This document shows positions 1-64,000 of a stretch of DNA of 64,000 bases, piece after piece; positions within the stretch are counted from its first letter, which is position 1; the number at the start of each line of letters is the position of its first letter. The position numbers and the translations under genes are program-made. The DNA is taken from the NCBI GenBank assembly GCA_029561455.1, contig JAKQIY010000041.1, positions 248,001 to 312,000 on the forward strand, read 5' to 3'. The notes under the pieces are model-generated. The model worked only from the letters and a program-made list of their open reading frames with translations. It did not search any database and was not told where the DNA came from. Origin of the DNA: a bacterium (lineage in GTDB: Bacteria > Zhuqueibacterota > Zhuqueibacteria > Residuimicrobiales > Krinioviventaceae).

Positions 1-1652
<1,652 letters not shown>

Positions 1653-1837
1653 TTATTAACCGAAATGCCTTGAGAATACCCGGAATATATTAGTATAAAT
1701 ATAACATGTAAACCGGCAATAATCAAGATGAAAGAAAGCGGTATTTTTGTGTTGCGCATTTAGTATTCACCCCTTGTTGTCATTTCGGGGAGCGGAACGA
1801 CGGGAAATCCTAATAACAGCAAGCTGGTAGATTTTTT

Positions 1838-2076
1838 GTAGGATGGGGTCTTGACCGGCGCAAAAGAATGTAACCTAAATCATGAACAGAATTTGTAAAA
1901 GGTATATGATCAGAATAGAGCAATATCCGGGCAAGCCCCCCATCGAATAATACGTACATCTGTTTAAAAGATGGGAGCTTGACCTTCGCAAAGGAGAATA
2001 TGTGCAATTTGAGACGTTGATATTATTATGGATAATGTTTGAGAACCTGCAATAATCGGTCAAGACCCCATCCTAC
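1838..2076. repeat. MITE-like tandem inverted-repeat element
   Basis: A 19-bp perfect inverted repeat closes this 239-bp segment: 1838-1856 (GTAGGATGGGGTCTTGACC) matches the reverse complement of 2058-2076. Inside it are a second left-type end at about 1969-1990 and a second right-type end at about 1924-1945, so the element reads as two head-to-tail units of about 108 bp, each beginning GATGGG..CTTGACC..CGCAAA and ending GCAATA..C..CAAG..CCCCATC. No coding potential is seen. The flank 1593-1837 holds no gene; at 1793-1813 it has a short motif (CGGAACGACGG) that recurs near 5742. A non-autonomous mobile element is the likeliest explanation. Confidence 0.6.
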
Positions 2077-2096
2077 GCGAGGGTGTAAAATAAAAA

Positions 2097-2128
2097 GTGC
2101 TACGTAGCTGGTTTACAGTGCGTAGCAC
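2097..2128 (-). terminator. Second (distal) rho-independent terminator after the GH3 gene
   Basis: Read on the minus strand, an 8-bp perfect stem (2121-2128 with 2097-2104, GTGCTACG/CGTAGCAC) with a 16-base loop is followed directly by TTTTTATTTTA. It lies just past the first terminator and would back it up. Confidence 0.6.
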
Positions 2129-2151
2129 ATAAATCAATCCCCTGCAAAAAG

Positions 2152-2190
2152 AGCCCGATGATACGGCTTTTGTTTCCGCAGCATCGGGCT
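2152..2190 (-). terminator. Rho-independent terminator after the GH3 gene
   Basis: A 9-bp perfect stem (AGCCCGATG/CATCGGGCT, 2152-2160 with 2182-2190) starts 13 bases beyond the GH3 stop codon and is followed on the minus strand by CTTTTTGC. Confidence 0.7.
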
Positions 2191-2203
2191 ATATTAAAAC
2201 TTG

Positions 2204-4873
2204 TTATTCCAAATAAGCAGGTGAACCGGTAACTTCCAATTCGGCGCTGACAACTTGAGTAGTAGCGGCGCCGGGGAGGTCGGGTTGCTTGCCGCCAATG
2301 GAAATTTTAAATTTGCCCGGTTCTTCAACGCGTTTGTTTTCCGCATCGATAATGGAAAGCTGGGCCGGGGTAAGCGTAAAGGTCACCGGTTTACTTTCGC
2401 CGGGTTTTAAAGCGATCCGGTCAAAACCCTGCAGGGAACGTACCGGTACGGGAACAGAGGCTTGCAAGTCGGACACATACAACTGCACCACTTCTTCACC
2501 GGCCATTTTCCCGGTATTTTTCACTGTGGCCGTAACCGTTACCGGCTGACCGGCTTCAATGCTGGCGGGAACGGTCAAATTGCTATATTCAAAAGTAGTA
2601 TAGGACATACCATGTCCGAACGCATAAAGCGCATCACCGGTAAAGTAACGATAGGTCTGGCTGGTCATGTTATAATCCGTAAAGGCTGGCAGCTGATTAA
2701 CCGATTTGTAGAACGTTACCGGTAGCCGTCCGCCCGGATTATAATCGCCAAACAATACATCGGCAATAGCCGTACCCGCCGCCTGACCCGGATACCAAGC
2801 TTCGACGATTGCGGGTATATTATCATTCGCCCAGTTTACCGATACAGCGCTGCCGTTCAACAGTACCAGCACCATGGGTTTACCGAGGCGGTTCAGGGTT
2901 TGCATCAGTTTTTCCTGGATGGGAGGTATGTCCAAAGTCAAACGGTCGCCGCCTTCAAACCCGGCTACTTTGACTTTCATTTCTTCGCCTTCAAGACGCG
3001 GGGACAAGCCCATGAATAGCACGATGACTTCCGCTTGTTTGGCCGCTTCAATAGCTTCTTTTTCAAAGTCATAACCCGGCACCGCCCAAAGCAGTCTCAT
3101 GCTGGCGTCGCCGGAAACTTCAAAATATTCCACTTTGATCTTGTAAGACTGACCGGCAACCAGGTCGATGTTTTCGTAGGTTTTGCTGGGATGATGAATG
3201 TCAAAGAAATTGCAGAAAGGCGCGTCGTTGATAAAGATCCGGAAGCCGTTAAAGCCTTCGCCGCCAACCGCATAAGTGCCGGTAACCGGGGCAACGAACT
3301 CGCCACTCCAGCGAACCGAGAAATTATCATCATCGAGGCCTTCAACCGGGGCGGTTTCCCACCAGTAAAAATCGACTTTTGGGTCGATCCGGGTTACCAG
3401 CGGGTCACCCTGGAATTCACGGTTATTAAAGTATTCCGCTTTCAGTCCCGGTTTCTTTTCACCGTTTTCTTCAGTAAACAGAGCGGATTCGGGAATGGTG
3501 GTAAAGACCGGCAGGCCTTCCGCCCATTCGCAGCCAAGGGCGTAATGGACTTGAGTCTCTGCCGATACTTTATCTTTAATTCCCTGTAAAGGTGATACCG
3601 GGGCAACCGGAACGCCGTTATAATTGGCCAGTAGCACTTCAACATCATCGGCATTCGGGCCGATAACGGCAATAGATTTGAGATTTTTCTTTAACGGCAG
3701 GATGTTATTGTCATTCTTTAATAATACAATGGATTTACGCGCCGTTTCAAGAGCCAGAGTGCGGTGCGCCGGGCAGTCTACAACATCGTAAGGAATTTTA
3801 CTATACGGCACCAGTTCTTCAGGATCGAACATGCCCAGTTTAATACGGGCGGTAAACAAACGTTTCACGGCCACGTCGATTTCAGCTTCAGTAATATATC
3901 CTTTGGCAACAGCTTCAACCAGGTAAGGATATTGGTTGCCGCAATTAAGATCGCAGCCGGACTTGACCGCCAGGGCGGCAGCTTCCGGAGAACTATTAAC
4001 GACTTTATGATTTTGCCAAATATCAAAAATAGCTCCGCAGTCGGAAACGACATAACCCTGAAAACCCCACTGGTCGCGCAGGATTTGTGTTAACAGGAAA
4101 TTGCTGCCGCAGCAAGCTTCACCCATATAACGATTATAGGCACACATCACCGAATAGGCATGCGATTGCATGATACTGGTGCGGAAATGCGGCAGATAAG
4201 TTTCCTGAAAATCACGCTCGCTGATACGGGCGTCAAAAGTATGGCGTTCCGGTTCCGGTCCGCTATGGACAACAAAATGTTTGGCAGTAGCAACCACTTT
4301 GAGGTATTTGGGGTGATTGCCCTGCAAACCGTTGATAAATTGTACCGCCATGTTGCCGGTCAGGTAAGGATCTTCGCCATAGGTTTCCATACCACGGCCC
4401 CAGCGGGGATCGCGAAAAATGTTGATATTGGGAGACCAAAAGGTTAATCCCTGGTAAATTCCCCGCTTGCCTTTACGCAGGTATTCATGGTGCTTGGCGC
4501 GGGCTTCATCGGAAATAGCCGTCGCTACTTTTAACATATTCTCGCTATCCCAGGTAGCGGCCATACCGATAGCCTGGGGGAATACGGTAGCCTTGCCGGA
4601 TCTGGCAACACCGTGCAGACACTCATTCCACCAATTATATTCAGGAATATCCAGTGTATCTATAGCCGGTGCGGCGTTGACCATTTGCGAAACTTTTTGT
4701 TCCAGGGTCATCCGGCTCACCAGGTCGTCAACCCGTTCTTCAACTGATAATGTGGGATTTTTATAAGCCGGCAGTTTGCTATAATCCGGTTTTTGTGCGC
4801 AGCTTTGCATTCCCAAAAAAACTAAAATACCGGCAACAAGAATGATGATCCGGCCTGTACATTTTTTCAACAT
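2204..4873 (-). CDS. Glycoside hydrolase family 3 beta-glucosidase/xylosidase lipoprotein with PA14 domain
   Basis: An 889-residue GH3 enzyme expected to hydrolyse terminal non-reducing beta-glucosides or beta-xylosides at the cell envelope. The N-terminus is a lipoprotein signal with lipobox cysteine at residue 25 (GMQSC). The (beta/alpha)8 domain follows, with the KHF substrate-binding motif (TAKHFVVHSGPEPERH) and the nucleophile Asp278 in GYVVSDCGAI; the SDCG form and overall layout resemble xylan-active GH3 proteins. A PA14 domain (GLKAEYFNN to about residue 600) is inserted in the alpha/beta sandwich domain, and a fibronectin-III-like domain (EEVVQLYVSD) ends the protein. A strong GGAGG precedes the ATG. 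Two tandem terminators follow. The GH2 gene further downstream and the acetylesterase-like gene at 42.8 kb suggest plant-polysaccharide use. Beta-xylosidase versus beta-glucosidase cannot be settled by eye. Confidence 0.93.
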   Translation of the reverse strand: MLKKCTGRIIILVAGILVFLGMQSCAQKPDYSKLPAYKNPTLSVEERVDDLVSRMTLEQKVSQMVNAAPAIDTLDIPEYNWWNECLHGVARSGKATVFPQAIGMAATWDSENMLKVATAISDEARAKHHEYLRKGKRGIYQGLTFWSPNINIFRDPRWGRGMETYGEDPYLTGNMAVQFINGLQGNHPKYLKVVATAKHFVVHSGPEPERHTFDARISERDFQETYLPHFRTSIMQSHAYSVMCAYNRYMGEACCGSNFLLTQILRDQWGFQGYVVSDCGAIFDIWQNHKVVNSSPEAAALAVKSGCDLNCGNQYPYLVEAVAKGYITEAEIDVAVKRLFTARIKLGMFDPEELVPYSKIPYDVVDCPAHRTLALETARKSIVLLKNDNNILPLKKNLKSIAVIGPNADDVEVLLANYNGVPVAPVSPLQGIKDKVSAETQVHYALGCEWAEGLPVFTTIPESALFTEENGEKKPGLKAEYFNNREFQGDPLVTRIDPKVDFYWWETAPVEGLDDDNFSVRWSGEFVAPVTGTYAVGGEGFNGFRIFINDAPFCNFFDIHHPSKTYENIDLVAGQSYKIKVEYFEVSGDASMRLLWAVPGYDFEKEAIEAAKQAEVIVLFMGLSPRLEGEEMKVKVAGFEGGDRLTLDIPPIQEKLMQTLNRLGKPMVLVLLNGSAVSVNWANDNIPAIVEAWYPGQAAGTAIADVLFGDYNPGGRLPVTFYKSVNQLPAFTDYNMTSQTYRYFTGDALYAFGHGMSYTTFEYSNLTVPASIEAGQPVTVTATVKNTGKMAGEEVVQLYVSDLQASVPVPVRSLQGFDRIALKPGESKPVTFTLTPAQLSIIDAENKRVEEPGKFKISIGGKQPDLPGAATTQVVSAELEVTGSPAYLE

Positions 4874-5082
4874 TTCCTGACCTCCTTTTTTGTTATAAAC
4901 TGTTCAGGGAACAGGTGAATTATTATTACTATTTCATTCAGTCTCTCTGTTTGCCCTGAAATTATTTCCAAGAAAAAAATGAATTCATTAAAGCCTTTAA
5001 CCTGAAACTGAAAAAATAAAGAAAAGCTGTTAATAAAATATATTACAACACAACAGTATATTTCATGGAAGCAAGAAAACAA

Positions 5083-5115
5083 TGGTTACTTAAAAAGAAC
5101 TGGTTTTTGTAACCA
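5083..5115. repeat. Imperfect hairpin in the GH3-PPIase intergenic region
   Basis: TGGTTAC (5083-5089) pairs with GTAACCA (5109-5115), with an inner AAAAA/TTTTT pairing separated by two unpaired bases. It sits in the 264-bp gene-free stretch 4874-5137 between the PPIase terminator and the GH3 start. Function unknown; nothing else stands out there. Confidence 0.3.
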
Positions 5116-5137
5116 GACGAAAAATCATTAAAACGTT

Positions 5138-5159
5138 AAAGCCCGCACAAGCGGGCTTT
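5138..5159. terminator. Terminator after the PPIase gene
   Basis: A 9-bp stem AAAGCCCGC/GCGGGCTTT with a 4-base loop, lying three bases past the PPIase stop codon. The stem ends in T/A runs on both sides, so it could work in either direction; the minus direction is the biologically sensible one. Confidence 0.7.
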
Positions 5160-5161
5160 AT

Positions 5162-5569
5162 TTATTCTAAACCTTTAATAATATGAAACCCAAAATCGGT
5201 TTCCACAACATCGCTGATTTTATCTTTTTTCAATTTGAAAGCAACATCTTCAAACGGTTGAACCATATCGCCGCGTTTGAATTTTCCCAGGACACCGCCA
5301 TTAGCCTTGCTTGGGCAATCGGAATAGGTTCTGGCCAGTTCGGCAAAATCTGCGCCGGCTTTGACCTGTGTAAGCAGGGAATCTGCCAGGGCTTGAGCTT
5401 CTTCTTTGGTGCGGGTTATAGTATCAAAGGCATTTTTCGAGCCTTGATACATAATCAGGATATGTGCTACATTGGCTTCGGTTTTTTCTTTTTGCGCACA
5501 ACCGGCAATAACCGCCAACATAACTACAGTAGTTAATAATAATGAAATTAATGTGACTTTTTTTAACAT
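5162..5569 (-). CDS. Parvulin-type peptidyl-prolyl isomerase lipoprotein
   Basis: A small (135-residue) envelope-anchored rotamase that would help fold exported proteins. After a hydrophobic signal with lipobox VIAGC (Cys24), almost all the rest is one PpiC/parvulin domain: it opens with ANVAHILI, contains the DFAELARTYSDCPSKANGG segment typical of the family, and closes with DFGFHIIKGLE. There is no SurA-like N-terminal chaperone region, so it is a minimal single-domain form. A GGAG precedes the ATG, and a clear terminator follows the stop, so it is probably monocistronic. The family call is secure; clients are unknown. Confidence 0.92.
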   Translation of the reverse strand: MLKKVTLISLLLTTVVMLAVIAGCAQKEKTEANVAHILIMYQGSKNAFDTITRTKEEAQALADSLLTQVKAGADFAELARTYSDCPSKANGGVLGKFKRGDMVQPFEDVAFKLKKDKISDVVETDFGFHIIKGLE

Positions 5570-5841
5570 TTTTATTACTCCATTTTAATTGTGGTTTTTA
5601 CCTTATAATGTAATAAATCCGCTTATTCAATACAATAATTTCTTGTAAAATGCTGTAAAAAATGGCGCCGAATAAAATTTTAAAAAAACTGCTATGAAGT
5701 TGAATTAAATAATATTTTTTTTCTGTTACATTTTAACAGACAATTCGGAACGACGGATCCTGGATTTAATTTAAAAACAGAATTTTGTTCCACTAAATTG
5801 TAATAATGGTAAATGATCAAACCTTATATGCGGGAGAAAAC

Positions 5842-6411
5842 TTGAAAAAGACGGTTTTGCTTGTTTGCTTGTTATTTACTTCCGTCGCATTATCTGCCGA
5901 CTACCAGGTTAATAAAGATAGAGAGAACCAGGTAATATTTAATTCCGATGCCCCGGGAGCAAAAATTCAGGGCATAACCGACGCTATTGACGGGTATGTT
6001 TCCTGGAATGATCAGAATCCCTTGGCACAAAGTGAGTTATATTTTGAAGTCGATTTGAACACACTCGATACCGGTAATAAAATTCGAAACCGGCAGATGT
6101 GGGAGTCATTTCTGGAAACGGACAAGTACCGGTATGCTTTTTTTCGCGGCGTCATTCAAGCGCTGGATACTTTGATTACCGACAGATCGTACCGGGTTAC
6201 GATCAATGGAATGCTGAATGTGCATGGTGTGGAAAGGCCTTATAAAATAGAAGGGATCGTAAACAAAGAAAGCGATGCGTTGCAGGTGGAAAGTTTTTTT
6301 GAACTGGTTTTACCGGAACACAAAATTACAGTGCCGCGAATTTTATTCATAAAATTAAGTCCGATTTTGCAAATTGAAATAACCCTGTTTTTAAAACCAC
6401 AGTCGCAATAA
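5842..6411 (+). CDS. YceI-like periplasmic lipid-binding domain protein
   Basis: An exported protein of about 190 residues with the YceI lipocalin-like beta-barrel pattern: YQVNKDRENQVIFNSDAPG, then SELYFEVDLNTLDTG, RNRQMWESFLETDKY and a late VTINGMLNVHGVERPY strand pair. YceI relatives bind polyisoprenoids or other long amphiphiles in the periplasm. I chose the TTG at 5842 because GGGAGA lies at a normal distance and a clean signal peptide (LKKTVLLVCLLFTSVALSA) begins there; the in-frame ATG at 5806 would add twelve unlikely residues. The CxxCH-containing gene starts 62 bp downstream in the same direction, and the two probably form a transcription unit. The ligand is unknown. Confidence 0.75.
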   Translation: MKKTVLLVCLLFTSVALSADYQVNKDRENQVIFNSDAPGAKIQGITDAIDGYVSWNDQNPLAQSELYFEVDLNTLDTGNKIRNRQMWESFLETDKYRYAFFRGVIQALDTLITDRSYRVTINGMLNVHGVERPYKIEGIVNKESDALQVESFFELVLPEHKITVPRILFIKLSPILQIEITLFLKPQSQ

Positions 6412-6473
6412 AGCAACTGCCGGTAAATTTGTCGGGTAAATTTAAAGAGAAATTTAAAATAAACGGAGGAGTT

Positions 6474-7151
6474 ATGAAACGCCTTTTTGTAATGCTCATG
6501 AGTATCCTGACGGTATTGTTTTTAATGGAGATATCCATGGCGCGCAGCTTCAGAGTTGACCAGATACCCAATGGTTCCAAATTCGGGTGTACGAACTGTC
6601 ATACCGGCTATGGCGGGCCACGCAACACATTTGGCACGCAGATATTCAATAATTATATGGATGCTAAAAACAGTTCCGGCAATGTGTTGTGGGGTCCGGC
6701 CCTGGCCGCCGAGAATGCCGACCTTGACGCCGCCACCAATGGACAGGAATTACAAGACCCTGACGGCGCCTGGAGGATTGGCGATCCTGCACCCGGTGAG
6801 TTATCGCTGGTTTCCAATCCCGGCAACCCGGCCAGTACTACCGCAATTTATGAAACCACCGGTACGCTGCCGCAGACCATTATATTACAACAAAACTATC
6901 CCAATCCTTTTAATCCGGAAACCACTATCCGCTTTTTCTCCCCGCAACCCGGACATGTTCTGCTGCAAATATTCAATACCGGCGGGCAATTGGTAAGCAC
7001 TCTGGTGAATGGATATATCCCAACCGGCGAGCATCAGGTAATCTGGACAGGACAGGATGAAAACGGTAATACCCCGGTTTCGGGAATTTACCTGTATCGT
7101 TTGACCGGTAACGGTTTTACCGAAACGCGGCAGATGTTGTATTTAAAATAA
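6474..7151 (+). CDS. Secreted single-CxxCH (cytochrome c-like) protein with C-terminal sorting domain
   Basis: A secreted protein with a signal peptide (KRLFVMLMSILTVLFLMEISMA), a short region starting FRVDQIPNGSKFGCTNCHTG whose CxxCH could bind one c-type heme, and a C-terminal FlgD/type-A-sorting-like beta domain starting QNYPNPFNPETTIRF. The heme region also has the GGPRNTFGTQI segment seen after CxxCH in related small proteins, from memory. The start at 6474 is chosen over 6429 because GGAGGAG sits directly upstream. The C-terminal domain suggests export across the outer membrane or surface attachment. A role in surface redox reactions with the YceI-like partner is inference; the axial ligand and heme attachment are unproven. 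Confidence 0.75.
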   Translation: MKRLFVMLMSILTVLFLMEISMARSFRVDQIPNGSKFGCTNCHTGYGGPRNTFGTQIFNNYMDAKNSSGNVLWGPALAAENADLDAATNGQELQDPDGAWRIGDPAPGELSLVSNPGNPASTTAIYETTGTLPQTIILQQNYPNPFNPETTIRFFSPQPGHVLLQIFNTGGQLVSTLVNGYIPTGEHQVIWTGQDENGNTPVSGIYLYRLTGNGFTETRQMLYLK

Positions 7152-7193
7152 GGGAATAAGCAGGAATAGTGATTTGAACAGGCGTTAACTGAC

Positions 7194-7218
7194 AGCTGAC
7201 AGCTTAAAACTGTCAGCT
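7194..7218. terminator. Hairpin between convergent genes
   Basis: A 9-bp perfect stem AGCTGACAG/CTGTCAGCT with a 7-base loop, located between the convergent sorting-domain gene and SDR gene. The following T-tract is weak on both strands, so a shared terminator is likely but not certain. Confidence 0.5.
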
Positions 7219-7220
7219 AT

Positions 7221-7961
7221 TTATAATCCCCACCCGCCGCTGACCAGAATTTCCGTGCCGGTTACGTACCCTGCAGCATCACTCAGCAGGTACAACACGG
7301 CCCCGGCCAGGTCATCGGCGGTACCGGGGCGGTTCATCGGCACCATACGGCTTTGCTGGCGCACCTGTTCGTCATCCAGGCTGCCGTTGTTCATCAACCC
7401 CGGCGCCACCACATTTACAGTTATACCATGCGCCGCTTCATTGAGCGCCAGGGATTTGGAGAGGATATGCACCCCGGTTTTGGCGATAGCATACGGCAGC
7501 ACATGAATAAAAGCATGGTTACCTGCATTGCCGAGGCCAATATTGATGATCCGGCCAAAATTCTGTTTACGCATGAACGGTAAAACTGCCTTGCAACAAT
7601 AAAAGCAACTGTTGAGGTTGCTGTCCAGCATGGCGTGCCAGTCTTTAACATCCAGCTTGTCGAATTCTTTATAAATGAAATCACCGACATTATTGATCAA
7701 AAAATCAATTCTACCCCATTCATTGATAATATTGGTAACCATTGTGCGCACCTGCGGCCATTCGCGCACATCCGCACATTGCGCCATAGCGCGGCGGCCC
7801 TTGCCGAGTATTTCGCCAACCGTATCTTCCGCCGCTTTGTGATGCTGCCGGTAATTGACAACCACATTAACGCCGTTATCGGCCAGCCCCAAAGCAATGC
7901 CCTTGCCTAGCCCCCGCGAAGCCCCGGTAACCAGGGCGTTTTTTCCTGCCAATCCGTTCAT
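7221..7961 (-). CDS. Short-chain dehydrogenase/reductase (FabG-like) with atypical active site
   Basis: A 246-residue classical-length SDR. Cofactor site TGASRGLG (12-19), NNVG (90-93, the NNAG position) and the YxxxK pair Tyr157/Lys161 (YAIAK) are present. The position 13 residues before Tyr157, where the catalytic serine normally sits, is Gly144 (IINIGLGNAG), so the standard Ser-Tyr-Lys triad is incomplete. The ATG overlaps the last four bases of the histidine kinase gene, so the two are translationally coupled. Substrate is unknown; 3-oxoacyl-ACP reductase annotation would be a guess given the missing serine. Confidence 0.85.
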   Translation of the reverse strand: MNGLAGKNALVTGASRGLGKGIALGLADNGVNVVVNYRQHHKAAEDTVGEILGKGRRAMAQCADVREWPQVRTMVTNIINEWGRIDFLINNVGDFIYKEFDKLDVKDWHAMLDSNLNSCFYCCKAVLPFMRKQNFGRIINIGLGNAGNHAFIHVLPYAIAKTGVHILSKSLALNEAAHGITVNVVAPGLMNNGSLDDEQVRQQSRMVPMNRPGTADDLAGAVLYLLSDAAGYVTGTEILVSGGWGL

Positions 7962-9157
7962 TTTGGTAATAAAATCCTCATAGTTGTGCCTTTGCCTACA
8001 TGGGTTTCTTTAATAAACAGCTTGCCTTTATGATATTCTTCGACAATACGCTGCGCCAGGTTCAGGCCCAGACCCCAGCCGCGTTGTTTGGTGCTGTATC
8101 CGGCTTTGAAAATATCGCGCCGGCCGCGCGGAGTAATGCCGGTGCCGTTATCGCGAATATCGATAAATATCTTGCCGTTGTCCGGCACAGCGCCGCTGCA
8201 TATTTCAATTATGCCTTTTTTCCCGCGCACCGCATCGATGGCATTTTTCACCAGGTTTTCCACAGCCCATTCAAACAGATCGCGGTTGAGGGCAACCGGC
8301 GGCAATTCGGCATAGTTTTCCACCAGTTTGATCTCTTTGCCGGCCTGGGGTAGACGGCGGTGAAAGTATTTAACTATATCGGCAAGAATAAGATTGATCT
8401 CCTGTTCCTTTAATTGCGGCTGCGAACCAATTTGCGAAAACCGCGCCGCCACTTTTTCCAGCCGGGTAATATCCGATTCCATCTCTTTTGCCACCAGGGC
8501 AACGTTATCGGGATTGTTATAGCCGGTTTTCAACAGTTCCTGCCAGCCCATCAGCGATGAGATCGGCGTGCCTAACTGGTGCGCCGTTTCTTTGGCCATC
8601 CCAACCCAAATAAAACGCTGCTCGCTCTTTTTAATACTGCTAAAACCAAAAAAGGCAATAAGAACCAGCAGCCCGATGGCGCTCAGCGATATATAGGGCA
8701 GCGCCAGCAATTGCAGGATCATTTTGGAATCGCCATAATATAAATAATTCAGCACTGTACCGTTATAGGTTATGACCACCGGTTCGTTTTCCATGCCCAT
8801 TTTGGTCATGATATTGCGGACTTTTTTAAGCGCTTCGGGCGAGCCGTCGGAATCGGCAATGTGAATACCTTTCCATGTGGTAGGATTTTTTTCCGCATCG
8901 GTGAGGATGAGCGGAAAATTGGTGCGCTGGGTAATGTTTTCAAACAGCCAGCCCAGCGCCGCCGGATCGAGTTGGTCGGAAGCGATACGCTTGATGGTGG
9001 TTGCATAAAATTCCACGATCTGTTTCGATTCCTTGCGCAGTTGATTAACGATATGCTGGGTATACATGCTGATGCCAAGGATTACAGCAATAATGACCAC
9101 AAAAAAGAGGCCCCGTAATGTGCCGGAGAAGCGGTATAAGGTTTGACGCAGCGCCAT
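7958..9157 (-). CDS. Membrane sensor histidine kinase
   Basis: A 399-residue two-component sensor kinase. Transmembrane segments lie at about 16-33 and 148-172 and enclose a periplasmic sensor region of about 115 residues without a recognised domain. The cytoplasmic part has the H-box KETAHQLGTPISSL (phospho-acceptor His193), N-box NLVKNAIDAV, G1 DIRDNGTGI and G2 GWGLGLNLA, so it should be catalytically complete. No response regulator gene is adjacent; instead an SDR gene overlaps its 3' end by four bases. The KETAHQLGTPISSLMGW form resembles kinases common in Bacteroidetes-type genomes. Signal and partner regulator are unknown. Confidence 0.93.
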   Translation of the reverse strand: MALRQTLYRFSGTLRGLFFVVIIAVILGISMYTQHIVNQLRKESKQIVEFYATTIKRIASDQLDPAALGWLFENITQRTNFPLILTDAEKNPTTWKGIHIADSDGSPEALKKVRNIMTKMGMENEPVVITYNGTVLNYLYYGDSKMILQLLALPYISLSAIGLLVLIAFFGFSSIKKSEQRFIWVGMAKETAHQLGTPISSLMGWQELLKTGYNNPDNVALVAKEMESDITRLEKVAARFSQIGSQPQLKEQEINLILADIVKYFHRRLPQAGKEIKLVENYAELPPVALNRDLFEWAVENLVKNAIDAVRGKKGIIEICSGAVPDNGKIFIDIRDNGTGITPRGRRDIFKAGYSTKQRGWGLGLNLAQRIVEEYHKGKLFIKETHVGKGTTMRILLPK

Positions 9158-9318
9158 AAGATTTTCCAGTGTTGTAGCCGAGTTGGATTTATAATATCAT
9201 TATATTGTCTGACAACAGCTCGGTTATGTTTTAATAATACCCCTAATTAATTAATTTTGCAGAATTATCAAGCTTTCCGGGAAAGCAATAAATAATACGT
9301 TATATTCATGGTATTTTG

Positions 9319-9350
9319 TTAGAACAAGGGGTAGCTACCCCTTGTTCTAA
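9319..9350. repeat. 32-bp perfect palindrome 3' of the YfhO-like gene
   Basis: Bases 9319-9334 are the exact reverse complement of 9335-9350 (TTAGAACAAGGGGTAG and its complement). It lies 33 bases past the stop of the minus-strand membrane protein gene and could end its transcript, although no strong T-run follows. Its core AACAAGGGG recurs in a hairpin at 42775-42798, also just 3' of a minus-strand gene. Confidence 0.6.
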
Positions 9351-9382
9351 TCGATATTACAATTTATACAAACTTTTAATAT

Positions 9383-11839
9383 TTAAACAGCGTTACTGCT
9401 TTTTTTCCGGCTTTTCCTCCACATCGCATAACCGGTAGAGCCCAAAATAGCCAGTAAAATGATCAGGGTCACCAGGCTTATCCACAGACCCAGCTTGAAC
9501 GAAGCCGGGGCAAATTTAAATTCGATGGTATGGGAGCCGGGTTCCAGAAAGATGGAGCGTAAAACATAGTTGGTTTTATAGATATGGGTCTCGATGCCGT
9601 CTATATATGCCTTCCAGCCGGAAGGATAATAGATTTCACTCAACACCATGATCGCCGGTTTGTTGACCTGGGCGCTGATCGTAATGTGATGGATATCATA
9701 GTCGGTGATTGTGGCGGTCGTGTTACTGTCTACCGCGGCTACTGTAAAGGGCGGGTATTCTTCGAGAATAGCTACCTGGCCGGGATCAAAAGTTTCACTT
9801 TTCATGCGATCAAAAATACTGCGTCGTCCGGTCAGCACTTCTACCGTGTCGGCAAAAAACACCCGAGGCAGTACATTGAGGTTTTCATATACAAAAGCGC
9901 TGATCTTTTGACCGCCGTACATAACCGCATAACTGTACGCCATTTTATAATCCAGATCAGGAATCGGCGCGCCCAGCGATAGCAGGTATTTGACATTCAG
10001 CATGTTCAAAACGTTATTGGAAAGCGGTCCGCCATACAGGGTTTCTTCGAGGAACTCCTGGTAGATGCGCAGCTTGGCGGCGCTGTAACCGTTTATATTG
10101 CTGATAAAGTGATACATGTACCAGTTGGCGCTTTTGTCATCGCGGAGCGGCAGGATACGGTATAAACTTTTATCGGCTTTTAAAAATTTGGTGGTTGGCG
10201 TATCGGCAAAATAGGTTTTTTCATCTACCGCCGGCTGGGGTTGTATCAGCTTGAAATCAATAAACCACAGGTCGATGACCACCAGGGCGGTAAAAGCAAT
10301 GACAATAACCTGTGCGGACAATTTGTTTTTAAGGAACTGAAAAACCAGAACACTACCCAGTCCGGCAAGTAGCAGAGCTTTAAAGCTGTCGCCGGCGGCC
10401 ATTTCCCAGGCGCGCTCGCGCATGGCAATATCCATATTGTTGCTGCCGCTGGTGATCAAATCCATAAAAACATTTTTACCCAGCAAAACAAACAAGGCAA
10501 AAACGCCGATAACCCCCAGGAATATGGCCATATACCGTTTGAGAATTTTTTCCGGGGATTTTTGTTTTTTGGATGCTTCCGCTTTTTGGTGGTATTCCAG
10601 CAGAGCGTTCAGACCATATCCCGCTAAAATGACCATACAAATATCCAGCAGAATATGGATCATACTGGGAATACGGAATTTGTTAAAAAACGGCAATAGT
10701 TTGAACATGGGTGTATACAACAAGGGAAAATGCTTGCCGAAGGAAACCAGCAGGGAGATCAACGCTGTAGCGCCGAACAGCCAGGTAAAGCGGTCGCGGC
10801 GCAGAATAAACGCCAGCCCGGCCAGCAGCAGGATCAACACACTAAAATAAAGCGGGTAATCGGTGAACGGCATTTTTCCCCAATAGGTTTGGCCGCCGAA
10901 ACCCATAAAGGACGGAATAATGAAAGTGATCATTTCCAGCGGGTGGAACGACCAGTCCGTTGCGTAATTAAAATCCAGTCCGTCGCCGGCGGAAGCGCCG
11001 CGAATCGAATATCTTTGATAATCGAACACCGACACATAGAGGACTGAAGACAACAGTGCGCCAACGGCAATGACACCGAATAACAAACCGACGGGAGCGA
11101 GAATGTCGCCGATCTTTTTACTACGGCGATAATCAGTCACTATTTTAAAGAGTAAATAAATACCGAGCAAGAGATAGGTGTAATAACAAACCTGCACATG
11201 CGCCCGAATAAGCTGGTAGCCGATAGTCAGAGCCGTGAGGCTGAAATAAAACGCATTGCGTTTTTCAAATAGTCGTTCGGTCAATAAAAAGATCAGGGGG
11301 ATCAACATCAGGGACAGGAATTTGGTGTTATGCCCATAAGCGGTAAAAGCAATAAACTGCGGCATAAAAATGACCGCAAGCCCGGCAAACATGGCAACCA
11401 ACGGGGTTACCTTGTGATTGCGCAGCAGCAGGTACATCAGCACGGCGAACAATATATAATTGATCAGAATAAAAACAAAATTGGTATCCGGAATCAGCGG
11501 CTGCAAAACTTTAAGAATGGTTCTGACCGGCGAATCGATGATATTAATGCGCGGCGCGCTTAACAGGCTGGCATACGACGGCATACCACCAAAAATATAG
11601 GGGCACCAGAGCGGAAAGATATTCCGGTCAAAAGCGTCTTTGACAAACGGTTTAAAGGATTGCGATGTCATTTTGTCCGGCGAGAGCAGAACTTTGCCGT
11701 CAAACAGGATCGGGAAATAAAAGATCGCCAGCAATAGAAACGCCGCCAGCGCAGTTACCATCAGCGGATGACGCCGGAAAAAGTTTTCTTTACCGGCTGC
11801 GACCGGAGCGGTGGGTTTTTTCATCTTTTTATTAGCCAC
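9383..11839 (-). CDS. YfhO-family large polytopic membrane protein
   Basis: An 818-residue integral membrane protein resembling the YfhO family (bacterial glycosyltransferase-C-like membrane proteins implicated in envelope glycan or lipoteichoic acid glycosylation in Firmicutes). After a basic N-terminus it has a TM helix (MVTALAAFLLLAIFYFPILF), the early DKMTSQSFKPF loop, about a dozen further helices to residue 550, a soluble C-terminal domain (including YPSGWKAYIDG), and a final TM helix near 790. Start is GTG at 11839 with GAGAGGT upstream. It stands alone, 680 bp from the flippase gene, which points the other way. Activity in this lineage is inferred only from topology and family resemblance. 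Confidence 0.8.
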   Translation of the reverse strand: MANKKMKKPTAPVAAGKENFFRRHPLMVTALAAFLLLAIFYFPILFDGKVLLSPDKMTSQSFKPFVKDAFDRNIFPLWCPYIFGGMPSYASLLSAPRINIIDSPVRTILKVLQPLIPDTNFVFILINYILFAVLMYLLLRNHKVTPLVAMFAGLAVIFMPQFIAFTAYGHNTKFLSLMLIPLIFLLTERLFEKRNAFYFSLTALTIGYQLIRAHVQVCYYTYLLLGIYLLFKIVTDYRRSKKIGDILAPVGLLFGVIAVGALLSSVLYVSVFDYQRYSIRGASAGDGLDFNYATDWSFHPLEMITFIIPSFMGFGGQTYWGKMPFTDYPLYFSVLILLLAGLAFILRRDRFTWLFGATALISLLVSFGKHFPLLYTPMFKLLPFFNKFRIPSMIHILLDICMVILAGYGLNALLEYHQKAEASKKQKSPEKILKRYMAIFLGVIGVFALFVLLGKNVFMDLITSGSNNMDIAMRERAWEMAAGDSFKALLLAGLGSVLVFQFLKNKLSAQVIVIAFTALVVIDLWFIDFKLIQPQPAVDEKTYFADTPTTKFLKADKSLYRILPLRDDKSANWYMYHFISNINGYSAAKLRIYQEFLEETLYGGPLSNNVLNMLNVKYLLSLGAPIPDLDYKMAYSYAVMYGGQKISAFVYENLNVLPRVFFADTVEVLTGRRSIFDRMKSETFDPGQVAILEEYPPFTVAAVDSNTTATITDYDIHHITISAQVNKPAIMVLSEIYYPSGWKAYIDGIETHIYKTNYVLRSIFLEPGSHTIEFKFAPASFKLGLWISLVTLIILLAILGSTGYAMWRKSRKKSSNAV

Positions 11840-12519
11840 ATTGACCTCTCTTGTTCAGGTTGTTATAACAGTTAAAAAATTTATTACCGGTTGCACCGGC
11901 GTTAACCGAAATGACATGGGGGAATAGAATATAATTATATTTTGAAAAAAAGAAAACAGAATATCGGTCTTTTTCCGGATTTATCGCAACAGGCATAAGG
12001 GTTGAAAGAACAATACCGGTTGTGAAACAATAACTTTTTTTATGACATTTCCTTGGAGAAAGTATAAGAATTTTATTTATCTTACTCAACTGTTTTTAAT
12101 GCTTTTTTGCCTGGGATGAAAATCATTTAGAAAAAAATAACTATCAATATCTATAAACTTTCAAATCATATATTGATTAAAAGATGACTAATTATAACCA
12201 CTATAATAACAGTCGTTTAAAAAATTTCTCTACGATTTTTACGACTCTGCGATGAAATGAAAAGAAAAAAACCGCCGAGAACGCTGTGATCGCAGAGGAG
12301 AAGGGGTATTATTGTTCCAGGTTTTTTTATTAATAAATTATGTTAACACTATTAGTGTTCTTTTTCCCCTTTTTTTTAATGGGGCAATCAATAAATGCAC
12401 CTGCTAAAAATCAGAGTCAACAAGTAATAAATTTTTATTGGGAAAAATAATCTCGCTTTTTAATTTTAAAAAGCTAAAAAATTTCTTATCTTACAGGAAA
12501 TTATTCAGGAGTTATTTGT
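11840..12519. other. Gene-free divergent intergenic region with CTCTGCG-type repeat
   Basis: 680 bp between divergently transcribed membrane-protein genes. It is AT-rich. At 12245-12297 there is a 9-bp inverted repeat CTCTGCGAT/ATCGCAGAG flanking an A-rich stretch and ACCGCCGAGAACGC, which resembles the repeat at 48582-48640. Promoters for both genes must lie here, but I could not fix a convincing -35/-10 pair. Confidence 0.5.
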
Positions 12520-14004
12520 TTGCAAACACCATTTCAGTACGATAAAGTATCCAGGAAAAAATATTTTTGGGATACCCTGCAATTAGGCTCAGGCACGGCG
12601 ATTTCGCAACTGATATTGATCTTTTCCATACCGGTGTTGTCGCGTATTTACACCCCGGATGATTTTGGTATTGCCGCCTTGTTCAGTTCGATTGTAATGA
12701 TTTTATCAGGCATTTCCGCATTGCGGTATGAACTGGCTATCTTGCTGCCGGAAGATGAAAATGACGGCTATATTATATTTATCATGCAATCGCTCATCAC
12801 CCTGGTTTTTGGCGTGATCTGCGGCGTTATTTTTTGGCTGGGTAAAGCGCCCATCGCTCACTGGTTAAAAGCCCCGGAGATTGAACCTTATTTATGGCTG
12901 AGCAGTCCGGCCATTATTTTTTTTGGATTATTGAACGGCCTGAATTTATGGAACAGCCGGTTAAAAAAGTATCGGCTGATATCTGCCGGCAAAGTAGCCG
13001 GCAGCGGCGCTACCGCCGGTATTCAATTATTGTTTGGAATACTCGGCTCCGTTTCCCCGGCGGGATTGATCAACGGCACGATCTGGGGCAAGGTTGCCGA
13101 ATGTCTCACCCAGTGTTTTCCGTTGTTGGATAAGCAACAGCGCTTTCGTAAAAAAATGACCTGGCGGGATATGCGGGCACTGGCGGCAAGATATAACAAA
13201 TTTCCCAAATTCTATTGCCCTTCCACGCTGATCAACAATTTATCCTGGAACATCCCCGGATTCTTTTTAAATTATTACTTTTCCCCGGCAATTGTCGGTT
13301 TTTATGCGCAGGGTGACCGGCTGATCCGTACACCCATGAATATGATCAGTCAAACCATATCACAGGTATTTTTTCAGCGCGGCGCGGAAGCCCATCGCAA
13401 CGGCACTATGCACATATTATTCATCGAAACCGTGCAAATGCTCACCAGGATGGGATTGTTGCCGATTTTAGTATTGACCGTTGCGGGTAAAGAATTGTTC
13501 AGCGTCATTCTCGGCAGCCAGTGGGCAATTGCCGGAGTTTATGCCCAAATCCTGGCCCTGTTTACCTTTTTCCGCTTTTTGTCTTCCCCCATGACCCACA
13601 TTTTCAGTATTGTGGAAAAGCAGGAAAATTCTTTAAAATTCAACATCATCAACCTGGTTATTCGCATATTTGCCCTGGCGCTGGGCGGAATTATGCAAAA
13701 CCCGATCATTACGCTGCTGTTATTTTCCATCTCAGGAACTCTTACTTATGGCTGGTTACTGATCTGGCTGGGCAGAGACGCCGGAGTAAGGTTGAAACGT
13801 TTGCTGCAAGAGTTTGTAAGATTTGACTTGGTAGTTACTTTTTTTCTAAGCGGGCTGGTTTTGTTTCTCAAGTTGTCGGGCTGGTGTAACGAGTTTGTAC
13901 TGGTCGTAGTGTGCGCTTTGGTCATAGGACTGTATTATCTCTATTTATTGCTACGTTATAAAAGTTTGTTAAGCTCCGGTCATAATGTTCAAAACGAAAA
14001 GTAA
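12520..14004 (+). CDS. Polysaccharide/O-antigen flippase (Wzx-like, MOP superfamily)
   Basis: A 494-residue inner-membrane protein with about 12-14 hydrophobic helices and the N-terminal flippase pattern GSGTAISQLILIFSIPVLSRIYTPDDFG, typical of Wzx/RfbX-type translocases that move undecaprenyl-linked sugar repeat units across the inner membrane. The start is TTG at 12520 with CAGGAG eight bases upstream; no better ATG lies nearby. It is followed 21 bp later by a polysaccharide pyruvyl transferase, forming a two-gene unit convergent with a glycosyltransferase operon. No Wzy polymerase or Wzz was seen in the window, so the glycan it serves is unknown. Confidence 0.88.
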   Translation: MQTPFQYDKVSRKKYFWDTLQLGSGTAISQLILIFSIPVLSRIYTPDDFGIAALFSSIVMILSGISALRYELAILLPEDENDGYIIFIMQSLITLVFGVICGVIFWLGKAPIAHWLKAPEIEPYLWLSSPAIIFFGLLNGLNLWNSRLKKYRLISAGKVAGSGATAGIQLLFGILGSVSPAGLINGTIWGKVAECLTQCFPLLDKQQRFRKKMTWRDMRALAARYNKFPKFYCPSTLINNLSWNIPGFFLNYYFSPAIVGFYAQGDRLIRTPMNMISQTISQVFFQRGAEAHRNGTMHILFIETVQMLTRMGLLPILVLTVAGKELFSVILGSQWAIAGVYAQILALFTFFRFLSSPMTHIFSIVEKQENSLKFNIINLVIRIFALALGGIMQNPIITLLLFSISGTLTYGWLLIWLGRDAGVRLKRLLQEFVRFDLVVTFFLSGLVLFLKLSGWCNEFVLVVVCALVIGLYYLYLLLRYKSLLSSGHNVQNEK

Positions 14005-14025
14005 GAATTTATTTTCAGGATGAAT

Positions 14026-15246
14026 ATGAAAACAAAAATAACCCTGGTTGGCGCGCGTCTGTCGCTTAATTTTGGCGGGCCCTCTTTGCTGGCGGCTACC
14101 AAAACCGTGCTCGATGCGTATTTTGATAACGCCGAATACACGCTGATCATTCCTTACAAAACCATAGCACTCGACCAGCAACTTGCTCCTCAGTATGGAG
14201 TATCGGTTCTGCCGTTCCGTCCCAAAATCTGGACGATTCCAATGGTAATAGTAAAACGCTGGTTACGGCTGCTGGCAGGTCCGGCGGATCAAAAGGCAAT
14301 TATCCGTAACCTGGCGGCTGCCGATGTGGTTATCGATATTTGGGGCATCATGCATGCCGATTCGCTGCACAATACCTTTATGTTCCGGCTGTTGGTTGGC
14401 CTGCATTTGTGGATGGCAAAATTCCTCGGTAAACCGGTCATCAAGTACACCACCGCCCTGGGGCCATTTGAGCAAAAGTGGAACCGGTTGTTTGCCCGCT
14501 TTTACCTGGGCAGGAACACCGATCTTGTACTGGTGCGCGACAATACCAGCTTTGCCAGCCTGGAAAAATTACAACTCGGCACCCCGGCTTTTGTTATTCC
14601 CGATACGGCTTTTTTATTGCCGGCGCAGGACAGCGCCATATCTGCAGAAATAGCGCAGACAAGCCGCAACAAACCGGTGGTTTGCCTGTCCGTCAGTTAC
14701 CAGGCGCGCAACCGGGAAAAATCGGCCGGAGCATATACCGCGTCGATGGCTCATCTGATCCGCCATATCACAACGGACTACCAGGCACAAGTGGTTTTGT
14801 TGCCCAATGAATTATCTTCCAGCCCGGACGATGATATTAAAGTCGGCCGGCACATTCTGGAACAGCTTGGCGAAACCGATTGCCGGCTGATCGATACAGA
14901 AAAACTGACCGCCGCAGAGATCAAGGGCATTATCCGCGAGTGCAGCCTGGTTGTGGCGGCTCGCTACCATACCATCGTCGCCGCGTTATCGCTGGGAATT
15001 CCCACCCTGGCGATTGCCTGGCATCATAAATACCGCGAAGTTTTGGGATTGTTTGCCCAGGAAGAGTGGTTGTGTAATATCGATGAATTAAGCGATACGG
15101 ATTTGACGGCCAGGTTTGACGCCCTGTGGCAGCAGCAGGAAAAAAGCCGCGTCAAGATTGCTCATTACCTGCCGCAGGTTAAAGAAAGTATCATGCAGGG
15201 CGGACAATTGGTACAGGAGCTTTTGAATAAATCGGCGCGGCGCTGA
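14026..15246 (+). CDS. Polysaccharide pyruvyl transferase family protein
   Basis: About 406 residues, matching the WcaK/CsaB-type polysaccharide pyruvyl transferase fold. These enzymes add ketal-linked pyruvate from PEP to glycan residues, or belong to related glycan-modifying activities. Supporting segments are an N-terminal Rossmann-like start (ITLVGARLSLNFGG), DVVIDIWGI, a central VRDNTSFASLEKLQLG stretch (family members carry R-x-x-S at this place) and the C-terminal VAARYHTIVAALSLGIPTLAIAWHHKY signature. I prefer ATG 14026 because the AGGA sequence touches the earlier ATG at 14020. Acceptor glycan is unknown. Confidence 0.85.
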   Translation: MKTKITLVGARLSLNFGGPSLLAATKTVLDAYFDNAEYTLIIPYKTIALDQQLAPQYGVSVLPFRPKIWTIPMVIVKRWLRLLAGPADQKAIIRNLAAADVVIDIWGIMHADSLHNTFMFRLLVGLHLWMAKFLGKPVIKYTTALGPFEQKWNRLFARFYLGRNTDLVLVRDNTSFASLEKLQLGTPAFVIPDTAFLLPAQDSAISAEIAQTSRNKPVVCLSVSYQARNREKSAGAYTASMAHLIRHITTDYQAQVVLLPNELSSSPDDDIKVGRHILEQLGETDCRLIDTEKLTAAEIKGIIRECSLVVAARYHTIVAALSLGIPTLAIAWHHKYREVLGLFAQEEWLCNIDELSDTDLTARFDALWQQQEKSRVKIAHYLPQVKESIMQGGQLVQELLNKSARR

Positions 15247-15260
15247 CAACCGGTTAATGA

Positions 15261-16592
15261 TCACAATTTTTTCATTACGGAAGCAAGAATATTCGCCAGT
15301 TCGCCGGTGAGCACGCGGCGTTCAAAGCGGTCATGCTTTGTGGTGTTCCATGAGACAGCCCCCCCGGCGCAGGCGGCAACCATAGCTGCCAGGGCTTGTT
15401 TAATTTCTTCCACCCGCTTGGGATGCGCTATCAGTCCCAGCTTGTATTGTCTGATCAAATCGGCGGCATTACCCTCCGGCGCTAACGCCAGAATCGGCAG
15501 CCCGGCGCCAATATATTCAAACAGCTTGCCGGTTAAAATACCGGCATTCTCCGGGGCGTCGTCGATGATGAGCAGAGCTATATTGCTGCCAAGGAGATGT
15601 TGTAAACTTGCGGTATGAGTGACGTAGGGGACGCGCTCGATGATGCTGTTGACAGGTGATTCCTGCATTCGCCTGATAATCGCCTCACCGATTCTGCCGA
15701 CAAATAACAGCCTTATTTTATTCAACAGGGGAGAGTCTTCCTTGTGCAATTCTTCCAGGGCGCGCAAAAGGTATTCAGGGTTACGGTTGCCATACAGCGA
15801 CCCGGAATAAATGATGGTTATTTTATCGTGTTTGGGGGCGGGAGTTACCCCGGCAAAATCCTCAGCATCATAGCCGTTATACAGCAACTGCCAGCGATCA
15901 TCGCGGTAACGCGGATTTCTGCTCAACAGGTCTTCTTTAACGCCGGGAGTTACACTGAGCAGCCGTGAAGCGCGGGCCAAAACAGCGGCTTCCATGCGCC
16001 GTTCCAGGGTGCGCGACAGTTTGGGCCGCCACTGGGGAGTAGACAGCCAGCCGATCCACGAATCGCGAAAATCGGCTACCCAGGGAATACCGTACAGTTT
16101 ATGCAGAGACAAGCCAATCAGGTGGGTGGTATAGGGCGGCGCAGTGGAGAGGATGACGTCGATATTTTCAGAGGCAATGATCTTTTTGCCCATATCAACA
16201 GCAAACGGCAGCCAGCCGATACGGGCATCCGGAACAAATAAAGCCGAACGCACCCATTCTGCAACCCGTTCCGATAATTTGTGTTTATCCTGCTCGTCCA
16301 GTGTCAACGTGGCAATATCGGTGGATTCGTTTGCCTGCCGGCCGGTGAATTTGCGGTACAACCGGTAAGGTTCTATGATGCGGGAGCGATAAATATGCAC
16401 ATTGTTGGGAATTTCCTGCAGCAGGGTTTGATCGTAGGCGGGATAATCGGCATTGGCGGCGGTGAGCACTACCGGTTCCCAGCCGAACTCGCGCAGGTAT
16501 TTGACAAATTTCAGGGGACGCTGCACCCCGGAGCCGCCGGAAGGCGGGAAATAATAGGTAATAAGTAAAACCTTGTGTCGCTTGCCGGTCAT
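15261..16592 (-). CDS. Glycosyltransferase family 4 protein
   Basis: A 443-residue GT-B fold glycosyltransferase. The N-terminal acceptor domain opens VLLITYYFPPSGGSGVQRPLKF with the Gly-rich loop used by GT4 enzymes; the donor domain has ITIIYSGSLYGNRNPEYLL, LLFVGRIGE and a C-terminal KLFEYIGAGLPILALAPEG with the E-x7-E-like region for the nucleotide sugar. It is the last gene of the minus-strand TPR-DUF4292-GT2-GT4 set, 44 bp downstream of the GT2 gene, and is convergent with the pyruvyl transferase gene (14 bp between stops). Probable role is surface polysaccharide or glycolipid assembly; sugar specificity is unknown. Confidence 0.9.
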   Translation of the reverse strand: MTGKRHKVLLITYYFPPSGGSGVQRPLKFVKYLREFGWEPVVLTAANADYPAYDQTLLQEIPNNVHIYRSRIIEPYRLYRKFTGRQANESTDIATLTLDEQDKHKLSERVAEWVRSALFVPDARIGWLPFAVDMGKKIIASENIDVILSTAPPYTTHLIGLSLHKLYGIPWVADFRDSWIGWLSTPQWRPKLSRTLERRMEAAVLARASRLLSVTPGVKEDLLSRNPRYRDDRWQLLYNGYDAEDFAGVTPAPKHDKITIIYSGSLYGNRNPEYLLRALEELHKEDSPLLNKIRLLFVGRIGEAIIRRMQESPVNSIIERVPYVTHTASLQHLLGSNIALLIIDDAPENAGILTGKLFEYIGAGLPILALAPEGNAADLIRQYKLGLIAHPKRVEEIKQALAAMVAACAGGAVSWNTTKHDRFERRVLTGELANILASVMKKL

Positions 16593-16636
16593 GTCGGGTT
16601 GTTCCGGTTAGGGTTTTGAATTACGGTGAAGAGTGA

Positions 16637-17632
16637 TCATTTATTATCTGACGGCGGTTGATCCCACCCCAGTTTGCTTTTGATCTGGTAGGTATCGTTT
16701 TCATGGCGGACGGAGATGATCATTTCGCCGATCAGTCCCAGGGAGAAAAACTGCATACCGACGATGATGAGCAGCACGCCCAGGAACAGCAATGGGCGGT
16801 TGCTGAGGTACTGGTGCAGGAATAGCCGCTGGATGACCAGAACCAGGGAAATAACCGCGCCGGCCAGAAAGGTTAATACTCCAAAGCCGCCGAAAAAATG
16901 CAGGGGCCGTTTTTTGTATTTGGTCAAAAAAGTAACGGTCAGCAGGTCAAACGCGCCGCGGGTAAAACGCGCCATGCCGAATTTCGATTGCCCGTGTTTG
17001 CGCTGATGATGTTTAACCGGCATTTCCGTTACCCGAAAGCCGTTATGATGCGCCAGCACCGGCAGGTAGCGGTGCATTTCGCCATAAACCTGAAAACTTT
17101 TCACCACATCGCTGCGATAGGCTTTCAGTCCGCAATTAAAATCATGCAGCCGTATACCGCTAAATAACGAGGTAAAATAATTATATATTTTTGAAGTATT
17201 GCGTTTGATAAAGGGGTCATGGCGAACCTTTTTCCAACCCGAAACCAGGTCGTAGCCCTGTTCGAGTTTGGCAATGAGATGTGGAATCTCTTCGGGGTCG
17301 TCCTGCAAATCGGCGTCCATGGTTACCACAAACCGGCCCGCGGCATGTTCGAATCCCGCCGCCAGCGCCGCAGATTTACCGTAATTTTTGCGGAATTGCA
17401 GCATTTTTACCTGGGGATTACCGGCTGCCAGGCGGTGAATGACGGCTGCGGACTGATCGGTAGAGCCGTCATCGACAAATATGAGCTCAAAGCTATACCC
17501 CGCGTTGTGCATTACACCGGCAATTTTATCATGCAGTTCCTGCAACGATTGCTCTTCATTCAGCAGCGGGACTATAATGGAAATGTCGACAGGTCTTGTG
17601 CTCAGGCTTTCGGACATGTATTCGTTACCCAT
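16637..17632 (-). CDS. Polyprenyl-phosphate glycosyltransferase (GT2, DPM1/GtrB/ArnC-like)
   Basis: A 331-residue membrane-bound family 2 glycosyltransferase. The GT-A domain has SIIVPLLNEEQSL, FVDDGSTDQSA and the metal-binding DADLQDDPEEI motif (DxD region), then HHQRKHGQSKFG, and ends in two C-terminal TM helices (about 245-270 and 285-310). This architecture belongs to enzymes that transfer a sugar from a nucleotide donor to undecaprenyl or dolichyl phosphate. The ATG lies two bases after the stop of the DUF4292 gene, so translation is coupled. A second ATG five codons later is possible. It likely supplies lipid-linked sugar for the adjacent glycan genes. Confidence 0.92.
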   Translation of the reverse strand: MGNEYMSESLSTRPVDISIIVPLLNEEQSLQELHDKIAGVMHNAGYSFELIFVDDGSTDQSAAVIHRLAAGNPQVKMLQFRKNYGKSAALAAGFEHAAGRFVVTMDADLQDDPEEIPHLIAKLEQGYDLVSGWKKVRHDPFIKRNTSKIYNYFTSLFSGIRLHDFNCGLKAYRSDVVKSFQVYGEMHRYLPVLAHHNGFRVTEMPVKHHQRKHGQSKFGMARFTRGAFDLLTVTFLTKYKKRPLHFFGGFGVLTFLAGAVISLVLVIQRLFLHQYLSNRPLLFLGVLLIIVGMQFFSLGLIGEMIISVRHENDTYQIKSKLGWDQPPSDNK

Positions 17633-17634
17633 TT

Positions 17635-18423
17635 TTATAAATTTACTTTTAAAGCGCTATCGGGAATTTTGATATAAAAATCATTTCCGGACAGCTTTTT
17701 GTTTATTTTCAACTGCGTGTAAAAAAGCGATAATGATTCTTTGGCCAGAGGTCTTTGCAACCTGATCGTATGCGGAATGGTAACGCCATTGATCTTTTTA
17801 AAACGGCCATATTCGTGAACAGCCACCAAACGGGACTGCGGATCACGGATTTCCAGCTTTTTCACCAAGCCGTTTCCCCGCTCCAGGTAATAGGTGCAGG
17901 CGAGCGAGTCGATCATTCCTGTTATTATGATATTATCGCCTTCATGGTGCATGTTCGGATCCCGCATGTTGGGCAGAATTTCCGCTCCGGCGCATAATTG
18001 CATCAACTTGTCAAAAGTGATCTCGATGTCGAATAATGGCGCTTTGTGTAATGAATCCACCGCGCCGGTATAGCAGATATTTTCCATAGGGGCATAAATA
18101 AAATAATTTTGCCGGTCGGCGAAAAAGATGCCCACATCCAGGCCCAGCGCAGCTTCAATTTTAAAATAAAGGGAATCGGGACGTTTCATTTTTACGCGGG
18201 TTTCAGCGCTGTACGATTGCCCGGCGGACTGAACTGTCAATTGCGCCTGGCCTTCCAGCGTTTCAAGATGACTGAAATTGGTGCGGGATATTTTATAAAC
18301 GGTAACCCAGTTTAACTCACTATCCGACAGGTGCGGTTTGTTTGATACTCCGGCGCAGTCAAATAATACAAAAAGCGGTAAAAGGAGTAATAATACCAGG
18401 GGCTTTTTTTTTTCAACCGTCAT
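17635..18423 (-). CDS. DUF4292-type LolA/LolB-fold lipoprotein
   Basis: A 262-residue predicted lipoprotein (hydrophobic stretch ending LFDCAG). The body matches the DUF4292 pattern: LETLEGQAQLTVQSAGQSYSAETRVKMKRPDSLYFKIEAALGLDVG, which reads like an outer-membrane lipoprotein-carrier (LolA/LolB-like) half-barrel, with later strands ending IPHTIRLQRPL. It overlaps the upstream TPR lipoprotein gene by four bases and the GT2 gene follows by two. In other lineages this domain often accompanies TPR lipoproteins. A role in moving lipids or lipoproteins to the outer membrane is inference; no function is proven for the family as far as I know. Confidence 0.78.
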   Translation of the reverse strand: MTVEKKKPLVLLLLLPLFVLFDCAGVSNKPHLSDSELNWVTVYKISRTNFSHLETLEGQAQLTVQSAGQSYSAETRVKMKRPDSLYFKIEAALGLDVGIFFADRQNYFIYAPMENICYTGAVDSLHKAPLFDIEITFDKLMQLCAGAEILPNMRDPNMHHEGDNIIITGMIDSLACTYYLERGNGLVKKLEIRDPQSRLVAVHEYGRFKKINGVTIPHTIRLQRPLAKESLSLFYTQLKINKKLSGNDFYIKIPDSALKVNL

Positions 18424-20411
18424 TTTTTCGATTGCCCGAGTTTTTCCAAAATATGGGTGCGCTGGCCGTCCAGTTCCAGGGATTTTTTCCAGTTTTTTTC
18501 AGCATTAAGCTGGTCACCTTTTTTATAATAGATATCTCCCAGGTGTTCCAACACATCCGGGGAATCTTTATCTATAGCAAGCGATTTTTCAATATAGTGA
18601 ATAGCCTGATCATAATCGCCCAGTTTGTAATAGATCCAGCCCATGGTGTCCAGGTAGGGGCCGTTATCGGGTTCTGCCTGCAGCGCTATTTTGGAATGTT
18701 CCAGCGCTTTTTCCAGGTTAATCCCCCGCACCGAAAGGTGATAAGCGTAATTGTTGTTGATGACCGGGCTTTCTGGACTGAGGGATAATATCTTTAAATA
18801 GAGCGGTTCCGATTTGTCGAATTCCTTCAATTCATCAAAAGCGCCGGCCAGGGCTAAAATTGACTGAATATTGTCCGGTTCTTTTTCACTGGATTTTTCA
18901 AAATACTCTATAGCCTGGGCAAATTTTCTTTGCCGGCTGAGGATCGACCCGGCGTAGTAATTAAGGCCGGGGTCGTCGGGAAAGTCTTGCAGGGAGGTTT
19001 TAAAATTATCGAGGGCCAGATCGAGGCTATCCATTTGAATATAATTAATACCGCGTAAAATCCATAAATGAGTCAAATCCTGGCGCAGTTCCAGGGTTTT
19101 ATCAAAGCATTCAGCAGCTAATGGATGCTGGCCGGTTAGAAAATAATAACGGCCGAGGGTAATCGGCACCCGCCAGTCATCACTCTGGGTATCCATAAGC
19201 GGTTTGAAATAATCGATAGCTTCAAGAGAATCGCCCTGCGCCATCAGTATATTGGCAATTTCAATACGAGAACTGACATAGGTAGAATCATTATCTTGCA
19301 GAGGCAGGTACAAATCGACCGCTTTTTTCCATTCTTGTCGTTGTAAATAGAGGTTCTTCAATCCCTGGCGAACAGTTGAAAACATGCTGTTCTTTTGCAA
19401 CGCTTCAGTATAAAGCTGCTCGATTGCCAGGGTATCTTTTTTCATTTGCAACAGCGAAGCCAGGGCAAGGTACGAGTTCTCGCGCAGCGGGAAACTTTTT
19501 ATAGCGTTTTGAAAAACTGTAATAGCGCCGGTGGTATCGCCCTTTTCAAAATAGAAATTACCCAGTAAAAGTTGATTGGCCAGATTATCCGGGTTTTTTT
19601 GTAACAGTGAACTGAAATAATTGATCGCCTCATCCCACGATTGGTTTTTTTCATACCAGGTGCGTAACTCGGCGCGGATGTCCCCGAAATTATCATCATA
19701 TTCAAGAGCTTTTTTATACCATGATATCGCTTTTAACGTATCGCCTTTGGCTTTGGCTGTTGCAGCCAGCGCCAGGTATATTTCTTCCTCTTCCGGGTAT
19801 TGTTTGTATAGTCCCATATAGACTTGCTCAGCCTGCAGCAGAGCCCGGCTTTGCAGGAACAGGTAACCGATGCGCAGGCAAAAATCCGGGTCATCCAGGC
19901 CGTTTTGCAGCATGGACTGGTAGGAAGCGAGCGCTTGTTCATAGTTTTTTACAACAATTTGCAGCGAAGTAAGGTAATATAGATGTTCAAGATTACCGGG
20001 TTCAATTTTGACAATATTTTTATAAACCTGCATGGCCCGGTAATAATCATTTTGTTTTTCATAGCAGGCCGCCAGCAGGATCAGGGCATCGAGGTTTTCG
20101 GGGTCGAGGTTAAGTACTTTGTTGATGATCTTGATGCTGGTTTTTTCTTCTCCCAGGTAATAATAATTTTCCGCCATAGCCAGAAAAATACCGGGTGAAG
20201 ATGAATCAAATTCCGCCGCCTGGTGATATTTTAACAGCGCTTCTTTGTTCATGCCGACCAGGTTGGCGATTGTTCCATCGATTACCATATCCAGGGCTTC
20301 CTGGTTATAGGTTGCTTTCAGGGGTTTTTCTTTAACCAGGGCGTGGTTACTGCCGCAGCCGGTCAGCCATAATGCAGTAGTAAATAATATTATATAGAGA
20401 CAATTTTTCAT
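18420..20411 (-). CDS. Tetratricopeptide-repeat lipoprotein
   Basis: A 663-residue envelope protein built almost wholly of TPR units. The signal ends in lipobox WLTGC (Cys19). From residue 45 to the end there are about 16 consecutive 34-residue TPR-like helices-turn-helices, with clear examples such as AIEYFEKSSEKEPDNIQSILALA and LDTMGWIYYKLGDYDQAIHYIEKSL. Such scaffolds bind partner proteins. First gene of a coupled operon (4-bp overlap with DUF4292), so it may scaffold an envelope-glycan or lipid-transfer machine. The partner is unknown. Confidence 0.88.
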   Translation of the reverse strand: MKNCLYIILFTTALWLTGCGSNHALVKEKPLKATYNQEALDMVIDGTIANLVGMNKEALLKYHQAAEFDSSSPGIFLAMAENYYYLGEEKTSIKIINKVLNLDPENLDALILLAACYEKQNDYYRAMQVYKNIVKIEPGNLEHLYYLTSLQIVVKNYEQALASYQSMLQNGLDDPDFCLRIGYLFLQSRALLQAEQVYMGLYKQYPEEEEIYLALAATAKAKGDTLKAISWYKKALEYDDNFGDIRAELRTWYEKNQSWDEAINYFSSLLQKNPDNLANQLLLGNFYFEKGDTTGAITVFQNAIKSFPLRENSYLALASLLQMKKDTLAIEQLYTEALQKNSMFSTVRQGLKNLYLQRQEWKKAVDLYLPLQDNDSTYVSSRIEIANILMAQGDSLEAIDYFKPLMDTQSDDWRVPITLGRYYFLTGQHPLAAECFDKTLELRQDLTHLWILRGINYIQMDSLDLALDNFKTSLQDFPDDPGLNYYAGSILSRQRKFAQAIEYFEKSSEKEPDNIQSILALAGAFDELKEFDKSEPLYLKILSLSPESPVINNNYAYHLSVRGINLEKALEHSKIALQAEPDNGPYLDTMGWIYYKLGDYDQAIHYIEKSLAIDKDSPDVLEHLGDIYYKKGDQLNAEKNWKKSLELDGQRTHILEKLGQSKK

Positions 20412-20508
20412 AACTACCTGTTTGATTAAAATTTACAGAGGCTAATATATCGTTTTTTTCCTATAATCACAAGCAAAAAGTACCCGTCTGTTATGAAAAT
20501 GCTTGAAC

Positions 20509-20536
20509 TTGACTATATAAATCAATACTTTATAAT
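20509..20536 (+). promoter_or_regulatory. Sigma-70-like promoter for the FG-GAP-like lipoprotein gene
   Basis: TTGACT at 20509-20514 and a consensus TATAAT at 20531-20536, spaced 16 bases. Transcription would start near 20543, about 70 bases ahead of the ATG at 20612. A GGAGG ribosome site precedes that ATG. Confidence 0.5.
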
Positions 20537-20611
20537 TCCTGATCCATGAGCCGGATCACGCACATTATATCTTTATAACCGTAAAAAAGTTCCTGTAAAC
20601 ATGGAGGCTAT

Positions 20612-21283
20612 ATGAAAACTTTAAAATGGTTTATCCCGGCGCTGGCTATTATGACCCTGGTCGGTTGTATTATTTTTTTATCGCAACCCCTGTTGTCGGA
20701 ACCACAAGACGAAGAAACGACCGAGGTCGTTGAAGAAACCCCGGTTTATGATGATCTTGCAGTACTCTATTACTATGGCAATGGCGATACCCGCATCCAT
20801 ACCTGGATCAATACCGGCAGCAGCTCTTTTACCTATTCCGGTTCCAACGGCTGGTTTAGCACTAAAAAAGGCGGTTATGAAGGCAATAAACTGCTGCATA
20901 GTGTAGCCGGGGACTGGAACGGCGATGGTTATGCCGATCTGGCCGGATTCTATGATTATGGGCAAGGCATCACCCGCATTCATGTGTGGTTGAACGAGGG
21001 CGGTACGACTTTTGACTACCAGGATTCAAAAGGCTGGTGGGAAAGCACCCGCGGCTATGATGCTAAAAGCATTGTCTCGGCATCGGCTGGCGATTATAAC
21101 GGCGACGGCATGGATGATATTGCAGCTTTTTATGATTACGGCAATGGCGAAATCCGCATCCATGTATGGCTGAGTAATGGCGCAGACCGGTTCAAATATG
21201 AAGATTCGCGGGGCTGGTGGGCAACCAAAGGTTACCCGGCAACCGGCATTGTTAATTCATTTTCCGGAGATTTTGGAGATTAA
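20612..21283 (+). CDS. Lipoprotein with FG-GAP/VCBS-like calcium-binding repeats
   Basis: A 223-residue surface or periplasmic lipoprotein (lipobox TLVGC, Cys19). After an acidic linker it consists of three repeats of about 55 residues, each with a Y-G-G-x-T/E-R-I-H-x-W-hydrophobic strand, an S/G-x-G-W-W segment, and the loop GDWNGDGYADLAGFYDYG or GDYNGDGMDDIAAFYDYG. The DxNGDGxxD loops are calcium-binding loops of beta-propeller-type FG-GAP/VCBS repeats. The protein stops at SFSGDFGD, exactly where a further loop would begin, so the array is short and ends mid-pattern. Binding target unknown; the Trp-rich repeat hints at a carbohydrate or protein adhesion role. Confidence 0.7.
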   Translation: MKTLKWFIPALAIMTLVGCIIFLSQPLLSEPQDEETTEVVEETPVYDDLAVLYYYGNGDTRIHTWINTGSSSFTYSGSNGWFSTKKGGYEGNKLLHSVAGDWNGDGYADLAGFYDYGQGITRIHVWLNEGGTTFDYQDSKGWWESTRGYDAKSIVSASAGDYNGDGMDDIAAFYDYGNGEIRIHVWLSNGADRFKYEDSRGWWATKGYPATGIVNSFSGDFGD

Positions 21284-21380
21284 CCTGTACGAGCTGCCAG
21301 AATTTTTAAAATAATGATTTTATTTTAAAATTTACAGGTTGGAATATAAAGAACTTTAGTTTTAATAAAAAAGGTGATTT

Positions 21381-22208
21381 TTGGAAACTAACAACAACCA
21401 GCAATTCGAGCAATTCAGCCGCTGCAAAGCGATTGTGTGTGATCTGGACGGCACTTTATACCTTGATAATATTCCCTTTGCCGCCTCTTTTCCGTTTTTG
21501 GAAAAAATTATCCGGTCCGGGCGCAAACTGTTCTATTTTACTAATAACAGTTCCCGTTCCCGCGCTACTTATTTACAAAAACTGGCCAAGATCGGCTTTC
21601 CGGTGAAAGACGATTATATGATAACATCAACAGACTGTGCGGAAAGTTATTTACGCCGGCACAGCCTGTGCCCGGATATTTATCTGGTCGGCAATAGCGA
21701 TCTGAAACATGATTTTGAAGCGCGAAATTTTCATTGTCTTTCCGAAGAGGAGGCATTACAGGGGGCGCCGGCCGCGGTAGTATTGGGTTTTGATACGGAA
21801 TTGACCTATAAAAAGATCCAGACCTGTTATGATCTGATTCTACGTGGTATTCCCTACATTGCTACCCACGCCGACCTGTTATGCCCTGTGACCAAAGACA
21901 CGTTTAAACCTGATGTCGGTTCTTTTATATCCATGTTTGATACGGCAACCGGCGGAAAACGACCGGTAGTAGTAGGCAAACCGCATAAAGAAGCGGTGGA
22001 AGCGATCAGCGAAAAAGCCGGATGCCCGCCCCATGAGATAGCATTTATCGGCGATCGCTTGTATACGGATATTCGCATGGCGCAAAATTTTGATATGACC
22101 GGTGTGTTGGTGCTAAGCGGTGAAACCAGCCGGGAGATGCTGGCCCAGTCTCCCGACCGGCCCAAAATTGTGGTTGAAAGTGTGGCGGATTTAATTGCCT
22201 GGCTTTGA
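21381..22208 (+). CDS. HAD-superfamily class IIA phosphatase (NagD/PNP-ase-like)
   Basis: A 275-residue HAD hydrolase. Motif I VCDLDGTLYLD supplies the Asp nucleophile and general acid; motif II is in FYFTNNSSRS (the NNS form is typical of class IIA); the C2A cap lies between about residues 95 and 190; motif III/IV occurs as GKPHKE and IGDRLYTDI. Relatives dephosphorylate small sugar or nucleotide phosphates (NagD, phosphoglycolate or p-nitrophenyl phosphate phosphatases). The start is TTG at 21381 with AAGGTG upstream. The 3' end overlaps the convergent PgsA-like gene by 18 bases. Substrate unknown. Confidence 0.88.
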   Translation: METNNNQQFEQFSRCKAIVCDLDGTLYLDNIPFAASFPFLEKIIRSGRKLFYFTNNSSRSRATYLQKLAKIGFPVKDDYMITSTDCAESYLRRHSLCPDIYLVGNSDLKHDFEARNFHCLSEEEALQGAPAAVVLGFDTELTYKKIQTCYDLILRGIPYIATHADLLCPVTKDTFKPDVGSFISMFDTATGGKRPVVVGKPHKEAVEAISEKAGCPPHEIAFIGDRLYTDIRMAQNFDMTGVLVLSGETSREMLAQSPDRPKIVVESVADLIAWL

Positions 22209-22799
22209 TGGCTTTTTATTTTCAAAATTCATGGCATTGATAACAATGGCTTTGCCGTCTAACCAATAATCTACCGCAGACCACAACGTAATGAGCGACG
22301 CAATAAAAATAAGTTGTGTAGCCAGAGGAATATCAAGCCATATAGTAAAGGGCGTTGCTATCAGTCCCAATTTTTGAAAAAAGAGGATTACCAGCACACC
22401 CAGAATGCTGAGAGCTTGACCCCATGCCTTAATTTTTCCGCTTTTACGGGCAGCTACAACCACACCCTCTTTCATGGAGAAAACCCGGACTACCGAAACC
22501 AGTACATCACGATAAAAGAAAACCGCAATGATCCATACCGGCGCCAGACCGGAACTGAGAAAGCAAAGATAGATAGTAAACCGGGCAATGCTGTCGGCAA
22601 ACGGATCCATCAGTTTACCAAAATCACTGACCTGGTTGCTGCGCCGGGCTAAAGGCCCGTCGAGGAGATCGGTTATTTCAAAAACTCCAAACAGAAACAT
22701 ACATACAATTAAAGACCATACCGTATCGAGCCAGTAAAACAATAAAAAAAACGGTGAACCGGCTATACGAATCAAAGTTAATGTGTTTGGTTTCATCAT
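22191..22799 (-). CDS. CDP-alcohol phosphatidyltransferase family protein (PgsA-like)
   Basis: A 202-residue membrane enzyme of phospholipid synthesis. It contains the full catalytic signature as D-G-P-L-A-R, then G and two aspartates (TDLLDGPLARRSNQVSDFGKL followed by MDPFADS), i.e. DGxxAR-x8-Gx3Dx3D, with six or so hydrophobic helices around it. Length and motif fit phosphatidylglycerophosphate synthase (CDP-diacylglycerol plus glycerol-3-phosphate), but other CDP-alcohol transferases share the motif. It converges on, and overlaps by 18 bases, the HAD gene; if it is PgsA a PGP phosphatase is needed, and the HAD gene is a speculative candidate. Confidence 0.85.
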   Translation of the reverse strand: MMKPNTLTLIRIAGSPFFLLFYWLDTVWSLIVCMFLFGVFEITDLLDGPLARRSNQVSDFGKLMDPFADSIARFTIYLCFLSSGLAPVWIIAVFFYRDVLVSVVRVFSMKEGVVVAARKSGKIKAWGQALSILGVLVILFFQKLGLIATPFTIWLDIPLATQLIFIASLITLWSAVDYWLDGKAIVINAMNFENKKPSKPGN

Positions 22800-23188
22800 A
22801 GAATATCTTTATTTTTGTTGACAGATTGTCCGGTTTTTTAATGCTGCAATTGCCTGGAAAAACCCTGGCTTTACAGTAACCGGTTTTATCTAACTAAATT
22901 AACAAAAATAAAGGGAATCATCAAGCTATTTTAAAATTAATAGAATATAAATTAGGATATTATTTAAAAAAATGAAAACCGGGCGGTTTTTTTACGTATG
23001 AGTATGCCGTATGATCGTTGAAAATATATTTCTTCCGCAACCTGCACTGATACCATTAGCAAAGAATTAAAAGCCCCGGTTGTGAATAGAACCAGGGAAA
23101 AGGTGTATAACTGGAAAGACCCGATTGTTTAGCCCACTCGACAACGAATTTATTAATTAATTCTACCGGAAATAATAAAGGAGGCAAT
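22800..23188. other. Gene-free region upstream of the ABC exporter genes
   Basis: 389 bp between divergently placed PgsA-like and NatA-like genes. It contains a short AAAACC/GGTTTT hairpin followed by a T-run (22975-22993), a possible weak plus-strand terminator, and otherwise AT-rich DNA. No small gene or clear promoter was recognised. Confidence 0.4.
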
Positions 23189-24082
23189 GTGGCCATTTTA
23201 AAGCTGAAGCAAATCTCAAAAGCGTATGAAGAAGTTCATGCGGTGAAAGAGTTGTCCTTTTCTGTGGATAAGGGACAGATTTTCGGATTACTGGGCCCCA
23301 ATGGCGCCGGCAAAACCACGACGATTCGTATGATCATGGATATTATCAAGCCTGATAGCGGGACGATAGAAATTGCCGGCAAGCTAAATTCAGGGCAACA
23401 GCGCGACAAGATCGGCTATTTACCTGAGGAACGCGGCCTGTATAAGAAGATGAAAGTTATCGATACCATCACTTTTTTCGGTGAGATCAAGAGCAAACCG
23501 GCCAGGCAAACTCAAGCCGCAGCCGTGCAATGGCTGGAAAAGCTGGAATTACTGGAATGGCGCGATAAAAAAGTTGAGGAACTCTCCAAAGGAATGCAGC
23601 AAAAATTACAATTCATCTGTACAATCATCCATAACCCGGAACTGATCATTCTCGATGAACCGTTTTCCGGCCTCGACCCGGTCAATACCAATCTGCTCAA
23701 AGATGTCATGCTGGATTTAAAAAATACCGGAGCCACAATTATTTTTTCCACCCATTTGATGGAGCAGGTAGAAAAACTGTGCGAGAACATTTGTTTGATC
23801 AACAAAGGCGCCAGCATTTTGCAGGGTTCTCTCAAGGAAATTAAAAAAGGCTTTGGGTCAAACCGCATCCGTATGCAGTATGAAGGAGCGGCTGAATTTC
23901 TCAAAGATCAGTCCCTGGTTGCTCAATACGATGATTATGGTCAGTATGTTGAAATCAAACCGGCGGACAATGTATCGCCTCAGCAGCTTTTAAAATACGC
24001 TATCGACCGGGTAAATGTCCTCGAGTTCAAAGTATCCGAACCGTCTTTAAATGAAATTTTTATTAAAGCCGTTAAAAATTAA
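23189..24082 (+). CDS. ABC transporter ATP-binding protein (NatA-like)
   Basis: A 297-residue ABC ATPase with Walker A GPNGAGKTTT, Q-loop region GYLPEERGLYKKM, signature LSKGMQQ, Walker B LIILDEP followed by FSGLD, and the switch histidine in STHLMEQ. The final 80 residues form a DUF4162-type C-terminal domain (SEPSLNEIFIKAV) typical of NatA/CcmA-like exporters. The start is GTG at 23189 with GGAGG four bases ahead; an overlapping ATG at 23187 is out of frame. The permease gene begins 11 bases after the stop. Together they form an exporter; sodium efflux, as for Bacillus NatAB, is one possibility, but the substrate is not shown. Confidence 0.92.
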   Translation: MAILKLKQISKAYEEVHAVKELSFSVDKGQIFGLLGPNGAGKTTTIRMIMDIIKPDSGTIEIAGKLNSGQQRDKIGYLPEERGLYKKMKVIDTITFFGEIKSKPARQTQAAAVQWLEKLELLEWRDKKVEELSKGMQQKLQFICTIIHNPELIILDEPFSGLDPVNTNLLKDVMLDLKNTGATIIFSTHLMEQVEKLCENICLINKGASILQGSLKEIKKGFGSNRIRMQYEGAAEFLKDQSLVAQYDDYGQYVEIKPADNVSPQQLLKYAIDRVNVLEFKVSEPSLNEIFIKAVKN

Positions 24083-24093
24083 GGAGAGTGATT

Positions 24094-25377
24094 GTGAACA
24101 AGACTATTGCTTTAATAAAACGGGAGTACCTGCTGCAGGTAAAGTCCAAGGGCTTTATTATCGGCACCCTGTTATTGCCGTTGTTTATCCTGTTTGTTTC
24201 TTTTGTTCCCGCCTTTCTGGCAAACATGGAAGTAGAAAAGAAGGCCAATATCGCTGTTATTGATACGACCGGTAAAATCTATACACCCCTGTCCGTTGCT
24301 TTGCAGGAATCCCGCAAAGATAAACAGGGCAATTCATTATACAATGTTGAACAGGTAACCTGGAGCGGCGACAGCCTGGGTATAAAGAAAGAAGAGTTGA
24401 ATGCGCGGGTTCAAAACGGGGAGCTGTTTGCTTATATTGAAGTGACGGATAGCGTGTTCATAAAAAACAGTTTTGCGGTATATTCCAAAAATATTACAAA
24501 TTTTGATTTTTATTCACGGGTGGAAAGGTTAATGTCCGATGCAGTAAAAGCGATTCGCATGAATGAGAGCGGCCTGGACCCCGAGTTGGTGAATAAATTA
24601 TCCCAATGGGTCAAAGTGCAGACCTTCCAGGTGGATGAAAAGGGCGCTAGTGAAGCCAGCGGCATGGCTGCTTATGGACTGAGCTATGTCATGGTCTTTA
24701 TACTCTATTTTGCGCTTATTATGTATGGCGCCTATGTTATGCAAGGAGTGATTGAAGATAAAAGCAGCCGGGTAATGGAAGTGATCCTCTCTTCGGTCAA
24801 GCCGTATCAACTTATGGCTGGTAAAATTATCGGCATCGGCGCTACCGGCCTGACCCAGTTTTTCATCTGGATTCTTTCAACCGTGCTGGTTACCACGTTT
24901 GGTTTGGTCATAGCCCAGCAGTTTGCCCCGGGAATTTCCGAACTGGCCATTCCCTCGCTTTCTATCTGGACCTACCTGGCTTTTATCGCTTATTTCCTGC
25001 TCGGTTTCTTTTTATATGCCACCCTGTATGCCGGGCTGGGCAGCATGGTCAATTCCAGCAGCGAAGCGCAAAGTGTACAATGGCCGGTGATGATGCTTAT
25101 TGTAGTGGCTTTTTTGTTAATGTTTGCAATAATAAAAACCCCGGATAGTACCCTGGCGGTCGTTCTGTCGCTCATTCCGTTCTTTACGCCGCTGCTTATG
25201 TTTATGCGGATCATGCTTAATGCCGTGCCGTTATACCAGGTGATCCTCAGCATTATCATCACCCTGTTGACAATAGGCGCGTCCATTTGGGTCAGCGGCA
25301 AAATCTTCCGCGTCGGCATTTTAATGTATGGCAAACGCCCGACCTTACCGGAACTGTTGAAATGGATTAAATACTAG
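24094..25377 (+). CDS. ABC-2 type permease (NatB-like)
   Basis: The membrane partner of the preceding ATPase, about 427 residues. One N-terminal TM helix (GFIIGTLLLPLFILFVSFVPAF) is followed by a periplasmic domain of about 150 residues, then five further helices from about residue 200, including the ABC-2 region VIEDKSSRVMEVILSSVKPYQLMAGKIIG typical of NatB/YhaP proteins. I prefer GTG 24094 to GTG 24088 because GGAG sits only one base from the latter. A strong terminator follows 13 bp past the stop, closing a two-gene operon. Confidence 0.9.
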   Translation: MNKTIALIKREYLLQVKSKGFIIGTLLLPLFILFVSFVPAFLANMEVEKKANIAVIDTTGKIYTPLSVALQESRKDKQGNSLYNVEQVTWSGDSLGIKKEELNARVQNGELFAYIEVTDSVFIKNSFAVYSKNITNFDFYSRVERLMSDAVKAIRMNESGLDPELVNKLSQWVKVQTFQVDEKGASEASGMAAYGLSYVMVFILYFALIMYGAYVMQGVIEDKSSRVMEVILSSVKPYQLMAGKIIGIGATGLTQFFIWILSTVLVTTFGLVIAQQFAPGISELAIPSLSIWTYLAFIAYFLLGFFLYATLYAGLGSMVNSSSEAQSVQWPVMMLIVVAFLLMFAIIKTPDSTLAVVLSLIPFFTPLLMFMRIMLNAVPLYQVILSIIITLLTIGASIWVSGKIFRVGILMYGKRPTLPELLKWIKY

Positions 25378-25390
25378 TTTGTAACTTCAG

Positions 25391-25417
25391 GCCGTTTTAA
25401 CACCTGGTTAAAACGGC
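25391..25417 (+). terminator. Terminator of the NatAB-like operon
   Basis: An 11-bp perfect stem GCCGTTTTAAC/GTTAAAACGGC with a 5-base loop followed by TTTAAAATT, 13 bases after the permease stop codon. The inner A/T pairs also give a U-tract on the opposite strand. Confidence 0.75.
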
Positions 25418-25447
25418 TTTAAAATTACATATCGTTGTGGATTTTAT

Positions 25448-25957
25448 ATGAGTAAACATACCATGCAGCCGACTATCCGGCGATTGAGCGGGCGGAGTGA
25501 GGCCGAATATTGCGCCCGGTTAATGGCTGCTTCCGAACCCTGGATCACCCTGCGCCGCAATTATGAAGAAAGCTTGCAGCATGTTACCGATCCGGGCAAA
25601 GAAGTTTATTGCGCAGTAATCACTGATGAATTGGCAGGATTTATGATCTTGCAAATGCAGGGCGCTTTTACGGGTTATATTCAAACTATTTGTATAGCCC
25701 CGGAATGGCGGAGAAAAGGACTGGGCCGCCAGATGATAGCTTTTGCCGAACGGCGTATCTTTAAAGACAAACCTAATGTTTTTATGTGTGTTTCCTCGTT
25801 CAACCCTGATGCCCTGCGATTGTATAACCGGCTGGGATATGAAACTATCGGGGAATTAAAAGATTATATTGTTGCCGGTCATGCGGAAATTTTATTACGT
25901 AAAACCATTGCGCCCTTAAATAGTTTCAAACCTGATGCCGCTCAAACACCCACATAA
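25448..25957 (+). CDS. GNAT-family N-acetyltransferase (RimI-like)
   Basis: A 169-residue acetyltransferase using acetyl-CoA. The pyrophosphate-binding motif A is clear: IQTICIAPEWRRKGLGRQMI (R-x-x-G-x-G form), followed by the motif B region SSFNPDALRLYNRLGYETIG where the tyrosine often acts as general acid. The arrangement is closest in feel to RimI-type protein N-terminal acetyltransferases, but small GNATs are hard to assign. It lies 30 bp beyond the NatAB terminator and seems to have its own transcript. Substrate not determinable. Confidence 0.85.
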   Translation: MSKHTMQPTIRRLSGRSEAEYCARLMAASEPWITLRRNYEESLQHVTDPGKEVYCAVITDELAGFMILQMQGAFTGYIQTICIAPEWRRKGLGRQMIAFAERRIFKDKPNVFMCVSSFNPDALRLYNRLGYETIGELKDYIVAGHAEILLRKTIAPLNSFKPDAAQTPT

Positions 25958-26077
25958 ATTATTTAATAAACGACCGGTGCTAGCAGGAGAATAAAATTCA
26001 CCCGGTTTTGATGGCTTGTTTGCAAAACAAAGACTAACCGATTATTACATTGATTATCCTGTCCGGCGCAAAAATTT

Positions 26078-26638
26078 TTATAATATACCAGGTTTTTCAA
26101 TCCTTTTGAAATACTGAACAGCGATATAGGAAGCAATAACTGATTTGAGCAATTCACCGGGTACAAACAACAGCAAACCGGAAAACACTACCTTTTGCAA
26201 AGAAATCGCGGCGCCGGAAAAGCACTCAAGAGAGATAAACAACCAAAATGTGCCAATCACTAAAATTACTATGGCAGTCAGTACGTTTATCCATAAGAAA
26301 AAGTGTAATGATTTTTTCAGGTTAAACTGCCGGTTCAGGACGGCGGCCAGCCAGGCGGCTAACGGCAAACTCAGCAAATAACCAAAAGAGGGTTGCAGCA
26401 CATAAGCCAACCCGCCGCCAAGGGCAAAGACCGGCAACCCGGCCAGACCCAACAGCAGGTAAGCGGCCTGGCAGGTAAACGCATACCGCGGCGGCAGAAT
26501 AGCGCCCGCCAGGATAGTAAAGAACGTTTGCAGGGTGACCGGCACCGGCGGTAGCGGAATTTTTATAAACGCCCCGGCGGCCGTCAGGGCCGTGAATAAT
26601 CCGGCATAAATTATTTTTACGGTTTTATTTGCCAACAT
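26078..26638 (-). CDS. bioY: Biotin transporter BioY (ECF-type S component)
   Basis: A 186-residue membrane protein with six hydrophobic helices and hallmark BioY segments: AAGAFIKIPLPPVPVTLQTFFTILAG near the N-terminus, GLAGLPVFALGGGLAYVLQPSFGYLL in the middle. BioY binds biotin in the membrane and works alone or with an ECF EcfA/EcfT energy module, which is not seen nearby. No biotin synthesis genes are in the window, so uptake from the surroundings may be the main source. It diverges from the patatin gene 112 bp away. No BirA operator was recognised upstream. Confidence 0.92.
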   Translation of the reverse strand: MLANKTVKIIYAGLFTALTAAGAFIKIPLPPVPVTLQTFFTILAGAILPPRYAFTCQAAYLLLGLAGLPVFALGGGLAYVLQPSFGYLLSLPLAAWLAAVLNRQFNLKKSLHFFLWINVLTAIVILVIGTFWLFISLECFSGAAISLQKVVFSGLLLFVPGELLKSVIASYIAVQYFKRIEKPGIL

Positions 26639-26750
26639 AAACAGTTTGTCCGTTTTTAGAGTCTAAAGTAATAAAAGCAGTTAATTTAAACAAATCAATT
26701 TTGCGCTTGCTTTTTCAAGCGGAGCTATATATATTCGCACGGAACCAGTT

Positions 26751-29474
26751 ATGAATTTATCACAATCACAAGCAGGTATTTATATTCCCGGAACAAAGAA
26801 CTTGATACATATTTTTCAAAAAGCAGCACTTGTAACGGCTTGTTTCGTGGGCCTGTTATTTATAACCGCAACCCCGGCGGGCGCCCAGGTTGAACAGATC
26901 AAGATCATCGCAACCTTTGCACTCGATTATACCGGACAAACCACAACCATTCCATACAGTATTATTCCGCATAAACAACTTGCCCGCCCCAGGATCGGCC
27001 TGGCGCTGAGCGGCGGCGGTTTACGCGGGGTATCGCAAATTGGCGTTCTCAAAGCCCTGGAAGAAGCGAATATACCGATTGATTGTATTGTCGGCACCAG
27101 TATTGGCGCGGTGGTGGGCGGATTATATGCTTCCGGTTATTCTCCTGAGGAGATTTGGAAAATTACCAACAGTTTCGACTGGAGCAGTGTGTTGAATGAT
27201 ACGCCGGAACGTTCTTCTTTGTTTTTAGGCGAAAAACAAAAGCGGGGACGCGCCCTGGTGCAGTTTCGTATGGAGAATTTTAAGCCGATATTGCCGGAAG
27301 CTTTGATACAGGGTCAGAACCTGGGAGATTTTTTAACTAAAATTATTCTCAATGCGCCTTATCATGGGCAAGATTTTACAACTCTAAGAACCCCTTTGCG
27401 TATTATTGCCACCGATATTTTATCGGGCAATAAAGTTATTATTGAAAATGGCGATCTGGCGGAACGAATGCGTTCTTCCATTGCCATACCATTGTTGTTT
27501 AATCCGGTAGAAAATGCGGAACAATTGCTGGTGGATGGCGGAGTGCTCGACAATATCCCGGTAAGCGAAACACGCAATTTCGGCGCCGATATTGTGATAG
27601 CCGTGAATACAACCTCTCCCCTGCGCAGCCGGGAAGAACTCCAATCTCCCTGGGAAATAGCCGACCAGGTGACCACGATCATGCAGCAGCAAAAGAATGA
27701 GGAACAACTGGCCGGCGCCGATGTGGTAATCTCCTTTGCCGATATGCTGGGTAGTTCCACTAATCAGGAGAAAATCGATTCCCTGTACCTGGCCGGTCAG
27801 GAACGGACCAGAGCCAGGCTGGATACAATTCGCTCGTTATGCAGGACAAGTAAGGGGGAAGAAGAAAACGATTTTTATTTTGTGGAAAGAATCCAGGCGG
27901 ATACGACGCTTAACCCTGAACTAGTTTCAATTATAAATACCCGTGGGGCGCGCCGCATCGCCGGTAAGGAAATCCGCTCGACCCTGGAAAAGATCTACAA
28001 AACCGGAGATTTTGAGGATGTGGTTGCCAGGATAATTCAGGTTGGCGATACGTTGACCCTGCAATACCAGATGACCCTTAATCCCCGGCTGGATCAGGTT
28101 TTATTTATCGGGCAGACCATCTTTGCGGATTCGGTTTTGCTGGAAAAATTTACACCCCTGTTGGGCAAGCCGATCAATCGCTATACGACTGCGGCCGCTT
28201 TACGGGCAACTTTGCAGCTGTTCCGAAAAAAGGGGTATTCGCTTGCCGAAATCCAGAAAATTGATTATTCTCCGCATTTACGCCGGGCGGTGATCTATTT
28301 TACTGAAGGGAAGATCAATTCCATCAGCTTTTCCGGTAATAAAAAGACCAGAGATTTTGTCATTGCCAATGAATTTAACCTTAAACCCGGTAATGTGTTT
28401 CGCTCCGATCTGGCGCAAAAAGGAATAAATAATATTTATGGCACCGGTTTGTTCAATTCGGCGGCGCTAAACATTTCCGGTGATAAAGACGGTTATGCGT
28501 TGAGCATACATTTGCAGGAAAAGAGTTCCAGTGTCGTCCGCTATGGTATTCGCTATGATAACGAGCGGTGGGGCAGGTCTTTCCTGGAGTGGGCGGATGA
28601 GAACCTGTTTGGTATGGGCAACGATTTGACATTACACGGCCAATATGGCTCGCGTGATCGCATCATTTCCGCAGCTTACCGGGCCGACCGGATTTTTAAT
28701 ACTTTTTTAACCGCGCAAATCGACCTGCATCAGAATCAAAATAAATATTTTGCCTGGGAAAAGAGCATTAAAATTGGCGAATACAACCGCCAGGCGACCG
28801 GAGTTATTTTCAGCGTTGGTCAGCATATAGAAAGGGTTGGAACGATCTCTGCTTTAATGCGCCTGGAAGAGATCGACATCATCAAGCTGGCCGGTAAAGG
28901 TTTTGATGAAGGCGCTTTACGTATTAATACGATCGGGATTAATTCCATTGTCGATACGCGCAACCAGGTGCCATTCCCGACTAGCGGTAAATATCACCGT
29001 TTTGAATATGAAGTTTCGACCGGGAAATTTTTGGGGAATGATATTTCGTTTTTCAAGGTGCAAAATTATCTTTCCACCTATTTTACCATGCTGAAACGGT
29101 TTACTTTTAGTCCCAGGCTGTTTTGGGGCACATCGGACCTGACAACGCCATTTTCAGAACAGTTCAAACTGGGCGGGGGAGAATCATTTTACGGCCTTGA
29201 AGAAGCGCAACTGCAGGGGCGGCATGTCTTCCAGGTAAGTATGGAAGCCCGCTCGTTTATCAGCAAATTGTGGTTGTTTGATACCTATCTGGCGTTACGG
29301 TATGATTTCGGGGCGGTGTGGAAAAGTGAGTTGGTCATAGAGTCACAGGACTTTATAAATGGAAAGGGCCTTGCGGTATATGTGAAAACACCTATAGGCC
29401 CATTCTCTGTTGCTTACGGCCGGACTAGCGCCCGTGACGAAAGAATATATTTATCTGCAGGGTATAATTTCTAA
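26751..29474 (+). CDS. Patatin-like phospholipase fused to Omp85-type outer-membrane barrel (PlpD-like)
   Basis: A 907-residue two-part protein. After a long n-region and a signal sequence ending near residue 46 (TPAGAQ), the patatin lipase domain has the oxyanion loop LSGGGLRG (86-93), nucleophile Ser117 in GTSIG and the dyad Asp262 in VDGGVLDNIPV. A POTRA-like region follows (about 440-520; INSISFSGNKKTRDFVIANEF), and the C-terminal third is a BamA/Omp85-like beta barrel ending in aromatic SAGYNF. This matches PlpD/type Vd-like proteins that display or hold a lipase at the outer membrane. A TTG at codon 18 is an alternative start. It ends one base before the convergent FecR-domain gene. Confidence 0.92.
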   Translation: MNLSQSQAGIYIPGTKNLIHIFQKAALVTACFVGLLFITATPAGAQVEQIKIIATFALDYTGQTTTIPYSIIPHKQLARPRIGLALSGGGLRGVSQIGVLKALEEANIPIDCIVGTSIGAVVGGLYASGYSPEEIWKITNSFDWSSVLNDTPERSSLFLGEKQKRGRALVQFRMENFKPILPEALIQGQNLGDFLTKIILNAPYHGQDFTTLRTPLRIIATDILSGNKVIIENGDLAERMRSSIAIPLLFNPVENAEQLLVDGGVLDNIPVSETRNFGADIVIAVNTTSPLRSREELQSPWEIADQVTTIMQQQKNEEQLAGADVVISFADMLGSSTNQEKIDSLYLAGQERTRARLDTIRSLCRTSKGEEENDFYFVERIQADTTLNPELVSIINTRGARRIAGKEIRSTLEKIYKTGDFEDVVARIIQVGDTLTLQYQMTLNPRLDQVLFIGQTIFADSVLLEKFTPLLGKPINRYTTAAALRATLQLFRKKGYSLAEIQKIDYSPHLRRAVIYFTEGKINSISFSGNKKTRDFVIANEFNLKPGNVFRSDLAQKGINNIYGTGLFNSAALNISGDKDGYALSIHLQEKSSSVVRYGIRYDNERWGRSFLEWADENLFGMGNDLTLHGQYGSRDRIISAAYRADRIFNTFLTAQIDLHQNQNKYFAWEKSIKIGEYNRQATGVIFSVGQHIERVGTISALMRLEEIDIIKLAGKGFDEGALRINTIGINSIVDTRNQVPFPTSGKYHRFEYEVSTGKFLGNDISFFKVQNYLSTYFTMLKRFTFSPRLFWGTSDLTTPFSEQFKLGGGESFYGLEEAQLQGRHVFQVSMEARSFISKLWLFDTYLALRYDFGAVWKSELVIESQDFINGKGLAVYVKTPIGPFSVAYGRTSARDERIYLSAGYNF

Positions 29475-29475
29475 G

Positions 29476-30234
29476 TTATTTATTTTTTTTATCTTGTTCC
29501 AGGTTCCAGCGTACCCAGTCGGTATTTTCATCGCTATCCGTAGCGGCAAAGTTACCGGAATAAGAAACCTGCCCGTTTTTATCGATTGTCACTTTTTGCA
29601 TACTTTTAACGATCAGCGCCCATTCTTCCATAGAAACTTCGCGGGGGCCGGGAATTTCGTGCGGGCCTTCAATCTGGTAAGGTACGATTGATTGGGGAAC
29701 CACCGTACTCAAATCCGGCGCATTGGTGATGATCACTTCGCCCTTGTATACTTTGAGTTCTGACGCAGAATCGGCGCCCACGCTCATTCGCAGGGTGGTG
29801 CCGGTGATTGCTGCAGCGGCAATTGGGGTGTTGATCGAAAAAGTCATATTTTCCGATTTTTCAGCTACGTTTGCCCACAAATCGCCTTCCTGTAGCAGCA
29901 TCTGGGTTTCGCGTTTTTGATCTTTGGTTTCTTCATACAGTTTTAAAATATCGATAGTGGTCTTGGGCGCAAGGCGAATCTTGTCCAGCCGGGCCAGTTC
30001 CAGTTCGGCGCGGGACTGGGCAAAGGTGCGCACCCGCTCGCCGCCGTTTACTTCAGTATTGGTTGCAACATTAGTCCATTCAACTTCCGCCAGCTTTTGT
30101 TTTTTTGCAGATCCTTCTACGCGCGTAACCAGACCGCGTTGTTGATCTGTATTGACAGCCATACTCAGGCCGATCAACAGGATCGTTGTTGCCAGGCTGG
30201 CCAGTCCAATCATCATCAGTTTATTTTTAAACAT
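29476..30234 (-). CDS. FecR-domain exported protein
   Basis: A 252-residue protein with one N-terminal membrane/signal segment (MMIGLASLATTILLIGLSMAV) and a FecR-like domain: VNGGERVRTFAQSRAELELARLDKIRLAPKTTIDIL, then LLQEGDLWANVAE and INTPIAAAAITGTTLRMSVGADSASELKVYKGEVII. In iron-dicitrate systems FecR is an anti-sigma/transducer with a cytoplasmic N-tail; here no sigma factor or TonB receptor is nearby and the N-tail is short, so it is more likely a stand-alone periplasmic FecR-domain protein. It begins 23 bp after gyrA with its own AAGGAG site and may be read through from gyrase genes. Confidence 0.82.
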   Translation of the reverse strand: MFKNKLMMIGLASLATTILLIGLSMAVNTDQQRGLVTRVEGSAKKQKLAEVEWTNVATNTEVNGGERVRTFAQSRAELELARLDKIRLAPKTTIDILKLYEETKDQKRETQMLLQEGDLWANVAEKSENMTFSINTPIAAAAITGTTLRMSVGADSASELKVYKGEVIITNAPDLSTVVPQSIVPYQIEGPHEIPGPREVSMEEWALIVKSMQKVTIDKNGQVSYSGNFAATDSDENTDWVRWNLEQDKKNK

Positions 30235-30257
30235 AGTCCCACTCCTTTACAAATTTG

Positions 30258-32681
30258 TCACTTTTTTGTTTGCGCAATTGAAACGATTTTTTCGATTTCA
30301 TCTTTTTGCGCTACATTAACCAGGGGCATGCCTTTGGTGGCTCGCCCCATTTTTTTTATTAACTTGGCTTTTTGTCTTTTTATCTTGCCTTTTTTGGTTA
30401 TAAAATATATTTGTTCAGTATCATTAACTTCCTGGATGGCGACAATTTTCCCGGTCTTGTCCGAGAGCAGATAATTTCTTATCCCTTTACCCCCCCGGCC
30501 AATAACGCTGTATTCGGCCAGGTCGCTCTTTTTACCAAACCCCAGACCGGTAATAGATAATAACATAGCTTTGGGGTTTTGGATGGTTATCATGCCGACT
30601 ACAACATCATTTTCCTCTAGAGTTATTCCCTTGACGCCGCCGGCGGTTATGCCCATATCATCGCGCAGTTCGTTGCCGGGGAAGCGAATGGCCTGGCCGT
30701 TCGCTGTGCCGATCATCACTTCGGCATCTTTGTGGTCGAGAGCCACGGCGGCCAGCCGGTCTTTATCCTTCAGCGGCATGGCTACTGCCGATCCTTCGCG
30801 CAGCTTGGAAAGGACGCCCAGCGATGATTTCTTGATCAATCCTTCGCAGGTTACAAAATAGAGGTATTTGTTTTCATCAAACTTGTCCAGTTCAAACACA
30901 TGCAAGATTTTTTCATCTTTACCCAGGTGGATCAGTTTTTCCAGGGAAGAACCGCTGTCGCCATTATTATCCAGCGGAACAAAGCTGGTGCGCAGCGGGT
31001 AAACTTTACCGGCGTTGCTGAATACCAGCAGGTAATGGCTGTTGGCCGATTTAAAGGAATATTCAATGAATTCCGCTTCACCGGCGGCCTCTATTTTTTC
31101 TTCTACCGCTTTTTTATCGGTCAGTGAAAATCTGCGGATCGTGCCGGTATTGGTGATGATGATCTGCGTTTCATCTTCTTTCATCAATTCCTGGATGGTT
31201 TTTTTGCTGCCCTTGCCGATGATCTGCGTACGGCGCGGGTCGCCATACCGCTCTTTAAGAGTGAGCAGTTCTTCCTTGACCAACTGCATCCGCCGCGGTT
31301 TGCTGGCCAGCAGGGATTTTAGTTTTTCAATCAGTTTAATAACTTCCAGGTATTCCATTTCAATTTTTTTACGTTCCAGGCCGGTGAGCCGCTGCAAACG
31401 CATATCGAGAATCGCCTGCGCCTGGATCTCGGATAGTTTGAAATTTTTCATCAGGCCGCGCCGCGCCGTATCCACATCTTTGGATTTTTTAATCAGGGCA
31501 ATGATCGCATCGATATTATCGAGGGCAATTTTTAATCCTTCCAGAATGTGGGCGCGTTTTTCAGCTTTATCCAATTCAAAACGGGTACGGCGCAATATCA
31601 CATCGTGACGGAATTCCAGGAATTCCGTCAGCAATTCTTTCATGTTCAGAATTTTGGGCTCGCCTTTTACCAGCGCCAGCAAAATTACGCCAAAAGTGGA
31701 TTGCATTTGTGTATGGGTGAACAGATCTTTGATGATTTTATCGGCAGAAGCCTCTTTACGCAGTTCAAAGACCACGCGCATGCCTTCACGATCCGATTCA
31801 TCGCGGATTTCCTGAATACCGTCGATCTTTTTTTCGCGTACCAGGGCGGCAACTTTTTCCAGCAACGCGCTTTTATTGACCTGGTAAGGAATTTCCGTTA
31901 CAACAATTCGCTCGCGCGAGGCGCCCATATCTTCGACATGCACACGGGCCTGGACAATTAAGCGGCCGCGGCCGGTATTAAAATAGGCTTCAATTTCTTC
32001 ATCACCCATTATCACCGCGCCGGTGGGGAAATCTGGACCCTTCATATAATCCAGCAGTCCGGCTGGTTTTAGCGACGGTTTATCGATCAAGGCGGCCAGG
32101 GCATCGACCACTTCATTCAGGTTGTGCGGCGGGATATTGGTGGCCATGCCTACGGCAATGCCTGAAGCGCCGTTGACCACCAGCCCCGGCAGCAGCGACG
32201 GCATTACCGAGGGTTCTTTTAAAGAGTCATCAAAGTTTGGAACAAAATCTACCGTGTCTTTTTCAATATCGCGGATCACTTCTTCGGCAATGGCAGACAA
32301 CCGGGCTTCGGTATAACGCATAGCCGCTGCAGAATCGCCATCGATGGAGCCAAAGTTACCCTGGCCGTCCACCAGGGGGTAGCGCAGGGAAAAGTCCTGC
32401 TCCATTCGCACCATCGTATCGTACACCGCCCGGTCGCCATGCGGGTGATATTTACCCAACACTTCACCTACAATACGGGCGCTTTTTTTATAGGCGGAGG
32501 TGGGACGCAGCCCCAGTTCGAGCATTCCGAACAATACCCGCCGATGCGCCGGTTTCAGGCCGTCGCGGACATCCGGCAGGGCGCGTGATACAATTACGGA
32601 CATTGCATAATCAATGTACGAATTACGCATTTCTTCTTCTATATAGACCGGCTGAATATTTTTATCTGTTAAATCTGGCAT
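30258..32681 (-). CDS. gyrA: DNA gyrase subunit A
   Basis: The breakage-reunion subunit of gyrase, about 807 residues. The winged-helix domain carries the catalytic Tyr in [11 protein letters not shown]; the coiled-coil tower and a C-terminal beta-pinwheel follow, with a GyrA-box-like sequence [11 protein letters not shown]. In the quinolone-binding region the sequence is [15 protein letters not shown]: the residue matching E. coli Ser83 is Arg, while Asp87 is kept. I prefer ATG 32681 over TTG 32690 because GAGGTC lies about ten bases upstream of the ATG but only one from the TTG. It follows gyrB by about 24 bp in the replication operon. No parC is in the window. Confidence 0.97.
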
Positions 32682-32705
32682 TGTGAACAAGACCTCGGTT
32701 ATAAT

Positions 32706-34625
32706 TTATACATCCAGGTTCCGTACGTATTTGGCGTTTTCTTCGATAAATTTGCGGCGCGGTTCCACATTATCACCCATCAACATGGAAAAGATAAAAT
32801 CCGCTTCAAAAGCTTCTTCTATAGTGACCTGCAGCAGGGTGCGTTGTTCCGGGTCCATTGTCGTTTTCCAGAGTTGATCAGGATTCATTTCACCCAACCC
32901 TTTATAACGCTGGATGTCGAGTTTATCTGTATCAGACTTTTTGTTTTTTTTCATAAACTCTTCCAGTTCTTCATCATCATAAATATAAGCGTAATCCTTG
33001 CCGGCCTTGACCCGGTACAAGGGCGGCTGGGCAATATACAAGTGACCCTTTTCCACCAGTTCGCGCATGTGGCGGAAGAAAAAGGTCAGCAGCAGGGTAC
33101 GAATATGGGCGCCGTCAACATCCGCATCGGTCATAATTATGATCTTTTCATAGCGCAGCCGGTCGAGTTGAAAATCATCCCGTCCGATGCCCGTGCCCAG
33201 TGATGCTACAATAATGCGTATTTCTTCATTAGAGAGCATTTTATCGACCCGGGCTTTTTCAACATTTAAAATTTTACCGCGCAGGGGTAAAATTGCCTGA
33301 AAGCGCCGGTTACGACCCTGTTTGGCGCTGCCGCCGGCCGAGTCGCCTTCGACAATGAAAATTTCGGTTTTTTCCGGGCCGCGCGCTGAACAGTCCGCCA
33401 GCTTGCCGGGCAGGCCTTCGCTTTCCAGCATGGTTTTGCGCCGGGTCAGCTCTTTAGCTTTACGGGCCGCTTCGCGCGACAAGGCGGAAGACCTGCATTT
33501 ATCAATTATTTTACGGGCAATGGTTGAATTTTGTTCTAGCTGCTCGGTGAGGGCTTCATTGACAATCGATTCCACCAAGCCGCGCACTTCGCTGTTGCCC
33601 AATTTGGTTTTGGTTTGCCCTTCAAACTGAGGTTCCGGGTGTTTAATGCTGACAATAGCGGTTAGCCCCTCGCGCACATCTTCGCCGGTGAGGGTAGGAT
33701 CGCCATTTTTCAGCAATTTTGCTTTCATGGCAAAATTGTTCAAACTGCGGGTCAACGCGGTTTTGAACCCGATCAAATGGGTGCCGCCTTCGATGGTATG
33801 GATATTATTAACATAAGAATAGAGATTTTCTGTATAGGAATCGTTGTAAGCCAGGGCAATTTCAACCGAGATATGATCTTTTTCTGCGGCAAAATAAATA
33901 GGCTTTTTGTTTATGGTTTCCCGGTTCTGGTCGAGATATTCAATAAAAGAAACCAATCCGCCTTTGTAACGGAATTTTTCATTGCGGTCGGTTTTTTCAT
34001 CGGTAATGGAAATTTTCAGATCCTTGTTCAGAAACGCCAGTTCGCGCAGGCGTTCGGAGAGAATCTCAAAACTGAATTTATTCTTTTTAAAAATGGTCTT
34101 GTCGGGCAAAAAGGTCACTTTGGTACCGGTCGACTTGCGGGAACCAACCACACGCACCGGCGAAACCGGCGCGCCGATATTATACTCCTGCCGGTACACT
34201 TTACCGTCGCGGGCGACTTCAACCTTGAGCCATTCGGACAAGGCATTAACCACAGAAATGCCCACGCCATGCAGACCGCCGGATACTTTGTAGGCTTTTT
34301 TGTCGAATTTACCGCCGGCATGCAGCACCGTCATGACTACTTCAAGAGCCGATTTATTCATTTCCTTGTGAATATCCACCGGAATGCCGCGGCCGTTATC
34401 GTATACGGAAACGCTGTCATCCTTGTGCATGATCACTTCAATTTCCGTACAATAACCGCCCAGCGCTTCGTCGATGCTGTTATCCACAGCTTCATAAACC
34501 AGGTGATGCAGGCCGCGTATGGAGATATCACCTATGTACATGGCCGGTCGTTTGCGAACCGCATCAAGTCCTTTCAGAACCTGAATTTGAGTCGCGTCGT
34601 ATACTTCTTCTTTCTTTACTGCCAT
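32706..34625 (-). CDS. gyrB: DNA gyrase subunit B
   Basis: The ATPase subunit of gyrase, 639 residues, the normal length without the extra E. coli insertion. The GHKL ATPase domain shows [24 protein letters not shown] and [15 protein letters not shown]; the TOPRIM domain shows [32 protein letters not shown] and the metal-binding [12 protein letters not shown]. It lies 15 bp after the DUF721 gene and just ahead of gyrA, in the order recF-DUF721-gyrB-gyrA that is common in many phyla. Introduces negative supercoils together with GyrA. Confidence 0.98.
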
Positions 34626-34640
34626 TGTCTTCTTTTAGTT

Positions 34641-34928
34641 TTATTGAAATCGTATATCGGTTATCAGACCATTGCCATATTTTTCTGTTATTTTAGTTAA
34701 AATATGGGGCTTTTGAAATAATAATTCTGTGCGCCAGGTCATGCTTTTTACTTTTACATAGAGAATGTCGTCTCTCACTCTGAGGGCGTCGGTAAATTGG
34801 GCAATATTTTCTCCAACCAGTTCAGGCCAGGAAGCGATCAAATCGTATTGTTTGATCTTTTTCTCCACCCCTATATCCTGTAACAAGTTGTGCAGGGTTT
34901 CTCCTATCAAGGTTGGTCTGTGGTTCAT
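34641..34928 (-). CDS. DUF721/DciA-like protein
   Basis: A small (95-residue) protein of the DUF721 family, whose actinobacterial and proteobacterial members (DciA) load or assist the replicative helicase DnaB. The sequence fits the family: IGETLHNLLQDIGVEKKIKQYDLIASWPELVGENIAQFT, then LYVKVKSMTWRTELLFQKPHIL with the conserved W-x-x-E-L. The ATG is one base past the recF stop and gyrB starts 15 bases after this gene, so it sits inside the origin operon. Function as a helicase loader is inferred from the family; no DnaC/DnaI-like loader is seen here. Confidence 0.85.
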   Translation of the reverse strand: MNHRPTLIGETLHNLLQDIGVEKKIKQYDLIASWPELVGENIAQFTDALRVRDDILYVKVKSMTWRTELLFQKPHILTKITEKYGNGLITDIRFQ

Positions 34929-34929
34929 A

Positions 34930-36054
34930 TTATGCCCTGGATACCTGCCCTGATTTTACCAAAAATGTATTATAGCTTTTATCCTTAAAGCCAATGTTTT
35001 TTATAGTCGTCATATCGAGAGAGGTGCCGGTGATAATAGTTTGCCCTGCTTTTGCAAACAACTCCATAACACGGGCGCTGCGCTCAATGTCTAATTCTGC
35101 AAACAAATCGTCAAACAGCAGGATAGGATCGGTTTGAGTTTTCTTTTTTAAAAACACTGTTTCTGCGGCTTTCAAACTCACCAGGGCGCTTTTATGCTCG
35201 CCCCGGGAGCCGTATTTACGCAAGTCGTTGCCGGAAATGGTAAAGACAAATTCATCGCGGTGTGGCCCAACCAGCGCCGCCCCCCGCCGGATTTCATTAT
35301 TCATGGCCGCTTTAACCATGGTGGTAAAAGTAGCTGCCAGGTTTTGCCCGGTTTTCACCGGCACACTCGGCTGATAGTGGACTTGCAGGGTAAAATCGGC
35401 AGCGGTAATTGTTTTGTAACTAGCCGCCAGGTAACTGTTTATTTCCTCGATCATGTGCATGCGCGCCTGCATAATATTGACGCCGGTATTAATCAACTGG
35501 CAGTTCCAAATTTCCAGTTGGTCGCGCAACGCGGCCGGGTCTTTGGGAAGGGAAAGCAAAAATTTGTTTTTTTGCTTTAAAATCCGTTCATATTTTTTCA
35601 GCTCATCCAGGTACAATGCAGAACTTTGCGAAAGCATTATGTTAAAAAATTTCCGTCGTTGCGCCGGCGGACCTGAGGTAATTACATGGTCTTCTGCAGA
35701 GAGGATCACGATAGGGAATTTCCCCACCAATTTTGAAAATTGCGTTACAAGTTTACCGTCAACCTTGATCTTTTTACCCAGCGACCGGGTGTAATAAACT
35801 GCAACCCGGTTGGTAATATCGGCATCATTCATAAACACGCCGTCGAACGAATAGGTGTCGCCATCAAACGGCGCCAGTTCCGCTTCGTCATGGGTGCGAA
35901 AACTTTTTGCCAGGCACAGAATATAAATTGTTTCAATTAAATTCGTTTTACCCTGGGCGTTATCTCCAAAAATTAAATTTATGTCTTGCGTAAAGTCGAG
36001 GCTGATATTTTGTAAATTACGAAATATATGAATATCCAATTTATGAATGTACAT
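34930..36054 (-). CDS. recF: DNA replication and repair protein RecF
   Basis: A 374-residue SMC-like ATPase that helps load RecA at gapped DNA. Walker A GDNAQGKTNLIETI begins at about residue 30, a signature-like region GSRGEHKSALVSLKAAE occurs near residue 285, and Walker B/D-loop is ILLFDDLFAELD followed by TGTSLD. The start is ATG 36054, three bases after the dnaN stop; the DUF721 gene follows by one base. Context and motifs make the assignment secure. Confidence 0.97.
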   Translation of the reverse strand: MYIHKLDIHIFRNLQNISLDFTQDINLIFGDNAQGKTNLIETIYILCLAKSFRTHDEAELAPFDGDTYSFDGVFMNDADITNRVAVYYTRSLGKKIKVDGKLVTQFSKLVGKFPIVILSAEDHVITSGPPAQRRKFFNIMLSQSSALYLDELKKYERILKQKNKFLLSLPKDPAALRDQLEIWNCQLINTGVNIMQARMHMIEEINSYLAASYKTITAADFTLQVHYQPSVPVKTGQNLAATFTTMVKAAMNNEIRRGAALVGPHRDEFVFTISGNDLRKYGSRGEHKSALVSLKAAETVFLKKKTQTDPILLFDDLFAELDIERSARVMELFAKAGQTIITGTSLDMTTIKNIGFKDKSYNTFLVKSGQVSRA

Positions 36055-36057
36055 GTG

Positions 36058-37227
36058 TTACTCTTGTTCAACATCACCTTCGGCAGTCTCTTCTTCATTT
36101 CCTGCGGGTTCTTCATTGATCCGAATAGGCATAATTAACATGAGCATGCTTTCATCCGCATCCTGGTTTTCCGGGTAAACGATGGCGGCGCTGCCGCCGT
36201 CTTTCAGTTCAAAAACCACTTGTTCCTGGTCGATGTGACGCAATATATCCAACAGGTAAGTGGAATTATAGCCGATCTGCATCCATTCATCGGTAAAGGT
36301 GGCCGGAATGACTTCTTTAGCTTCCGCGCCAAATTCAATATCTTCAGAATGAATAGTAACTTCAGCGGGGGTGATAACAAAACGCACCTGGTTGGTGAGG
36401 GAACTGGAAAAGATCGAAACCCGGCGCAGTGTAGAAATCAGTAATTCCCGGTTGACGTATAATTTTTTATCATTATCTTTTGGGATAACCCGTTCATAGT
36501 TGGGGAATGAGCCGTTGATCAGTTTGGAATAAATAACCGCCGCGGCAAATTCAAACTGAATATGATCCTCCCCAACCTGCACTTTGAGGCTTTCTTCGGA
36601 ATTTAAAATGCGCATCATTAAATTGAGCGCTTTGGTGGGGATAATAATATTCAGCGGCGCATTGTCTGGGGCGCTGAATTTCCGCGACACAATGCGGGAC
36701 AAACGATGCCCGTCGGTGCCAACAAAACTGACTTCCGTCGGCGACAGGGTCATGTTTATACCGGTGAGGGCCGGACGTAATTCATCGTTAGACACCGCAA
36801 AAATGGTTTTATCTGTCATGCGGGACAAGAGCTTGCTGTCAATATCGAACGACACATCGCCTTCTTCAATGTTGATCCTGGGGAAATCTTCCCGCGGCTG
36901 AGTAGCTAATTTATATAAGCCTTTTTCGGTTTTAATGACAATTTTGTCGCCCATGTCGGAATAAATATTCAGAGGCACATCCGGCAATTCGCGGACAATT
37001 TCCAGTAATAATTTGGCGGGGATGGCTACGGAGCCATTTTCTTCGGCTTTAACCGGCAGTGAAATGGTCACAGATACTTCCAGATCGGTTCCTGTCAACC
37101 GTAATTGTTGATTTTCCAGTTCAAGTAAAATACAGGTAAGTACGGAAATCGTAGTTTTTTGTGGAACAACACCAACCACTTTATGCAGAGCTTCATAAAA
37201 TTCTGCTTTGGAAATGGTAAAGTTCAT
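36058..37227 (-). CDS. dnaN: DNA polymerase III sliding clamp (beta subunit)
   Basis: A 389-residue processivity clamp. Typical beta-clamp segments are MNFTISKAEFYEALHKVVGVVP at the start, TGTDLEVSV, FVGTDGHRLSRI and the late INGSFPNYERVIPKD. The C-terminus ends MLIMPIRINEEPAGNEEE plus an acidic tail of about 15 residues beyond the usual MPMR-like end, which may alter the peptide-binding cleft environment. A strong AAGGAGG precedes the ATG. It is 103 bp downstream of dnaA in the origin operon. Confidence 0.97.
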   Translation of the reverse strand: MNFTISKAEFYEALHKVVGVVPQKTTISVLTCILLELENQQLRLTGTDLEVSVTISLPVKAEENGSVAIPAKLLLEIVRELPDVPLNIYSDMGDKIVIKTEKGLYKLATQPREDFPRINIEEGDVSFDIDSKLLSRMTDKTIFAVSNDELRPALTGINMTLSPTEVSFVGTDGHRLSRIVSRKFSAPDNAPLNIIIPTKALNLMMRILNSEESLKVQVGEDHIQFEFAAAVIYSKLINGSFPNYERVIPKDNDKKLYVNRELLISTLRRVSIFSSSLTNQVRFVITPAEVTIHSEDIEFGAEAKEVIPATFTDEWMQIGYNSTYLLDILRHIDQEQVVFELKDGGSAAIVYPENQDADESMLMLIMPIRINEEPAGNEEETAEGDVEQE

Positions 37228-37330
37228 TCGTGCCTCCTTAAAAATTATCCAGCAAACAAGTTCCTAAAGATAGAAAAAACCTGATAATATTACAAGCAAA
37301 AATATATGTTGTATAACATTTAAATGCCGG

Positions 37331-38680
37331 TTATAATTGCGCTATTTCAATTTTGTTTTTGATTGTATCGACATGTTCACGCAATTTGTTGTCGGATTTA
37401 AGGCTTTCTTCGGTGCTGGTAATGGCATGGATCACGGTGCTGTGATCCCGACCGCCGAAATGCAAGCCTATCGTTTTGAGCGAACTTTCGGTCATCAGTT
37501 TACATAAATACATTGCCAGTTGCCGCGCCTGGACAATTTCCTTTTTTCTGGTTTTGGCGCGCAGCATATCATCGGGAAAACCGAAATACTCCGCGGTGGT
37601 TTGTTGAATGAATTCAATGCTGATAGCTTTAATTTTGGGAATACAAACATCTTTGAGCAGATTTTTGGCCAGTTCCAGGGTAATATCCTGACCGTTGAGC
37701 GAAGAATAGGCCAACAGCCGGATGAGCGCGCCTTCCAGTTCCCGTACGTTGCTGGTGACATGGGTGGCGATAAAATGATAAATTTCCATCGGCAAATCCA
37801 GGCCGTTCTCCTCGGCCTTTTTTTGCAAAATTGCCTGCCTGGTTTCCAGTTCCGGAAGCTGAATGTCGACGACCAGGCCCCACTGGAATCGGGAAATTAA
37901 TCGTTCTTCTATGCCTTTCAGCTCTTTGGGGGGTTTGTCCGAGGACAGGACTATTTGTTTGCCTTTTTGATGCAGGGTATTAAATGTATGGAAAAATTCT
38001 TCCTGGGTGCGCTCTTTGTTGCCAAAGAATTGAATGTCATCGACAATTAACAGATCGACATTACGGTAAAGACTGCTGAATTCAGTGGTTTTGTTTTTCT
38101 GGATCGAGTTGATAAAATCCATGGTAAACCGCTCGCTATCCACATAAAGCACCCGGCTGGTGTTGGTGTTGGATTTACAATAGTTGCCAATAGCCTGAAT
38201 GAGATGGGTTTTACCCAGGCCAACGCCGCCATAAACAACCAGCGGATTAAAGGTGGTTTTGCCGGGGGATTTGCTAACTGCCAAAGAAGCCGCTTTGGCA
38301 AATTTATTACAATCGCCTTCTACAAAACTGTCAAAGGTAAAACGATCGCTGAGGTTATCGTGTCCGTTTGTGCCTTTGGCCGGGGCCGGTTTCTTCATGG
38401 AGGGTAACTGCACAGCGGGAGTAGTGGAATCCATTATAACGGAATAGACCAGCTTGCAATCGTTGCCTAATACCTGGGAAACAGCATTATTGATCACTTT
38501 GCTGTAATGCTGTTCCAGCCATTCATAAAAAAACTGGCTTGGCACCTGTATTGTGAGAGAGTTCTTTTCCAGTTTGAATGGTTTGATTGGTTTGAACCAG
38601 GTTGAAAAGCTGTTGGAGTTGACATTTTCCTTGATCAGCTTTAATATTTTCTCCCAGGTTTCATAAATCTGTCCTTGCAT
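37331..38680 (-). CDS. dnaA: Chromosomal replication initiator protein DnaA
   Basis: A 449-residue initiator. N-terminal domain I (WEKILKLIKENVNSNSFSTWFKPI), a short linker, then the AAA+ core with Walker A GGVGLGKTHLIQAIGN, Walker B LLIVDDIQFF, sensor I LSSDKPPKEL and the arginine-finger region GLVVDIQLPELETR, and domain IV with the DnaA signature GLHFGGRDHSTVIHA that binds DnaA boxes. Just upstream of its start are three perfect TTATCCACA boxes, so this is the origin-linked, probably autoregulated copy. It reads away from oriC towards dnaN. Confidence 0.98.
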   Translation of the reverse strand: MQGQIYETWEKILKLIKENVNSNSFSTWFKPIKPFKLEKNSLTIQVPSQFFYEWLEQHYSKVINNAVSQVLGNDCKLVYSVIMDSTTPAVQLPSMKKPAPAKGTNGHDNLSDRFTFDSFVEGDCNKFAKAASLAVSKSPGKTTFNPLVVYGGVGLGKTHLIQAIGNYCKSNTNTSRVLYVDSERFTMDFINSIQKNKTTEFSSLYRNVDLLIVDDIQFFGNKERTQEEFFHTFNTLHQKGKQIVLSSDKPPKELKGIEERLISRFQWGLVVDIQLPELETRQAILQKKAEENGLDLPMEIYHFIATHVTSNVRELEGALIRLLAYSSLNGQDITLELAKNLLKDVCIPKIKAISIEFIQQTTAEYFGFPDDMLRAKTRKKEIVQARQLAMYLCKLMTESSLKTIGLHFGGRDHSTVIHAITSTEESLKSDNKLREHVDTIKNKIEIAQL

Positions 38681-39233
38681 ACACCATCCCGTGAATTAAT
38701 ATAATAAACGTTTCTTAATTTTTAATCTATATATAGCAGTAAAATATTTTTTATATACCAGAACAAAAGAGAAACAGGCTTTTCCACAATTTTTTCAAGT
38801 TATCCACAGGCGCGATAAAGATGTGTCATAATATGAAGATAGAAAAAACAATAATTTATTTCGTTGCATAACAAGTTATCCACATTTCCATGGTTGATGG
38901 GAAGGTCTGGGTTTTTCCGCATCAACATCGCCGTCAAGTTATCCACATGTTATTTATTGCTCCCCCATAATTAAAAATAATCAAATATGGGGGCAATATC
39001 AAGATGAAAAACACATTTTTTTATTTTATGTTGAAAATAAAAATACGGAAGAATGAAATACTGTCAAGTTAAGTTCTGTTTTATTATATAAATAAAACAG
39101 GAAATTTTAAAAATAATCAAAAAACCAGTTAAAAAAATAAACTTCTTGTAAGTATGATAAAAAAGTATTAAATTATTGTCTTTGTATTTTAAAAATATGT
39201 TCACCTGTCATTATTATTGAAATAGAGAAACTT
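38681..39233. other. oriC: Chromosomal replication origin (oriC) between dnaA and EF-G genes
   Basis: 553 gene-free bases between divergent dnaA and fusA-like genes. Three perfect DnaA boxes TTATCCACA lie in the same orientation at 38800-38808, 38876-38884 and 38939-38947, each preceded by CAAG; a near match TTTTCCACA is at 38780-38788. To the right, a hairpin CCCCCATA/TATGGGGG with an AT-only loop but for one C (38962-38993) is followed by about 200 bp of very AT-rich DNA (the likely unwinding element) and a second hairpin CTGTTTTATT/AATAAAACAG (39076-39100). The order boxes-hairpin-AT tract suggests melting on the EF-G side. Experimental proof is lacking. Confidence 0.88.
38800..38947 (+). 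promoter_or_regulatory. Three direct-repeat DnaA boxes
   Basis: Identical 13-base CAAGTTATCCACA repeats starting at 38796, 38872 and 38935, i.e. spaced 76 and 63 bases. All face the same way. They could also autoregulate dnaA, which starts about 120 bp to the left. Confidence 0.9.
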
Positions 39234-41318
39234 ATGATCAAAGATCTTGAAAAGATGCGCAATATCGGTATCAGCGCACATATTGATTCCGGTAAAACAA
39301 CCCTGACGGAAAGAATTTTATTCTTTACCAATAAAATACATGCCATTCATGAAGTGCGCGGCAAGGATGGCGTTGGCGCCACCATGGATTCCATGGAACT
39401 CGAACGGGAACGCGGGATCACTATTTCTTCCGCATCAACCAATGTGGAATGGAAAAAACATTCGATAAATATCATCGATACACCCGGACATGTGGATTTT
39501 ACCGTTGAAGTAGAACGATCATTGCGGGTTCTGGATGGCGCTATTCTGGTGCTTTGTTCCGTTGGCGGTGTACAGTCCCAATCAATAACCGTTGACCGGC
39601 AAATGACCCGATACAAAGTACCCAGAATTGCTTTTGTAAACAAGTGTGACCGGATGGGCGCTGATCCCGAAAAAGTTACCCGGCAGTTACGTGACAAATT
39701 GAATCATAATGCGGTTTTAATGCAATACCCCATCGGCCTTGAAGATAAGCATGAAGGCGTAATCGACCTTATCCGGATGAAAGCTTATTATTTTGAAGGC
39801 CACGACGGGATGACCGTGCGTGAAGCGGAAATACCGGAATCCTTACTGGAAAAAGCCAAAGTAAAGCGCGATATTATGCTGGATACGGTGTCCATGTTCA
39901 GCGATGACTTGATGGAAGCCTACCTGGAAGATCGGGTAACACCGGAATTAATCTATCCGGCTGTACGCAAAGGCACCCTGGCTTTGGAATTGACCCCGGT
40001 GTTTCTCGGTTCAGCCTTTAAGAACAAAGGGGTTCAACTTTTGCTGGATGCGGTGGTTCAATACCTGCCTTCTCCCACAGAAGTAACCAATAGCGCTCTT
40101 GATTTGAGTAACAATGAAGAACAGGTGCAATTAACGGCAACAGTCGACCTGCCTCTGGTTTTGCTGGCGTTCAAGCTGGATGATACCCGTTTTGGGCAAT
40201 TGACTTATGTGCGGATTTACCAGGGCTGTTTAAAAAAGGGCGATGAACTGATCAACCGGCGTAACGGTCGTAAAGTACGGGTTGGCCGCCTCATTCGTAT
40301 GCACGCGGATGAAATGGAAGATATAACCGATGCCGGCCCCGGCGATATAGTTGCCATGTTCGGCATAGATTGCGCCTCGGGTGATACATTTACTTCACCG
40401 GATGTCAATTATTCAATGACGTCGATGTATGTGCCGACGCCGGTAATTTCGCTTTCGATTGTGCCCAAAGATAATAAATCGCTGGAAAATATGAGCAAGG
40501 CAATCAACCGGTTCTGCAAGGAAGACCCTACATTTCAGTCCTTTGTCGACCCGGAAACCAATGATACAATTATCCGCGGCATGGGCGAGCTGCACCTGGA
40601 TGTGTATATTGAACGTATGCGCCGTGAGTACAATGTGGAGCTGGTAACCGGCCCGCCGCAGGTAGCATACCGAGAAAGTATCATGCAGCCCGGAACCTTT
40701 AATTATACACATAGAAAGCAGACCGGCGGCGCCGGCCAGTATGCGCGGGTTGCGGGGAGTATGGAGCCCTGCCATGAGAGCACTTTTGAGTTTGTCGATG
40801 ATATTAAAGGTGGAGTGATACCAAACGAGTATATCCCTTCGTGTAAAAAGGGATTTGAAATAGCTATGGAAAAAGGCCCGCTGACCGGTTTCCCGATTGT
40901 GAATATTAAAATGACGATCAACGACGGGGCTTATCACCCGGTCGATTCATCCGATATGGCGTTTCAAACGGCGGGATTATCAGCATTTCGTGAAGTGTAT
41001 TTAAAATGTAAACCCATGATTTTGGAACCCATAATGCGCGTGGGAGTGGAGAGCCCCTCCGAGTATCAAGGCGCAATATTAGGCACGATCAACCAACGGC
41101 GTGGAATTATCCACAGCGCCACCGAAGACGGCAGTTTTACTGTGATTGAAGCAGAGGTGCCGCTGGCGGAAATGTTCGGTTATTCAACGGTTTTACGTTC
41201 TTCCACCCAGGGCAAGGCGGAATTTACCATGGAATTTTCCCGCTATTCCAAAGTACCGGAATCCCTTGCTGAAGAATTGAAAAAACAATTTGCTGAAAAG
41301 CAGAAAAAACTGAGATAA
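39234..41318 (+). CDS. fusA: Elongation factor G, spdEFG1/mitochondrial EFG1-like type
   Basis: A 694-residue translational GTPase that moves tRNA-mRNA on the ribosome. G1 is AHIDSGKTT, switch regions include [23 protein letters not shown]3 DTPGH and G4 NKCD. The AHIDSGKTT (not AHIDAGKTT) and [16 protein letters not shown] sequences are the form I recall from spirochete/planctomycete/deltaproteobacterial EF-G1 and mitochondrial EFG1, which specialise in translocation and leave ribosome recycling to a partner EF-G2. Domains II-V follow, with [10 protein letters not shown] and a C-terminal [21 protein letters not shown]. It stands alone to the right of oriC, not in a str operon. A gene symbol other than fusA may be preferred. 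Confidence 0.93.
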
Positions 41319-41408
41319 ACAGTTGTTTTTTGTCTTTTGCAGGATTATATTTGCAATAGACCGGAGCGAACAGGAACCGGTATCAATATAGAACTGGTAG
41401 TGAAAAAA

Positions 41409-41426
41409 ACCTGTTATTTAACAGGT
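41409..41426 (-). terminator. Terminator-like hairpin on the minus strand, without an obvious gene to end
   Basis: ACCTGTT/AACAGGT with a 4-base loop, followed on the minus strand by TTTTTTT. It lies between two plus-strand genes, so it may stop antisense transcription towards the EF-G gene or oriC, or be fortuitous. Confidence 0.35.
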
Positions 41427-41513
41427 GATGAGGAAAAGGTAAAAAGCGGTTCGGGTGTTACCCGGTAACCGGTACAGGAAAAGAGAGTATTCAACAGATT
41501 ATGAGGCATGTGC

Positions 41514-42224
41514 ATGCAAAAAGCAGAATTAATTAAAAAAAGTCCGATACGTGTGCTGGAGAGCGGTATAAATGGTGGATTGGGAAAAGGGAATCTGGGC
41601 GTTTTTACAGCGCGCAAAGGCGTTGGAAAAACCGCCAGCCTGGTGCATATCGCCACCGACACAATGCTGCAGGAACGTAAAGTATTGCATATTTCTTTTG
41701 CCGATGATCCCCAACATTTGGAAAACTGGTACAAACAGGTTTTTCTGGAATTGGCCAAACAATATAAATTGATAGACTCAAAAAGTGTATATGACGCTTT
41801 GCTGACCCAAAGGCTGATTTTGCATTTCAAGAAAAAGGATATTACATTTACCCAGATACGCGAAAATTATAAGCAGATAACACAAAGCACTTCTTTTACA
41901 CCGCAGACAATTTTTGTCGACGGTTTTCCCTTTGAAAATGCCGAACCCGCCCAGTTACAGGAATGGAAACAATTTGCCGCCGAGGCGCAAGTGGAAATTT
42001 GGTTTTCGGCGACCCTGCACCGCGAGGATCTGCAGCTTGATGAAAAGGATGTGCCGGCCCCGGTAAATAAATTTTATGAGCTGTGGTCGGTGATCATTAT
42101 GCTGAGCCCCAAAGAAGATTTTATTGATTTTAATTTGCTTAAAGCGCATAACACCGGAAAACCGGAGCGGTTACGCCTTAAACTCGATCCGCAGACTATG
42201 CTGATCGCCAATAATCGTGTTTGA
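41514..42224 (+). CDS. RecA-fold P-loop ATPase of unknown function
   Basis: About 236 residues, cytoplasmic, no signal or TM helix. The sequence GGLGKGNLGVFTARKGVGKTASLVHIA combines a RecA/DnaB/KaiC-like entry with a Walker A (RKGVGKTA); IFVDGFPF near residue 140 looks like Walker B with one acidic residue, and VLHISFADDP resembles strand 2 of RecA folds. The C-terminal KEDFIDFNLLKAHNTGKPERLRLKLDPQTM ends like DnaB/KaiC cores. I know similar single-domain proteins only as conserved hypotheticals. The ATG at 41514 is chosen over 41508 because GAGG lies seven bases ahead. It follows the EF-G gene by about 195 bp in the same direction. No function is assigned. Confidence 0.6.
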   Translation: MQKAELIKKSPIRVLESGINGGLGKGNLGVFTARKGVGKTASLVHIATDTMLQERKVLHISFADDPQHLENWYKQVFLELAKQYKLIDSKSVYDALLTQRLILHFKKKDITFTQIRENYKQITQSTSFTPQTIFVDGFPFENAEPAQLQEWKQFAAEAQVEIWFSATLHREDLQLDEKDVPAPVNKFYELWSVIIMLSPKEDFIDFNLLKAHNTGKPERLRLKLDPQTMLIANNRV

Positions 42225-42774
42225 TAATAGCGATGCAGTAATTTTTATGGGGAAGGGCATCCGGAAACGGAACGAGTGTGGGGGCAAAATTTTTACATTT
42301 TATTAATTCCGGGTGTATTTTTTCAAGCCCACCAGTGGGAATGATTTTTTCAAAAATATCAGTGGAGTCCACCTGGGGTACGGGACTGCTATAGAGAAAA
42401 GACTGTGATTCCGAACCTGTCCAGACATTTACTGTATTTGTGGCGAGGTGGGCTACACTTTGTTGTGTACTGACCAGAAAATGTCGCCTCGATATGTCCG
42501 TCCCACCAAACGGGACGGACTACCCGACGACCGGTTTTCCCGTCAAACCCTATCATTGCCACGATCTTCAGGTCGTGGGACAAATAAAGCAAAAACAGGG
42601 CTTTAGCCTAAACAAATATTTGACTAAAGTCAATTTTTAGTAGTTTTTATTATCCACGTCATAAATGATGTGGCAATGAATTGTTCCTCACCCCGGACGG
42701 TCAATAGCGCCGGGTTTCTCAATCCGGTCAGCCGACAGGATTGGGCGCGCACCCGCAGAAAAAATATTGTTCAA
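42225..42774. other. Gene-free region with stem-loop repeat family copy
   Basis: About 550 bp. It contains a perfect hairpin GTCCGTCCC/GGGACGGAC (42496-42504 with 42512-42520), a second hairpin CCACGA/TCGTGG (42559-42578) holding CTTCAGG, then GGGCTTTAGCC and AACAAATATTTGACT (42611-42625). The CTTCAGG, GGCTTTAGCC and AACAAATA-TTGACT blocks recur in the same order at 50.8-51.2 kb. No coding region is convincing. Confidence 0.5.
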
Positions 42775-42798
42775 AACAAGGGGCAAAAGCCCCTTGTT
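42775..42798 (-). terminator. Terminator-like palindrome after the acetylesterase gene
   Basis: A 10-bp perfect stem AACAAGGGGC/GCCCCTTGTT with a 4-base loop, 37 bases 3' of the minus-strand hydrolase gene. It shares the AACAAGGGG stem with the palindrome at 9319-9350. Confidence 0.55.
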
Positions 42799-42835
42799 CC
42801 AGGGTAAGAAATCCCGGCGCGCTTTGTTCAAGCTA

Positions 42836-43744
42836 TTAAAACTTTTGTTGCAAAACAAACAGCTTTTCGGCAAATTCCTTGCCCATATCGATATAGCCCT
42901 GGGCGTTATAATGATAGGGATCGGAATAACCGTAATTATCCGTGCCGGTTGCCAGTGCGGCATAGCCGTCGTGCGCTACATAATCGGCCTGGCACTGGCG
43001 GACAATATCGCAGTACTTCCACACGTTTCTGCCGTTCTTGCCGGAATCGGAAATGCGGCCGATGATGACCGGCAGGTCATCCCGGCGCAGGGCCGCGCGG
43101 ATCAAGTCCATCAGGCGTTTTAAATGTGCTTCATAACGCCGGGCAATTTCTTCCGAAAAGGCCGAGTCGCTTTCACCCTGCATCCACAATATACCGGCCG
43201 GGATCAGGGTATCGGTTTCGCCATCGCCGTCAATATCGGCAACGGCAAAAGCGTTGCGCAGGGTCGCTAAAAAGTGGTCATACTGGTTAATACCGCCTTT
43301 TTGCCGATAGTCCGGTTCCCAGCAGCCCCATTGTCCTGTTGCCAGAGAATCGATCGACGAGCCGCCGCGGGCGTATTTGATGATCGCGATATTGGCCGTA
43401 GAATCCAGTTCCAGCATCCGCCGTGCGAAAGAGAGCTCCAGGCCGATTTTGTTGCCATATTTGTTGGTTACACCATCGGAGCGAAAGCCGCCGCCGTGCC
43501 CCGGTTTTAATTCCGTCCACAGTCCCCGGCCGTCAACCGGCGTGCCATCCAGACCGGTGTTGCCCTGATAGATCATCACCCCTTTGACGGGGCCCTGCAA
43601 CTCTGCCGGCAAGTCGGCAATCCGCCCCTGGCCTTCGGCATTGGACTGCCCGCCGAGATAGTAGACCTTGTAGGTCTTGGCCGATAGAGTAATGAATGAT
43701 GACAATAAAAAGACCAACAACAGCACAAATATTTTTTTACACAC
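42836..43744 (-). CDS. Secreted sialate O-acetylesterase-domain (SASA/CE6-like) hydrolase
   Basis: A 302-residue exported SGNH-type esterase. A signal peptide (KKIFVLLLVFLLSSFITLSA) precedes the SASA-domain block I YYLGGQSNAEG with nucleophile Ser34, block III WMQGESD and the C-terminal dyad DPYHYNAQGY. Family members remove acetyl groups from sialic acids or from xylan (CE6). Since GH3 and GH2 glycosidases are also encoded in this window and no sialidase is seen, acetyl-xylan or another plant glycan is the more likely substrate, but this is inference. Terminator-like palindrome lies downstream. Confidence 0.85.
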   Translation of the reverse strand: MCKKIFVLLLVFLLSSFITLSAKTYKVYYLGGQSNAEGQGRIADLPAELQGPVKGVMIYQGNTGLDGTPVDGRGLWTELKPGHGGGFRSDGVTNKYGNKIGLELSFARRMLELDSTANIAIIKYARGGSSIDSLATGQWGCWEPDYRQKGGINQYDHFLATLRNAFAVADIDGDGETDTLIPAGILWMQGESDSAFSEEIARRYEAHLKRLMDLIRAALRRDDLPVIIGRISDSGKNGRNVWKYCDIVRQCQADYVAHDGYAALATGTDNYGYSDPYHYNAQGYIDMGKEFAEKLFVLQQKF

Positions 43745-43927
43745 AACCGCCTCCTGTTTTTAAATTATAAAAGATACTGACCCCTAACTGACAACCAAAG
43801 TGCATAACGACAACCCCGGCGTTCCTGACCACAATTCTGTTTTACTGGGCAGGGATTTTTTATACTCTTATATCCTGCGAGGTTTTGTTTTCACTCTATT
43901 AAAACATCCCCGGAGAGTGTTGCCATC

Positions 43928-43962
43928 GGCAAGCCGACAGTGTGATGAACCGTCGGCCTGCC
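43928..43962. terminator. Hairpin after the sorting-domain secreted protein gene
   Basis: An 11-bp stem with one mismatch (GGCAAGCCGAC/GTCGGCCTGCC) and a 13-base loop, 13 bases beyond the minus-strand stop codon. No T-run follows, so a rho-independent role is uncertain. Confidence 0.4.
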
Positions 43963-43975
43963 GGATTATTGCTTT

Positions 43976-45136
43976 TTATCGCAGTAAAACTACTTTATTG
44001 ACTTTGGTAACCGAACCCGCTTTAAAGATAACCAGGTAAGCGCCGCTGGCAATTTTATTGCCGGCGTCATTAACGCCGTTCCAGCGAATATCCCATGAAC
44101 CTGCCTGGACCTTTTGGCCGTCAATCAATGTTGCCACGGTACGGCCAAGAATATCAACGATAAACAGGTCGACAGTAGCATCCTGGGCCAAATCGTACCT
44201 TATCGTAGTTTCGGGATTGAATGGATTTGGATAGGACGGCAGCAAATCCGTAGTTTTGGGGATAACCACATTTACCCTTACAACAGCGCTCTGTTTTAAT
44301 GATTTTACACCTTGTTTGTTTACATCATACAAACGATAGGTATAAGTTTTATCGGACTGGACGTAGCTGTCTGTATAGGAATAATTCTGCCGCACGGTTG
44401 TGTTGCCCTTGCCTTTCAAAGCGTCATCGGTTTTATAGCTGGCTGCCACAACCCAGGAATTATTCCCTTCCACCTGTTTTTCAAGGATATAACCAAGGTT
44501 ATCGGTTTCGCTTTCTGTTGACCATTGTAACACTATACCCTGGGGTGTGCTGGTAGCGGTAAAGGAAGAGAGTTCCACCGGCAGCGAATAGTCACCGGGA
44601 TTGCTATATGTAGCAAAAGCATCAATATTGTGCTGAGCCCAGGGATCGGCAGTATCGATGCGGTTAACAATAGTATGATTTTCATCGGCAGTGCGCCATT
44701 GTAAACCGGCCGTGCCGCTAGGAGTGGTTATATTGGTGATCTTTATCTGGCCGATCAACGTACCGTTACCGCTGGTACCGATAACTTGCATACGGTCATT
44801 GAACTGAGTTTGATTGCTGAACGGCGCTTTGGAAATATTGAGAATGACCCGGTTGGTTGCCACAATACTGGCATCCATCGTATACCAGGTAAATATTCTG
44901 GATTCCGCCGTTACCATCGAAGCGTCGGGGGTTGTGAAATTACCGCTGTTAAAGGTGAGAACAAAATCGCTGTCGCCGAGGTAAATATCGGTGGTGCCGG
45001 TTCTGAGCATATAAATATCAAAAATAAAATCGGTTCCGCTCACCTGCTGGTTTTGGATGGACAGGGTAAAATCATATTCCGCGGCAAAGCAAGTTACCGC
45101 AAGCACTATTAATATCAGGAGCACTAATTTTTTCAT
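43976..45136 (-). CDS. Secreted protein with C-terminal FlgD-like/type-A sorting domain
   Basis: A 386-residue exported protein. After a signal peptide (KKLVLLILIVLAVTCFA) there is a beta-rich domain of about 160 residues with no recognised family (YDFTLSIQNQQVSGTDFIFDIYMLRTG), then a fibronectin-like segment beginning LPVELSSFTATSTPQGIVLQWSTESETDNLGY that commonly precedes sorting domains, and the C-terminal SYPNPFNPETTIRYDLAQDATVDLFIVDILGR domain. The last part suggests surface delivery by a type IX-like or related route. It begins 27 bp after the subtilase gene and probably shares its transcript. Function unknown. Confidence 0.8.
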   Translation of the reverse strand: MKKLVLLILIVLAVTCFAAEYDFTLSIQNQQVSGTDFIFDIYMLRTGTTDIYLGDSDFVLTFNSGNFTTPDASMVTAESRIFTWYTMDASIVATNRVILNISKAPFSNQTQFNDRMQVIGTSGNGTLIGQIKITNITTPSGTAGLQWRTADENHTIVNRIDTADPWAQHNIDAFATYSNPGDYSLPVELSSFTATSTPQGIVLQWSTESETDNLGYILEKQVEGNNSWVVAASYKTDDALKGKGNTTVRQNYSYTDSYVQSDKTYTYRLYDVNKQGVKSLKQSAVVRVNVVIPKTTDLLPSYPNPFNPETTIRYDLAQDATVDLFIVDILGRTVATLIDGQKVQAGSWDIRWNGVNDAGNKIASGAYLVIFKAGSVTKVNKVVLLR

Positions 45137-45163
45137 ATCTCGGTTTCCTTTGTTTATTCAGGG

Positions 45164-48100
45164 TTATTGAATATTTGTAGAGATATTGCGATTATTCCAG
45201 GATGCGGTGCGGTCGTTAGCGTCAACCGTGCCGGAAAGATCGCAATCGCTGTCCTCGTATCCGGTAACATTGCGGTCGTTCCAGGTGTTGGCCCGGTCGG
45301 TGGCGTCAACGGTTCCGGAGGCATCGCTGTCACCGGAGTACATTCCATATACCCCGGTTTCCAGAAGCGCCGCTTCGTTGGCACGGTATTTATCCAGGCC
45401 GGTGGTGAAATCATATTGGGTAGTACTGCCGGTCGACAAGGCATGGGTTTCATCGCTCATAACCGCAACGTGATTACGATGCTGAACGACAATATAATAA
45501 TTACCGGCGTCAACATCCAGGGGAATGTTACCGGTGGTGCCGTTATCGGCTACAATCCGTCCGTCTTTGTTCAAAAAAGCGCTGTGTGAAACTACCGCGG
45601 CGCCGTCAATCGTGGTGCGCAACTGTACCAGCACCCAATCGGTCACATCCGTGGGAACGGAGGAGACGGTTCTGGCATCCTGACTGTAGGGGGATGTCGC
45701 TGGAATATAGGAACTATTAAGCGCTGTGGTCATTTCATTGCTAACCGTATTATAAGGCCCCTGCAGAAACAGTTTGGCTGCCAGCAACACATTTTCATCC
45801 GAAGCGACTACAGGACGAATGCGAAAATCACCGCCGCCCCAGGCAAACCAGCCGCTGCCGGTATCGACCGATGAACGGTTGTCGACGGAACCATTATCAT
45901 AAAAAATATAAAAATCGGTGCCCGAAGTAAAATAGGCAACTACGTGATAGTTTGTTGCCGCCGTAACATTCACCCCGGTAGCTGTCAAGTCGATATAGTT
46001 CCAGCTATAAGGCAGGATTTCAGTTTGGCTGAAAGCAACCGTGCTGCCCAGTTTAGCGTTCGGCAGGCCGGCATTATCCGACCACACCTCTACATAGAGC
46101 GGACCGGTCATGGTATAACCGACATGCGGGTGAATAAACACCCCGGTGACATTCCCGCTGATCGCGGGGGTAAATTTAACTGCGATTTTAACATTAGCCC
46201 CAATAGATGTGGCGTTAGTACTACTCCAGCCGTCATAGGCCAGTATTTCCCGGTCAAGAGTAGTGCCGGAATCCTGCAGTTTGGCGGCGGCTTTAAAAAT
46301 ATCGAGCTTGCCGTAGCCCCAGCCATAGTCCGGCAAAGAGCCACCGGTATAGGAATCGGTTGCCGCTGTACTGGTGATCAGGGATTTGGCTTCACTAGCG
46401 GTCAAAAAGGGATTGGCTTCCAGCAACAACGCCACGGCGCCGGCAACTACAGGACAGGACATGCTGGTGCCCTGGTTCAAATGATGCTGGCTGCCCGGAG
46501 CTACTCTTGATGCTGCCGGCGTATAATCCTGTGATAAGGAAGAAAAAATACCCATACCGGGGCCGGTAATATCCGGCTTTTGCACATCATCGCGGCGGGG
46601 ACCAATACTGCTAAAGCCCGCAAGATCGTCCGAGGTTTCCGTACCTGTGTAACTGTAGCCGCTGACAGCCGAGTTCGACCATCGCCAGCGACTGGTATAA
46701 GCGCCTACGGTAATTGCATCGGAGGCGGTACCCGGATCGCCCACTGTATAGTTTGAATTTGCGCCGGTGATGTTAACGGTCATCGTTTTGGTAAATAACC
46801 AGCCGTGGTAATCAAGCGCCGATGCGGTATTGTTGGTCAGAGTAAGCACCCACGTGCCGCTGGCCGGTTCATCGGTGGCGGTTACATCAGATACATAGAC
46901 ATAGTTCCTTCTGTCGCCATTCGTATAACCGCCATCGGCATTATTGTAACAGTAAATTGACCCGTCGGTTGTGGTCGGATAGGTGCCGCTTTCACCACTG
47001 TTGACGGTGAACGGGGCCAGGTTGGGGGAATCTACCGTAAATGAAACATCGGTAAAATCGTCATACCAGATATCGACGCCGAAATAATCATTGTTATTAC
47101 TGGCATTGGGTGTATAAGAGGGAACAGAGATCGTAACGTTGGTACTGCCGCTGCCGGGCACGGTTCCGGAAATATGGATGAGATCGCTGCCTTCATTGCC
47201 GGCGGAAATGACCGCAACCCGTCCGGCGCCGGCAAAATTATCGACGGCCACTTCTTTGGCGCCGGTGCCGTCATGGGCAGATGAATGACCGCCCAGGCTC
47301 ATATTCACGACCACCGGTTTATTCAATGTTTCCGACATTTTTTGGGCCCAGGTTAACGCATTGATCGTATTGTTTGACGGGAAAGACCCGTTGCCGGCTT
47401 TGACCACAATAATATCGGCTTGCGGGGCAATACCGGCAAAACTTTTTGTTGAATACGCGGCGCCGTTGCCGGCGGCGGAACCGGCTACATGGGTGCCGTG
47501 ACCGTTGGTATCGGTTTCCCGCACAAAGCCGGCGGGAGAGCCGTCAATTTCGTTTTCAATATCGGCCTGGGAATATTCAACTCCATAATTGAGCCCGGCA
47601 AAATTTACTCCGTCCCGATCTTCCGGGGTCACTTCACTGCCGGTTTTGGTCAGGGTTTGATCCCAGATATAAAGGATCCGACTCTGGGTGTTGTCGGAGG
47701 GATCGCGAAAATCCGGGTGTTCCCAATCGATGCCGGTATCGACAATGCAAACCAGCACGCCGCTGCCTTTGAATTCCGTGTTGTTCAGGTAGCTGTTATG
47801 GAGCAGGTCGGCGCCGATCTCGCCGGCGGCAACATCGTTATTGGGATAACATACCGAGCCGATGGTGATATAGAGCGTCTCGGTAAGCCGGGCGACATCG
47901 ATCATTTGCAGTGGGGACAGATGGGCGGTAACAAAGCCGGGAATGACCGAGTTGACCGGCACCCCGGCGTTTTTAAGCGCGTTGGGATTGTCGGTGCGGA
48001 TAATTACCCCATAAGCGACAGCGCCGTCATCATTCACGGTAACAGAGGTGTTTTGCGCAAGAAAGCTGTTTGTTTCAGCGCCGGTGGAGCGAAGTTGCGC

Positions 48101-48256
48101 TGTTGTTTTGTTTTTAAACAAGTCATGCAGACGTGGATCGATGCGCTGTAATTCGTTTTGCGACATGACCGTAATCGGGTTATCCTGATCTTTAAAACCA
48201 GACAGGCTCAGGAAAACAAGAAATGCAAGGAAAAGGAAAAGTAGTTTTCTAATCAT
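45164..48256 (-). CDS. Secreted subtilisin-like (S8) protease with dockerin-like C-terminus
   Basis: A 1030-residue exported serine protease. A signal peptide is followed by an I9-like propeptide region (about 70-150), and the S8 catalytic triad: Asp173 in IVDTGID, His253 in NGHGTHVAG and Ser598 in GTSMSCP; a long insertion between His and Ser (about 360-500) includes a beta-rich domain. A DUF11/CARDB-like or jelly-roll section follows (about 690-830). The last 55 residues hold two dockerin-like calcium loops, SGDSDASGTVDATDRANTWNDRN and DLSGTVDANDRTASWNNRN, instead of a PNPFNP sorting domain. First gene of a pair with the sorting-domain protein. Likely extracellular protein degradation; cohesin partners are not in the window. 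Confidence 0.93.
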   Translation of the reverse strand: MIRKLLFLFLAFLVFLSLSGFKDQDNPITVMSQNELQRIDPRLHDLFKNKTTAQLRSTGAETNSFLAQNTSVTVNDDGAVAYGVIIRTDNPNALKNAGVPVNSVIPGFVTAHLSPLQMIDVARLTETLYITIGSVCYPNNDVAAGEIGADLLHNSYLNNTEFKGSGVLVCIVDTGIDWEHPDFRDPSDNTQSRILYIWDQTLTKTGSEVTPEDRDGVNFAGLNYGVEYSQADIENEIDGSPAGFVRETDTNGHGTHVAGSAAGNGAAYSTKSFAGIAPQADIIVVKAGNGSFPSNNTINALTWAQKMSETLNKPVVVNMSLGGHSSAHDGTGAKEVAVDNFAGAGRVAVISAGNEGSDLIHISGTVPGSGSTNVTISVPSYTPNASNNNDYFGVDIWYDDFTDVSFTVDSPNLAPFTVNSGESGTYPTTTDGSIYCYNNADGGYTNGDRRNYVYVSDVTATDEPASGTWVLTLTNNTASALDYHGWLFTKTMTVNITGANSNYTVGDPGTASDAITVGAYTSRWRWSNSAVSGYSYTGTETSDDLAGFSSIGPRRDDVQKPDITGPGMGIFSSLSQDYTPAASRVAPGSQHHLNQGTSMSCPVVAGAVALLLEANPFLTASEAKSLITSTAATDSYTGGSLPDYGWGYGKLDIFKAAAKLQDSGTTLDREILAYDGWSSTNATSIGANVKIAVKFTPAISGNVTGVFIHPHVGYTMTGPLYVEVWSDNAGLPNAKLGSTVAFSQTEILPYSWNYIDLTATGVNVTAATNYHVVAYFTSGTDFYIFYDNGSVDNRSSVDTGSGWFAWGGGDFRIRPVVASDENVLLAAKLFLQGPYNTVSNEMTTALNSSYIPATSPYSQDARTVSSVPTDVTDWVLVQLRTTIDGAAVVSHSAFLNKDGRIVADNGTTGNIPLDVDAGNYYIVVQHRNHVAVMSDETHALSTGSTTQYDFTTGLDKYRANEAALLETGVYGMYSGDSDASGTVDATDRANTWNDRNVTGYEDSDCDLSGTVDANDRTASWNNRNISTNIQ

Positions 48257-48912
48257 AGGAACCTCCAGTGCTGAAAATTTTTAGTAGATGGCACGATTTT
48301 CCTAATAAAGGAAATGAAAGCATTATTTTAAGGTTATGGGGTAAAATTTTGCCGGAACAGATACTCTCTTTTAACCGACGGTTATTTCCCCGTAAAAATT
48401 TTTGTCAACTCTGAATTTTTGGTTAACCTTTTATATAATTTGTTTGTAATTTATAAATATTCAAGTAATAAACAAGAAAAATTTGGTTCTAACTGCTTTT
48501 CAGTGGGTATTTTACCGGGTGAACCATTGTTAAAATTATAAAAGGCTCAATATAAAGACCTGAAAAGAATTTTTTTTCTCCCCTCTGCGACCTCCGGGGA
48601 CTCTGCGGTTTAATTCATAAATTTTACCGCAGAGGTCGCAAAGAGCGCGGAGAAAAGCATTCAAAAAATTGTTATTTAAAGGTTTATTGATGGCAGTTTA
48701 TTCTTAATAAAGATTAGTTTAAAAACAAATTATATGGATAGCAGGTAAAATTTTTCTTCAAACACAAGTTTAATGTTTTCATTTTTATTCAACGTAAAGT
48801 TGCTTTAACCAGGTCTTTATAACGGATATAACAGTATTCTTGTTCTTAAAATAGTGGGACAATTACTCACTATTAACAATATAATGCCAAAATACGGTTG
48901 TTACCGGTTTTA
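48257..48912. other. Gene-free region with CTCTGCG palindromic repeat
   Basis: 656 bp upstream of the subtilase gene. At 48582-48640 two interlocked 9-bp inverted repeats occur: TGCGACCTC with GAGGTCGCA, and CTCTGCGGT with ACCGCAGAG. This resembles the repeat at 12245-12297. The remainder is AT-rich with no gene that I can support. Confidence 0.5.
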
Positions 48913-49440
48913 TCAAAAAACCAACGGCACCAGCATTTTTGATTTTTGCATATAGTCCCGATAGGAGGCGCCAAATTTTTGCAGATCGTCTCGTTCCTCG
49001 GCGCGGGCGGTTAAGTAAACCGCCGCCGTGGTCAATACCAGAACCAGCGCATTGACCGGCGTGATCTGTTTGAAAAAAATGCCCAAAGCCAGGAACAACA
49101 ACGAACTGTACATGGGGTGGCGGATATAACGGTATATTCCCTGCACGACCAGGGTGGTGGTGTGCTCAAAATTATTATCTATTGACTTGCCGATTTTACG
49201 CAGCAACCGGTAACCGGCAATGACAATAATAATAGAAATGATTAAAAAGAACCAGGAAAGCAGGTGCAGGGGCGAGAATGGCTCTTTGAACCAAACCCCG
49301 GTGTTCAGTAAAATGCCGATAACGGTCAGTTCAAAAGCAAAAAAGCGATAAAATCCATAAGAACGGGGATGTAACAGGTAGCGCCGCGAGAAGACGAGCA
49401 AGAACACAGTCGCACAAATCAGAATGATGATTTTAATCAT
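48913..49440 (-). CDS. Isoprenylcysteine/phospholipid methyltransferase-like membrane protein
   Basis: About 175 residues with four or five hydrophobic helices and the C-terminal signature of the ICMT/PEMT-like integral membrane methyltransferases: GIYRYIRHPMYSSLLFLALG and RAEERDDLQKFGASYRDYM, which bind S-adenosylmethionine. The start at 49440 is chosen because GGAGGG sits eight bases upstream; an in-frame start at 49524 would add 28 non-hydrophobic residues ahead of the first helix. Bacterial members methylate isoprenoid, lipid or unknown small substrates. It lies 87 bp beyond the RlmI-like gene in the same direction. Substrate unknown. Confidence 0.8.
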   Translation of the reverse strand: MIKIIILICATVFLLVFSRRYLLHPRSYGFYRFFAFELTVIGILLNTGVWFKEPFSPLHLLSWFFLIISIIIVIAGYRLLRKIGKSIDNNFEHTTTLVVQGIYRYIRHPMYSSLLFLALGIFFKQITPVNALVLVLTTAAVYLTARAEERDDLQKFGASYRDYMQKSKMLVPLVF

Positions 49441-49527
49441 AGTAACCCTCCGCGTGTGTAAATTTGAGACTTGGAAATTTATGGAAGTAGCGATTTCTAG
49501 TTGTAAAAGAGCTCTTACAACCACCGC

Positions 49528-50715
49528 TTACCACACCCGGCAAACCAGGCCTTTTAAATATTCGCCTTCGGGGAAATTAAGCGCTATCGGGTGGTCGCCG
49601 GCTTGTCCCAACTGGCGAATAATGTGCACATCACGACCGGAATCGAGAGTCGCCCCGGCTATTATTTTCTGAAACAAGTCCCGGCCGATATGCCCGGAAC
49701 AGGAAAAAGTGAACAGAATACCGCCCGGACGCAGCAGTTTGAGCGCCAGCAGGTTGATATCCTTGTAAGCGCGCGCTGCTTTATCCATTTGCCGCTCGGA
49801 CTGGGCAAACTTGGGTGGATCGAGGATAATCACGTCGAATTCCTGCCGGGAATCGCGGCACGTGCGCAGGTAAGTAAAAACATCGGCTTCGCGGAGGGTT
49901 GTCCGCTCTGCGGCAAAACCGTTCAGTTGCACGTTGCGGCGCAGCAGTTCCAGCGCCGGTGCGGAAGAATCGATATTGGTAACCTGCGCGGCGCCGCCGT
50001 ACAAGGCCCACAGACCAAAACCGCCGGTATAGCTAAAGCAGTTCAACACCTGTTTTCCCTTGCAGAATTCGGCCAGGGCGGCGCGGTTTTCACGCTGATC
50101 CAGGTAAAAACCGGTTTTATGGCCGTTGCTCACATCCACCAGAAAACGGAGCGGGCCTTCCTGAATCTCCAGCGTTTCCGGGGGAGCGCTTCCCCACAGC
50201 AGGCCGCATTTGCTTTCCAGACCTTCGCGGGCGCGCACCTCGGCGTCCGAGCGTTCATAGATACCGGCAATATCCGGTAGCAATTCATGCAGTAACTGGA
50301 TAATGGACTCTTGCCAGTACACCACCCCGGCGGCCAGGAACTGGCAGACCAGGAATTCGTTATACCTGTCCACGATCAGGCCGGGCAGGCCATCGGCTTC
50401 GGCGTTGACCAGGCGGCAGGCGGACGCCGCCCCGGAGGCGAGGATTTCCCTGCGGCAGCTAATAGACCGGTCAAGTTTTGCTTTCAGGAAACCGGCATTA
50501 ATGGCATCATCGGGGTTAAAAGACCATACCCGCAGGCGGATTTGCGAGTGCGGCGACCAGGCGCCGCGCGCCAGCCATTCGTTTTTAGCGGACAAGATAT
50601 CCACAGTCTCGCCAAAACCGGGTTCGCCCTCGCTGCGGGCGATGGCCCCGGAGAATATCCACGGGTGACGGCGCTTGACGATATGTTCGTGTTGCGGTTT
50701 GAGGATAATTTTCAT
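49528..50715 (-). CDS. rlmI: Class I rRNA cytosine C5-methyltransferase (RlmI-like)
   Basis: A 395-residue SAM-dependent methyltransferase. The N-terminal PUA domain (HIVKRRHPWIFSGAIAR, then VDILSAKNEWLARGAWSPHSQIRLRVWS) is followed by the EEHEL-like linker domain and a Rossmann methyltransferase domain with FSYTGGFGLWALYGGA (SAM site), VILDPPKFAQSE and the late LFTFSCSGHI containing the Cys-S-G that fits the catalytic cysteine of the family. E. coli RlmI modifies 23S rRNA C1962. Target in this organism is assumed by homology. Its start is divergent from the nucleoside deaminase gene across a 711-bp repeat-rich region. Confidence 0.88.
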   Translation of the reverse strand: MKIILKPQHEHIVKRRHPWIFSGAIARSEGEPGFGETVDILSAKNEWLARGAWSPHSQIRLRVWSFNPDDAINAGFLKAKLDRSISCRREILASGAASACRLVNAEADGLPGLIVDRYNEFLVCQFLAAGVVYWQESIIQLLHELLPDIAGIYERSDAEVRAREGLESKCGLLWGSAPPETLEIQEGPLRFLVDVSNGHKTGFYLDQRENRAALAEFCKGKQVLNCFSYTGGFGLWALYGGAAQVTNIDSSAPALELLRRNVQLNGFAAERTTLREADVFTYLRTCRDSRQEFDVIILDPPKFAQSERQMDKAARAYKDINLLALKLLRPGGILFTFSCSGHIGRDLFQKIIAGATLDSGRDVHIIRQLGQAGDHPIALNFPEGEYLKGLVCRVW

Positions 50716-50894
50716 ACTGTAATATACGAAAAAAAATGATAGATTGACATGGATTAATTGATTTGATACAAATTGAAATAAAAAATCAATACAATTCAGG
50801 AACCGAGCGTACCGGTTTTGCCTGCAGGCGGGCTTTACTTGCGGGTAAAATCGGGATTATAACTATCCGGCTCTGGTATATATTAACAAATAAA

Positions 50895-50923
50895 TTGACT
50901 CTGGCGCTGATGTTTACTATATT
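50895..50923 (+). promoter_or_regulatory. Promoter-like sequence, first repeat copy
   Basis: TTGACT (50895-50900), 17 bases, TATATT (50918-50923). Preceded by AACAAATAA. Exactly 300 bp before the second copy. Confidence 0.4.
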
Positions 50924-51083
50924 CGCCATATTTATATCCCAGGCTACCCGGCAGCGCCGGGGCGCTATCCGTCGGAGCGAAACTGTGGCTCCGATCCCGC
51001 CCTGGGCCGCTGGTACGTACCCGACCCCGCCGGGCAGGGTACTAGTCCGTATATGTATTGCAGCAACAACCCACTTATTGTTC

Positions 51084-51132
51084 GTAGTACCGCCTTCAGG
51101 CGGGTTTTTCTTCCGGCTAAAGCCGGGACTAC
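51084..51132. repeat. Double-hairpin intergenic repeat
   Basis: Outer arms GTAGT/ACTAC (51084-51088 with 51128-51132) enclose two small perfect hairpins, CCGCC-TTCA-GGCGG (51090-51103) and CCGGC-TAAA-GCCGG (51113-51126), giving a three-way-junction-like fold. Related but decayed copies occur at about 50808-50862 and 42559-42610. Confidence 0.6.
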
Positions 51133-51194
51133 AAACAACCCCGTCTCTGCCCACAATCCGATATTACAGTTATCATGTTTAACAAATAATTAAT

Positions 51195-51223
51195 TTGACT
51201 CCCGCGCCGGTCTTTATTATATT
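51195..51223 (+). promoter_or_regulatory. Promoter-like sequence, second repeat copy, upstream of the deaminase gene
   Basis: TTGACT (51195-51200), 17 bases, TATATT (51218-51223), preceded by AACAAATAATTAA. The predicted start point near 51230 would give a leader of about 195 bases before the deaminase ATG. Confidence 0.45.
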
Positions 51224-51426
51224 GGTCATCGATGGTTTGCAGCAAGGCATTTACCGGCATGTGTCAAATATAATACCCGTTTGCCTTGTTCTTTAAGCGG
51301 TTCGCGGCGCTGCCGAGACCGGAAATTTTAAATGAATCTCGTTTAAGCCGGAAGAATTTTAAGCCATTGCTGTAACAGTTTTCACACAATTCATAGACAT
51401 AGATTCAGGTAATTACAGGAAAAACG

Positions 51427-52011
51427 ATGCTTATCAAAAACCGACATACACAATTTCAATTAACTCTGCCGGAATGGCTGGGACAATATATTCAGGATCA
51501 AGACCCCATCATGCCGGATATGGAAAAACGCATGCAATTTGTCATCAGCCTGGCGCGACTGAACATCGAGCACAACAGCGGCGGGCCGTTCGGCGCGGCG
51601 GTGTTCGATATGAGCGCCAACCGGCTGATCGCCGCGGGGGTGAACCTGGTGGTTACCGGCAATTCTTCCGTTTGGCATGCGGAAATCGTCGCCATGATCC
51701 TGGCGCAGCAGGCAATCGGGCATTTTAATTTTAAAAAGCAGGACGCCCCGGCCTGTGAACTGGTTACCAGTACCGAGCCCTGCGCCATGTGTATGGGCGC
51801 CATTCCCTGGGCGGGCATTACGCAACTGGTGTGCGGCGCGCGCGACAAGGACGCCCGCGGCATCGGTTTTGACGAAGGCGCCAAAGTGAAACACTGGCAA
51901 AAAGCGCTGCGCAAACGCAATATCACCGTCATCCGCGATGTGTGCCGCGACCAGGCGGTGCAGGTGCTGGAGCTTTACAACCAGCATAATGGAATGATCT
52001 ACAACGGGTAA
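51427..52011 (+). CDS. Nucleoside/guanine deaminase of the cytidine-deaminase superfamily
   Basis: A 194-residue zinc deaminase. The catalytic motif HAE (WHAEIVAMIL, near residue 79) and zinc ligands PCAMCMG (TSTEPCAMCMGAIPWAGI) are intact. The GGPFGAAVFD start and length fit guanine deaminase-like or tRNA adenosine deaminase-like members; the C-terminal extension ending HNGMIYNG and the deaminase-family GFDEGAKVKHW segment are closer, by eye, to guanine/nucleobase deaminases than to TadA. AGGA lies seven bases before the ATG. It complements the purine salvage genes at 58-61 kb in theme but is not linked to them. Substrate is uncertain. Confidence 0.82.
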   Translation: MLIKNRHTQFQLTLPEWLGQYIQDQDPIMPDMEKRMQFVISLARLNIEHNSGGPFGAAVFDMSANRLIAAGVNLVVTGNSSVWHAEIVAMILAQQAIGHFNFKKQDAPACELVTSTEPCAMCMGAIPWAGITQLVCGARDKDARGIGFDEGAKVKHWQKALRKRNITVIRDVCRDQAVQVLELYNQHNGMIYNG

Positions 52012-52112
52012 GCCCGGAGAAATGGCGCTCTAAAAAAATTCTTGTTCTGAACTCTATTTTTCTTATATTCATTATCCTGCATTCGTTGAATTGATTAATA
52101 AAGGAAATGACT

Positions 52113-53468
52113 ATGGAACAATTGAACCGACGCAAGTTTTTGGGAATGACCGCCGCCGCCTCCACATTTATGATCGTGCCGCGCCATGTGCTGGGTGGGC
52201 CAAAATTTGTCGCCCCCAGCGACAAGGTGAACATCGCCGGTATCGGCGTGGGCGGACAAGGCTGGGCCGATTTACGGGCCGTAAGAGAACAAAACAATAT
52301 TGTCGCCCTGTGCGATGTGGACTGGAACCGGGCTGCCGAAGCGTTCCAAAGATTCCCAAAAGCCGCTAAATACAAAGATTTCCGGGTTATGCTGGAAAAA
52401 CAAAAAGATATCGACGCCGTTATTGTCGCGACGCCCGATCACGTTCATGCCGTAGCAACCATGGCGGCGATTCAGGCCGGCAAACATGTGTATACGGAAA
52501 AACCGCTGACCTATACGATCAAAGAGGCGCAGATGCTGCTTGAAGCGGCGCGTACCACCGGCGTGGCAACCATGATGGGCAACCAGGGTCACGCTATGGA
52601 AGAGGCGCGGCTGCTGTGCGAATGGATTTGGGACGGCGCGATCGGCCCCATCCGCGAAGTACACGCCTGGACGCCGCACCCGGTGTGGCCGCAGGGCATG
52701 GACAAACCCACAGATATACCGCCGGTTCCCGATACTCTGGACTGGGACTTGTGGCTCGGCCCGGCGCCGTATCGGCCGTACCATCCCGCTTATTTACCCA
52801 TGCTGTGGCGCGGCTGGTGGGATTTCGGCACCGGCGGGCTCGGCGATATGGGCTGCCATATTTTCGATCCCATTGTCTGGGCGCTCAAACTGGGTCAACC
52901 CGAATCCGTTGAAGCCAGCGCGTCTATTTTTGTCCGCGAAGCGCTGAACTGGGACAAGGTACGCAATACCGAAAGTTACCCGCAGGCTTCGATCGTGTAT
53001 TACCATTTTCCGGCGCGCGGCGATATGCCGCCGGTCAAACTCACCTGGTACGACGGCGGCCTGATGCCGGAAACCCCGGTGGAACTGGAACCCGGCCGCA
53101 GAATGGGCGATCAGTTTGGCGGCGTCTTGTACATCGGCGAAAAGGGCAAAATATTGACCGGGTCGCACGGCGCCCGCGGTGTGCGCATTATTCCCGAAAC
53201 GAAAATGCAGGAATACCAGCGTCCGCCCAAAACCCTGCCGCGTTCAGTGGGTCATCACCAGGAATGGATCGAGGCCTGCAAAGGCGGCGCGCCGGGCGGC
53301 ACTAACTTTGAGTATTCCGTACCGCTAACCGAGATGGTGCTGCTGGGCAATATTGCCCTGCGAACCGGCAAAAGACTGCAATGGGATGGCGTAAATAAAC
53401 GTTTTACCAATGACGAGGATGCCAACCAATACCTGCACCGGGAATACCGGCAAGGGTGGACGTTGTAA
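52113..53468 (+). CDS. Tat-exported Gfo/Idh/MocA-family oxidoreductase
   Basis: About 451 residues. A twin-arginine signal (NRRKFLGMTAAASTFMIVP) precedes the NAD(P)-binding Rossmann domain (VNIAGIGVGGQGWADL, ALCDVDWNRA, VIVATPDHVHAVATMAAIQAGKHVYTEKPLTY with the EKP lysine) and the C-terminal alpha/beta domain with GLGDMGCHIFDPIVWAL containing the D-x3-H motif of the family. Exported relatives are abundant in planctomycete- and Bacteroidetes-like genomes, and act on sugars or glycan-derived polyols. I chose ATG 52113 since AAGGA is one base from ATG 52107 but seven from this one. The AT-rich island begins immediately after its stop codon. Confidence 0.9.
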   Translation: MEQLNRRKFLGMTAAASTFMIVPRHVLGGPKFVAPSDKVNIAGIGVGGQGWADLRAVREQNNIVALCDVDWNRAAEAFQRFPKAAKYKDFRVMLEKQKDIDAVIVATPDHVHAVATMAAIQAGKHVYTEKPLTYTIKEAQMLLEAARTTGVATMMGNQGHAMEEARLLCEWIWDGAIGPIREVHAWTPHPVWPQGMDKPTDIPPVPDTLDWDLWLGPAPYRPYHPAYLPMLWRGWWDFGTGGLGDMGCHIFDPIVWALKLGQPESVEASASIFVREALNWDKVRNTESYPQASIVYYHFPARGDMPPVKLTWYDGGLMPETPVELEPGRRMGDQFGGVLYIGEKGKILTGSHGARGVRIIPETKMQEYQRPPKTLPRSVGHHQEWIEACKGGAPGGTNFEYSVPLTEMVLLGNIALRTGKRLQWDGVNKRFTNDEDANQYLHREYRQGWTL

Positions 53469-53880
53469 GAGTTATTATAATTATAAATTTAAGGATTCAT
53501 CAATTTAATTAAAAATGCTATTGAGTTTTATAATTACTTAAATCTAATAATAACACAATAGTTAATTAAATTCTAAGAAATAAAACTTACCAAGTTTTTG
53601 TTGTTTTTTACAAAAGGAATTTATAACTTTATAATATAAAAGAAATATTTAGTGACTTCCCAATATTATTATATACTTTACTACAATTGCATATTATTAA
53701 AGGCATTATTTTTGCAGCTTGTTTTTTTGTTATGAATTATGCATATACAATTAAACAATTTATTAAAAATAATTAATTTTATGTAAGAAATGTACGTATT
53801 TTATAGTAATATCTATGTAACAAAATTTAAAAAAGTACATATAAATAATAAAAAATAAATATTCAGACAATAAATTTCTT
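53469..53880. other. AT-rich leader of the foreign-looking island with inverted repeat
   Basis: 412 bp of very AT-rich DNA after the Gfo/Idh stop. An inverted repeat AATTTAATTAA (53502-53512) with TTAATTAAATT (53562-53572), extended inside by CTATTG/CAATAG, could fold into a hairpin. The 9-mer AGTTATTAT occurs at 53470-53478 and again at 55655-55663 at the other end of the island. No gene is seen; a promoter for the cassette must lie here. Confidence 0.5.
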
Positions 53881-54552
53881 ATGGCAGAGCATAATCTTAT
53901 TTATAATAAGAATTTAGATGAAATTACTTCTTCGATTGTTTTTTTGACTGATGAAATCGGTGTTTATCATTATAATAAATTAACATATTTATTTGAATAT
54001 TTTTTTATAAAAAATTTCGGTTTCAGATATACAAAAGAAAAATTTTTAAAATACCCACATGGACCAGTTATTTCAAATTATAAAAATCAAATTCATCGAT
54101 TATATAAAAATGGTATTATAAATGTAAATTGTGATGAATTAAATAAAAAGAGAACAGTCGATGATTATTTATATAAAAAAATTATTATTTCAAAAACAGA
54201 TTTAACTATAAGTAATATAATAACTAATAGTGAAATTTTTAATTTTATTGAAATGATAATTGAAAAATTTGCTAGACTCACTACTGATGAATTAGAAAAT
54301 ATAATATATCAAACAACCCCAATAAAAAATTATCTTACCTTACAAGAGAATAATTATAGAAAAAAAATTGGAGGTTATATATTCCCAGATTGCATTAGAT
54401 TAAAGGATTATAAAGATATTGTTGTGAAAGGAAGAGAACTTGCTTTGAAACATTCACTAAAATATCCCCAAATTGATATTGAATTGCATAAAGACCTAGC
54501 AATAGAGTTAGCTTATATGAGCAATTTGAGACCAAAATTATGTGCATTCTAA
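53881..54552 (+). CDS. Panacea/SocA-like protein, putative antitoxin
   Basis: A 223-residue lysine/isoleucine-rich protein. The N-terminal half matches the Panacea (SocA-like, DUF4065) pattern: YHYNKLTYLFEYFFIKNFGFRYTKEKF followed by KYPHGPV (PHGPV at 59-63) and SNYKNQIHRLYKNGII. Panacea proteins act as antitoxins that neutralise diverse toxins in PanAT systems, and SocA is a ClpXP adaptor-type antitoxin. The C-terminal half (about 130-223) is not recognised. Its end overlaps the next gene by 13 bases. No good ribosome site precedes the ATG at 53881. Codons are strongly AT-biased (AAA, ATA, TTA, AGA), unlike the flanking genes. Antitoxin role is inference from domain and gene order. Confidence 0.62.
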   Translation: MAEHNLIYNKNLDEITSSIVFLTDEIGVYHYNKLTYLFEYFFIKNFGFRYTKEKFLKYPHGPVISNYKNQIHRLYKNGIINVNCDELNKKRTVDDYLYKKIIISKTDLTISNIITNSEIFNFIEMIIEKFARLTTDELENIIYQTTPIKNYLTLQENNYRKKIGGYIFPDCIRLKDYKDIVVKGRELALKHSLKYPQIDIELHKDLAIELAYMSNLRPKLCAF

Positions 54553-54983
54553 AACAGCAATTATTATCAAAATACCCTCCACAACCTCGAGAAGTTTGGC
54601 AAGTCGATGATCTTGAATTAAGGTTAGAAGATCCAAGTAGAAAAAATAAATATAAAAGGCCAGTATTAATTTTATCTTGTAAAGAACTATTAAAACCTGG
54701 TATAACTATAATAAATGTAATCCCTTTTGCTACTATAAAATCAGGTTATTCTTTTGATAAATTTACAATACCAATTAAAAATGGATTTATTGGTCCAAGT
54801 AATAATTTTAAAGTAAATAATACATCTGCTGCTCTAATTAGATTTTATCAACCTATTGATATTAAATTTTTTGTTGAAAAGTGTGGAGAATTATCTGAAG
54901 AGATATATTATGCAATTAGAAGAAGTTTGTGTGAAAATGTGATAGGTCAAAAAATAAATGATTATAATTTTAAAATAAACTAA
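54540..54983 (+). CDS. PemK/MazF-like protein, putative toxin
   Basis: A 147-residue basic protein whose layout resembles MazF/PemK ribonuclease toxins: a start of REVWQVDDLELRLEDP, the loop KNKYKRPVLILSCKELL (the R-P-V-hydrophobic-S step), strand ITIINVIPFATIKSG (the V-x-P-x-T/A-like step), and a late SAALIRFYQPIDIKFFVEKCGELSEEIYYAIRRSL, which matches the S-x-x-hydrophobic and G-x-L-S-x-E ends of the family. The loop before KRP is longer than usual and the C-terminus runs on for about 15 residues. It overlaps the Panacea-like gene by 13 bases and precedes the DCD-like gene by 16, so the three are likely co-translated. RNase activity is not shown. Confidence 0.6.
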   Translation: MCILKQQLLSKYPPQPREVWQVDDLELRLEDPSRKNKYKRPVLILSCKELLKPGITIINVIPFATIKSGYSFDKFTIPIKNGFIGPSNNFKVNNTSAALIRFYQPIDIKFFVEKCGELSEEIYYAIRRSLCENVIGQKINDYNFKIN

Positions 54984-54999
54984 AGTAAAAGGGGAAAAT

Positions 55000-55656
55000 A
55001 TGATTTTAAATGATAAACAAATTTATGAAGCTGTTCAAAACAATGATATTATTATTAAACCATTTGATGAAAAACAAATACAGGGCGCAACTTATGACTT
55101 TAGAGTCGGTGAACAAGGAGCTACTACTACTACTAAAAAACTTGTAAATATAAAGGAAAATGGTTATATAATAATAAGTCCTGGGGATTTTGGTGTTATT
55201 ACTGTATTAGAAGAAATAAAACTTAGTCTTCAATTTTGTGGCAGATTCGGTTTACGATCTAAATATGCACGAAAAGGGCTATTAGCAACAACTGGCCCTC
55301 AAATTGATCCAGGTTATCATGGAAGATTAATTATTGGTGTTACTAATCTTACTCCTAAGCCAATAACATTATCTTATAAGGATGATTTTGTTACTTTAGA
55401 GTTTCATCGTTTAGAGCAACCATCTTCCAAACCATATATCGGTCCATTTCAAAATAAATTAGAATTAGGTGCAGAGGAAATTGAATTTATTACTGAATCT
55501 AATGGTATGGCATTATCTGAAGTATTAACAACATTGCGCTCTTTAAGTGAAAATGTCGGTGCTTTATCTAAAGATGTAAAAAATTTAAAGTGGATACTTC
55601 CATTAATAGTAGGTTTTGGAATTACTATAATAGCAATATTAGTTGCAATTAAGTAG
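55000..55656 (+). CDS. dCTP deaminase-fold protein with C-terminal membrane anchor, catalytic Glu missing
   Basis: A 218-residue protein. Residues 1-150 follow the dCTP deaminase/dUTPase trimer fold: MILNDKQIYEAV, IIKPFDEKQIQGATYDFRVG, ISPGDFGVITVLEEIKL, GLRSKYARKGLL (86-91 match RSSLAR of E. coli Dcd), IDPGYHGRL. Where E. coli Dcd has Glu138 (VLEF) this protein has Gly113 (IIGV), so deaminase chemistry is doubtful although Ser87 and Arg91 are kept. After a linker with coiled-coil-like heptads (165-195) comes a single TM helix (WILPLIVGFGITIIAILVAI, 198-217). A GGGGA site precedes the ATG. It may bind a nucleotide at the membrane as a sensor. Third gene of the AT-rich cassette. Confidence 0.68.
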   Translation: MILNDKQIYEAVQNNDIIIKPFDEKQIQGATYDFRVGEQGATTTTKKLVNIKENGYIIISPGDFGVITVLEEIKLSLQFCGRFGLRSKYARKGLLATTGPQIDPGYHGRLIIGVTNLTPKPITLSYKDDFVTLEFHRLEQPSSKPYIGPFQNKLELGAEEIEFITESNGMALSEVLTTLRSLSENVGALSKDVKNLKWILPLIVGFGITIIAILVAIK

Positions 55657-55699
55657 TTATTATCCTTAAAGTAATCATATAAAGTTAAGTTAAAATTTT

Positions 55700-56458
55700 A
55701 TGCCCCACCAACCCGACTGGGATTTTTATAATGTCGAAATGGATGACAAATCCGCTTCGGTGATGCTGGACCTAGCGTTGGCGCGCGTTGCTCCCATAGC
55801 GGATAAACCCCGTATGTTATGGATACGGGTAACACTTTTACAGCCGGATGCCGATGGGTTAGTGCAAAAAGAGGAACTGGATCGGCTGGTCGAACTGGAA
55901 CAGGATATTGTCGCCCGCATCAGTCAAAATCTCGAGGGAGTACTGGCCGGGAAAGTTACCGCTGCGGGAATACGGGATTTTTACTTTTATTGCAGCAGCA
56001 GTGGTGATTTTGATTCTACGTTTACTGAAATAAAAAAACATCATCAGGAATACGAGTTTGCCGGCGACGCCAATTCCGACCCGGAGTGGCGGATTTTCTG
56101 GCAAGTGTTGTATCCTTCCGAAACATATATGCATATCATCCAGAACCGGCGGATTTTACGCAAGCTAAAAGAGTACGGCGACAAGCATACCAAACCGCGC
56201 AAGGTGGATCACTGGTTCTATTTTCAAAACGATATGGATGTGCAAAAATTTGTCACCCGTGTGGAACAACGCGGCTTTTTTATGGAAGGTAGCCAAGTCC
56301 TGCCAATCAAACCGGATTACCCCATCCAGGTCAATGTTTCCCGCGTGGACAATGTGAATGAGGATTATATCAATCAACTGACGGACAGCTTGCTGCAACT
56401 CGCTGAAGAATGCAACGGCCATTATGACGGCTGGGAGACGGTGGTGGTTAAGGGGTGA
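55700..56458 (+). CDS. DUF695 plus RraB-like domain protein
   Basis: A 252-residue cytoplasmic protein. The N-terminal 130 residues match the DUF695 pattern (WDFYNVEMDDKSASVMLDLAL, then PRMLWIRVTLLQPDADGL). The last 100 residues match the RraB/ribonuclease E inhibitor family: DHWFYFQNDMDVQKFVTRVEQRGFF and VDNVNEDYINQLTDSLLQLAEE with the terminal GHYDGWETVV. RraB regulates RNase E in E. coli; here no RNase E is seen. The gene returns to the normal base composition of the chromosome after the AT-rich island and has no clear ribosome site. Function is not known for this fusion. Confidence 0.78.
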   Translation: MPHQPDWDFYNVEMDDKSASVMLDLALARVAPIADKPRMLWIRVTLLQPDADGLVQKEELDRLVELEQDIVARISQNLEGVLAGKVTAAGIRDFYFYCSSSGDFDSTFTEIKKHHQEYEFAGDANSDPEWRIFWQVLYPSETYMHIIQNRRILRKLKEYGDKHTKPRKVDHWFYFQNDMDVQKFVTRVEQRGFFMEGSQVLPIKPDYPIQVNVSRVDNVNEDYINQLTDSLLQLAEECNGHYDGWETVVVKG

Positions 56459-56516
56459 TTCTATCAACAGTAATTTAGCCCCGGATCACCTGTTGAACCG
56501 GGGCCGATAGAAATAA

Positions 56517-57719
56517 TTATACTATCTTTTCAATAATTTCCCCGGATTTGACATCTTTGAGAATGTGCTTGGTGCGGCCATCGGGCATTTTTTCTTCCTT
56601 GACCAGGGTGTACTTGCCATCAATTAAAGTTTTGCCGGATTTATCCCGTTGCGCATGGTCGCCGCCGCGCCAGATATCGAGCTTGACCGGTTCCCAGGCC
56701 CGCGATTTAGCGGACTTGTAGCAGGCGTCGATAATAGCGTTGATGACATAGCCGTCATAAAAGGTCTCCATCGGCTGGCGGCCTTTATCCAGGGCGTCGA
56801 AAACATCGATAAACATGTGAGTATAGCCCAGTTCGTTCACTTCATCGCCCACCGGGAACAGCCAGCCGGTATCGCCCTCGGCTTTTTCCGCCACATAGCC
56901 GCCCTGGCCGACGTTGGTGAACATCTGCAAGCCGGTTCGTAAAAAATGATCCATCCAGATTGTGCCTTCGGTGCCGGCGACTTCATCGCGCAAATCCATA
57001 CCGCCGCGAAACGCCCAGCTTACTTCCAACTGTCCCATCGAGCCGTTCTCAAAGCGGATCAGGGCAATGCCGTGATCTTCGGCGTCGATATTATGCACCA
57101 GGGTATCGGCCCAGCACATCACTTCCACCGGCTTTATATCTTTGCCGATAAAGCAGCGGATTATTTCGGCGCAGTGGCAGCCCATATCTATAATAGCGCC
57201 GCCGCCGGCCTTGTCCATATCCCAAAACCAGGCGCTGTGCGGGCCGGGATGGGTTTCGCGCGAGCGCACCCACAGTACTCTTCCCAGCGCGCCGTTCTTG
57301 ACAGAGTCGAGGGATTTGAGGGTCTTGGGGGTATAAACCAGGTCTTCCAGATATGCGGCATAGACGCCGGCTTTTTCTACCGCTAATAACATTTCTTTGG
57401 CTTCCGCCGCGTTGCGACCCAGCGGCTTGGTGCAAAGGATGTTCTTTTTAGCCTGCGCGGCCATCAGGACTGCTTCTTTATGTAAATGGTTGGGAATGCC
57501 GATCAGCACCGTATCCGTATCCGGATCGTTGATGGCTTTTCCCAGGTCGGTCGTCCAGGAAGGAATGTCCCAGTCCGCCGCAAATTTTTGCGCCCGTTCC
57601 TGTGAGCGGGAATAGACTGTATGAACGCGGTCGCGGCTGCGGAATTTGTGCAGGGTAAGAGTGTAAAACATACCGATCAAGCCGGTGCCCAGCAGGGTAA
57701 TGTTGTGAGAGTGTGTCAT
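56517..57719 (-). CDS. Gfo/Idh/MocA-family oxidoreductase (cytoplasmic)
   Basis: A 400-residue NAD(P)-dependent dehydrogenase without a signal peptide. The Rossmann domain opens [15 protein letters not shown], followed by [18 protein letters not shown] and [12 protein letters not shown], where the lysine-proline pair KPL matches the EKP catalytic Lys; the C-terminal half has [19 protein letters not shown] with the D-x3-H motif. Relatives oxidise or epimerise sugars and inositols. It is minus-strand, monocistronic in appearance, and not close in sequence to the Tat-exported relative at 52.1 kb. Substrate unknown. Confidence 0.9.
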
Positions 57720-57822
57720 GGCTTCTCCCGGAGATAGAGGTTTGGGGATCCAGGTAAATGATTTTTGAGAAATATGCGGTTTTTAGGGGAAATATGCAAA
57801 CAAATTAATTTTAAGAAAGCGA

Positions 57823-58395
57823 TTATTTCCTGGCAAACAGAAACGCTTCCTGGGGAAAGAAAGTTTTCACAGCAATACAGTCCAGGCTGTGCTGCCGGGC
57901 ATAAGCGATAACTTCCTGCGCAGTTCGGGAGATAATAGTAGAACCGCCAATTTTACGACCGGTAGTAAATGCGCCGGCGGGAGAACTGGTCACCAGCAGA
58001 TAGCCGCCGTGTTGCAGAACTGCTGAACATTCGGAAAAGAATGCAGAAATATCTGCAAGGTATTCCAGCAGACCAATAGCCATAACATAAGCACAGGAGC
58101 GGGGACGCAGCGGCAGGGCGGTTGCGCCGGCAACCACAACCGGAACCTGGCGTTTTGTATGGGTCAACCGGGCCATTTTGTAACTGGCATCGAGGCCGAA
58201 CATGGTCAACCCCGGCGGCGCCAGGGGCAATGATTCGCCGCTTCCACAACCCAAATCGAGCCCCAGTCCGGTTTGCGGTGGTATTTTTGCCAGTAATTCC
58301 AGGATGTTCCGGCGTTCCCGTTTATGTATATAACTTAACGGCCAGGGCTTACGGAACAGATGGTAAAGAGGGGCTTTCAGATTCCACAAATTCAC
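57823..58395 (-). CDS. Class I SAM-dependent methyltransferase
   Basis: A 190-residue methyltransferase-fold protein. Motif I GLDLGCGSGESL binds S-adenosylmethionine; GLDASYKMARL gives the acidic residue of the second strand; the later MAIGLLEYLADI and LQHGGYLLVTSSPAGAF match motifs II and III of the Methyltransf_11 type. It follows the adenine deaminase gene by 33 bp on the minus strand and may be the last gene of the nucleoside-salvage operon, although its substrate need not relate to nucleosides. Small-molecule methylation is likely; target unknown. Confidence 0.85.
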   Translation of the reverse strand: MNLWNLKAPLYHLFRKPWPLSYIHKRERRNILELLAKIPPQTGLGLDLGCGSGESLPLAPPGLTMFGLDASYKMARLTHTKRQVPVVVAGATALPLRPRSCAYVMAIGLLEYLADISAFFSECSAVLQHGGYLLVTSSPAGAFTTGRKIGGSTIISRTAQEVIAYARQHSLDCIAVKTFFPQEAFLFARK

Positions 58396-58428
58396 AATTT
58401 CTCCCTTGCAAGGAAATGGGAAGGGTAA

Positions 58429-60168
58429 TTACAGAAACAGCGGCACATGCTGAAATTTCTCCACATCGACCAAGCCTTTATCAGTTAGTTTGAGTTTGGG
58501 AATGACCGGCAGCGCCATAAAGGCCAGGGTCATGAGCGGATCATCGGCAGTAACGCCCAACGAGCGAGCTGCTTGGATGAGAGCTTTGGTTTTTATACTA
58601 ACCTCTTCCAATGGCTGGTTGGACATGAGCCCGGCGATGGGCAGTTCCAGCGTTTCGAGTACCTGGCCGTCGTTGACAATGGCTATGCCACCGCCCATTT
58701 TATTGATGGTAGTAACCGCTTTAAAAATATCGTGATCATGTATGCCGGTAACAATTATATTATGGCTGTCATGGGCAATGGATGACGCTATAGCGCCGCG
58801 TTTCAAGCCAAAACCCCTGAGCAGCCCTTTGCCAATCTTGCCGGAGGCGCGGTGTCGTTCCAGCACGTAGAGCCGCAAGATGTCTCTTTGCGGATCGGAT
58901 ACGACCAGGCCATTTTCCCTGGTGCAATCCATTTCCAGCAATTCGGTCGTGATCTGGTGCGGCATAATGCCGATAACCCGGCAGCGGTCGCCCTGCGCGG
59001 GGATATTGAATTCATCGCCCTCCAGCCATTTGATATTGACCGAACTGCGCACCGGATATTCCGGTTTGGCCGGAACCTCGTATATAGCCGCGCCGTCTTG
59101 CGCAACCAGCGCGCCGTTCTTGTACACCTGGCGGATATTAAAATCCTGCCAGTTATCAAACACCACCATATCCGCAGTTTTGCCGGGAGCGATAGCGCCC
59201 AGCTTGCGTAAACCGAAATATTCGGCAGTATTGTAACCGGCCATACGGATTGCAATATAGGGATCGAGGCCTGTTTGCAGGGCGGTTTTGACCATGAAGT
59301 TGATATGTCCCTGTTCGAGGATGTCGTTGGGGTGGCGGTCGTCGGTGCAGAAAAAACAAAAGCGTTCATTTTCATGGTTAATTAACGGCAACAGGTCAAG
59401 CAGGTTTTTGCTGCCCGAGCCTTCGCGGATCATGATGGACATGCCCAGCCGCAGCTTTTCGCGCGCCTCGTTTACTGTAGTACATTCATGATCCGATGCA
59501 ACTCCCGCAGCTATATAGGCGTTGAGATCCATACCGGTCATTCCCGGGGCGTGGCCGTCTATACGTTTATCGCCGCTGATTTTAAGCTTGTCCAGCACTT
59601 CTTTATCGTTATCAAGCACGCCAGGGTAATTCATCATTTCTCCCAGCCCCAGCACCCATTTTTCGCGCAGGAACGGGAAAATATCAAACGCCCGCAGTTC
59701 GGACCCGGCGGTTTCCAACGGAGAAGCAGGAACACACGACGACATCATGAAAAAGACATTGAGGGGATTATACTTGCTGGAATCCATCATATAACGGATA
59801 CCCTCGTAGCCCAGCACATTGGCTATTTCATGCGGATCGGCAACCACGGAGGTGGTGCCCAGCGGCACCACGGCGCGGGCAAATTGCGGCACTTCCACCA
59901 TCGAGCTTTCAATATGCACATGACCGTCGATAAACCCGGGGGCCAGGTACATACCGCGCAAATTCACCTGGTTTTTGCTCTTGTAACCAGAACCCAGGCC
60001 GACAATTGTATCGCCCAGAATAGCGACATCGGTTTCGATTGTTTCACAGGTATAAACATTGATCACCCGGGCGTTGTGCAGAACCAGGTCGCAGGTTACC
60101 CGGCCGGTGGCGGCATCGATAATATCGCTTAATAACTGTACTTTTTTATTGTATTGCGAAGGACTCAT
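58429..60168 (-). CDS. ade: Adenine deaminase
   Basis: A 579-residue amidohydrolase that turns adenine into hypoxanthine. Metal-binding motifs are clear: FIDGHVHIESSMV (first His pair), VADPHEIANVLG, the DGHAPGMTG loop, and HDSHNIIVTG in the C-terminal part that marks the bacterial Ade family. Length (about 580) is standard. It is downstream of purine nucleoside phosphorylase by 16 bp, so adenosine could be cleaved to adenine then deaminated. Operon position strongly supports a purine-salvage job. Confidence 0.95.
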   Translation of the reverse strand: MSPSQYNKKVQLLSDIIDAATGRVTCDLVLHNARVINVYTCETIETDVAILGDTIVGLGSGYKSKNQVNLRGMYLAPGFIDGHVHIESSMVEVPQFARAVVPLGTTSVVADPHEIANVLGYEGIRYMMDSSKYNPLNVFFMMSSCVPASPLETAGSELRAFDIFPFLREKWVLGLGEMMNYPGVLDNDKEVLDKLKISGDKRIDGHAPGMTGMDLNAYIAAGVASDHECTTVNEAREKLRLGMSIMIREGSGSKNLLDLLPLINHENERFCFFCTDDRHPNDILEQGHINFMVKTALQTGLDPYIAIRMAGYNTAEYFGLRKLGAIAPGKTADMVVFDNWQDFNIRQVYKNGALVAQDGAAIYEVPAKPEYPVRSSVNIKWLEGDEFNIPAQGDRCRVIGIMPHQITTELLEMDCTRENGLVVSDPQRDILRLYVLERHRASGKIGKGLLRGFGLKRGAIASSIAHDSHNIIVTGIHDHDIFKAVTTINKMGGGIAIVNDGQVLETLELPIAGLMSNQPLEEVSIKTKALIQAARSLGVTADDPLMTLAFMALPVIPKLKLTDKGLVDVEKFQHVPLFL

Positions 60169-60184
60169 AAAACAAACACTTTTA

Positions 60185-61006
60185 TCAAGACATTTTCCTG
60201 ATTATTGCATCGAGCAAGGCGTTCAGCTTTTCGCCCGCTAAATGGGCCATATCCGTCACTTCCTGATGGGTCAGTTTACCGGCAGCCAGTCCCGTCGCCA
60301 TGTTGGTGATCAGTGATATACCCAGAGTGCGGATATGCCGCTGATTGGCGACAATGACTTCCGGTACGGTGGACATGGATACGGCATCGCCGCCCAGTTT
60401 GCGCAACATGCGTACCTCGGCAGCGGTTTCGTAACTGGGGCCGGTTACCCAACAAAACACTCCCCGCTGCAACTGTATTCCCTTTTCGGCGGCGGCGGAC
60501 AAGGCAATTTCCTGTAAAGCAGAATCATAGGGTTCGGACATATCGGGGAACCACGGCCCAAGCAGGTTTTCCGGCCGGCCGATAAGGGGATTGCCAAAAC
60601 CAAAATTGATATGATCACGGATCAGCATCATATCCCCGGGCCGAAAATCGGGATTCAACCCGCCACAGGCGGTAGTTACAATAAGCGTCTTGATTCCAAG
60701 TCCGGCTAAAAGGTGCACCGGGTAAGAAACTTGTTCCAGGGTGTATCCTTCATAGTAATGCACCCGGCCCTGGATACATATTACCGGGATGTGGTTTTTA
60801 TTGCCGATACGCCAGGCGCCGGCATGGCCCGGCACAGTGGAGACCGGGTAATGAGGAATATCACCGGCGGCAATCGTCACGGTATTCTCAAGGTAATCGG
60901 CAAAAGCTCCCATTCCGGAGCCCAAAATAACGGCGATTTCCGGTTGTAAGGGTATCAGAGGACGAATATATTCGAGAGATTCTTGGACTTTGTTTTTCAG
61001 TAACAT
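60185..61006 (-). CDS. Purine nucleoside phosphorylase
   Basis: A 273-residue trimeric-type PNP that uses phosphate to split inosine or guanosine into base and ribose-1-phosphate. Signature segments are VILGSGMGAFAD (phosphate loop), GRVHYYEGY, ACGGLNPDFRPGDMMLIRDHIN and GPSYETAAEVRMLRKLGGDAVSMSTVPEVI (purine-binding). It starts one base before the CNT transporter gene ends and precedes adenine deaminase. Length and motifs fit PNP class I. Confidence 0.94.
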   Translation of the reverse strand: MLLKNKVQESLEYIRPLIPLQPEIAVILGSGMGAFADYLENTVTIAAGDIPHYPVSTVPGHAGAWRIGNKNHIPVICIQGRVHYYEGYTLEQVSYPVHLLAGLGIKTLIVTTACGGLNPDFRPGDMMLIRDHINFGFGNPLIGRPENLLGPWFPDMSEPYDSALQEIALSAAAEKGIQLQRGVFCWVTGPSYETAAEVRMLRKLGGDAVSMSTVPEVIVANQRHIRTLGISLITNMATGLAAGKLTHQEVTDMAHLAGEKLNALLDAIIRKMS

Positions 61007-61007
61007 A

Positions 61008-62591
61008 TTAAATAATCAATCCTGCAATTGTTGCGGTTAACCACGACGCCAAGGCGCCGCCGCACATGGCGCGAAAAGCTACGCGGGCAATATCGGGTCT
61101 GCGATTGGGCGCCAATGCGCTGATACCGCCGATCTGGATACCGATGGAGGCAAAGTTGGCAAACCCGCACAAGGCATAGGTGGCAATGATAACCGAGCGG
61201 TTAGAGAGATCGCCCACATTGATGTGTTTGACCAGTTCAACATAGGCGAGCATTTCATTGAGGGAAATTTTTATACCCATAAGATTCCCTACGGCAGCTG
61301 CTTCTCCCCAGGGCACGCCCATAGCAAAAGCCAGGGGTGCGAATAAAGCGCCGAACAGGGTTTTTAAACTGCCGGGGAAAAATCCGGAATATTCGCCGGT
61401 TATTGCATTGATAGCGCCGCCCAGCAGCCGGCCATCGATCATGCGGTCAAAAAAGCCAAAAAACGAGTTGACCAGCGCGATGAGGGCGGTAAAGGCTATC
61501 AGCATGGCGCCAACGTTTACGGCCAGTTTCAGGCCGTCGGTTATTCCCTGGGTGAGGGCGTCGAGCAGGTTATCGGCGCGTTTAATATCCGGCATGGTCA
61601 CATCGCCGGCAGTTTGGGAAAGTTTTGTCTCCGGCAACAATAGCTTGGCCATAACCAGGGCAGCCGGGGCGGACATGACGCTGGCGGTGATGAGGTGACC
61701 GGCATCGACACCTAAACCAATGTACCCGCCCAGCACGCTGCCGGCAATGGTGGCAAAACCGCCCACCATTACCGCATGGATTTCTGATTCCGTCATATCG
61801 TTGAGAAAAGGTTTGATAAGCAGCGGCGCTTCGGTTTGGCCGACAAAAATATTTGCCGAACAGGACAAGGTCTCTGCACCCGACGTACCCATAGTCCATT
61901 TCATGAATTTTGCCATCATTTTTACGACCGCCTGCATAATACCATAATAATAAAGAATGGACATGATGGCGGAAAAATAGATGATGATCGGCAGCACCGT
62001 AAATGCAAACTGAAAGCCGTATTGGCTGAAATAGGCGGAATCCGCCAGGTTACCGAATAAAAACATACTGCCCTTGTCGGCAAATTTTAAAAATTTTGTG
62101 ACCAGATCGGAAAACCAGGCGAATACCTGTTTACCATAAATACCGCGCTGCACCAACACTCCCAGAACAGCCGGCAATGTTGCCGCAAACAGGTATTTAC
62201 TCCAGGCGCCTTTTTTGAAAAGCCGAAAAGTAATTATACCAACCGAAATAAAGGTAATAAGGAATAAGGCCGTTTCTGCTTTGTCCATATAATAAAAAGC
62301 GGCGCTTGCCAGCAGCGCCGCGCTCAACAGCAAGATTCCTCTGGTTACTGTTTGCAACCGAGTTTTATTTTCAAGTAACTGTGGCGAAAAAATATATAAA
62401 AGTATCAGGTACGACAGGATCAGCATACCGACCCAGGAAAGAACGGATTCACTCAAAATAATTGCCGCAAATAAAAATTGTAACGCCACACCCCAGACAA
62501 GTACACGGGATTTTACTATTCTGCGGTTTTGAGAAAACAGCCAGGCTAACGCCGGCAATAAAACAATCCCAGTCAGTCCAAATAATTTCAT
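61008..62591 (-). CDS. Concentrative nucleoside transporter (CNT/NupC family)
   Basis: A 527-residue inner-membrane nucleoside importer driven by H+ or Na+. CNT hallmarks are ISANIFVGQTEAPLLIKPF (as SCSANIFVGQTEAPL), GGFATIAGSVLGGYIGLGV and the late YALCGFANFASIGIQIGGISAL. It is about 120 residues longer than NupC (about 400): an extra hydrophobic segment with some four helices lies between the first CNT helices (to about residue 50) and the FADKGSMFLFG region at about 170. It overlaps the thymidine kinase gene by four bases and the PNP gene follows by one base. Import linked to nucleoside breakdown and kinase salvage. Confidence 0.93.
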   Translation of the reverse strand: MKLFGLTGIVLLPALAWLFSQNRRIVKSRVLVWGVALQFLFAAIILSESVLSWVGMLILSYLILLYIFSPQLLENKTRLQTVTRGILLLSAALLASAAFYYMDKAETALFLITFISVGIITFRLFKKGAWSKYLFAATLPAVLGVLVQRGIYGKQVFAWFSDLVTKFLKFADKGSMFLFGNLADSAYFSQYGFQFAFTVLPIIIYFSAIMSILYYYGIMQAVVKMMAKFMKWTMGTSGAETLSCSANIFVGQTEAPLLIKPFLNDMTESEIHAVMVGGFATIAGSVLGGYIGLGVDAGHLITASVMSAPAALVMAKLLLPETKLSQTAGDVTMPDIKRADNLLDALTQGITDGLKLAVNVGAMLIAFTALIALVNSFFGFFDRMIDGRLLGGAINAITGEYSGFFPGSLKTLFGALFAPLAFAMGVPWGEAAAVGNLMGIKISLNEMLAYVELVKHINVGDLSNRSVIIATYALCGFANFASIGIQIGGISALAPNRRPDIARVAFRAMCGGALASWLTATIAGLII

Positions 62592-63181
62592 AAGTTGTTA
62601 TTATCTCCTTCAGGTGTGGAATTATTATAAATTTCATGACAATGACGACAACGCGCTTCATATAACTCGGACGAACCTACCACAACCCGGTTGGGATCCT
62701 GAATCAAACGCTGGGTACGGTTGGCCGGAGCGCCGCATTTGACGCAAATAGCCAGGGTTTTGGTAATATATTCAGCCACCGCCAGTAACTGCGGAATAGG
62801 TTCAAAAGGCTTGCCCCGATAATCCTGATCCAGACCGGCCACGATCACCCGTTTGCCGTGATTTGCCAGTTCCTGGCACACATCGACCAGGGCGTTGTCA
62901 AAGAACTGGGCTTCGTCAATGCCGACCACATCGGCGTTTTTAGCCAGCGCCAATATTTCTTTGGCCGAACCGACCGGAATGGAAGATTTCTTTTGTTCAT
63001 TATGCGAAACGATCTGATCCAGAGAAAACCGGGTGTCGATTTTGGGTTTAAAGGTGATAACTCTAAGGCGGGCGATTTCCGCTCTTTTCAGCCGCCGGAT
63101 CAGCTCTTCGGTTTTACCGCTGAACATGCTGCCGCAAATAACTTCGATCCAGCCGGATCCTGTGGGGGCGATACTTAACAT
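62588..63181 (-). CDS. tdk: Thymidine kinase
   Basis: A 197-residue type II thymidine kinase for dTMP salvage. P-loop GSMFSGKTEELIRRL, the DEAQFF Walker-B-like sequence, lasso and zinc-binding cysteines (CVKCGAPA and ARCRHCHEIY) are all present. It lies 19 bp after the DUF2905 gene and overlaps the CNT gene by four bases, inside the salvage operon. Confidence 0.97.
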   Translation of the reverse strand: MLSIAPTGSGWIEVICGSMFSGKTEELIRRLKRAEIARLRVITFKPKIDTRFSLDQIVSHNEQKKSSIPVGSAKEILALAKNADVVGIDEAQFFDNALVDVCQELANHGKRVIVAGLDQDYRGKPFEPIPQLLAVAEYITKTLAICVKCGAPANRTQRLIQDPNRVVVGSSELYEARCRHCHEIYNNSTPEGDNNNL

Positions 63182-63200
63182 GGAATGCTCCTGTAAAGAT

Positions 63201-63416
63201 TTATTTTTTAAATAACCAAAGCAGCAACGACACTAGTACCGATAAAACAATACACGTAACAACCGGAAAATACACAGTGGTGGAGCCCTTTTTGTAAACA
63301 ATATCGCCCGGCAGCCGACCCAAATGAATACCGAAACGATTCAGGATTAGAACCACAATTCCGGCCAGGGCAATGGCCAGACCGGCATAAACCATAATTT
63401 TGCCAATGTTTGGCAT
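63201..63416 (-). CDS. DUF2905 small membrane protein
   Basis: A 71-residue protein with two hydrophobic helices (VYAGLAIALAGIVVLIL and VVTCIVLSVLVSLLLWLF) split by the conserved DUF2905 stretch RFGIHLGRLPGDIVYKKGSTTVYFP. The family is widespread, uncharacterised, and often near DNA-repair or salvage genes. It starts two bases after the uridine kinase stop and precedes thymidine kinase, so it is co-transcribed with salvage genes here. Function unknown. Confidence 0.9.
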   Translation of the reverse strand: MPNIGKIMVYAGLAIALAGIVVLILNRFGIHLGRLPGDIVYKKGSTTVYFPVVTCIVLSVLVSLLLWLFKK

Positions 63417-63418
63417 GG

Positions 63419-64000
63419 TTACCTCAATGTACTGATCTGTTCAAGAATAGTTGTAAAAGCGGCCTGGTCAAAATTTTCGCCGTTCACGATAACATCCGCC
63501 TTGTTTTTGTATGGGAAGACATGATTGTTAAGCATTGGCCGCACGCTGTTCATATATTGTTCGATTACGGATTCCACAGTTCGCCCTCTTTCTTTGGTAT
63601 CGCGCTGCAGGCGGCGAATGAAACATATATCCGGCGGCGTGTCGATGTAAATTTTATAGTCAAACAAATCCAATAGCGGGGGATAGGCAAACAACAGAAC
63701 CCCTTCGATAAAGATAAACGGAGCTGGATTTACAATTTCAGTTTGCGCAGTACGGTCATGTATGGAATAATCATAAACCGGACGAGCGATTGCAATACCG
63801 TTTTGCAGATTTTGTAAATGACTGTGTAACAGGGCAAAATCAAGCGCAGCGGGATGATCATAGTTTTGTTTTACCCGTTCGGCCATGGGCAGATGAGTTT
63901 GTTTTTTATAATAGGAATCAATACAAAGCGCGGTAGCCGCGCTATTCAATCCGGCAAGGAATTTGGCAGCGTAATAGCTTTTACCCGCCCCGGATGCGCC
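63419..64000 (-). CDS. udk: Uridine kinase (5' end outside window)
   Basis: The reading frame is open to the window edge; the first visible residues are the P-loop GASGAGKS, so only a few N-terminal residues are missing. Further motifs are CIDSYYK (Udk/PRK family metal region), the NYDHPAALDF substrate segment, DYSIHDRT, FIFIEGVLLF and RDTKERGRT (lid). It phosphorylates uridine or cytidine to the monophosphate. Its stop is two bases before DUF2905, placing it at the head of the visible salvage operon; earlier genes may lie outside. Confidence 0.93.
   Translation of the reverse strand, partial: GASGAGKSYYAAKFLAGLNSAATALCIDSYYKKQTHLPMAERVKQNYDHPAALDFALLHSHLQNLQNGIAIARPVYDYSIHDRTAQTEIVNPAPFIFIEGVLLFAYPPLLDLFDYKIYIDTPPDICFIRRLQRDTKERGRTVESVIEQYMNSVRPMLNNHVFPYKNKADVIVNGENFDQAAFTTILEQISTLR

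Follow-up and report, generated by a model that had tools for sequence, protein, structure and literature searches.

Toxin-antitoxin modules of the PanAT kind pair a Panacea-domain antitoxin with a small toxin. In a 2022 study (PMC8832971), PemK-type toxins are among the listed Panacea partners, and occasional or rare third genes, nucleotide-modifying enzymes included, are reported beside PanAT pairs. The dUTPase domain appears in a separate list of predicted, untested defense domains (PMC13092281). Here we describe a locus at which all three elements meet: a Panacea gene, a PemK/MazF-like gene and a gene for a dUTPase-like protein follow one another in an AT-rich segment of bacterial DNA. The analysis covered a stretch of 64,000 nucleotides (the window), and the features of the locus are collected in Table 1. 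Our preferred explanation, which we regard as likely, is that a horizontally acquired cassette combines a PanAT-type toxin-antitoxin module (type II, two genes) with an independent dUTPase-like cargo gene. The three genes look like neighbors in one imported cassette, not like a new three-part defense system.

Table 1. Features of the locus, in window positions.
Feature	Position	Strand	Remarks
MocA-type oxidoreductase gene	52107-53468		upstream flank of the insert
AT-rich insert	53469-55699	.	outer limits; lies between the MocA-type oxidoreductase and DUF695-RraB genes
Best sigma-70-like promoter match (TTTACA-17-TATAAT)	53607-53635	+	upstream of gene 1; consensus match only
Gene 1, Panacea-domain (SocA-like) protein	53881-54552	+	223 aa; predicted antitoxin (PanA); PF13274
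Gene 2, PemK/MazF-like protein	54540-54983	+	147 aa; predicted RNase toxin (PanT); PF02452 below cut-off
Gene 3, DCD-fold dUTPase-like protein with predicted tail anchor	55000-55656	+	218 aa; PF22769
Predicted C-terminal transmembrane helix of gene 3	55594-55650	+	residues 199-217; Kyte-Doolittle
DUF695-RraB gene	55700-56458		downstream flank of the insert

Three co-directional genes in an AT-rich insert

The original prediction described three co-directional genes in AT-rich DNA between GC-balanced genes, and both the reading frames and the base composition were confirmed. Each of the three genes has a family match; the first two share 13 bp (54540-54552), and 16 bp lie between genes 2 and 3. 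The GC content of genes 1, 2 and 3 is 0.223, 0.252 and 0.301, respectively, compared with 0.49-0.58 in the flanking genes. It is 0.165 in the 412-bp stretch upstream of gene 1 and 0.14-0.30 in the insert overall. At third codon positions the values are 0.129, 0.095 and 0.123, as against 0.55-0.70 in the flanking genes. In the nearest sequenced relative, which belongs to the same genus (G001), orthologs of the two flanking genes (82% identical for the oxidoreductase and 45% for the DUF695-RraB protein) sit next to each other on contig 157, where the matched stretches are 91 bp apart, and the roughly 2.2 kb found in the window is therefore an insert. Three long reading frames with family matches in DNA of 17-30% GC, together with an empty site in the relative, are beyond chance.

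Because their third-position GC is equally extreme (10-13%), genes 1-3 probably came from a single AT-rich source as one imported unit, which the empty site also supports. The 16-bp gap, the good ribosome site before gene 3 (AGGGGA) and the common third-position composition further suggest that the three are probably transcribed together and probably shared a donor. In the region upstream of gene 1, the count of sigma-70-like promoter matches is not above that of shuffled sequences. Near the insert ends there are a direct repeat of 9 bp (53470/55655) and an inverted repeat of equal length, which are expected in ∼5% and ∼3%, respectively, of random pairs in such AT-rich DNA. Since both fall within chance, no target duplication is claimed. 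The reading-frame and family search of the window found no integrase, transposase or phage genes inside the insert, and no RNA families or tRNA genes were found anywhere in the window. In the gene that adjoins the insert downstream, an RraB (RNase E regulator) domain is fused to a DUF695 domain.

Genes 1 and 2 as a probable PanAT-type pair

The assignment of gene 1 to the Panacea family was borne out by the profile search (PF13274, E 6.8e-11, 43.5 bits with a cut-off of 25.7). Gene 2 had been called PemK/MazF-like; its own match to PemK (PF02452) is under the cut-off (E 8.6e-4, 19.9 bits with a cut-off of 23.1), and the relative described below, which is likewise paired with a Panacea gene, passes it. 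Among PDB entries, gene 2 aligns best with MazF3 (E 0.43, not significant alone), and in this weak alignment R40 falls on the conserved arginine of the MazF3 RPV motif and T65 on a threonine of its TTT stretch. The predicted structure model has a pLDDT of 36, too low for fold comparison. Gene 2 is best read as a divergent PemK/MazF-type protein, the fold of which we infer because the PemK score is below the cut-off and the model is of such low confidence.

The pair recurs in one other genome of the same class (G043), where the end of a Panacea gene overlaps by 4 bp the next gene, which encodes a 154-aa protein (locus L132). This protein passes the PemK threshold (4.8e-7, 30.4 bits) and is weakly similar to gene 2 (BLASTP E 0.003). 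Among the other Panacea loci found in 81 genomes of the phylum, only this one has a neighbor matching gene 2, and the overlapping arrangement of a Panacea gene and a small partner is thus kept in two species, the only two found. When gene 2 was searched by BLAST against 82 genomes from the phylum, it returned only itself. A two-row profile of gene 2 recovered only the G043 copy, which was itself used to build it, and gave chance matches only against the PDB. No relatives of genes 1 and 2 were found on plasmids or in IMG/VR, and none of gene 1 in phages. PADLOC returned no match for genes 1, 2 or 3 or the next gene, and membership of genes 1-3 in a known defense system was discarded on this basis. 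The host genome (G000) has three Panacea genes in all.

With the overlap here and its recurrence in the second species, the proposal that genes 1 and 2 form a toxin-antitoxin-type pair held up, and a PanAT-type module is the best reading of the two. In the likeliest mechanism, gene 1 would bind and neutralize gene 2. Its loss or titration, through stress, phage infection or loss of the DNA, would then allow gene 2 to cut mRNA and growth to stop. Such an action would keep the cassette in place and may also abort infection. The novelty that had been claimed for the toxin-antitoxin part did not hold, because the pairing of Panacea with a PemK-like protein is already on record (PMC8832971). With this pair, a sparsely sampled phylum supplies a further Panacea-PemK example.

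The surroundings of the second pair are worth recording. At L140:1700-5707, it adjoins a divergently oriented gene for a HerA-like ATPase (PADLOC HerA/mad8), which is overlapped by a gene without family matches, and this is possibly a HerA-nuclease defense locus.

Gene 3 as a probable tail-anchored dUTPase-like protein

In dCTP deaminases, the deamination catalyst is a glutamate (E138 in E. coli). Gene 3 had been described as DCD-like. As far as the fold is concerned, this stands (PF22769, E 3.1e-22, over the cut-off). The protein also scores 104.5 bits against the NCBI model for dCTP deaminase (TIGR02274, cut-off 92.8). In the structure model, the core is mostly above 85 pLDDT and matches DCD structures, and a long helix (170-217) is predicted at low confidence. 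The deaminase part of the assignment was not supported. Among solved structures, 9ln0 and 9ln3 (titled 'thermostable enzyme dUTPase P45') and 8y1w ('Thermococcus pacificus dUTPase complexed with dUMP') are its nearest relatives in both sequence and fold, and all rank ahead of every deaminase. Where the deaminases have their catalytic Glu, gene 3 has G113, 9ln0 and 8y1w have Met, and the relatives of gene 3 have Gly in nearly all cases and Cys once. R86, S87, R91 and D103 are invariant across the family, and the PYxGxYQ end is also kept. Gene 3 shares with dCTP deaminases the DCD fold but not the catalytic Glu, and with DCD-family dUTPases both the nearest structures and the Arg-Ser, Arg and Asp site residues.

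With Gly in place of the Glu and archaeal dUTPases as its closest structures, gene 3 is unlikely to be a dCTP deaminase. The SIRV1 protein keeps the Glu and is recorded as not deaminating dCTP, so the residue alone is no proof of deamination, and its loss argues against it. That the TIGR02274 annotation names such proteins dCTP deaminases despite the loss of the catalytic residue is a warning.

A membrane anchor was also part of the original prediction, and the C-terminal segment is indeed hydrophobic, with a mean Kyte-Doolittle value of 2.87 over 19 residues. The best reading of gene 3 is a tail-anchored DCD-fold dUTPase, as judged from its sequence and predicted structure. A C-terminal coiled coil and helix would anchor it, presumably as a trimer, to the membrane, near which it would hydrolyze dUTP to dUMP with no need of genes 1 and 2. 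No description of a tail-anchored dUTPase-like family of this kind was found in the literature.

The replacement of the deaminase Glu by Gly or, once, Cys could also mean that gene 3 is a catalytically dead nucleotide binder, acting only as a sensor or scaffold. A more distant family of plasmid proteins with a DCD domain and a tail (see below) has, besides the Glu, lost the equivalents of the Ser and Arg. We consider this unlikely: R86, S87, R91, D103 and the PYxGxYQ end have been retained throughout the gene 3 family, and two solved structures that lack the Glu bear dUTPase in their titles, one of them with dUMP bound.

Relatives of gene 3 stand apart from genes 1 and 2

The distribution of gene 3 was surveyed with exact peptide patterns over 84,980 species genomes and 2.9 million viral contigs, a search that misses diverged relatives. 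It returned 15 relatives, of which 12 come from genomes and 3 from phage contigs. Their hosts are Thermodesulfobacteriota, Acidobacteriota, Verrucomicrobiota, Neomarinimicrobiota, Planctomycetota, Pseudomonadota and one further bacterium. Where intact, they are 54-73% identical to gene 3; two (L036 and L037) look frameshifted and two (L031 and L039) are partial. The 12 intact sequences of the family, the one from the window included, form a single clade (support 94/97) apart from housekeeping DCDs.

The surroundings of these relatives show that the family is mobile. Two relatives (L025 and L027) lie in Mu-like phages (Gam, MuB-like, Gp27), between the early and lysis regions. IS1-type transposases adjoin two others (L028 and L030), and an IS1595 transposase is found at L026. 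At this last locus (L026:3851-9657), a phage large-terminase gene is apparently split by an insert that carries the gene 3 relative, pieces of the IS1595 transposase and other genes. In two Neomarinimicrobiota (L032:3992-5474 and L034:4001-5367), the gene 3 relative is followed by a gene for an S24-peptidase repressor (LexA/CI-like) in identical order and strand, with a tRNA-synthetase-like gene on the other flank.

Positions such as those in the Mu-like phages and beside the IS1 and IS1595 transposases raise the possibility that gene 3 is an accessory protein of phages or other elements (a moron), a sharper form of our preferred explanation. A membrane-held dUTPase would then keep uracil out of the DNA of the element or alter the dUTP of the host to the element's advantage, and the toxin-antitoxin pair would only stabilize the element. 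In line with this, the host genome has one ordinary DCD gene (C50:64772), the reading frame of which keeps the Glu, and no PF00692 dUTPase was found in it. On the other hand, the insert itself is free of integrase, transposase and phage genes, and the advantage of membrane tethering is left unexplained, so that we rate this sharper form as possible and rather less than probable.

At none of the 15 loci with a gene 3 relative does gene 1 or gene 2 lie alongside, with ∼3.9 kb or more of upstream sequence available at each locus. A Panacea gene is likewise beside none of the 15, and 3 of the 12 host genomes have one on another contig. Conversely, no relative of gene 3 was found in G043, the one other genome with a gene 1-2 pair. 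The occurrence of the pair without gene 3 and of gene 3 without the pair argues for the cargo reading.

The original prediction had proposed a three-gene system, in which a nucleotide-binding, membrane-tethered gene 3 product would sense phage-driven dNTP changes and release the toxin. Put more generally, gene 3 would be a nucleotide-bound regulator at the membrane, holding or releasing the Panacea-PemK pair as dUTP or other dNTP pools change during phage replication. The genes are indeed co-directional, tightly spaced and alike in composition. Phage dUTPases are known as signal proteins that bind the Stl repressor according to nucleotide state (PMC5593958), nucleotide-enzyme third genes adjoin some PanAT pairs (PMC8832971), and with a dUTPase domain among those computed as defensive (PMC13092281), gene 3 may have a defensive role. 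Against this, the trio was found together in no other genome surveyed, which is one half of the outcome that the original prediction had named as its refutation. The recurrent gene 1-2 pair does without gene 3, and most stand-alone copies match gene 3 at 65-73% identity, so that it bears no sign of adaptation to partners. Given the neighborhoods of the 15 relatives, we reject a conserved three-gene system, and release of the toxin by a dNTP-sensing gene 3 found no support. We therefore regard such a holding mechanism as very unlikely, and that the three genes cooperate at all, with a membrane-tethered dUTPase sensing dUTP or phage nucleotide traffic and thereby controlling a Panacea-restrained RNase toxin, as highly improbable; the survey of 15 gene 3 relatives and one other gene 1-2 pair leaves room for a rare functional trio.

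Proteins with a DCD domain and a C-terminal hydrophobic tail are also encoded on rhizobial and other alphaproteobacterial plasmids (L017:2917-3582, L018:2959-3777, L019:2983-3717, L021:2956-3651 and L022:2809-3594). Neither the deaminase Glu nor the Ser/Arg site residues remain in these proteins, which form a separate clade and were not counted as members of the gene 3 family. Their recurrent neighbors encode a uracil-DNA glycosylase, an ImmA/IrrE-type protease, a C1 peptidase, an NTP pyrophosphohydrolase and a base-hypermodification protein, and the loci look like a nucleotide- or uracil-based conflict system.

Comparison with known systems

Within the locus, gene 3 is the more useful lead: the compact protein is dUTPase-like, has a predicted membrane tail and is spread across several phyla and Mu-like phages. 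Should it prove to be an active dUTPase that is bound to the membrane and travels as independent cargo, the direct question would be what a mobile element gains from such an enzyme there.

Genes 1 and 2 resemble the PanAT modules described in PMC8832971 in that a Panacea gene overlaps a small toxin-like gene. They differ from them in that gene 2 is too diverged for the Pfam cut-off, and the main text of that study names no dUTPase or deaminase third gene like the one here. For the idea of a nucleotide sensor, the nearest model is staphylococcal phage dUTPase-Stl signaling (PMC5593958), in which a dUTPase-superfamily protein serves as a signal; unlike there, no Stl-like repressor or interaction of that type is seen at this locus. 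The dUTPase of SIRV1 (NP_666605.1) shares the DCD fold with gene 3, is ∼31-34% identical to it and is recorded as hydrolyzing dUTP and not deaminating dCTP, but it keeps the Glu and has no tail. The archaeal DCD-family dUTPases (8y1w and P45, 9ln0 and 9ln3) have chains of ∼155 residues that lack the C-terminal coiled coil and membrane helix, yet with 34% identity and a short form without the deaminase Glu they are the best match to gene 3.
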